Shown here one piece after another: positions 1 through 28,603 of a stretch of DNA of 28,603 nt. Location: IMG/VR virus record IMGVR_UViG_3300030419_003438, positions 1 to 28,603 of that record. The stretch is one strand, 5' to 3'. The notes beneath the pieces were generated by a model. The model was not told the DNA's origin and searched no databases. It saw only the letters and a list, made by a program, of their open reading frames with translations. Both the position numbers and the translations under genes were made by a program. This DNA is from a virus. Each line of letters begins with the position of its first letter. Within the stretch, counting starts at the first letter, position 1.

Positions 1-200
1 TCCCCGCCCTCCTCGATCGCATGCCTGACTTTGACAATCTCTTTGAGCGTCTTAGTCCATCCCAGGTCGACGCAATCCTCGATGAGCAGCTTTCGGGAAG
101 TTCTTCCGCAGAAAGTCGCTCTTCTGAGACAGCCAAGTACGGCGCCACCAATGGTAAGAGTGATGTAGACCGTGCGTTCGATGAGTTGATGACAGGCTAA
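1..200 (+). CDS. C-terminal fragment of an unidentified protein (possibly gp32-like ssDNA-binding)
   Basis: An open frame enters from the left edge, with its first full codon at position 3, and ends at TAA 198-200. About 65 residues are visible. The piece is hydrophilic, with a Ser/Glu-rich linker and an acidic, amphipathic end (DRAFDELM then Thr-Gly). A disordered linker ending in a short acidic and hydrophobic tip is the general design of ssDNA-binding proteins such as T4 gp32, and the recombinase they work with lies just downstream. That is the only basis for the suggestion. No domain can be identified from this fragment, and it could be any phage protein with an acidic tail. Confidence 0.6.
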   Translation, partial: PALLDRMPDFDNLFERLSPSQVDAILDEQLSGSSSAESRSSETAKYGATNGKSDVDRAFDELMTG

Positions 201-226
201 TAGTAAATAGGCGAGTCTAGGACCGA

Positions 227-255
227 TGGCAGAGCGGGGTTAAAATACTCTGCCA
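227..255 (+). terminator. Hairpin between the first gene and the lipoprotein gene; weak terminator
   Basis: TGGCAGAG (227-234) pairs with CTCTGCCA (248-255), giving an 8-bp stem with a 13-base loop. Only a short run of four T follows (258-261), so it is a weak intrinsic terminator or an RNA-processing or stability hairpin. Its stem closely matches the stronger hairpin at 389-411 on the other side of the lipoprotein gene. Confidence 0.45.
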
Positions 256-277
256 CATTTTATACAAAGGAGGGATT

Positions 278-376
278 ATGAAGTACGTTGTACTTATCGC
301 CGCGTGTGCTTTGATGAGCGCATGCGGGGACGCTGATGAAGATACTGGCGACGACACCGCTGCCGTCGCTGAGTAA
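278..376 (+). CDS. Small lipoprotein, 32 residues
   Basis: ATG at 278 follows a very strong ribosome site (AAAGGAGGGA, 266-275) and the frame closes at TAA 374-376. The product has Lys2, a hydrophobic core (residues 4-15) and a lipobox-like Leu-Met-Ser-Ala-Cys ending at Cys16. The remaining 16 residues are highly acidic (Gly-Asp-Ala-Asp-Glu-Asp...), with Gly and Asp just after the Cys. This layout is that of a signal-peptidase II lipoprotein, and Asp near +2 favours retention in the inner membrane if the host is Gram-negative. Function is unknown; small phage lipoproteins include superinfection-exclusion factors and Rz1-type spanins, but it lacks the Pro-rich body of Rz1. The strong ribosome site and the flanking hairpins suggest a highly translated, independently processed message. 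Confidence 0.7.
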   Translation: MKYVVLIAACALMSACGDADEDTGDDTAAVAE

Positions 377-388
377 GCAAAAGCCGCT

Positions 389-421
389 GGCAGACCGGTG
401 AAAAGTCTGCCGCATTTTTTT
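389..421 (+). terminator. Intrinsic terminator after the lipoprotein gene
   Basis: GGCAGAC (389-395) pairs with GTCTGCC (405-411), a 7-bp GC-rich stem with a 9-base loop, followed after three bases by seven T (415-421). This is a standard rho-independent terminator. It ends 14 bases before the recombinase start, and no consensus promoter lies in between, so the recombinase is probably read by transcripts that pass through it. Confidence 0.75.
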
Positions 422-435
422 AACCAGAGGGCATT

Positions 436-1581
436 ATGGCAAAGAAAGCAAAAGCAAAAGCAGGTCGTGTCGCCTTGCACGATTTAATGAGCTTAGTAAA
501 CAAAAAGGCAGGTAGGAATGTTGCGCACGACTTAACAGGTGATAACCCTACACAAGTAAAGGAGTGGATTCCAACAGGATCGCGATGGCTTGACTGTATT
601 ATTAGTAAAGGTCGAGTTGCGGGTATTCCAGTTGGCAAGGTCACAGAAATTGCCGGATTAGAAGCCACAGGTAAATCTTACATGGCTGCACAGATCGCGG
701 CCAACGCCCAGAAGCAAGGAAAATTAGTTGTATATTTTGATTCTGAATCTGCAATCGATCCTAGTTTTTTAGAGCAAGCAGGCTGCGATTTAGAGCGTCT
801 AATGTACGTTCAGGCATCCTCTGTTGAGTTTGTTTTGGAGATGATTGAGGAGTTGCTTGGAGCAACTGATGATAAGTTAGTCTTTATCTGGGATTCTCTG
901 GCATTTACGCCCGCAATCTCTGACGTTGAAGGTGACTTCAATCCACAATCTTCGATGGCGATGAAGGCACGTATTCTCGCAAAGGGAATGTCGAAGCTGA
1001 CGATCCCAATCGCTGATAAGCAGGCGACATTCATTGTCCTCAATCAGCTGAAAACTAATATTCCACAGGGACCGACAGCGCGTATTGTTGCAATGACAAC
1101 ACCCTATATTACTCCAGGCGGAAAGGCGATGCACTATGCGTATTCTTTGCGTATCTGGCTCACGGGACGCAAAGCTAAGTCTTCGTTTGTTACAGACGAG
1201 AAAGGCTTCCGTATCGGATCCGAGGTCAAGGTTAAACTTGAGAAGTCCCGTTTCGGAACTCAAGGTAGATCTTGTGCTTTTCGTATTCTATGGGGTAATG
1301 AGGTCGGCATCCGAGACGAAGAAAGCTGGTTTGATGCAATTAAATCGTCTGAGCATCTAACTTCTGCGGGTGCATGGTATACGTTAAAGTTGCCGGACGG
1401 ATACGAAAAGAAGTTTCAACCATCTAAGTGGACTCAATTAATTTCAACTGATGATGAATTTAAGAGCAGGGTCATACGTCTGATGGATGAAGAGATTGTA
1501 CAGAAGTTCGACAAACGCGAAGGAAGTGCAGACTCTTACTATGCAGAACCTGAAGATCTAACAGTACCACATAAGGAGTAA
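436..1581 (+). CDS. uvsX: UvsX/RecA-type recombinase
   Basis: This 381-residue protein is a RecA-fold strand-exchange ATPase. It would coat ssDNA and drive homologous pairing in recombination-dependent replication and repair. Walker A is GLEATGKS (74-81), closer to cellular RecA than the degenerate motif of T4 UvsX. Walker B is KLVFIWDSLAF with Asp153. The Asn-Gln pair at 203-204 matches the RecA switch segment that senses ATP and DNA, and the L2-like loop follows it. The Lys/Ala-rich N-terminus (MAKKAKAKAG) may aid DNA contact. The length is close to T4 UvsX (391) and longer than E. coli RecA (353). ATG 436 has GAGGG at 427-431 as ribosome site. It lies between the first hairpin-flanked gene and a His-rich exported protein, and no UvsY or UvsW partner is recognisable here. 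Confidence 0.93.
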   Translation: MAKKAKAKAGRVALHDLMSLVNKKAGRNVAHDLTGDNPTQVKEWIPTGSRWLDCIISKGRVAGIPVGKVTEIAGLEATGKSYMAAQIAANAQKQGKLVVYFDSESAIDPSFLEQAGCDLERLMYVQASSVEFVLEMIEELLGATDDKLVFIWDSLAFTPAISDVEGDFNPQSSMAMKARILAKGMSKLTIPIADKQATFIVLNQLKTNIPQGPTARIVAMTTPYITPGGKAMHYAYSLRIWLTGRKAKSSFVTDEKGFRIGSEVKVKLEKSRFGTQGRSCAFRILWGNEVGIRDEESWFDAIKSSEHLTSAGAWYTLKLPDGYEKKFQPSKWTQLISTDDEFKSRVIRLMDEEIVQKFDKREGSADSYYAEPEDLTVPHKE

Positions 1582-1584
1582 ATT

Positions 1585-1893
1585 ATGGTTTCACTATTCA
1601 CAACATTACTATTGGCAACGCAACTTAATGTTGCGGAAGCACATAGGGCACACAAGCCTCATACGCATGCGCGTCCTCACGCTCACCATTCTCATCAAAA
1701 AAGAACTCACGTGCATGTGAGACACAGGCACCATTCTTATAATGTGGCTAAGCCACATCGGCCTCCGAAAGCTCGCACCGCTCATTCGGTGTATTTTTAT
1801 CGCGGGCATTGGGTGATGACACATCATCGCCCTCATTTGATGTGGCGATGGAACCACCATCGTGGAAAATGGGTAGTTGTTTTCAGATTTTGA
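1585..1893 (+). CDS. Histidine-rich exported protein, possible metal binder
   Basis: The product is 102 residues with a hydrophobic N-terminus ending in Ala-Glu-Ala (17-19), a plausible signal-peptidase I site, although the n-region has no Lys or Arg. The mature part holds 21 His, many in HxH, HH and HxxH spacing, plus many Arg/Lys and aromatic residues and a Trp-rich end. Such composition is typical of periplasmic or secreted proteins that bind zinc, nickel or copper. Metal binding is inference from composition; no fold is recognised. It starts three bases after the recombinase stop, so the two are co-transcribed. It could also be a nucleic-acid or envelope-binding basic protein. Confidence 0.75.
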   Translation: MVSLFTTLLLATQLNVAEAHRAHKPHTHARPHAHHSHQKRTHVHVRHRHHSYNVAKPHRPPKARTAHSVYFYRGHWVMTHHRPHLMWRWNHHRGKWVVVFRF

Positions 1894-1903
1894 AAAAAAA
1901 CTC

Positions 1904-1932
1904 TTGACCTAGCCCCCTCAAACAGTTATAAT
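1904..1932 (+). promoter_or_regulatory. Sigma-70-type promoter for the deaminase-UvdE-exonuclease operon
   Basis: The -35 box is TTGACC (1904-1909) and the -10 box is a perfect TATAAT (1927-1932), with a 17-bp spacer. Start of transcription is expected near 1939, giving a leader of only about 18 bases. The -10 box lies inside the inverted repeat at 1913-1951. Confidence 0.8.
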
Positions 1933-1951
1933 ATATTATAACTTGAGGGGG
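1913..1951 (+). repeat. Near-perfect 39-bp inverted repeat over the promoter; operator or terminator hairpin
   Basis: Outer arms CCCCCTCAA (1913-1921) and TTGAGGGGG (1943-1951) flank a perfect 18-bp palindrome (1925-1942, arms GTTATAATA and TATTATAAC). Only ACA at 1922-1924 breaks the symmetry. In read-through RNA the element would fold into an 18-bp hairpin followed by GTTATTTTG, which resembles a terminator, and would hide the GAGGGGG ribosome site of the next gene in its right arm. RNA started at the embedded promoter (about 1939) lacks the left arm, so its ribosome site stays free. It could also be a protein operator. Confidence 0.75.
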
Positions 1952-1956
1952 TTATT

Positions 1957-2367
1957 TTGTCAGCAGACAAGATTCACGAGTATAGGGGCCGTGTAGGTCG
2001 CTACCTTGAACATGCTAAAAAAGTAGCACTACAGTCTGACGAAGACTATCGCCATGGCGCCGTGTTGGTTAAGGGTGGCTCTGTCATCAACACTAGCATA
2101 AATAAAAATAGTTACTGTGCATTCGGTATGCGTTTCCGAGATAAAAACTCAGGAAAAGCCACCGTTCACGCAGAACTTGGTGCCATACTAGGTGTGGATA
2201 GAAAGCTAACTTACGGAGCCACAGTATATGTGGCGAGAATAGGAAAGCAAAATGATTACAAGTTATCAAGACCATGCTCTATGTGCGAAGCAGCAATGCG
2301 GTATGTAGGCATAAAGCGGGTCGTTTTTACCATCAACAGTAAATTTGCAGGGAGCTACAAATTATGA
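1957..2367 (+). CDS. Cytidine/dCMP deaminase-family zinc enzyme
   Basis: The 136-residue protein has the zinc-dependent deaminase signature: His71-Ala-Glu73 in the VHAELGAI helix, and Pro-Cys-Ser-Met-Cys with Cys107 and Cys110. His and the two Cys bind zinc, and Glu73 is the proton shuttle. Phage members usually convert dCMP to dUMP for dTMP synthesis, but this is short (T4 Cd is 193 residues) and lacks an evident allosteric insert, so free cytidine/deoxycytidine or another base is possible. The start is TTG at 1957, chosen because GAGGGGG (1945-1951) lies five bases upstream and no in-frame ATG sits before the conserved fold. The stop overlaps the next start (ATGA, 2364-2367). The dUTPase at 15248 would act in the same pathway. 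Confidence 0.85.
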   Translation: MSADKIHEYRGRVGRYLEHAKKVALQSDEDYRHGAVLVKGGSVINTSINKNSYCAFGMRFRDKNSGKATVHAELGAILGVDRKLTYGATVYVARIGKQNDYKLSRPCSMCEAAMRYVGIKRVVFTINSKFAGSYKL

Positions 2368-3299
2368 GAAACTATGGCTACGCATGCATCAACAAGACGT
2401 TCTCTGATCGTCCTAAGAAGCAGCGTATTACTACTAACAGAACTATGATCAAGCGCACATTCCTTGAGAAAGGCATCGGCTATGCGTCTGAGCTTGCTCT
2501 ACAAAACGTGCGAGATCTTAACACAATTTTGGAATGGAACCTTGAGAACAACATTTACTTTTATCGCTTGTCGTCAGACATGATTCCGTGGGCCAGCGAG
2601 TATGAAATGGAAGAACTACCAGACTACGGCGCAATCCTTGCCGCATGCAAACGTGCCGGCAATTTTGCCAGAAAGCACAATATGCGCCTAACTTCTCACC
2701 CTGGTCCCTTCAACAAGCTTGCATCTCCCAAAGAGCGCGTGTTTCAACTGACTTACAAGGATCTTAAAGTGCATGGTGATTTGTTTGACATGATTGGTTT
2801 GCCTCGCACGCCCTACGCTAAACTTAACATTCACGTTGGTGCGGCTTATGGCGACAAGCCCAAGGCCCTTGATACTTTCTGTCGCAACTTTGAACGCCTG
2901 CCAGAAAATGTGCGTGCACGCTTGACTGTCGAGAACGATGACAAGGCTTCGCTATACTCCACCAAGGAGCTGTACGAAGGTGTGTACAAGCGCATCGGTA
3001 TTCCGATTGTGTTCGACTACCACCACCATATGCTACACCCAGGCGGTCAGACCGAGCAAGAAGCGCTAGAAATGGCGTTGTCAACGTGGCCTAAGATGAT
3101 TATTCCTGTTGTTCACTATGCTGAGTCGCGTTCAGTAGAGTATGATAACCCCAAGATTAAGCCCCAAGCACACTCTGACTACGTGGTAAACTCGTTCAAC
3201 GATTATGGGCACTGCATCGACGTTATGATTGAGGCTAAGCATAAGGAGTTGGCATTGTTGCGATATCGTGATATACTAAATCAAAAGGAGGCAGTATGA
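2364..3299 (+). CDS. uvsE: UvdE/UvsE-family UV damage endonuclease
   Basis: The 311-residue protein matches the TIM-barrel UV damage endonuclease family, which nicks DNA 5' of pyrimidine dimers and other lesions to start alternative excision repair. Family landmarks in order: Gly-Tyr-Ala near the N-terminus (5-7), RLSSDMIP (68-75), His-Pro-Gly (112-114), NIHVG (155-159), Glu-Asn-Asp-Asp (190-193) and Asp-Tyr-His-His-His (218-222). These supply the metal ligands of the active site. Length is typical of bacterial UvsE (about 300). The gene is translationally coupled to the deaminase by ATGA. T4 uses the unrelated DenV for the same task, so this is a different repair solution. A promoter for the following gene appears to lie in its last 50 bases. 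Confidence 0.88.
   Translation: MRNYGYACINKTFSDRPKKQRITTNRTMIKRTFLEKGIGYASELALQNVRDLNTILEWNLENNIYFYRLSSDMIPWASEYEMEELPDYGAILAACKRAGNFARKHNMRLTSHPGPFNKLASPKERVFQLTYKDLKVHGDLFDMIGLPRTPYAKLNIHVGAAYGDKPKALDTFCRNFERLPENVRARLTVENDDKASLYSTKELYEGVYKRIGIPIVFDYHHHMLHPGGQTEQEALEMALSTWPKMIIPVVHYAESRSVEYDNPKIKPQAHSDYVVNSFNDYGHCIDVMIEAKHKELALLRYRDILNQKEAV
3249..3277 (+). promoter_or_regulatory. Candidate internal promoter for the 5'-3' exonuclease gene
   Basis: TTGGCA (3249-3254), a 17-bp spacer and TATACT (3272-3277), with TG at 3269-3270 forming an extended -10. It lies inside the 3' end of the UV endonuclease gene, 18 bases before the next start. Each hexamer has one mismatch to consensus. Confidence 0.5.
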
Positions 3300-4273
3300 A
3301 AAGAGTATTGATTGTTGATGCGCTAAACGCATACCTGCGCGCTTACATTGTTGACCCGTCTATCTCATCCAACGGACAACCCATTGGTGGACTGAAGGGA
3401 TTTATTAAGATTTTACAAAAGCTGGTTCGGGAGACTAAGCCAGACAACATTATTATCGCATGGGATGGTCCCGATGGCTCCCGCAAGCGCAAGACCATGG
3501 ACAAGAACTACAAGGCAGGTAGAAAGCCTATTCGCCTTAACCGCGCTATCCGCAATCTGACGGAAGACGAAGAACTCGCCAACAAGATGTGGCAACAAAA
3601 GCGGATCATTGAGTATATGAATGAGATGCCGATCATCCAAGTGCTAATACCTCAGATTGAAGCAGATGACATTATCTCTTATGTTACGCAGATGAAGCAC
3701 TACGAGGGCTGGCAAAAGATTATCGTATCAAACGATAAGGATTTCATGCAGTTGTGCGATGAAGAGACAGTTCTGTGGCGTCCTACTGTCAATGAGATGC
3801 TAAACACAAAGCGCATCGTTGATACGACTGGTGTTCACCCTCGCAACATGGCGCTAGCCCGTGCAATGGCCGGTGATGCATCGGACAATCTGCCCGGTAT
3901 CAAGGGCGCAGGATTAAAAACAATCCAAAAGCGCCTTCCGTTTCTTGGAGAGGATAAGGATTACAACATCCCTGATGTTCTTGACTATTGCGTCAAGAGC
4001 ACGAAAGGATCGCGTGTACAGTTTTATAACAATGTGATCGAGAATAAAAAATTGGTGGAACATAACTATAAAATGATGCAACTTTACGCGCCCCAAATGT
4101 CTGTTCAAGCAAAGCAGTTTACACAAGAAGCAGTAACGAATTTTGAGTGTGATTTCAATAGGACAGAGCTAATTCGCATGATGCGTGAAGACGGATTTGG
4201 CGAGTTAAATTGGGAAGATCTTAAGTCACAGTTAAATAAAATTAATTACGAATGTGTTGACAAAGCAAATTAA
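3296..4273 (+). CDS. 5'-3' exonuclease/flap nuclease (T4 RNase H-like, FEN family)
   Basis: At 325 residues this resembles T4 RNase H (305) and the 5' nuclease domain of DNA polymerase I. It would remove RNA primers and 5' flaps from lagging-strand fragments. Metal-binding acidic residues are visible: Asp8 (LIVDALNAY), Asp57 (AWDGPDG), Glu122/Asp124/Asp125 (IEADD), Asp147 and Asp149 (SNDKDF), and the helix-hairpin-helix block GDASDNLPGIKGAG (193-206) that holds the last aspartates and grips duplex DNA. AGGAGG (3287-3292) precedes ATG 3296, which overlaps the UvdE stop. It sits directly before the helicase gene, matching a replisome role. Confidence 0.9.
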   Translation: MKRVLIVDALNAYLRAYIVDPSISSNGQPIGGLKGFIKILQKLVRETKPDNIIIAWDGPDGSRKRKTMDKNYKAGRKPIRLNRAIRNLTEDEELANKMWQQKRIIEYMNEMPIIQVLIPQIEADDIISYVTQMKHYEGWQKIIVSNDKDFMQLCDEETVLWRPTVNEMLNTKRIVDTTGVHPRNMALARAMAGDASDNLPGIKGAGLKTIQKRLPFLGEDKDYNIPDVLDYCVKSTKGSRVQFYNNVIENKKLVEHNYKMMQLYAPQMSVQAKQFTQEAVTNFECDFNRTELIRMMREDGFGELNWEDLKSQLNKINYECVDKAN

Positions 4274-4286
4274 CAAATTTTATATT
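4257..4286 (+). promoter_or_regulatory. Upstream promoter of a tandem pair before the helicase gene
   Basis: TTGACA (4257-4262), 18-bp spacer, TATATT (4281-4286). The -35 box lies in the last codons of the exonuclease gene. It would start about 25 bases upstream of the second promoter's start. Confidence 0.45.
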
Positions 4287-4289
4287 ACC

Positions 4290-4317
4290 TTGACATTCGC
4301 GAATGATCAGCTATAAT
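4290..4317 (+). promoter_or_regulatory. Consensus sigma-70 promoter with a palindrome in its spacer
   Basis: TTGACA (4290-4295) and TATAAT (4312-4317) both match consensus, with a 16-bp spacer. The spacer carries the perfect 10-bp palindrome ATTCGCGAAT (4295-4304), followed by TGATCA (4304-4309), in the usual place for a repressor operator. It drives the helicase and the ribonucleotide reductase. Confidence 0.82.
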
Positions 4318-4341
4318 TACAAACACAACTAGAGGGCATCA

Positions 4342-5733
4342 ATGAACGCAGAAAAAGCAAGCTTCGGAAGGTATGGCAAATCCTTCCAAGAAGGGCTTGT
4401 CCAGTTAATTTTTGAAGATAGGCCGTTCGCGGATCAGATAACAGAGGTGCTGGACATCAACTTCTTAGAACTTGAATATCTTCAAGTTTTTTTACGGAAG
4501 ATTGTTACGTATCGAAATAAATACAATACTCATCCATCCGTGGAAGCAATGATGGCCATGGTGCGCACTGAGCTTGAAGCGGAAGACGAAGTTACACAAA
4601 AGCAGGTCCGTGATTATTTTGCTCGTATTCATACTCGCGAGCTATCGGAAGATGATTATATCAAAGAAACTTCGTTAGATTTCTGCAGAAAGCAAAATCT
4701 TAAGGAAGCTATGATGAAGTCTGTTGGCTTATTACAGACTTGCTCTTTTGATGAGATCTCCAAGGTTATCAATGACTCACTTAAACTTGGTTCCGAGAAC
4801 AACTTTGGTTATGATTACATGGCTGACTTTGAGGAAAGATTCAAACCAAAACACAGAAACCCAATCACGACTGGTTGGAAAGATATTGATGCGATCGTCG
4901 GCGGTGGTCTGGGCAAGAGCGAGCTGGGAGTTGTGATTGCTCCGACTGGCGCAGGCAAAAGTATGGTGTTGGTTCACCTTGGAGCCGCGGCCCTCTGTGA
5001 AGGTAAGACAGTGGTTCAATACACGCTAGAGTTGCAAGATACCGTAATCGCTAATCGTTACGATAGCTGTATTACTGGGTACCCACTTTCAGACATTAAG
5101 AATTTTAAACAAGAAATCTATGAAGAAATTAAAGATTTTGATGGTAACCTGATTATCAAAGAATATCCTACCAAATCTGCATCGACCAACACAATTCGCG
5201 CACACCTTTCACGCCTTGTGAAACGAGGTATAAAGCCGGGAATGATTATTGTAGACTATGCTGATCTTCTTAAGCCAGTGACGGTAAGAAAAGAGAAACG
5301 AAGCGAACTAGAGTCTATTTATGAAGAGCTGCGCGCATTATCTACGGAGTTTCAATGTCCTATTTGGACTGCATCACAGACAAATCGTTCAGGATTAAGC
5401 GCAGAAGTTATTACGATGGAACAGATCTCCGAAGCTTTCAACAAGTGCTTCGTGGCTGATTTTATCTTTTCAGTATCTCGCACGATTGAGGATAAACAAA
5501 ACAATCAAGGCAAGATTTTTATTGCCAAAAACAGGAATGGGCCTGATGGAATGGTGTACCCAATATTTATGGATACATCAAATGTCAACATTAAGATACT
5601 GCCCAAGCCACCTGTCGCTAACACACAAGGACAAACTCAGGTTGTTACTGCGCCTGTAGCTTTGGACTCAGCGGCACAGAAGCAGTTATTATCAGCTAAG
5701 TATACTAAACTACGAAAAGGAAAACGCAAATGA
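4342..5733 (+). CDS. Replicative DNA helicase, DnaB/gp41 type
   Basis: The 463-residue protein is a RecA-fold hexameric helicase (superfamily 4) that would unwind the fork 5'-3' on the lagging strand. Residues 1-150 form a helical N-terminal domain. The motor domain follows: a TTGWKDIDAIVGGGL entry (176-190), Walker A APTGAGKS (200-207), the H1a glutamate at 230 (TLELQ) and Walker B MIIVDYADLL (301-310). An ASQTNRSG segment supplies the sensor Gln, and a late basic stretch (KNRNGPDG) is a likely arginine-finger region. T4 gp41 is 475 residues. The C-terminal 50 residues are Pro/Gln-rich and end in a basic patch (KLRKGKRK). ATG 4342 has AGAGGGC upstream. Its stop overlaps the reductase start. 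No separate primase is recognised in this window. Confidence 0.92.
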   Translation: MNAEKASFGRYGKSFQEGLVQLIFEDRPFADQITEVLDINFLELEYLQVFLRKIVTYRNKYNTHPSVEAMMAMVRTELEAEDEVTQKQVRDYFARIHTRELSEDDYIKETSLDFCRKQNLKEAMMKSVGLLQTCSFDEISKVINDSLKLGSENNFGYDYMADFEERFKPKHRNPITTGWKDIDAIVGGGLGKSELGVVIAPTGAGKSMVLVHLGAAALCEGKTVVQYTLELQDTVIANRYDSCITGYPLSDIKNFKQEIYEEIKDFDGNLIIKEYPTKSASTNTIRAHLSRLVKRGIKPGMIIVDYADLLKPVTVRKEKRSELESIYEELRALSTEFQCPIWTASQTNRSGLSAEVITMEQISEAFNKCFVADFIFSVSRTIEDKQNNQGKIFIAKNRNGPDGMVYPIFMDTSNVNIKILPKPPVANTQGQTQVVTAPVALDSAAQKQLLSAKYTKLRKGKRK

Positions 5734-7697
5734 GAACATTGGAAAATATCCGCAGATTTAGATTATCAGATACATTTATTGAGCCCTACAAGGACGCAGA
5801 AGTCCCATGGGGCCCGCTAGGCTACGTAACTTTTAAACGTACTTATGCACGCCGTTTAAACGAGTTTGAGCCAGATGCTAGCGGCTCAGAAGAATGGTGG
5901 CAGACATGCCGCCGCGTTATCGAGGGTATGTTCAACATGCAGAAACAACATGTTTTTCTATTGGGCCTTGAGTGGAATGACAATAAAGCACAGCGCACAG
6001 CAAAGGAAGCCTACGACCGCTTATTTACTTTGAAGTGGACACCTCCTGGTCGCGGCTTGTGGATGATGGGCACGAAGTTTGTTGAAGAGCGCACAGCAGC
6101 GGGGCTATTCAATTGTGCTTTCCGCTCCACACGCGACCTTGCCACTAAGGGTGGCTACTTGTTTGCGTGGATGATGGATGCTTTGATGGTTGGCATCGGA
6201 GTAGGTTTTGACACCGAGGGAGAAAATAGCGTAACAATTAAAGAGCCTCAATACACCAATGACACGCTCGTTATTGACGACTCGCGCGAGGGCTGGGTAG
6301 ACTCTGTGCACACACTTCTAGATGGTTTCTTTTTTGGCTCCCGCGTACCTAAATTTGATTATTCCGCCATCCGGCCGGAAGGGGCCCCAATCCGTGGATT
6401 TGGCGGCACGTCTTCTGGCTACGGACCTCTTAAAGAACTTCACGATAATTTGATTGAGTTATATACAGCCAAAGTTGGAGAACCGATCACTTCAGTTGAT
6501 ATTGTTGATACTGAAAACTTAATCGGACGCTGCGTAGTTGCTGGTAATGTGCGCCGATCTGCTGCGTTGGCCATGGGTGCGCATGATGATCGCCAGTACC
6601 TTGAGATGAAAAATGATCAAGAAAAGCTTTATCACCATCGATGGGGCTCCAACAATTCTTTCAATGCTGTGGTAGGTATGGATTATACTTGGCACGCAGA
6701 GCAATCACAGAAGAACGGAGAGCCAGGATACATTTGGCTGGACAATGCACGTACACGTGGACGTTTTAAGGATGGCCCTCGCTTTGACGATATCAACGTA
6801 GCTGGTTTCAATCCTTGTGTCGAGCAGCAACTAGAGGATGCGGAGTTGTGCTGCCTTGTGGAGACATTCCCCGCGAAGCACGATGATTATGAAGATTATC
6901 TTAGAACTCTCAAAATTGCGTACCTGTATGGCAAGACCATCACACTATCCAACACGCATTGGCCAGAGACTAACGCAAAGATGCTCAAAAATAGACGAAT
7001 CGGCTTGTCGCAATCTGGTGTTGTGCAGGCTTTTAACAAGCATGGCAAGCGTCAAATGTTAGACTGGTGCGACAATGCCTATGAGTATGTGCAGCAGCTT
7101 GATCAGGAATATTCTAATTGGCTCTGCATCCCCAAATCTATTCGTATGACTAGCATTAAGCCAAGTGGAACAGTGTCCCTTCTTAACGGGTCAACTCCCG
7201 GCATTCATTTTCCAGAGGATGAGTACTATATTAGACGGATCAGGTTTGCAAAAGATTCAGAATTGCTTAAAACTTTGTCCGAGGCGGGGTATAATATGGA
7301 AGATGATGAATACTCGCCTAATACCGTGTGTGTTGAGTTTCCTGTCCATGAGCCTTATTTCCAGAAAGGAAAGAGATCAGTTTCGATGTGGCAACAATTG
7401 GAAATGGCAGCGCAATACCAGCATTACTGGGCTGACAACTCGGTGTCTATTACGGTGACGTTCAAGCCTGAAGAGGCATCACAAATTAAAGATGCATTAG
7501 AAATGTATGAAACAAGATTAAAAGCTGTTTCGTTTTTAAAGTATGAGGAGACAGGTTATGTCCAAGCGCCCTATGAACCAATTACTAAAAAGCAATACGA
7601 GAAGCTTATTAAAAACATCCAGCCTATTCATAGATTTGACACTGATGAGGGCGGAAGCGGAACTAAGTTCTGCACAAACGATAGTTGTACAATATGA
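5730..7697 (+). CDS. nrdJ: Adenosylcobalamin-dependent ribonucleotide reductase (class II, monomeric RTPR type)
   Basis: The 655-residue enzyme reduces ribonucleotides to deoxyribonucleotides using a thiyl radical made with coenzyme B12. Active-site Cys363 lies in NPCVE with Glu365 beside it. Redox Cys pair members are Cys129 (FNCAF) and Cys374 (ELCCLVE). The C-terminal dithiol is Cys648 and Cys653, five residues apart, three residues from the end. The 363/374 and 648/653 spacings equal those of Lactobacillus RTPR (408/419 and 731/736, recalled). This points to the single-chain triphosphate reductase rather than the dimeric class Ia enzyme of T4. B12 need not be made by the phage but must be available in the host. 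The gene is coupled to the helicase by ATGA. The thioredoxin-like protein at 17937 is a possible reductant. Confidence 0.93.
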   Translation: MRTLENIRRFRLSDTFIEPYKDAEVPWGPLGYVTFKRTYARRLNEFEPDASGSEEWWQTCRRVIEGMFNMQKQHVFLLGLEWNDNKAQRTAKEAYDRLFTLKWTPPGRGLWMMGTKFVEERTAAGLFNCAFRSTRDLATKGGYLFAWMMDALMVGIGVGFDTEGENSVTIKEPQYTNDTLVIDDSREGWVDSVHTLLDGFFFGSRVPKFDYSAIRPEGAPIRGFGGTSSGYGPLKELHDNLIELYTAKVGEPITSVDIVDTENLIGRCVVAGNVRRSAALAMGAHDDRQYLEMKNDQEKLYHHRWGSNNSFNAVVGMDYTWHAEQSQKNGEPGYIWLDNARTRGRFKDGPRFDDINVAGFNPCVEQQLEDAELCCLVETFPAKHDDYEDYLRTLKIAYLYGKTITLSNTHWPETNAKMLKNRRIGLSQSGVVQAFNKHGKRQMLDWCDNAYEYVQQLDQEYSNWLCIPKSIRMTSIKPSGTVSLLNGSTPGIHFPEDEYYIRRIRFAKDSELLKTLSEAGYNMEDDEYSPNTVCVEFPVHEPYFQKGKRSVSMWQQLEMAAQYQHYWADNSVSITVTFKPEEASQIKDALEMYETRLKAVSFLKYEETGYVQAPYEPITKKQYEKLIKNIQPIHRFDTDEGGSGTKFCTNDSCTI

Positions 7698-7705
7698 GGT
7701 GATAT

Positions 7706-7933
7706 GTGAATTTTAATCATTTAATGGGCAATAAAATTCTTTTACGGCGCTGCCGTAAGGATGGTGGCGAGTGTTATTGGGCCCCTACTGGCAATATTCG
7801 CGCTATGGTGGGTGGTCATGTTAATGTAAGTATGTATTGTAAAAAATGTAGTAGGCGTGAAGAAGTATTTTTGAGTGAAACTTTATATCAAAAACAACAA
7901 AAAATTTTAGAACAAGAGGTAGGCAATGTTTAA
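7706..7933 (+). CDS. Small zinc-ribbon-like protein, unknown function
   Basis: This 75-residue protein starts at GTG 7706, eight bases after the reductase stop; GAGGTGAT (7696-7703) is the ribosome site and no in-frame ATG precedes it. Four cysteines in two pairs (Cys16 and Cys23; Cys45 and Cys48 in YCKKC) around a beta-rich middle suggest a zinc ribbon. The C-terminus is a short charged helix. Such phage proteins often bind nucleic acid or polymerase, but nothing specific can be said. It overlaps the co-chaperonin gene by eight bases. Confidence 0.65.
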   Translation: MNFNHLMGNKILLRRCRKDGGECYWAPTGNIRAMVGGHVNVSMYCKKCSRREEVFLSETLYQKQQKILEQEVGNV

Positions 7934-8219
7934 ACCAGTTAACAGATATATTCAAATTAATTTACCAAAACCAAAACCACAGACGGGCAGCAGCATTGTG
8001 TTGCCTGAAGATTATAAGCCAGCTGAGCAGAGACATATAGTGGCGGAAGTAGTTGCTTACGCTTCAGATGTAAGATTCAGGGAACAACTGGTGATGCGCG
8101 GAGATAGAGCATCTGTGATTGTCGATAAATCGATGATTGAAGAAATAACCATAAATAATAGTAAAATAAACGTTATTCTTGATAATTATGTAGTGGGTAT
8201 TATTAAACAACAGGAATAA
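7926..8219 (+). CDS. GroES-like co-chaperonin
   Basis: The 97-residue length equals bacterial GroES. The N-terminal strand (Arg7-Tyr-Ile-Gln-Ile) is followed by a mobile-loop-like stretch containing Ser-Ser-Ile-Val-Leu-Pro (22-27). The Ile-Val-Leu triplet is the GroEL-contacting motif of GroES. A VAEVVAYA strand (39-46) and a C-terminal VDK...VILDNYVVGII pattern match the GroES barrel order. Sequence identity outside these points is low, as with phage T4 gp31. The partner may be the phage GroEL at 23843 or the host GroEL. The AGAGGTAGGC run before ATG 7926 gives a good ribosome site inside the preceding gene. Confidence 0.78.
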   Translation: MFKPVNRYIQINLPKPKPQTGSSIVLPEDYKPAEQRHIVAEVVAYASDVRFREQLVMRGDRASVIVDKSMIEEITINNSKINVILDNYVVGIIKQQE

Positions 8220-8224
8220 TCACT

Positions 8225-9133
8225 ATGGCAATTGATAAAAATTTTTATAATGAATCTTCGGCAGCGAAACTTGGCTGGGATCCAACATGGTTTGGCGAAA
8301 AGTACTATGATGACAAGTTGGTAAGGGCAATTAAAAAGTGGCAGAAAGAGAATGGCTTATCTGCGGATGGGCTGTGTGGCCCTGCAACTTTTAGGCGCCT
8401 ATGGACAGAGCGCCAAGCAGATATAGATGATCATAAGCCGGATGATTGTCATTATTCAAACTATATCGTTTATCAGGGCAATTTTACACCTATAGAGTGG
8501 GACAAGGTTGTCTTGTGGTCAGAGCGTGGAGGCCTTGAGACGCCTTCTGGTAACTATTATAGCTATTCTGGGCGTCCAAAGCGCAACATTCGTTTATTTG
8601 TTAATCATTGGGATGTTTGTTTATCGTCTCGTTCTTGTCAGCGTGTGCTTGATAAGCGCGGAGCGTCTGTTCACTTTCTTATTGACAACGACGGTACAAT
8701 TTATCAAACACTTGACATGCAACACGGCGCATGGCATGCAGGATCGGAACGCGTTAACCGTGCGTCTGTAGGAGTTGAGATTTCAAATGCATATTATACA
8801 AAATATCAAAGTTGGTATGAAAAAAACGGTTTTGGTCTGCGCCCTATAGTTGATGATGCATGGGTGCATGGCAACAAGTTAAAAGAGCACACTGGGTTTT
8901 ATCCGGCACAAATTGATGCACTGAAAGCGCTTTGGAAGGCGGTACACAAAGCGGCAGAAGTTCCACTGGAAGCTCCTAAAAACCAGTTTAATAAAACTTC
9001 CACAAAATACGAGCAGGATGTAAAATATGGCAGCTTCTCTGGATTTATTAGCCACTATCACGTAAGCAAGAATAAAATTGATTGCGCTGGTTTGGATATT
9101 GTTGAATTGCTTAATGACGTGAAGGACGATTGA
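8225..9133 (+). CDS. Endolysin: peptidoglycan-binding domain plus N-acetylmuramoyl-L-alanine amidase
   Basis: The 302-residue protein has an N-terminal peptidoglycan-binding-1-like domain (about 1-62; the AIKKWQKENGLSADGLCGPAT segment is typical, split here around residue 45) and a C-terminal Amidase_2 domain (about 95-297). Zinc ligands appear to be His128 (NHWD), His279 and Cys287 (KIDC), the His/Cys pair spaced eight apart as in T7 lysozyme. SVHFLIDNDGTIYQ (148-161), AWHAG (169-173) and VGVEISN (182-188) are other family marks. It would cut the amide bond between MurNAc and the stem peptide to lyse the host. No signal peptide is seen, so release would need a holin, and none is recognised next to it. 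Confidence 0.9.
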   Translation: MAIDKNFYNESSAAKLGWDPTWFGEKYYDDKLVRAIKKWQKENGLSADGLCGPATFRRLWTERQADIDDHKPDDCHYSNYIVYQGNFTPIEWDKVVLWSERGGLETPSGNYYSYSGRPKRNIRLFVNHWDVCLSSRSCQRVLDKRGASVHFLIDNDGTIYQTLDMQHGAWHAGSERVNRASVGVEISNAYYTKYQSWYEKNGFGLRPIVDDAWVHGNKLKEHTGFYPAQIDALKALWKAVHKAAEVPLEAPKNQFNKTSTKYEQDVKYGSFSGFISHYHVSKNKIDCAGLDIVELLNDVKDD

Positions 9134-10014
9134 TACTACAGTACGAAGACATAGTTATTGGAAGTGATTTAAAGGCGACATTGTTCGCCTTTAATAATAA
9201 TCTACCCATTATTTTTTCTCAACCTCGTCGTCCTTTTCGATTCGACTTTCTTGAGCCGAATACAGACTTAGGGTGCGTTAAACTTACTAGGAGCCCGAGC
9301 CTAGAACTTACTAGAACTAATGGTGTTAAAATTGTTGGTTCGAGGGCAGAACTTCTATGGGAGCGTCTGATGTTTCTGCTCAATCTCGATGGCAAAGTTC
9401 CGCTTGCAAATCTTTGCACGTCTATGAGATTTGATGGAGAGCATTTGATTTGCTCAAATGAATACTCCAAGATAGGTACGTTAAACTTTAGTAATTGCTT
9501 TTATTTTGGTGACGACAACATTTCTGGATTAGTAAAAGAGAAAGAGCTTGCAAATCCAACCTACACGTGCTATGATTGGATTGCATTCAATAGCGGGGGC
9601 AAGCACGAAATCGATTACATTTGGGTGGGTGATGATTTTGTTAAGGAAGTCTGGTTCTACTCATCGGATCGAATGTGCGGCAACTCCCCCGTTAAAGATG
9701 CTTGCGTTGTATCAACTCTGACGGAAGATCAGCTGTCTGAGTTTGACTACAGCGAAACCATGGCACGATTCAAAATGATCTCCGAGATGGAGAAAAGAGG
9801 AATGAGAGGAAGACAAAATGGCTACTCAACCAACGGAAACCCTAAACATTATAAATTTCGAACAACACCTATCGGACGAACAAAGCGCCGAGATTCAATG
9901 GAGATTGTATCAAAAAACGATCGGATATCGCTTCCGAGAGTATCGAAAAAATCTTTGCTTGAGAATCTTGCAAAATCTTGCGCCGCCTACGATAGATTTT
10001 TAAGGTATCTGTAA
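9130..10014 (+). CDS. Conserved-looking unknown protein, 294 residues
   Basis: The start is TTG 9130, overlapping the endolysin stop (TTGA); GAAGGA just upstream serves as ribosome site. I cannot assign a function. The N-terminus, Asp-Ile-Val-Ile-Gly-Ser-Asp-Leu, then a short helix and a second strand, looks like the beta-alpha-beta start of a dinucleotide-binding fold but lacks the full GxGxxG. The middle (about 145-190) is rich in aromatic and acidic residues. The last 80 residues are strongly basic (GRTKRRD, SRKSLLE-like stretches), suggesting nucleic-acid contact. It ends in TAATG, coupled to the next unknown gene, so the two may act together. Confidence 0.75.
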   Translation: MILQYEDIVIGSDLKATLFAFNNNLPIIFSQPRRPFRFDFLEPNTDLGCVKLTRSPSLELTRTNGVKIVGSRAELLWERLMFLLNLDGKVPLANLCTSMRFDGEHLICSNEYSKIGTLNFSNCFYFGDDNISGLVKEKELANPTYTCYDWIAFNSGGKHEIDYIWVGDDFVKEVWFYSSDRMCGNSPVKDACVVSTLTEDQLSEFDYSETMARFKMISEMEKRGMRGRQNGYSTNGNPKHYKFRTTPIGRTKRRDSMEIVSKNDRISLPRVSKKSLLENLAKSCAAYDRFLRYL

Positions 10015-10889
10015 TGCCTCAACACATTCACATGGCTGGCATCATACCTGTTGCTGGCTTAGAAACTAATTTTAATCAACAATTACCAGAAGTTATGATG
10101 CCTGTGGATGCAGGCTTTACAGCTATTCAAAAATCAGTTTATGAGTGTGCTATGGTTGGGTGTCAAACAATTTGGATTGTTGCTAACAATGATTTGGCAC
10201 CAATTATCAGAGACACCGTTGGGGAATGGATTTATGATCCGGTTTATTATGAAACAAAATCAATGTTTCCATCGGAAAACCGCAAAGAAATACCTATTTA
10301 TTATGTCCCTATTCATCCAAATGACCGCGATAAGCGTGATTCATACGGGTGGTCTATTCTTTATGGAGCATATAGCGCATGGTTAGTAGCAGCAAAAATA
10401 TCAAAGTGGGTATTGCCAGAAAAATACTACGTCTCATTCCCGTTGTCAGCCTACAGCTTATCATGCTTGCGTGCGCACCGATTAGAGATTGCTTCAAGGG
10501 ACGCAAATTTTTTTCTGTCTTATAATAACAAAACAGTTAAAGATAATCTGCCTATAGCATTCACATTTAACGGAGATGATTTTAAAGCATGCAGAAACCA
10601 CATAAATCAAGCAACCTCGCGGGAATATTTACCCCGTTTAGCAGGCCAAACCTTCCCGACGCAGAAACTGCCATACGACGAGCGATGGTCGGCCCGACAC
10701 TTCCCGCTGAAGAAGATATTCAAGAAAGTATCAGAGAAAAACAAAATCCTAAAAAGCGTTGACTGGTATTATGATTTATCCAAGTGGGAAAATTACCGTG
10801 CCTACCTGGGTTCAAAAAATATTTTACAAAAACCAAAACACCCATTGACAACAGCGCACAAACACGCTAAAATACCATATAAGATTTAA
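10014..10889 (+). CDS. Nucleotidyltransferase-like protein, function unknown
   Basis: The first 75 residues follow the plan of sugar-phosphate nucleotidyltransferases: a first strand AGIIPVAG (8-15), a LPEVMMPV segment (24-31), a helix, then GCQTIWIVANND (49-60). The usual GxGTR nucleotide loop is replaced by Gly-Leu-Glu-Thr-Asn, so catalysis is doubtful or changed. A later stretch (FTFNGDDF, about 182-189) also recalls transferase folds. The C-terminal 80 residues are basic. Possible roles include making an activated group for DNA or glycan modification, but this is inference. It is coupled to the preceding unknown gene by TAATG, and a promoter for the polymerase lies in its last 50 bases. 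Confidence 0.6.
   Translation: MPQHIHMAGIIPVAGLETNFNQQLPEVMMPVDAGFTAIQKSVYECAMVGCQTIWIVANNDLAPIIRDTVGEWIYDPVYYETKSMFPSENRKEIPIYYVPIHPNDRDKRDSYGWSILYGAYSAWLVAAKISKWVLPEKYYVSFPLSAYSLSCLRAHRLEIASRDANFFLSYNNKTVKDNLPIAFTFNGDDFKACRNHINQATSREYLPRLAGQTFPTQKLPYDERWSARHFPLKKIFKKVSEKNKILKSVDWYYDLSKWENYRAYLGSKNILQKPKHPLTTAHKHAKIPYKI
10845..10873 (+). promoter_or_regulatory. Promoter for the DNA polymerase gene
   Basis: TTGACA (10845-10850), 17-bp spacer and TAAAAT (10868-10873), inside the 3' end of the preceding gene. Transcription would start near 10880, giving a 25-base leader with AGGAGGG (10895-10901). Confidence 0.65.
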
Positions 10890-10904
10890 ATTTTAGGAGG
10901 GTAG

Positions 10905-13900
10905 ATGAGTCGAAAGACGTCTAATATTAAATTTGTGGGCCTACATGCACATAGTGTAGCAGGTTCTATTTTTGATGCACTTGGTTATCCCCAGGCGCAT
11001 ATGGATTTTTGCTATGAAAACGGAGGAGAGGCACTGGCTCTCACTGACCATGGAAATATGAACGGATTAGCGTATCAAGTTCTGCATGCCAAGAAAATGC
11101 AAGAAGAGGGCAAAGATTTTAAGCCTATTTATGGCTGTGAAGCGTACTTTATTCCTTCACTGGAAGAGTGGAGAGAAGAGTACGAAAAGGCGATGGAAGA
11201 TAAGAAGCGAGCTAAATTGATTAAGAAAGCTGATCAATCAGGCGCAACGGTTGAAGACGAGGGAAGCAGCAAAAAGGTTCAAGACATTCTTCGTCGCCGT
11301 CGTCACATTGTGCTGCTCGCACAGAACCAAACAGGCCTCAATAATCTTTTTAAATTAGTATCTGAGTCTTATCAGCCAGAAAACTTTTATCGCTATCCTC
11401 GCATTGATTACGCGCTGTTAAAGAAGTACAACGAGGGCATCATTGCCGCCTCTGCATGTCTTGGAGGCGTCTACGCTGGAAACTATTGGGAAAACCGAGA
11501 AGAAGGCGATGAGGCTGTTCTTGCTGCAATGAGCGAAACGACCGAGAGAATGAAGGATGTGTTTGGTGATCGCTGGTATGCAGAGATTCAATGGAACAAT
11601 GTAGAGGATCAGCACAAGTTGAATCAATATGTCATTCAAACTGCGCAAAAGCACAATGTTAAACTACTCAGCACAGCAGATAGTCACTATCCTAATCCTA
11701 CTGCCTGGAAAGATCGAGAGCTTTATACCCGACTAGGCTGGCTAGGCAAGGGAGGGCTGCCAGATTACATGGAGTCGGAGCTTCCCGAGGGTGTTGAAGA
11801 AGTGGGCTATGAACTATACCCCAAGAACGGCGATCAGATGTGGGAGAGTTATAAGAAGTATGCCTCTGAGGGCGGTTTTGAGTATAATGATGAGTTGGTG
11901 CGCGAGAGCATTGAAGAGTCACATCGCATCGCGTTTGACCGCATTGAAAAGTTTTTTCCAGATAATACGGTGCGTCTACCAAGTTTCGTGGTTCCAGCAG
12001 GATTCACAGCGACTCAGGCGCTCGTCCAGTATTCTCTTGAGGGATTGAAGGAGCGAGGACTACACAAGAATTCTGAGTATGTGCAGCGACTTAAGCACGA
12101 ACTAGATGTTATTGATGACCGAGGCTTCTCTAAGTATTTCTTGACTATGAAGTCTATCGCTGACGTAGCATCCACAATGATGCTGACCGGCCCTGGTCGT
12201 GGTTCTGCTGCTGGCTCGCTAGTCGCTTATGCTCTTGGGATCACGCAGGTTGATCCTATCAAGTATGGTCTGCTGTTCTCTCGCTTCTTGCGGTCAGATG
12301 CTACAGACTACCCAGACATTGACTATGATGTGTCTGATAGTATGGCCCTCAAGGAGAAGCTAGTGGAGATGTGGGGTGCCGATTGCGTTGCGCCAATCTC
12401 TAACTGGAATACGCTTCAGTTAAGATCGCTGATTAAAGATATCTCCAAGCTCTATGATATTCCGTTCACCGAGGCAAATCGAGTGACTGGTGTAATGATG
12501 CGCGAGGCTACACCCGAGGCAAAGAAGAAGCACGGCATTAAGGCCGGCGTCTACACGCCCACGTGGGAAGAGGTAATGGAATACTCGGCATCTCTTCAGT
12601 CTTACCTCGCTAAGTATCCAGCAGTCAAGGCTCACGTTGAGGGCCTTGTTGGTCAGGTGCGGTCGTGCTCTCGTCACGCCGGTGGCGTGGTTATCGCAGA
12701 GAATCTAGACAGTAGTATGCCGCTGATTAATTCTGGTGGCGTGCGTCAAGCTCCGTGGGCAGAAGGCCAGAACGTCAGACATCTTGAGCCGATGGGTTTC
12801 ATTAAGTTTGATTTGCTTGGTTTATCTACGTTAAAGATGATGGAGGGCGCAATCTACCACATTCTGCGCCGCCATCACGGAATCGAGGATCCGAGCTTTG
12901 CACAGGTGCGAGACTACTACATGCAGTATCTCCACCCTGATGCGCTGGATCTCAACGACCAAGAGGTGTATGAGAATGTCTTCCACCCAGGCAAGTGGGC
13001 CGGTGTCTTCCAGTTTACAGAGCACGGAGCGCAGAACTTCTGTACGAAGGCAAAGCCCAACAGCATTATTGACATCTCTGCTATTACGTCTATCTTTCGC
13101 CCCGGCCCATTGTCGGCTGGTGTTGACGCAGACTACATTGATGCTAAGGAGCAGCCGCACTATGTATCGTATCTGTCGGAGGAGGCTCGCGAGATCACCG
13201 AGGAGACATTTGGCTTCCTGATCTTCCAAGAGCAGATTGCTTTGCTGGGCCATAAGCTGGGTGGCTTATCTCTTGACGAGGGTAACCTTTTGCGCAAAGT
13301 TTTGACAAAGAAAGGAACCGGAAAAAACAGCGTGAAAGGCAAGCTGCACAAGAAGTTTATCACAGGATGTGTTGACAAGGGTATACCCCGTGACGCTGCT
13401 CAAGACCTGTGGGACAAGTTTGAGTTCTTCTCAGGCTATGGCTTCAACAAGTCTCACGCAGTCAGTTATTCTATTATCTCGTTTCAGTGTGCGTGGCTGT
13501 TCAACTACTACCCTGCTGAGTGGATGGCCGCGTTCTTAGATAAAGAGCCTGAGAGCAGAAAGGAAAAAGCAATCAACATCGCCAAGAAGTATGGCTTTAA
13601 GATTGCACCTCTGGACATCAACAAGTCAGGCAAGGTGTGGGAGATCTCCGGCGACGGCAAGACACTCATCCAGCCGCTTACATCTATCAAGGGACTGGGA
13701 GAGAAGGCTATTGAACAAGTGCTCGCCCATCGTCCTTTTACTAACGCAGAGGATTTGCTATTCCGAGAGGAAATAGTATACAGTAAGTTAAACAAAAAAG
13801 CGCTGGATGCTCTCTGTCGTGGTGGCGCGCTGGATGACATCGTAGATGATCGGTTCACCGGGAGAAAGCACTTTTGGTCTGCCTGTATCGTGGACCGCCC

Positions 13901-14333
13901 AAAAAATCCCAAGAGATTTTCTGAGAATTTGGAACTTTACCGACCAGAGGGAGATTTCACCGAGGAAGAGATTATCCAGTTCAAGACTGAGTTGACCGGC
14001 GTATTCCCGATTAACTTGGTTATCACGCCGGCTACAGTCCAGAGATTACAGGAGAAGTTTGTACCTCCAATCTCTGAATTTGATCCAGACTTGTGCGTGT
14101 GCTGGTTCATCCCTCGCAAGATTACTCCGAGAAAAACAAAAAACGGAAAGAACTATTGGATCGTCGAAGTCATTGACAGCAATAATGAACTCACTCGCAT
14201 CCGATGTTGGGGCATTAAACCAGAGAAGGATCGCATTCACTTGAATCGCCCTTATATGGCTCGCTTAAAGTACGACGAGAACTGGGGCTTTTCAACCTAC
14301 GCTGTAGGCAAAACATTTAAACTATTAGGATAA
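10905..14333 (+). CDS. dnaE: DNA polymerase III alpha subunit (DnaE type)
   Basis: This 1142-residue C-family polymerase is close in length to E. coli DnaE (1160). The N-terminal PHP domain keeps likely metal ligands (His14, His16, Asp48, His49, Glu79, His134, Cys185, Asp259, His261), so it could act as a built-in 3'-5' proofreader. The palm holds GPGRGSAAGSL (429-439), catalytic Asp471 and Asp473 (PDIDYD) and Asp636 (KFDLLGL). SGYGFNKSHA and a helix-hairpin-helix (SIKGLGEKAIEQV) follow, then an OB-fold-like end (RKTKNGKNYWIVEV). This would be the phage replicase, unlike the B-family enzyme of T4. No clamp, clamp loader or epsilon subunit is recognised in the window. It has an AGGAGGG ribosome site. 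Confidence 0.95.
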   Translation: MSRKTSNIKFVGLHAHSVAGSIFDALGYPQAHMDFCYENGGEALALTDHGNMNGLAYQVLHAKKMQEEGKDFKPIYGCEAYFIPSLEEWREEYEKAMEDKKRAKLIKKADQSGATVEDEGSSKKVQDILRRRRHIVLLAQNQTGLNNLFKLVSESYQPENFYRYPRIDYALLKKYNEGIIAASACLGGVYAGNYWENREEGDEAVLAAMSETTERMKDVFGDRWYAEIQWNNVEDQHKLNQYVIQTAQKHNVKLLSTADSHYPNPTAWKDRELYTRLGWLGKGGLPDYMESELPEGVEEVGYELYPKNGDQMWESYKKYASEGGFEYNDELVRESIEESHRIAFDRIEKFFPDNTVRLPSFVVPAGFTATQALVQYSLEGLKERGLHKNSEYVQRLKHELDVIDDRGFSKYFLTMKSIADVASTMMLTGPGRGSAAGSLVAYALGITQVDPIKYGLLFSRFLRSDATDYPDIDYDVSDSMALKEKLVEMWGADCVAPISNWNTLQLRSLIKDISKLYDIPFTEANRVTGVMMREATPEAKKKHGIKAGVYTPTWEEVMEYSASLQSYLAKYPAVKAHVEGLVGQVRSCSRHAGGVVIAENLDSSMPLINSGGVRQAPWAEGQNVRHLEPMGFIKFDLLGLSTLKMMEGAIYHILRRHHGIEDPSFAQVRDYYMQYLHPDALDLNDQEVYENVFHPGKWAGVFQFTEHGAQNFCTKAKPNSIIDISAITSIFRPGPLSAGVDADYIDAKEQPHYVSYLSEEAREITEETFGFLIFQEQIALLGHKLGGLSLDEGNLLRKVLTKKGTGKNSVKGKLHKKFITGCVDKGIPRDAAQDLWDKFEFFSGYGFNKSHAVSYSIISFQCAWLFNYYPAEWMAAFLDKEPESRKEKAINIAKKYGFKIAPLDINKSGKVWEISGDGKTLIQPLTSIKGLGEKAIEQVLAHRPFTNAEDLLFREEIVYSKLNKKALDALCRGGALDDIVDDRFTGRKHFWSACIVDRPKNPKRFSENLELYRPEGDFTEEEIIQFKTELTGVFPINLVITPATVQRLQEKFVPPISEFDPDLCVCWFIPRKITPRKTKNGKNYWIVEVIDSNNELTRIRCWGIKPEKDRIHLNRPYMARLKYDENWGFSTYAVGKTFKLLG

Positions 14334-14336
14334 AAA

Positions 14337-14945
14337 ATGAATATTATTTATACACCAAGCCCTCTATTAAAAGAGGTTAAATTCAGAAACGAAAATTTAC
14401 CAGTGGTTATTCGCGTCAATAAGTTTGATGAGAAAGCGGCAGAGGATTTTTCAAAGCAAGTAATGAAAGCCCAGAACACAGGCCAGCCAACATTACCAGT
14501 TATTATTGATAGTTATGGTGGCCAAGTTTATAGTTTGATGTCCATGATTTCAGATATACAGCATTCTCGTATTCCTGTAGCTACTATTGTGCAAGGAAAG
14601 GCTATGTCGTGTGGAGCTATTCTTTTTAGTTTTGGTTTGGACGGTATGAGATACATGGATCCTGATGCCACTGTGATGATTCACGATGTAAGCTCGATGG
14701 GGTGGGGAAAGGTCGAAGAGATCAAGGCTGATGCAAAAGAGGTCGAGAGATTAAATCAAAAGGTATACCGCATGATGGCAAAAAATTGTGGCCACGATGA
14801 GAATTATTTTCTCGATATTGTTCACGAAAAAGGTCACGCTGATTGGTTTTTGGACGCCAAGGAAGCCAAGCGTCACAAACTCGCTAATAAATTAAGAATA
14901 CCAGAAATGAAAATTGGCGTAAAAGTGGAATTTAGTTTCAAATAA
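14337..14945 (+). CDS. ClpP-like serine protease 1
   Basis: The 202-residue protein has the ClpP/crotonase fold marks: IDSYGGQVYSL (57-67, oxyanion-loop region), Ser91 in GKAMSCGA, His116 in MIHDVS, and Asp169 before FLDAKEAKRHKLAN, aligned with the ClpP catalytic Asp. All three triad residues are therefore present. Length matches mature ClpP (193-207). Phage ClpP-like proteins can be capsid-maturation proteases or can degrade cytosolic proteins with a Clp ATPase. Here the gene sits between the polymerase and a nucleotide operon, not beside recognised capsid genes. It begins four bases after the polymerase stop, with only a weak AGGAT ribosome site. Confidence 0.85.
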   Translation: MNIIYTPSPLLKEVKFRNENLPVVIRVNKFDEKAAEDFSKQVMKAQNTGQPTLPVIIDSYGGQVYSLMSMISDIQHSRIPVATIVQGKAMSCGAILFSFGLDGMRYMDPDATVMIHDVSSMGWGKVEEIKADAKEVERLNQKVYRMMAKNCGHDENYFLDIVHEKGHADWFLDAKEAKRHKLANKLRIPEMKIGVKVEFSFK

Positions 14946-14948
14946 TCA

Positions 14949-14977
14949 TTGACAATAAGATCCGCGTTTGTTACACT
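14949..14977 (+). promoter_or_regulatory. Promoter for the dut/restriction-modification-like operon
   Basis: TTGACA (14949-14954), 17-bp spacer and TACACT (14972-14977), a weaker -10. It fits the 57-base gap between the protease stop and the ATG at 15003, and AGGAGGG (14993-14999) follows. Confidence 0.6.
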
Positions 14978-15002
14978 TATAAAGTATCCAATAGGAGGGA
15001 TA

Positions 15003-15251
15003 ATGGCTGCAACTAATGAAGAAAGAAAGCGTTACGTCAAGGAATATATTCGTTCACTGGCGGCAATTGAAGAGTGTATTGAACCTTACAAGGAGCAGAA
15101 GCGAGAGCTTCGTTCTGAGTTCCGAGAGAACGGCTGGCTTAATACTGACGAGATCCGAGCCGCTGTGAAGGCATATCGTCTTTACAAGGGTAAGGTAAAC
15201 ATTGACGAGGTTGTTGAGAACTTCAATATGTTCTCGGGAGATGAAGAGTGA
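15003..15251 (+). CDS. Small charged helical protein, unknown
   Basis: ATG 15003 is preferred over an upstream start at 14949 because a strong AGGAGGG sits just before it and the upstream part overlaps the promoter. The 82-residue product is rich in Lys, Arg and Glu and predicted mostly helical. A heptad-like region (about 5-45), then an NGWLNTDEIRAAVKAYRLYK segment, recalls GapR/DUF2312-like DNA-associated proteins, but this resemblance is weak and I do not assign it. It is coupled to dUTPase by a GTGA overlap. Confidence 0.7.
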   Translation: MAATNEERKRYVKEYIRSLAAIEECIEPYKEQKRELRSEFRENGWLNTDEIRAAVKAYRLYKGKVNIDEVVENFNMFSGDEE

Positions 15252-15706
15252 TTATTGAATATACCAAGACCCGCGATACCGCACACAGCCCACAGCGTGC
15301 TAATCCATCGGACGCTGGGCTAGATGTGTTCTACTCAACAAAAGAGCCGGGAGAAATTATCGCGGTTCACCCTAACGCCAGTGCGCTAGTGCCGACTGGC
15401 TTGCGCTTTGGCGTGCCTCACGGCTATATGCTTGAAGTAAAGAACCGGTCAAGCGTAGCAGCTAAGTTAAATTTGCTGGTTGGCGCTTGTGTGATTGACT
15501 CGGGGTATGATGGCGAAGTATTTATTAATGTCCATAACGTCGGACGCGATACGCGCGTAATCCAAGACGGCGATAAGATTGCACAACTGGTAATGATGCC
15601 AGTGGTGCATTTTCAACCGCAAGAAAATATTATGGGCACACTATATGAGTACCCTAAAACAATTAGCAACAGGGGCACAGGAGCCCTAGGGAGCACAGAC
15701 AAATGA
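15248..15706 (+). CDS. dut: dUTP diphosphatase (trimeric dUTPase)
   Basis: The 152-residue protein carries the five motifs of homotrimeric dUTPase: AGLD (23-26), NRSS (66-69), the VIDSGYDGE uracil-pocket block (82-90), a DKIAQLV segment (109-115) and a C-terminal RGTGALGST arm (142-150) in which the usual Phe is Leu. Asp84 and Tyr87 are the expected catalytic and stacking residues. It hydrolyses dUTP to dUMP and diphosphate, keeping uracil out of DNA and feeding dTMP synthesis. The start is GTG 15248, overlapping the previous stop. Its length and motif order are standard (E. coli Dut is 151). Confidence 0.93.
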   Translation: MIIEYTKTRDTAHSPQRANPSDAGLDVFYSTKEPGEIIAVHPNASALVPTGLRFGVPHGYMLEVKNRSSVAAKLNLLVGACVIDSGYDGEVFINVHNVGRDTRVIQDGDKIAQLVMMPVVHFQPQENIMGTLYEYPKTISNRGTGALGSTDK

Positions 15707-16314
15707 ATATTGAAAATGCCTTTAAAGACGGCGAGCTGCTTGAATTCATGCGTACATCCCAGCAAAACAACTGGCTTAATACGTACTTTGAAAATTATGG
15801 GGGCTTATCAACTAAGAATAAAGGTGAATTTGGCGAAATGTTTGTTGAAAAATTGTTTCGTGGCGCTGGTTCAACTATTGAAAAGCCCACCAATCCTGGG
15901 CACGATCGCATAATTGATGGCTATAAGACTGAGATTAAATTTTCATTAGCAAATTCGCCATTATGGAAGAAAACAAACCAAAGGCTAATCGTGCCTGATG
16001 AGTTTACTTTCAACCACATTGCCTGTGAGAAAGATTGGGATAGATTTGTTTTTTGTGGAGTTAATCCGTCTAAATCACATGATTCAGATAAAATCAGAAT
16101 AAAGCAAACACACAGAGAATATCCACATTTGCGCTTATATTTTATGGAAAAGATAGCTTTCTTGAAATTCATGCGTGAGCGAAATGATAAGTTGTTTAAC
16201 AGACAACAAGGTGGAGAAAAAGGCGGCAACGACGATTACATGTTGGCTGGCATGAACAAGGTCTATAGGTTGTTTGATTTGCCTTTTGTTAAGAAAGTAC
16301 AGGGTAATTGGTAG
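15703..16314 (+). CDS. Putative PD-(D/E)xK restriction endonuclease
   Basis: The 203-residue protein has a GEFGEMFVEKLF helix (41-52), then HDRI with Asp68 and Glu77-Ile-Lys79 in a strand (YKTEIKF). Helix-Glu, Asp, ExK is the layout of a PD-(D/E)xK nuclease core, and its size fits a type II restriction enzyme. A neighbouring DNA methyltransferase starts four bases downstream, the usual restriction-modification arrangement. No cut site can be predicted. It may instead be a host-DNA-degrading or recombination nuclease that spares methylated phage DNA. It is coupled to dut by ATGA, so it is transcribed as part of the phage operon rather than as an obvious later insert. Confidence 0.65.
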   Translation: MNIENAFKDGELLEFMRTSQQNNWLNTYFENYGGLSTKNKGEFGEMFVEKLFRGAGSTIEKPTNPGHDRIIDGYKTEIKFSLANSPLWKKTNQRLIVPDEFTFNHIACEKDWDRFVFCGVNPSKSHDSDKIRIKQTHREYPHLRLYFMEKIAFLKFMRERNDKLFNRQQGGEKGGNDDYMLAGMNKVYRLFDLPFVKKVQGNW

Positions 16315-16317
16315 TAT

Positions 16318-17199
16318 ATGAAGTGGAACGAAGTTAATAAGCTAGATTGTATAGATGGTCTAAAAAATATAGAGTCCGATTCGGTAGATTGTATTATTGC
16401 TGACCCGCCCTATAATATTGGGAAAGACTTTGGTAATAATAAAACCAGACAAGCTCTTAAAGATTATGCTAATTGGTGCGAGGAATGGATTGTTGAGTGC
16501 GAACGCATCTTAGCACCATCCGGAACATTATATATTTATGGCTTTAGTGAGATCTTAGCTCATATATCTGTGCGTATGAATATTCCACATCGTTGGCTTG
16601 TATGGCATTATACAAACAAAACAGTCCCCAGCTTGCATTTTTGGCAAAGAAGCCATGAGTCTATTCTGTGTGCGTGGAAAAACAAGCCCGATAGAATCTT
16701 TAATAGAGATGATGTTAGAGAACCATACACTGAAGGCTTTGTAAAAGGCTACTCGGACGGCAAAAGAAAACGTCCAGCTGGAAAAGGCAGGTTTAATACC
16801 AGCGGCAAAGACAAAGAAACAACATATACTGTAAATAAAAAAGGAGCCTTACCAAGAGATGTCATCAAGATTCCGGCATTAGCTGGTGGGTCTGGTGCGT
16901 CAGAGAGGTACGTTTATTCTCCGAGCAATAACATGCTCTATACAAGCAAGCAAGCAAAGCAGAATAATATTGAAGATGGCATTAAGCACCCAACACAAAA
17001 ACCAATTAGACTAACTAAAAAGTTATTAGACGCCTGCATCGATCCTTCAGTGGATTCTAAAGTTGTCATACCTTTTGCAGGAACAGGCAGTGAATCTCGC
17101 GCCTGTGAGGAAAGAGGGGTGGAGTGGATCTCTTTTGATATTAACGATGATTATGTAAAAATGGCCAACCTATTGGTTAAAAATGGATTTCCAAAATAA
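16318..17199 (+). CDS. Beta-class DNA methyltransferase (N6-adenine or N4-cytosine)
   Basis: The 293-residue enzyme has the permuted order of beta-class amino-methyltransferases: catalytic motif IV DPPY (29-32) near the N-terminus and the SAM-binding FAGTG (253-257) near the C-terminus, with acidic Asp274 (SFDIN) for ribose contact. HPTQKP before motif I is also typical. The middle (about 135-200) is a basic, Lys/Gly-rich region and a likely target-recognition part. DPPY can go with either adenine or cytosine amino methylation. It starts four bases after the nuclease and probably protects the sites that the nuclease cuts. No strong ribosome site is seen (AGGG at 16301-16304), suggesting translation coupled to the nuclease gene. 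Confidence 0.88.
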   Translation: MKWNEVNKLDCIDGLKNIESDSVDCIIADPPYNIGKDFGNNKTRQALKDYANWCEEWIVECERILAPSGTLYIYGFSEILAHISVRMNIPHRWLVWHYTNKTVPSLHFWQRSHESILCAWKNKPDRIFNRDDVREPYTEGFVKGYSDGKRKRPAGKGRFNTSGKDKETTYTVNKKGALPRDVIKIPALAGGSGASERYVYSPSNNMLYTSKQAKQNNIEDGIKHPTQKPIRLTKKLLDACIDPSVDSKVVIPFAGTGSESRACEERGVEWISFDINDDYVKMANLLVKNGFPK

Positions 17200-17210
17200 A
17201 GAGAGGATCA

Positions 17211-17681
17211 ATGAATAAGGAAACACAAAAGACAATGTTTAGCTCAAAGACAGGCGAGTGGGCAACCCCTCAAGAGTTTTTTGATAAACTTAACTGGCGC
17301 TTCGGACCATTTGATTTGGATCCCTGTGCAGATTCACAAAACACAAAATGTTCTAATTTTTATACCGAAGCAGAGGACGGCTTGTCTAAAGATTGGTCGG
17401 GACACACTGTTTATGTAAATCCGCCATATGGCAGAGGTATTGACAAGTGGATTGAAAAAGGATATAATACTGCTAAGGATGGAGATTCTAAGGTAGTTAT
17501 GCTAATTCCAGCGAGAACAGATACCAAGTACTGGCACAATTATGTTATGAAGGCCAATGAGGTTTATTTTGTCAAAGGTCGTTTAAAGTTTGGCGATAGT
17601 GCAAATAGCGCACCATTTCCATCAGCGGTTGTGGTGTTTTCTAGCGGTAGCCAGCAAGTATTCGGAGCGATTAACCGATGA
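17211..17681 (+). CDS. Phage N6-adenine methyltransferase (Dam-like, phage_N6A_met family)
   Basis: This 156-residue protein resembles the compact phage N6-adenine methyltransferase family (usual length about 150-190). Its order is EWATPQEFFDKL (16-27), FDLDPCAD (34-41), catalytic NPPY (70-73) and a PARTDTKYW segment (about 98-106). It would add a methyl group to adenine, often at GATC-like sites, which would change sensitivity to restriction enzymes. GAGAGGA before ATG 17211 is a good ribosome site. It is unrelated in architecture to the preceding methyltransferase, so the phage appears to have two different methylation activities. Its stop overlaps the next start. Confidence 0.87.
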   Translation: MNKETQKTMFSSKTGEWATPQEFFDKLNWRFGPFDLDPCADSQNTKCSNFYTEAEDGLSKDWSGHTVYVNPPYGRGIDKWIEKGYNTAKDGDSKVVMLIPARTDTKYWHNYVMKANEVYFVKGRLKFGDSANSAPFPSAVVVFSSGSQQVFGAINR

Positions 17682-17944
17682 ATCGTAAGCAGCGCCGAGA
17701 AATGGAAAGAAAAATGGGCAAAGATAATTCACAAAAACTCGCCGAAAAAATTTTCCAGTTTGATCAGCTACCAGATGAGTGTCTGGCCTGCTTAAAGCCG
17801 TTTGATAAGAAAAGTAAGGAAATGGCTATGACATGGAGCGTGGTGGTAAAAGACGAAAACACAGTAAGACTATATTGTCCGGAGTGTTGGGCGCAAGCTA
17901 AAAAAGTTATTAAAGATTTTAAGGAGAGAATTGAAAATGAATAA
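17678..17944 (+). CDS. Small zinc-binding-like protein, unknown
   Basis: The 88-residue protein starts with a basic stretch (MNRKQRREMERKMGK) that is common in small phage proteins. It has two Cys pairs, Cys35/Cys38 (ECLACL) and Cys67/Cys70 (YCPEC), spaced like a four-Cys zinc ribbon around a beta-hairpin. A basic helix ends the protein. It is likely a structural zinc site with a nucleic-acid or protein-binding role, but none can be named. It overlaps its neighbours on both sides. Confidence 0.75.
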   Translation: MNRKQRREMERKMGKDNSQKLAEKIFQFDQLPDECLACLKPFDKKSKEMAMTWSVVVKDENTVRLYCPECWAQAKKVIKDFKERIENE

Positions 17945-18326
17945 AAATCCAATTACAAGACTTAATTATATCGCTTTGACCAAACTATTAGAGGGATGGG
18001 TGCAAGAGGAGAATAGATGTGTTATCAAGTTTTATTCACAATCATGCCATTTGTGTCATGAATTAGCGCCTTTGTATGTGAATTTGGCTAATAAATATTC
18101 AAAAGACATTTTCTTTTTGGCTTTCAACGTGGCAGACGTGTCGGATGACGATTCGGAAAATTTCACAGAATTGATAGAATTAAATGGTGTGCCGAGCTTT
18201 ATAAAATTTAAAACCACCGCAGGAGGTGCCCCGACAATACGGCTGCTTGAAGATCCAGAGACACCTGATGAAAGAACTTGGTACACTTATGAGAATATGG
18301 AAGATTTTATAAAAGGAGAATTTTGA
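17937..18326 (+). CDS. Thioredoxin-like protein
   Basis: ATG 17937 is chosen over an in-frame TTG at 17931 because AAGGAG (17921-17926) is better spaced for it. The 129-residue protein has a thioredoxin fold: a VIKFYSQSCHLC strand and helix with redox Cys37 and Cys40 (CHLC), then a conserved cis-proline site (NGVPSFIKF, Pro86). The active site is not the usual Cys-Gly-Pro-Cys. Acidic insertions (DVSDDDSE) and an unusual C-terminus make its exact partner uncertain. It could reduce the class II ribonucleotide reductase, whose C-terminal Cys pair needs a dithiol donor, or act on another target. It overlaps the previous gene by eight bases. Confidence 0.8.
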   Translation: MNKNPITRLNYIALTKLLEGWVQEENRCVIKFYSQSCHLCHELAPLYVNLANKYSKDIFFLAFNVADVSDDDSENFTELIELNGVPSFIKFKTTAGGAPTIRLLEDPETPDERTWYTYENMEDFIKGEF

Positions 18327-18327
18327 A

Positions 18328-18747
18328 ATGTCCAACAAATTAATCAATTCGCATATCTTAAAGTTAAAATCAGATATGTTAGCAGCAGAGGCGTTTATTG
18401 ATGCTTTAAAATCAGGAGAGATGGCCGGACATTACCATTCGGATTTGTCTTTACTTTTAGAGGAAAATGTAAACATCATCGCAAGATGTAGAGCGTCTTT
18501 AAAAGTGTTGGAGGGTGAAAATAGCACGGTTGAATTTGTTAAAAACGAAAAGCAGGATGTCGCTAAAAATAAAATAAAAGCACCTACCCCAAAGCCAAAG
18601 GCTGCAAAAAGCCCTTTAGAGGAAATCAATGATAAAATTGCTGCCGATCCTGCGGCTCAAAGTTTGCACGCCAAGATGCTGACAGAACTAAATGAATCTA
18701 AAAAACAAAAAACGCCAGTTAAGAAATTGAGGGCACAGAAGCCATGA
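18328..18747 (+). CDS. Unknown protein with a helical N-terminus and basic tail
   Basis: ATG 18328 follows AAGGAGA (18313-18319), two bases after the thioredoxin stop. The 139-residue product has a helical, possibly coiled-coil N-terminal half (to about 62), then a Lys/Pro/Ala-rich linker (TPKPKAAKSP) and another helix. The C-terminal end is basic. The layout suggests a two-domain protein with a flexible linker, perhaps a scaffold or DNA-associated factor, but no family is recognised. It ends ATGA into the next gene. Confidence 0.75.
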   Translation: MSNKLINSHILKLKSDMLAAEAFIDALKSGEMAGHYHSDLSLLLEENVNIIARCRASLKVLEGENSTVEFVKNEKQDVAKNKIKAPTPKPKAAKSPLEEINDKIAADPAAQSLHAKMLTELNESKKQKTPVKKLRAQKP

Positions 18748-19775
18748 TGGGGAAGAAGATGAATAGGTCTTATTCATATGATGATGTATTGTTAGTCCCG
18801 CAATACTCCGACATACGCTCGCGTTCAGAAATTAATATATCAACTGATTTAGGAAAAGGGGTAAGCCTTCAGCTACCTATTTTTGCCTCGCCAATGGATA
18901 CGATATCGGAGGGGGCAATGGGAACCGCCATGGGTAAAGTTGGCGCTAGCGCAATTATCCACCGCTATAATACTATCAAACAACAGATGAGCGAGGTAAA
19001 CAAAGTTGAATCTCCAAGTATCGTTGGCGCAGCCATCGGCATCTCTGGGGACTATCTTGAGCGAGCCAGCGCACTGGTGGATTATGGCGCTGACTTTTTG
19101 TGTGTTGATGTAGCCCATGGCCACCACATCATGATGAAGGAGGCCCTGCGCGAACTTAGAAGGTTATTTGGCAATGATTTTCACCTTATGGCAGGTAATG
19201 TTGCCACTCTTCAGGGTATCAACGATCTTGCGGATTGGGGTGCTGATAGTGTGCGCTGCAACATCGGAGGCGGCTCTATTTGCTCTACGCGCATACAGAC
19301 TGGCCACGGTTTACCTGGGCTACAAACAATTATCGAATGCGCCAAGACTGACAGAGACGTTAAAATTATCGCAGACGGAGGTATCAAAAACTCTGGTGAT
19401 ATGGTCAAGGCATTGGCAGCAGGAGCCGACGCTGTGATGGTGGGCTCTCTACTCGCAGGAACCACCGAGACGCCTGGAGAAATGTTCATGGATGCGAAGG
19501 GTGCTCGTTGGAAAACTTATCGCGGAATGGCCTCTAAAGAGGCGCAGGTAGAATGGCGTGGAAAGTATTCGTCGTTTGAAGGCGTGGCCACACGTGTGCC
19601 ATGTCGCGGATCTGTGAATTTAATACTTGACGATTTAGAAAAAGGTATACGTTCTGGATTTTCATACAGTGGGGCTCGTAGCCTAAAGGAGCTTCAAGCT
19701 AAGGCACAGTTTGTTGAGCAAACTACATCTGGATTATCTGAGAGTCGTACACACATCAACACTAGGAGTTGGTAA
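18744..19775 (+). CDS. IMP dehydrogenase/GMP reductase family enzyme
   Basis: The 343-residue TIM-barrel protein has the YDDVLLVP start (12-19), the catalytic loop IGGGSICSTR with Cys180, and ADGGIK (210-215) and YRGMAS (259-264) for phosphate and nucleotide binding. The two-CBS (Bateman) insertion of most IMPDHs is absent, making it GMP-reductase length. YRGMAS resembles IMPDH (YRGMGS), while QTGHG after the Cys loop resembles GMP reductase, so direction and substrate are uncertain. It could make XMP for dGTP supply, or recycle GMP to IMP. The ATG at 18744 overlaps the previous stop; another ATG at 18759 is possible. It fits the surrounding nucleotide-pool genes. Confidence 0.87.
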   Translation: MMGKKMNRSYSYDDVLLVPQYSDIRSRSEINISTDLGKGVSLQLPIFASPMDTISEGAMGTAMGKVGASAIIHRYNTIKQQMSEVNKVESPSIVGAAIGISGDYLERASALVDYGADFLCVDVAHGHHIMMKEALRELRRLFGNDFHLMAGNVATLQGINDLADWGADSVRCNIGGGSICSTRIQTGHGLPGLQTIIECAKTDRDVKIIADGGIKNSGDMVKALAAGADAVMVGSLLAGTTETPGEMFMDAKGARWKTYRGMASKEAQVEWRGKYSSFEGVATRVPCRGSVNLILDDLEKGIRSGFSYSGARSLKELQAKAQFVEQTTSGLSESRTHINTRSW

Positions 19776-20101
19776 TGTCTGACAACGTAGCCAATCCTCA
19801 CTTGGACAAGAAGGTTGCGTTTGTTGAGAACACGCACCAGCATGCTAAACTTATCTTAAAGTTGCGACATGATGGTGTCACTCAGTCAAAGTTTTTTCGT
19901 GCCATGATTGCCGGGTACCTTGACGGCGATGAGCGCATACAAAGCTACATTGACGATATCAAACCACAGAATAAAAAAAAGAAAGCAAAATCAAAGCAGT
20001 TAAGAGACAAAGGAAAGCAGAATATGGAAGATTTTGGGTTGAACGATGGAGAGATAGAAAATATTTTTGATTTAATTGAAGAGGAGCATCCTGATTTATG
20101 A
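19775..20101 (+). CDS. Small unknown protein with a basic middle
   Basis: ATG 19775 overlaps the previous TAA (TAATG) and has TAGGAG (19763-19768) upstream, better than the in-frame TTG at 19769. The 108-residue product has a helical N-terminal half that could be ribbon-helix-helix-like (HDGVTQSKFFRAMIAGYL, about 32-49), a strongly basic stretch (KKKKAKSKQ, about 70-78) and an acidic end. DNA or protein binding is plausible from the ribbon-helix-helix look and the basic patch, but not proven. Its stop overlaps the next start (ATGA). Confidence 0.7.
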   Translation: MSDNVANPHLDKKVAFVENTHQHAKLILKLRHDGVTQSKFFRAMIAGYLDGDERIQSYIDDIKPQNKKKKAKSKQLRDKGKQNMEDFGLNDGEIENIFDLIEEEHPDL

Positions 20102-20361
20102 AAAAAGTTGATGGATTACGCGATTGCTCTCGGCAATGTATGAGAAAAAAGAAACAATGTAAAGAGGTAAATTGTCGTCTTTGGCAAGACTACCCTGATG
20201 AATACAATTGTACTTTAGTTTCAGTATATGAAAATGGCCCCATGACTCTACGAGAAGTAGCTGAACGTGAACATTTATCATTCGCAAGAATAAAACAGAT
20301 TGAAACAAAGGCGCTTAAAAAACTTAAGTCGTTAAATTTGATAAGTTGTTTTCGTTTTTGA
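20098..20361 (+). CDS. Sigma-70 region 4-like DNA-binding protein
   Basis: The 87-residue protein ends in a helix-turn-helix (49-77) that closely follows sigma-70 region 4: MTLREVAEREHLSFARIKQIE then KALKKLK, the pattern by which sigma factors read the -35 box. The N-terminal half is Cys-rich (Cys10, 14, 21, 26, 38), suggesting a metal-bound module. It has no region 2, so it would not be a full sigma factor. It could bind the host polymerase flap or direct it to phage promoters, as small late regulators do in other phages, which is inference. It is the last gene before a gap with no clear sigma-70 promoter, ahead of the acidic protein. Confidence 0.75.
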   Translation: MKKVDGLRDCSRQCMRKKKQCKEVNCRLWQDYPDEYNCTLVSVYENGPMTLREVAEREHLSFARIKQIETKALKKLKSLNLISCFRF

Positions 20362-20375
20362 TGCCATTATCAAAA
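20356..20375 (+). terminator. Weak AT-rich hairpin at the end of the sigma-like gene
   Basis: TTTTGAT (20356-20362) pairs with ATCAAAA (20369-20375), a 7-bp AT-rich stem with a 6-base loop that overlaps the stop codon. There is no good T-run after it, so termination is uncertain. The 65-base gap that follows holds ACTATTTATTTTT (20382-20394) and AAGGAG (20412-20417), but no consensus -35/-10 pair. Confidence 0.3.
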
Positions 20376-20426
20376 GATGTTACTATTTATTTTTGAGTTT
20401 ATGTCATTAAACAAGGAGATTTTACA

Positions 20427-21023
20427 ATGGCTCGTAAGAAATTATTAACAGAAGGCGAGATTCGCCAATTTATGAAGCTCGCTAACTTGCGACCCCTTGG
20501 TCAATCGCGTCTTAGTGAGATGGGTGCTGGTGGTTACGGTGGCGGCATGCCCGGTCAGCGCGACGACGACATGGGCGATGAAATGCCCGCCGATGATATG
20601 GAGCCTGAAGGCGACGAAGAAATGGACATGGATATGGACATGGGCGCTGAAGACGATATGGATATGGATATGGGCGCTGAAGGCGGCGGAGACATGGTTT
20701 CTATGAGCGACTTCATGGATGCCCTTGAAATGGCTATTGAAGATGTTACAGGAGAGCCAGCTAGCGTAGAGGAAGCTCCCGGTGAAGATGAGGAAGACAT
20801 GGATGCTGGTGCTGACATGGACATGGATGCTGGTGCTGACATGGACATGGATGCTGGTGGCGACATGGGCGGTGACGAAGACGAGCCCATGATGGAAAGC
20901 AACGAAGATAAGATTGTTGCTGAAGTCGCACGCCGAGTCGCAGCACGCCTACAGAAAGAAAATCGCAAGGAGCAGATGGTTGATCAGTTAGCAGAGCGTA
21001 TTATGAATAGGCTTACAAAGTAA
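20427..21023 (+). CDS. Acidic, repeat-bearing protein, possible structural or scaffold role
   Basis: The 198-residue protein has a conserved-looking basic N-terminus (LLTEGEIRQFMKLANL, 6-21), a long Asp/Met/Gly/Ala-rich middle with two repeat blocks, and a charged helical end (from about 158 to the C-terminus). The middle is likely disordered and very acidic. An ordered N-terminal helix, an acidic disordered center and a C-terminal helix recall phage scaffold or assembly proteins, and a ClpP-like protease gene lies about 500 bases downstream. This role is inference from layout only. AAGGAG (20412-20417) is the ribosome site, and the terminator at 21053-21084 ends its transcript. Confidence 0.75.
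   Translation: MARKKLLTEGEIRQFMKLANLRPLGQSRLSEMGAGGYGGGMPGQRDDDMGDEMPADDMEPEGDEEMDMDMDMGAEDDMDMDMGAEGGGDMVSMSDFMDALEMAIEDVTGEPASVEEAPGEDEEDMDAGADMDMDAGADMDMDAGGDMGGDEDEPMMESNEDKIVAEVARRVAARLQKENRKEQMVDQLAERIMNRLTK
20622..20681 (+). repeat. Two 30-base in-frame repeats (Asp-Met-rich)
   Basis: Two adjacent 30-base copies (20622-20651 and 20652-20681) encode MDMDMDMGAE and DDMDMDMGAE. They keep the reading frame, so they are protein repeats. Alternating Asp-Met with GAC/GAT wobble suggests expansion by slippage, then drift. Confidence 0.85.
20796..20867 (+). repeat. Three 24-base in-frame tandem repeats
   Basis: Three copies with 24-base period (20796-20819, 20820-20843, 20844-20867) encode DMDAGADM, DMDAGADM and DMDAGGDM. 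The first two copies are identical at the DNA level, and the third differs only at the Gly-Gly positions, pointing to recent duplication. This is a coding repeat, not a CRISPR array. Confidence 0.9.
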
Positions 21024-21024
21024 C

Positions 21025-21053
21025 TTGACAGGTTTCTAACCGTATGTTATATT
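21025..21053 (+). promoter_or_regulatory. Extended -10 promoter overlapping a terminator
   Basis: TTGACA (21025-21030), 17-bp spacer and TATATT (21048-21053), with TG at 21045-21046 forming an extended -10. Transcription should start near 21060, inside the left arm of the terminator hairpin at 21053-21077. Confidence 0.75.
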
Positions 21054-21084
21054 AACCACTGATAACTTCAGTGGTTATTTTTTT
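21053..21084 (+). terminator. Intrinsic terminator overlapping the following promoter's start site
   Basis: TAACCACTGA (21053-21062) pairs perfectly with TCAGTGGTTA (21068-21077), a 10-bp stem with a 5-base loop, followed by TTTTTTT (21078-21084). It should stop transcripts of the acidic protein gene. RNA started by the promoter at about 21060 lacks most of the left arm and would escape it. Confidence 0.85.
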
Positions 21085-21093
21085 GGAGGAATT

Positions 21094-21516
21094 ATGGGAC
21101 CATGGTGGCTATACATATTAGTTTTTATTTTTGGCTATTTTACTCATAAAACATTTTACTTTTTTCGCTCAGTCAGAATCAGCATTGGATTGGTGCGAGT
21201 TTCTCAGCTGATCAGTTTAGCTGTTTTAGCCAGATCTATGGAAAATTTTTATCACTCACATACGGCTCGTGTTCGCCAGATGCGAGAAAATAAAGAGCAA
21301 GAAAAAGATATTAGAGATCTTCGTCGCTCTTTTAATGATGAAATTTCTACTTATAAAGAGAAAGCAATTAAAGAGATACTAGATTTACATCCTGGGTTTT
21401 ATGCTCCAATTGTTGATTTTGACAACTGGAAATCTGGCATGAAATATTTGGATGACAATAAAGAGTTTGTTTTAGCTCTTTTAAACAAGGATAAAGATGA
21501 TAAAAAAACTTCTTGA
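21094..21516 (+). CDS. Membrane-anchored protein with a cytoplasmic helical domain
   Basis: The 140-residue protein has one strong N-terminal membrane segment (about 4-25; WWLYILVFIFGYF core), then a basic region, a second weakly hydrophobic stretch (about 32-47), and a charged helical, probably coiled-coil domain (about 50-95). GGAGGA precedes ATG 21094. The arrangement looks like a membrane-tethered helical protein; no family is recognised. It overlaps the ClpP-like gene by 20 bases, so the two products are coupled and may act together at the membrane. Confidence 0.75.
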   Translation: MGPWWLYILVFIFGYFTHKTFYFFRSVRISIGLVRVSQLISLAVLARSMENFYHSHTARVRQMRENKEQEKDIRDLRRSFNDEISTYKEKAIKEILDLHPGFYAPIVDFDNWKSGMKYLDDNKEFVLALLNKDKDDKKTS

Positions 21517-22129
21517 TAAAATTTCTTCAGCTACCGATGAAGAACAAAAAATTGTACTGCTAGACCCAGCAGCTTTGGCGGATAGCAGATCCGAACCGGA
21601 TTTGCGAACTATTGGAATGTTTTGCGATGTTAGCGAAGACAAAGTTGCAGAAATAATTCATGCGATGTTGTATTTAAATGAAATCAACAGACTTGAGAAA
21701 AGTTCCGAGAACAAAAAGCCTATTGATTTTTACATCTCTACATACGGTGGAAGCGCAGACGATATGTTTGCTTTATATGACATTATGCGTACAATTCGGC
21801 AGGAAAGTGAAATTCACACGCTTGGATTGGGTAAGGTTATGTCAGCAGGGGTTTTACTTTTAGCTGGTGGCACTAAGGGCAAACGCCGTATAGCAAAAAA
21901 CTGCCGTGTAATGATACACTCCGTTGCAGCAGGCAATCATGGCAATTTGCAAGATTTAACAAATGAGCTTGAAGCTATCCAAGATCTTCAAGATATGTAC
22001 ACAAGCTGCCTGGCCGCTGAAACTAATATGACCGAGGGCGATATAAAAGAGATGCTAAATCGCAATGTTAATGTTTATCTATCTGCGAAAGAGGCAGTTC
22101 AACTTGGAATTGCAGATATTATTGTATAG
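21497..22129 (+). CDS. ClpP-like serine protease 2, catalytic Asp replaced by Asn
   Basis: The 210-residue protein has the ClpP oxyanion-loop region (STYGGSADDMFALY, 81-94), Ser116 (GKVMSAGV) and His141 (VMIHSVA). The third triad position, aligned through VYLSAKEAVQLGIAD, is Asn192 instead of Asp. Some cellular ClpP1 proteins also use Ser-His-Asn, so it may still be active, perhaps more slowly or only in a mixed complex. An N-terminal extension of about 35 residues precedes the fold. It overlaps the membrane protein gene and is followed by the 548-residue unknown. It is diverged from the ClpP-like protein at 14337, so the two are not simple recent copies. Confidence 0.87.
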   Translation: MIKKLLDKISSATDEEQKIVLLDPAALADSRSEPDLRTIGMFCDVSEDKVAEIIHAMLYLNEINRLEKSSENKKPIDFYISTYGGSADDMFALYDIMRTIRQESEIHTLGLGKVMSAGVLLLAGGTKGKRRIAKNCRVMIHSVAAGNHGNLQDLTNELEAIQDLQDMYTSCLAAETNMTEGDIKEMLNRNVNVYLSAKEAVQLGIADIIV

Positions 22130-22139
22130 GAATTAAGAA

Positions 22140-23786
22140 ATGTCAGATTATTTAAAAGATATGTTTATTGAGGTGAGAGAGAAGCCTGTGGAGGTTAAGT
22201 CATCCATACAAAACACGATAGACGAAATTATGAACTTATTAAAGTCGGACAATATTATAAGGGAAGAATTTCAAGCTCAAGGACAATTATTCCAAGCGAA
22301 AGAAACATTTTCATACGAGGCCATTCCAGCGCCAAGTGTGTCTGAGTTGGGTTGGGCATCACTTGATAGCAACGACGAGGGCACACAAGTTAAAAGACAA
22401 GAACTGGAACAATATCTACAAAGAATTCCTGGGTCAGATCTACGTGTTAAGTTAAAGAATGTATCTAGAATCCTCAATGATCCAGACTACGCCAAATCGT
22501 TGATTGGGTTTGGAGAATCGCAAGGTGAAAAGATTGCATCAACTTTGGCGTACTTAGTTTTTTTAAAAACACTAACTACTGTCATAACTAACTTTAATGC
22601 TTCGTCTGCTGGATTTAACTTTGAAGCGTTTTTGGCCGTGCTGCTTGGTGGTTCACAAATCCCCGCATCGGGCGCAAAAACAATTGCAGACCTTACAGCA
22701 CAGGGGGTGCCAATTAGTCTCAAGCTATATAATGAAAAGACCTTGAAAGCCGGCGGTAGTTACAATGATTTAATTGGAGACTTGATAAAGCCGCCGTACT
22801 ATATGAGGTATGTGGTCGCCACAAAGCAACTAGAAGGTAAAGATTTAGAGCGTAGAGGAAGTATTTCTGTTTATCAATATGATCTAACCTCAGACAATAT
22901 AGTGGAGATTTTGTACAGAAGCTCTTCTGGTGAAAATAGTTCACTTATTAGATTACCGTCAAGCGTAATTAACGATAGAAAGAACTTAAAGTTTAAAGTT
23001 CCAAAACTTCCAACCTTAGATGACATTGAAGAAACATTTAATAATATGTTGAGTAATGAAATTGGCTCTGAGCCTTGGTATCCTAGCTTACTTCAAGCAC
23101 TCGATTATCAAAACAATCGGAAGCTTTATGTCAAGCAGAAGCCAGGATATCAAAATTTTAGTGTGGGCCAGGGCGGTCGATCTACTCGCCCATCAAGTAG
23201 TTCACCACTTTTGCAATTGCTTACTAAATTTATGGAAGACAATCAAGTTGAAAACGTCGATCCAAAACAACTATTTGTTTTACTTTATCAAGTTCAAAAC
23301 CAAGCAATGACCGCTTATTATGAAGCTGTGGACAAGTTAAATAAGATAGGACAGGGTTTAGGCTCTTATGCAACATCTGCGCAGTCTAGAAACTTTTTTA
23401 ATACTCTCACGCGCGCCCAAAAGCGTAAGGCATTAATGCTGACAGCAGGCTATCGTAGCTATGGTAACCAGTACGAATTAAGAAGAAACGATATTTATAC
23501 GGTTGATTATCTTGCTGGAGAATATAACGTTTTTGGTTCTGGACAAAAAGAACTTAAACTTGGTGACATAGAAATTGGTAGAAACAATGTTCAAAAAGTG
23601 TTTAATGAACTTATTGATGATGTTAATAAAACGGTCTTTGAAATTTTTGAGGAGCTTTCAGTGTTAAGTAAAAACCTCCAAGGGTATTTCGCAGGAGGTC
23701 TTCAAGATCAAACTAAAGCAAATGACGCAATCCGTTCATCAGCGATGATCGGTAGAAAGACTGAAGAAACAAAACAAATAAATTAA
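22140..23786 (+). CDS. Large unknown protein (548 residues), possible structural or nuclease-like part
   Basis: No family can be firmly named. It begins ten bases after the protease. Residues 1-120 are charged and helical. A segment around 155-200 (FNFEAFLAVLLGG, then Asp184 and PISLKLYNEK with Lys195) loosely recalls the Glu / Asp / xxK spacing of a PD-(D/E)xK nuclease core, but only loosely. A Gly/Ser-rich region lies around 345-355 and the C-terminal third is helical. Its place after a ClpP-like protease and a scaffold-like protein would also fit a virion protein. No signal peptide or membrane segment is clear. It has no terminator before the next promoter. Confidence 0.7.
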   Translation: MSDYLKDMFIEVREKPVEVKSSIQNTIDEIMNLLKSDNIIREEFQAQGQLFQAKETFSYEAIPAPSVSELGWASLDSNDEGTQVKRQELEQYLQRIPGSDLRVKLKNVSRILNDPDYAKSLIGFGESQGEKIASTLAYLVFLKTLTTVITNFNASSAGFNFEAFLAVLLGGSQIPASGAKTIADLTAQGVPISLKLYNEKTLKAGGSYNDLIGDLIKPPYYMRYVVATKQLEGKDLERRGSISVYQYDLTSDNIVEILYRSSSGENSSLIRLPSSVINDRKNLKFKVPKLPTLDDIEETFNNMLSNEIGSEPWYPSLLQALDYQNNRKLYVKQKPGYQNFSVGQGGRSTRPSSSSPLLQLLTKFMEDNQVENVDPKQLFVLLYQVQNQAMTAYYEAVDKLNKIGQGLGSYATSAQSRNFFNTLTRAQKRKALMLTAGYRSYGNQYELRRNDIYTVDYLAGEYNVFGSGQKELKLGDIEIGRNNVQKVFNELIDDVNKTVFEIFEELSVLSKNLQGYFAGGLQDQTKANDAIRSSAMIGRKTEETKQIN

Positions 23787-23790
23787 CCCC

Positions 23791-23819
23791 TTGACAAAAA
23801 ATCATTCAGGGATTATAAT
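23791..23819 (+). promoter_or_regulatory. Perfect consensus promoter for the groEL operon
   Basis: TTGACA (23791-23796), exactly 17 bp, and TATAAT (23814-23819). Transcription would start near 23826, with GAGGGA (23834-23839) just before the GroEL ATG. It is the strongest promoter by sequence in the window, consistent with heavy GroEL production. Confidence 0.88.
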
Positions 23820-23842
23820 ATAAATCTAACCATGAGGGAACA

Positions 23843-25414
23843 ATGAGTAGAGCTTATGATGACAATCACACTCTTCAACAAAAGATTATTAAAGGCGCGA
23901 ACGTACTAGCAGATAATGTAGCGTCAACACTCGGACCGAAAGGTCGCAATGTTCTGCTAAAAGAAAAAGACAAGCAACCATTTATTACAAAGGATGGTGT
24001 TACGGTTGCACATTTTGTAGCACTAGAGGATCCATTTGAAAATGCAGGCGCTCAAATATTACGCCAAGCGGCTATTGAAACTAATAACGAGGCAGGGGAC
24101 GGAACAACGACCTCAACGGTCCTTGCACGAGCAATACTACGAGAATCCCAGAGATTCATCGCATCCGGTGTTTCTCCTATCGAGTTACAACGTGGCATCG
24201 ATCTGGCTGTTAGGGAAGTGGTAGCTAACCTTAAAAACATGGCTCAGCCAGTAAAAAGTGTTGGAGACATTGAGCATGTTGCTGCTATTTCTGCAAATAA
24301 TGACCACTCTATTGGTAAGCTAATTGCCACTGCTGTTGATAAGGTGGGGCAAGATGGATCTATTACCATTGAAGAGTCTCGCTCTATTGATACAACACTT
24401 GACATCACTGAGGGATTTAGGTTTGATGCAGGGTTTTGTGCAGGCGCGTTTATTACCGATGAGAGGCGCGGCATCATGCATTATGAGGAGCCATTATTTT
24501 TGGTTACTGATCACAAAATTTCAAATGTTGAAAGTATTTTACCGGTGCTTGAAATGATTGCAAGAGAAAATCGCCCCTTAGTGGTGGTTGCAGAGGACGT
24601 TGAAGGTCAAGCACTTGCAGCAATGATCATGAATGCAATGAGAGGCACACTTAAAGTTGCCGCAATAAAAGCTCCTATGTACGGCGAGGAAAGGAGAAAC
24701 ATACTTAATGATTTAGCTGCGTCTGTGGGCGCTAATTTTATCACGAGAGAAAGCGGAGCAAAACTTACAGACATTCAAATGACAGACCTAGGCACTGCGA
24801 AGTCTATTGACAGCAATAAATATACCACAACGATTGTAGGAGGCAACTGTGATTATGAAGTGATTGAGGATAGAATTTCCTCACTCAAACAGTTAATTAA
24901 AGATACTGAGTCTCTAAATGAATGTTCTCGTATCCAAGAGCGAATTGTTCGCTTATCGTCAGGAGTTGCCGTGATTAGAGTTGGCGGTGCCACTGAAGTT
25001 GAAATGACTGAGAAGAAACACCGTATTGAAGATGCTCTTGAGGCGGTGCGATCGGCACAGCAAGAGGGTATTGTTTGTGGCGGTGGCACCGCGCTTTTAC
25101 ATGCATGTGAGCAAATTGCTATCACCACAGATAATCAGCAGCAATCATATGGTGCTGCCGTGGTCAAGGAGGCTTGTAGGGAGCCCCTACGCCAAATGGC
25201 TCAGAACGCCAATGAATCTCCTGACATAATTATTGAGAAAGTTTTGGCTGCTGATAAAAATTATGGTTGGAATTTTAGAGCAGGAGAGCTAGTTAATCTA
25301 TTTAAAAGTGGTGTTATAGATCCCGTTAAAGTTACGCGAACAGCTTTGCAAAACGCAGCTAGTTGTGCAGGAACTTTAATCACCACCAATTATGGGATCA
25401 TACAAACGGAGTAA
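23843..25414 (+). CDS. groEL: Chaperonin GroEL (phage-encoded)
   Basis: The 523-residue protein aligns along its whole length with bacterial GroEL (E. coli 548). ATP-site marks are TLGPKGRNV (29-37), Lys-Asp-Gly with Asp51, GDGTTT (85-90) and the hydrolysis Asp397 (KKHRIEDAL). The apical domain keeps KISNVESILPVLEMIA and VVAEDVEGQALAAM, with hydrophobic residues at substrate-binding helices H and I. A third site (GFCAGAF for GYLSPYF) is changed, with Tyr203 becoming Ala by alignment, so substrate choice may differ. The C-terminal Gly-Gly-Met tail is missing; it stops about 20 residues earlier. A GroES-like partner is at 7926. Phage chaperonins usually fold capsid or other large proteins. Confidence 0.95.
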   Translation: MSRAYDDNHTLQQKIIKGANVLADNVASTLGPKGRNVLLKEKDKQPFITKDGVTVAHFVALEDPFENAGAQILRQAAIETNNEAGDGTTTSTVLARAILRESQRFIASGVSPIELQRGIDLAVREVVANLKNMAQPVKSVGDIEHVAAISANNDHSIGKLIATAVDKVGQDGSITIEESRSIDTTLDITEGFRFDAGFCAGAFITDERRGIMHYEEPLFLVTDHKISNVESILPVLEMIARENRPLVVVAEDVEGQALAAMIMNAMRGTLKVAAIKAPMYGEERRNILNDLAASVGANFITRESGAKLTDIQMTDLGTAKSIDSNKYTTTIVGGNCDYEVIEDRISSLKQLIKDTESLNECSRIQERIVRLSSGVAVIRVGGATEVEMTEKKHRIEDALEAVRSAQQEGIVCGGGTALLHACEQIAITTDNQQQSYGAAVVKEACREPLRQMAQNANESPDIIIEKVLAADKNYGWNFRAGELVNLFKSGVIDPVKVTRTALQNAASCAGTLITTNYGIIQTE

Positions 25415-25417
25415 ACT

Positions 25418-25642
25418 ATGACAGAAAATATGCAAAAAGGAGACTTAGTATGGATCCCGCAACACGCGCGATTACACTGGCTTCGTGATGGAAGCGACAA
25501 AAGATATTTGATTACAGATGCTCCGCGTACAGCAGTTGTATGTGATCAAAATGATAGAAGTTATGATGTATTTTTAGATGGAAATATGTGGACCGTAAAT
25601 AAAACTGTTACTTATCACGTGGAGAGTGAATATGCTCGTTAA
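25418..25642 (+). CDS. Small beta-rich unknown protein
   Basis: The 74-residue product begins three bases after the GroEL stop. It is beta-strand rich (GDLVWIPQHARL, then AVVCDQNDRSYDVFLDGNMWTV), a pattern seen in small SH3-like barrels. No known family is recognised. Being co-transcribed with GroEL does not show a joint function. Confidence 0.7.
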   Translation: MTENMQKGDLVWIPQHARLHWLRDGSDKRYLITDAPRTAVVCDQNDRSYDVFLDGNMWTVNKTVTYHVESEYAR

Positions 25643-25922
25643 ACTTACAGAAGTGTGTAATAACGGTGCAGTTACCACCAATAAACTTTACTCATTACGC
25701 GATGTATTTGTTAACCCTGAGCACGTTGTTATGATTCGGGAGGAAAAGCGAATGAAAGAGCTTAACGAAAGAGGCAGACTTGCATCAGGTTTAGATCCGG
25801 CGCATCAGTTTTCCAAACTAACAATCAACAGAGGGCAAGCAGGAACTGAAATCGTTGTTGTGGGGTCACCAGAGGTAATTGAGACTACGTTAAAGAACAA
25901 TAGGCAACTACTAAGAGGGTAA
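25632..25922 (+). CDS. Small unknown protein, 96 residues
   Basis: ATG 25632 is preferred to the in-frame GTG at 25626, since GGAGAG (25621-25626) is well spaced for it. It overlaps the previous gene by 11 bases. The first strand (MLVKLTEV), a VNPEHVVMI segment, a variable charged loop and a final VVVGSPEVIETTL recall the FlbD-type beta fold, but this is a weak impression. Function is unknown. Confidence 0.7.
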   Translation: MLVKLTEVCNNGAVTTNKLYSLRDVFVNPEHVVMIREEKRMKELNERGRLASGLDPAHQFSKLTINRGQAGTEIVVVGSPEVIETTLKNNRQLLRG

Positions 25923-25923
25923 A

Positions 25924-26277
25924 GTGACACAAAGAATTAAATTACAGTATACGGTCACGACTGAGGAGTTAGAAGGAGAGGTCAAGAGACTGCTCAAATC
26001 TGCACTACATCAGCTTAAATCTACCGAGGATATTTTCAAAGATACTAATACAGTGTTTAGTCAACATGTGATAGAAGACATTGAAAAGATAAGGGATGTA
26101 ATGATAAGCGTTGATATGCGTTTAGATGATATAGCGAACATTGTATCGGGCTATCTCTCTTTTAAAAATTCCACACCAGAAACTTCGCCCGCCCAGCAGA
26201 TTGACGATCTTAAAGAACAGTTAACAAATTTCAAACAGCAATTTTCTACTGATCAAAAAAATGAAGTCGCCGATTAA
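25924..26277 (+). CDS. Small helical unknown protein
   Basis: It starts at GTG 25924, one base after the previous stop, with AGAGGG before it. The 117-residue product is charged and mainly helical (about 12-80), possibly a helical hairpin or coiled coil, with a flexible Pro/Ser linker around 83-90 and a C-terminal helix. No family is recognised. It overlaps the next gene by 17 bases. Confidence 0.7.
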   Translation: MTQRIKLQYTVTTEELEGEVKRLLKSALHQLKSTEDIFKDTNTVFSQHVIEDIEKIRDVMISVDMRLDDIANIVSGYLSFKNSTPETSPAQQIDDLKEQLTNFKQQFSTDQKNEVAD

Positions 26278-27034
26278 ACATGACGATGAAATTATAGCAT
26301 CTTTAAGTTATCTAAAGCAAATAATTCCTAAAGGTAGCGTGATTACAAGCTATTTGTTTTTCTCAGGCACTCTTGAGTTTAGTCTTTGCGAAGCAGGCAG
26401 ATTTGTGATGGCTAAAACAAACAAGTATGTCGTTGAAGAGTTTTGGAGTTGCATGCTTGAAGACGCAAGATTAATATACAATATTCTAAAAACAGACACG
26501 TTCTCAATATCATCAGAAGATATTTTTTATTTACTTCAAGAAACATGGATGGAATACCCGGATCCTTTTGTTCGCTCTGCTTTGTTTGTTTATCTGAATA
26601 ATTGCACAAAGAAGGGAAGCATATCTTCAGGTTCTCCAGAAACTTTTGAAATAAACCCCTTCTCTTTATCAAGTATAAAAAATTTTAAAGTTCCTAATTT
26701 TCACATAAGCTATGAAGATGTTGATTGTGATGATGTGCTTAATTCTGTATGCGAGCAATTAGAATCCGACTACGTGCTTTTACCAGTTGGCAAGTACAGC
26801 CTTAATCTTCTTGATGGAGCAACAAGTGTTGGTCATGAAACTACGCGCGTTAATCACAAAAATATCAAAAACATTTTTGAGAATACGAAAAATAAAAAAA
26901 TAATCTTAATTTACAAGTTTGATGAATTGTTAATTGAGGACTACAAAAACTATAACAAAATAATGATTGACAAACGTGGGAACCAAACTAATCAACAATC
27001 TAAATGTGAGGAAATAATTGTTACAAATTTCTAG
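26261..27034 (+). CDS. Degenerate D12-class (Dam-type) DNA methyltransferase-like protein, probably inactive
   Basis: The 257-residue protein follows the order of D12-class adenine methyltransferases. There is an N-terminal segment in the place of SAM motif I (30-41, YLFFSGTLEFSL instead of EPFxGxG), then Asn-Lys-Tyr and a helix. A helical middle with RSALFVYLNN (105-114) fits the Dam pattern, as does an FEINPF/FKVPNF stretch (129-147). DYVLLPVGKYS (170-180) lies where DPPY should be, and the end (HKNIKNIF, KKIILIYKFDE, KCEEIIVTNF) matches the Dam C-terminus. Both the SAM loop and the catalytic DPPY are lost, so methyl transfer is unlikely. It may bind DNA or GATC-like sites without methylating. 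This is a structural reading, not proof. Confidence 0.6.
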   Translation: MKSPIKHDDEIIASLSYLKQIIPKGSVITSYLFFSGTLEFSLCEAGRFVMAKTNKYVVEEFWSCMLEDARLIYNILKTDTFSISSEDIFYLLQETWMEYPDPFVRSALFVYLNNCTKKGSISSGSPETFEINPFSLSSIKNFKVPNFHISYEDVDCDDVLNSVCEQLESDYVLLPVGKYSLNLLDGATSVGHETTRVNHKNIKNIFENTKNKKIILIYKFDELLIEDYKNYNKIMIDKRGNQTNQQSKCEEIIVTNF

Positions 27035-27374
27035 TAAATTAATGTTGGCCATGAGTTTGTTCGCGCTTGGACAGACGCTAGCCTGGTTCCAAATCAACAG
27101 TCAATTTGTTTGGGAGTGGTGGAAGCAGCATCCAATTTTTGCCGTTGTTTTGTATGGATTACCGACAGGGCTTTGTTTCTTGTATGGTGTAAAATTTGCC
27201 TATGAAGAGATGGGGCAAGTGTGGGGTCCAAGGTTCTTAATCTTTAGCATGTCTTATTTGACTTTTCCCATACTTACGTGGCATTTTTTAGGTGAGAGCA
27301 TGTTCACCACAAAGACTATGATTTGTGTATTTTTGTCCATGATGATTGTGGGCGTTCAACTTTTTTGGAGATAA
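27018..27374 (+). CDS. Four-helix membrane protein, unknown
   Basis: The start is TTG 27018, overlapping the previous gene; GTGAGGAA (27006-27013) fits it. An ATG at 27042 is an alternative. The 118-residue protein has four likely membrane segments (about 5-24, 38-60, 70-91 and 98-117) joined by short loops, with an aromatic first loop (WFQINSQFVWEWW) and Tyr/Glu-rich second loop. Its size and four segments recall half of a small transporter of the EamA/DMT type, but no signature is clear. It could also be a holin-like or exclusion protein. Confidence 0.75.
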   Translation: MLQISSKLMLAMSLFALGQTLAWFQINSQFVWEWWKQHPIFAVVLYGLPTGLCFLYGVKFAYEEMGQVWGPRFLIFSMSYLTFPILTWHFLGESMFTTKTMICVFLSMMIVGVQLFWR

Positions 27375-27375
27375 C

Positions 27376-27705
27376 ATGAGACGAGTAGAGAAGCCTTGGG
27401 GCCATGAAATAATCTGGGCAGAGACAGATGGCTACGTGGGTAAGCTGCTGCACATCAACGCTGGCCACCGACTGTCCAAGCAATACCATCAGATCAAAGA
27501 AGAGACTGTGTATGTTCTTAGCGGTATCTTATACAACTACGATGCTGACGATAAGATACAAAAGATTCACGCAGGCGAATCATTTCACGTCTTACCTCAT
27601 CAAGTGCATCGCTTTGGTGCGAATGAAGCTGCCGTGGAAATCGTAGAAGTTAGCACCCCTCACCTTGATGACGTGGTAAGACTTGAGGACGATTATGATA
27701 GATAA
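27376..27705 (+). CDS. Cupin-domain protein (mannose-6-phosphate isomerase-like)
   Basis: ATG 27376 follows GGAG (27367-27370) one base after the membrane-protein stop; an upstream GTG at 27346 is less likely. The 109-residue product is a single cupin barrel. The first motif is GHRLSKQYHQIKEE (30-43; His38 and Glu43 are likely metal ligands) and the second GESFHVLPHQVHRFGA (67-82; His75 or His78). The WGHE start and VEVSTPHLDDVVR end resemble the isomerase domain of type II mannose-6-phosphate isomerase/GDP-mannose pyrophosphorylase. The small size suggests a lone sugar-phosphate or metal-binding cupin; substrate is not known. It may link with the transferase-like protein at 10014, which is speculation. 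Confidence 0.85.
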   Translation: MRRVEKPWGHEIIWAETDGYVGKLLHINAGHRLSKQYHQIKEETVYVLSGILYNYDADDKIQKIHAGESFHVLPHQVHRFGANEAAVEIVEVSTPHLDDVVRLEDDYDR

Positions 27706-27709
27706 TCCA

Positions 27710-27730
27710 AAATAGCAAACTATTTATAAT
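27710..27730 (+). promoter_or_regulatory. Possible -10 element and small hairpin before the last gene
   Basis: AAATAG (27710-27715) and CTATTT (27720-27725) form a 6-bp hairpin with a 4-base loop. It runs into a perfect -10 box TATAAT (27725-27730), but no -35 box lies 16-18 bases upstream. The ACTATTTAT string (27719-27727) also occurs at 20382-20390 before the acidic-protein gene. Confidence 0.35.
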
Positions 27731-27744
27731 GTTGAGGTTTATTT

Positions 27745-28603
27745 ATGGGTTATTCAAGTGATAAATGGTTTAGATACCTTAAAGAAAATGTAAGATTAGA
27801 TGAGGGAGTCCGAGACATAGGACTCACCGAAATGATTGCAGACTTTATTGAGTCTGCGCTACACGATGCGCCGGAAAGCGCAAAGACGTGGATGGGGCAC
27901 AGGTGGAAGAAAACGCATCTCCACCAGTTTATGCCCCGCATACAATTGCAGCGCCTTCTCGTTGAGACGGAGGAACCGCTGCTGTCGGCTCTTAATTATT
28001 ACACAGGTGGTATGAAACGGGATGAGTTAGAGCCTCCCAAACTTGACGTTCAGTTTGAAAGCATCCTGAATGAAGGTGTAGAGTGGAGCGCCGAGAAAGC
28101 CGACCGCACCAAGCAAGTAATTAAGAACATTAGACGAACGATTAAAGATGAGGCTCTGGGCAAGTGGCCGAGAGCATTTAAGAGGGCTGCAAAAAACCTT
28201 AGCAAGCTGGGGCTCAAAAGCGACGTGGTTGAGTTTGTTCAAGAGGTACTATATAACACAGAAGATCGCGCGTGGAAAGGCTTTGAGACACGCTTCCGCG
28301 ATGTGTTCATATTCTTAAACATGCACCCAGACAACATCAGAATCCTCGATGAGTATAATCTTATGGTGGAAGCTGATAATAAAGCCGAAGCAGAACTAGC
28401 ACAAATAGACGATCCTGATCAAGTCCTCCACACGTTTGATGATGGCTCGTATTGGTACGATCTACAGAAAAGCACGTGCGACATTGAAGGCGAGCGAATG
28501 GGGCACTGCGGTGCTGCTCAAAGCGGAGGAACTCTTTACTCTCTTCGCAAGCCTGAAGGCAAGCGCGGCAAGTCTAAGTCGTATGTGACGATTGAGGCAG
28601 ACA
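27745..28603 (+). CDS. N-terminal part of a large unknown phage protein (runs off the window)
   Basis: ATG 27745, with TGAGG (27733-27737) upstream, opens a frame that is still open at the right edge, so at least 286 residues are visible. The N-terminal 190 residues are charged and helical. Near residues 235-275 a segment with SYWYDLQKSTCDIEGER, then MGHCG and a TLYSLR strand, recalls the Met-Gly-His-Cys block of PcfJ-like proteins, but only weakly. The His-Cys motif may be catalytic or metal-binding. Function is unknown. Being behind its own -10-like site suggests separate regulation. Confidence 0.7.
   Translation, partial: MGYSSDKWFRYLKENVRLDEGVRDIGLTEMIADFIESALHDAPESAKTWMGHRWKKTHLHQFMPRIQLQRLLVETEEPLLSALNYYTGGMKRDELEPPKLDVQFESILNEGVEWSAEKADRTKQVIKNIRRTIKDEALGKWPRAFKRAAKNLSKLGLKSDVVEFVQEVLYNTEDRAWKGFETRFRDVFIFLNMHPDNIRILDEYNLMVEADNKAEAELAQIDDPDQVLHTFDDGSYWYDLQKSTCDIEGERMGHCGAAQSGGTLYSLRKPEGKRGKSKSYVTIEAD

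Follow-up and report, generated by a model that had tools for sequence, protein, structure and literature searches.

The window analysed here, a 28.6 kb stretch that is the whole of an IMG/VR virus record, carries on its plus strand (26261 to 27034) a gene for a protein with the fold of the D12 methyltransferases that lacks their catalytic and cofactor motifs, referred to below as pseudo-D12 (P0001). The reading favoured for it, with good confidence, is that of a catalytically dead D12 homologue; more tentatively, it would act as a non-enzymatic module associated with o117, the product of the overlapping upstream gene. The assignment draws on the open frame, 44 further family sequences, an AlphaFold2 model and Foldseek comparisons.

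The gene and its conserved neighbourhood

The pseudo-D12 frame is open from an ATG start and encodes 257 aa. The upstream o117 gene (25924–26277, plus strand) shares 17 nt with its start, and the downstream gene abuts or slightly overlaps its end, with a start at TTG 27018 or, more likely, at ATG 27042. A preliminary description of this DNA had reported an intact frame overlapping its neighbours, as the open frame and the upstream overlap indeed indicate, and the peptides that it had named (RSALFVYLNN, KCEEIIVTNF, YLFFSGTLEFSL and LPVGKY) are all found in the translation of 26261–27034.

Relatives were gathered through the neighbouring GroEL and the protein that starts at 27745, with a frame search at the loci so obtained. 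The resulting family comprises 45 sequences (that of the window plus 44 further distinct full-length sequences from 44 loci), its members are 28–48% identical to P0001, and the carriers are marine phages of one group, most of them uncultured. Peptide-pattern searches with P0001 in viral and genome contigs yielded no relatives, conservation in the alignment was nowhere high enough for such patterns, and a scan of genome contigs using a distant family member yielded no further ones.

Gene order around pseudo-D12 is fixed as groEL-(o74)-o98-o117-pseudo-D12-o118, and all of these genes are found at 44/44 loci except o74 (29/44). The phage GroEL (23843–25414, plus strand; Pfam Cpn60, E = 1.6e-65) is the conserved anchor of the block: where GroEL is at least ~67% identical, pseudo-D12 is present in every locus that reaches far enough, and phages with GroEL below ~62% identity are without it. 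The fixed upstream neighbour o98 (25626–25922, plus strand) is a small, slowly evolving, phrog_4344-like phage protein (PHROG match in 6/20 members), and o117 itself is fast-evolving and predicted to be helical or coiled-coil. The fixed downstream neighbour o118 (27042–27374, plus strand) is strongly hydrophobic, evolves slowly (54–94% identity) and is a probable small membrane protein; a relative in Flavobacterium phage immuto (9195–9533) is annotated as an EmrE-like multidrug transporter and lies close to queuosine/7-deazaguanine genes. Beside the block in most loci there is also a conserved large protein, of which only the start (27745–28602) falls within the window and which has open frames of ~1,150 codons in relatives. 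Four loci of the wider group without pseudo-D12 (L058, L067, L071 and L074) encode directly after GroEL a protein of 88–93 aa, part of which looks helical and which has a hydrophobic segment at the C terminus.

Descent from D12 methyltransferases

By descent, pseudo-D12 is almost certainly a D12 (Dam-type) DNA-adenine methyltransferase. P0001 alone matches the NCBIfam dam model TIGR00571 (E = 1.5e-5, residues 11–116, below the curated cut-off of the model) and the PADLOC type II methyltransferase model PDLC03247 (MTase_II; E = 5e-5, residues 70–257). The top five matches in a PDB sequence search are all E. coli Dam, although weak (E ~0.01), and single-sequence searches of Pfam, in which D12 was not reached, and of PHROGs gave no real match. 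The family profile matches a D12 enzyme of known structure, 7m6b, along most of its length (E = 1.4e-9) and the active D12 enzymes of sister phages near full length (9.5e-20 to 1e-17 in the five best records, with weaker matches in two more). Because of the matches to TIGR00571, PDLC03247, the PDB, 7m6b and the sister-phage enzymes, the resemblance to D12 is more than chance, and since the profile matches co-resident active D12 near full length, the simplest reading is that pseudo-D12 would descend from an active D12 gene of a kind still present elsewhere in some of these phages. Scattered Pfam matches to RNA_helicase and T4_y05I_N were weak, concerned one to three members only and were dismissed. 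PADLOC matches to PD-Lambda-5_B were also seen for the family; the system is described as RM+Abi in a compact form that includes a predicted methyltransferase (PMC9519451), and D12 homology alone is the most likely source of the match.

Structure prediction gives the same answer. AlphaFold2 with the 45-sequence alignment reached a pLDDT of 92.2 and a pTM of 0.89 (pLDDT 35.5 from the single P0001 sequence), and the 21 best PDB chains in Foldseek are all D12 enzymes (Mcbe1, E. coli Dam, DpnM and T4 Dam; E 3e-11 to 4e-7, TM 0.64–0.70), non-D12 methyltransferases appearing only from ~1e-4 with TM ~0.4. Viral predicted structures agree with the D12 fold. The D12-class plan that the preliminary description had read along the protein, and for which it had proposed a structural comparison with Dam, is thereby supported at the level of both profile and fold. 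The order of structural elements is that of Mcbe1 (7m6b), E. coli Dam (2g1p, 4rtl), T4 Dam (1yf3) and DpnM (2dpm), but pseudo-D12 is only ~15% identical to these enzymes and is without their catalytic and cofactor motifs.

The active D12 of the same phage group (for example L096, L097 and L100–L102) read MKTPLRYPGGKSRAV...SPFFGGGSVEL...LDPPY and share with pseudo-D12 the start MK[ST]P[LI][KR], the register of the FxGxG region, an FW pair, the LNR.s..G core, a His and a Tyr after motif IV and the C-terminal [ED]-x-(I/V)-I motif, whereas motif X, FxGxG, the motif II Asp and DPPY are kept in these sister enzymes and not in pseudo-D12. The closest named-phage matches of one family member (L018) are the D12 of cyanophages S-SKS1, S-SCSM1 and S-SZBM1, which belong to the same D12 subclass and have active-type motifs (YPGGK, FIGGGS or FCGGSS, and DPPY) and a gene neighbourhood unlike that of pseudo-D12. 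In all three cyanophages the gene lies between two clamp-loader genes, and the S-SZBM1 product is annotated 'cytosine-specific' despite its D12 DPPY layout.

Loss and replacement of the catalytic motifs

Pseudo-D12 is very probably catalytically dead. Sixteen active D12 from sister phages and named records, co-aligned with the 45 family members, served as controls for the sites described here, all of which lie on the plus strand. At the motif X site (26276–26296, KHDDEII), active enzymes have [WY]-P/A-G-G-K, with GGK in 16/16, and both glycines are lost in 45/45 family members. At the motif I site (26348–26377, SYLFFSGTLE), the first glycine of FxGxG is replaced by Phe34 while Gly36 and Glu39 are kept; across the family this first glycine is absent in 45/45 (Phe in 27, Tyr in 18) and present in 16/16 active enzymes. 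The joint alignment pairs the active FFGGGSVEL with the family LFFSGTLEF, so that the last FxGxG glycine survives in 44/45, and the SAM loop that had been described as lost has in fact lost its first glycine and retained its last. Thr53 occupies the site of the cofactor-binding Asp of motif II (26417–26419; T in 44/45 and C in one, as against D in 16/16 active enzymes). At the motif IV site (26780–26797), LPVGKY replaces L-DPPY, as had been noted before, and the family consensus is P-x-G: the Asp, present in 16/16 controls, is absent in 45/45 and replaced by Pro (38), Arg (2), Ser (2), Ala, Leu or Asn. The search for equal losses in homologues, proposed earlier as a check, therefore finds them family-wide, in 45/45 members against 0/16 active D12.

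At motif X, motif I, the motif II acid and motif IV alike, pseudo-D12 departs from what defines a functional D12 methyltransferase. Usual SAM binding and methyl transfer would be impossible for such a protein, the former because an aromatic residue occupies the former glycine loop, and the alignment suggests that the SAM pocket is closed. It is conceivable that the pocket has been adapted to a different ligand or reaction by means of Glu39, Arg47, Thr53, Gln93, His199 and Tyr218, since several polar positions near the old active site vary little or not at all. Such a changed enzyme is nonetheless improbable: the glycine loop has given way to an aromatic residue, and seven of the eight invariant residues (all except Gln93) occur widely in the active D12 relatives too and may be scaffold.

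Selection and evolution

The replacements are themselves conserved: Phe/Tyr34 and Gln93 in 45/45, Thr53 in 44/45, Arg47 in 41/45, and Pro175 and Gly177 each in 38/45. Such replacements, together with the family-specific Gln93 and Arg47, form the pattern of a new function and not of decay. The 45 frames are intact, without stops and with lengths of 249–262 aa, and dN/dS is about 0.05–0.16 in close pairs, so that the gene is under strong purifying selection. In the tree all family members group in a single clade with 100/100 support, which a long branch separates from the active D12; the data do not fix the root. Median distances are 1.26 for pseudo-D12 and 1.59 for o117, compared with ~0.5 for the slow neighbours.

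A decaying pseudogene or a sequencing artefact might be suspected from the missing catalytic motifs and from a G+C content of 32.6%, the lowest among the genes measured around it, but its probability is close to nil, as the data refute decay through the intact frames, the low dN/dS, the conserved replacements and a synteny fixed across many independent metagenomes. The preliminary description had likewise held that the gene is not a decaying pseudogene. Conserved replacements, unbroken frames, purifying dN/dS values and a single separate clade therefore describe an old neofunctionalised pseudoenzyme, which has probably taken on a new, non-methylating job. The repurposing of a D12 protein suggested in that description is accordingly supported; the DNA-binding role that it attached to this is a separate claim.

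DNA binding

D12 enzymes are DNA-binding proteins, the fold and its helical subdomain are conserved in pseudo-D12, and a few basic positions are conserved too (Lys6, Arg105 and Lys213), so a protein that still grips phage or host DNA unmodified, masking sites or regulating, deserves consideration. The details of the interface make this rather unlikely. At the site of the target-recognition loop (26597–26698, plus strand), 34 residues stand where active enzymes have 37–40, a shortening by 3–6 residues in which the S-G is kept and the ERASYARF-type stretch conserved in active relatives is lost. Five basic residues of the active relatives (K11, K16, R81, K97 and K235) are not kept, the Tyr of DPPY that stacks on the base has disappeared, and the window protein has a pI of 5.1, against a family median of 6.7. 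Because of the short loop, the lost stretch and basic residues and these pI values, canonical Dam-like reading of DNA appears unlikely, and the earlier proposal that the protein reads DNA or masks sites is weakened as far as a Dam-like manner is meant; contact with DNA through another face is conceivable.

Other methyltransferases as partners

Eukaryotes offer well-known examples of dead methyltransferases: METTL14 and DNMT3L keep the fold without catalysis and are partners of an active homologue. By analogy, pseudo-D12 could be imagined to assist, without activity of its own, an active methyltransferase of the phage, be it the 17211 Dam, the 16318 enzyme or an active D12 encoded in the same genome, since the PF05869 Dam occurs in 7/7 long gene-bearing records tested and six gene-bearing records have a close active D12 paralogue matched by the family profile. 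Unlike METTL14 and DNMT3L, however, pseudo-D12 showed no coupling to an active homologue. Co-divergence with the 17211 Dam is absent (partial r -0.12), and the family of that Dam is kept in related phages without pseudo-D12; several long gene-bearing records have no PF01555 enzyme (16318 type); and the gene-bearing records of 146 and 187 kb, like most others, have no active D12. Active D12 of any kind is sporadic (10/37 records, some of which may be fragments) and lies at other genome positions, so that an active homologue that always co-occurs and co-evolves with the gene, as expected for a dead partner, is missing. The partnership with the methyltransferases at 16318 and 17211 put forward earlier thus has only a slight probability.

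In seven long records of the group, active D12 and the PF01555 N6/N4 methyltransferase seem to stand in for one another (only active D12 in G012, G016 and G024; only PF01555 in G015, G018, G019 and G020), with the PF05869 Dam always present; this exchange rests on small numbers, and G019 and G020 look like near-copies.

o117 as candidate partner

The association with o117 in the favoured reading comes from co-divergence, computed as a partial distance correlation with the overlap trimmed, GroEL distance corrected and 300 permutations. Pseudo-D12 and o117 gave a partial r of 0.37, with 0/300 permutations as high, and the same test found no co-divergence of pseudo-D12 with o118, o98, o74, the 17211 Dam, IMPDH, ClpP or the 27745 protein (all seven at or below 0). 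The signal could, though, stem from joint transfer of two overlapping genes and not from binding. Searches of o117 for named PHROG, PDB or phage relatives found none of note. The protein is independent of pseudo-D12, since it also occurs in related phages without it.

The C-terminal tail of o117 has a median length of 51 aa in phages with pseudo-D12 versus 23 aa in those without. A tail motif resembling L..kI..FK is present in 26/39 readable tails of gene-bearing phages versus 0/11 in the comparison group, which comprises 20 loci, two of them (L007 and L016) with a truncated pseudo-D12 copy, of which only the L016 tail is readable. The motif was chosen after the tails had been viewed, the loci are phylogenetically non-independent, and about one third of gene-bearing phages lack it (for example L029, L045, L049 and L052), so the tail association is suggestive only.

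That o117 is the partner is therefore put forward tentatively, at somewhat less than even odds. In the mechanism proposed, pseudo-D12 would act as a non-enzymatic protein-interaction module whose partner would be the overlapping upstream product, contacted probably through the o117 C-terminal tail, that is, a flexible linker and a short L..kI..FK helix, and the two proteins together would serve the phage cycle in some conserved role, structural or regulatory. It is possible, if doubtful, that the pair constitutes a two-protein module of o117 and a dead Dam-fold protein, fixed across the phage group, in which a former DNA methyltransferase has become a core, non-enzymatic part of the phage cycle.

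Significance

In the literature searched, no description of a conserved lineage of dead D12 in phages, of single origin, was found. About half of the family members match PHROG 'DNA methyltransferase' profiles and 37/45 match the PADLOC type II methyltransferase model; because such profiles match dead members, the family is an annotation trap, and automated annotation may credit these phages with methylation or defence functions that they probably lack. The pseudo-D12 family represents a traceable conversion of an enzyme to another role, and some of the genomes also encode active relatives with which it can be compared.
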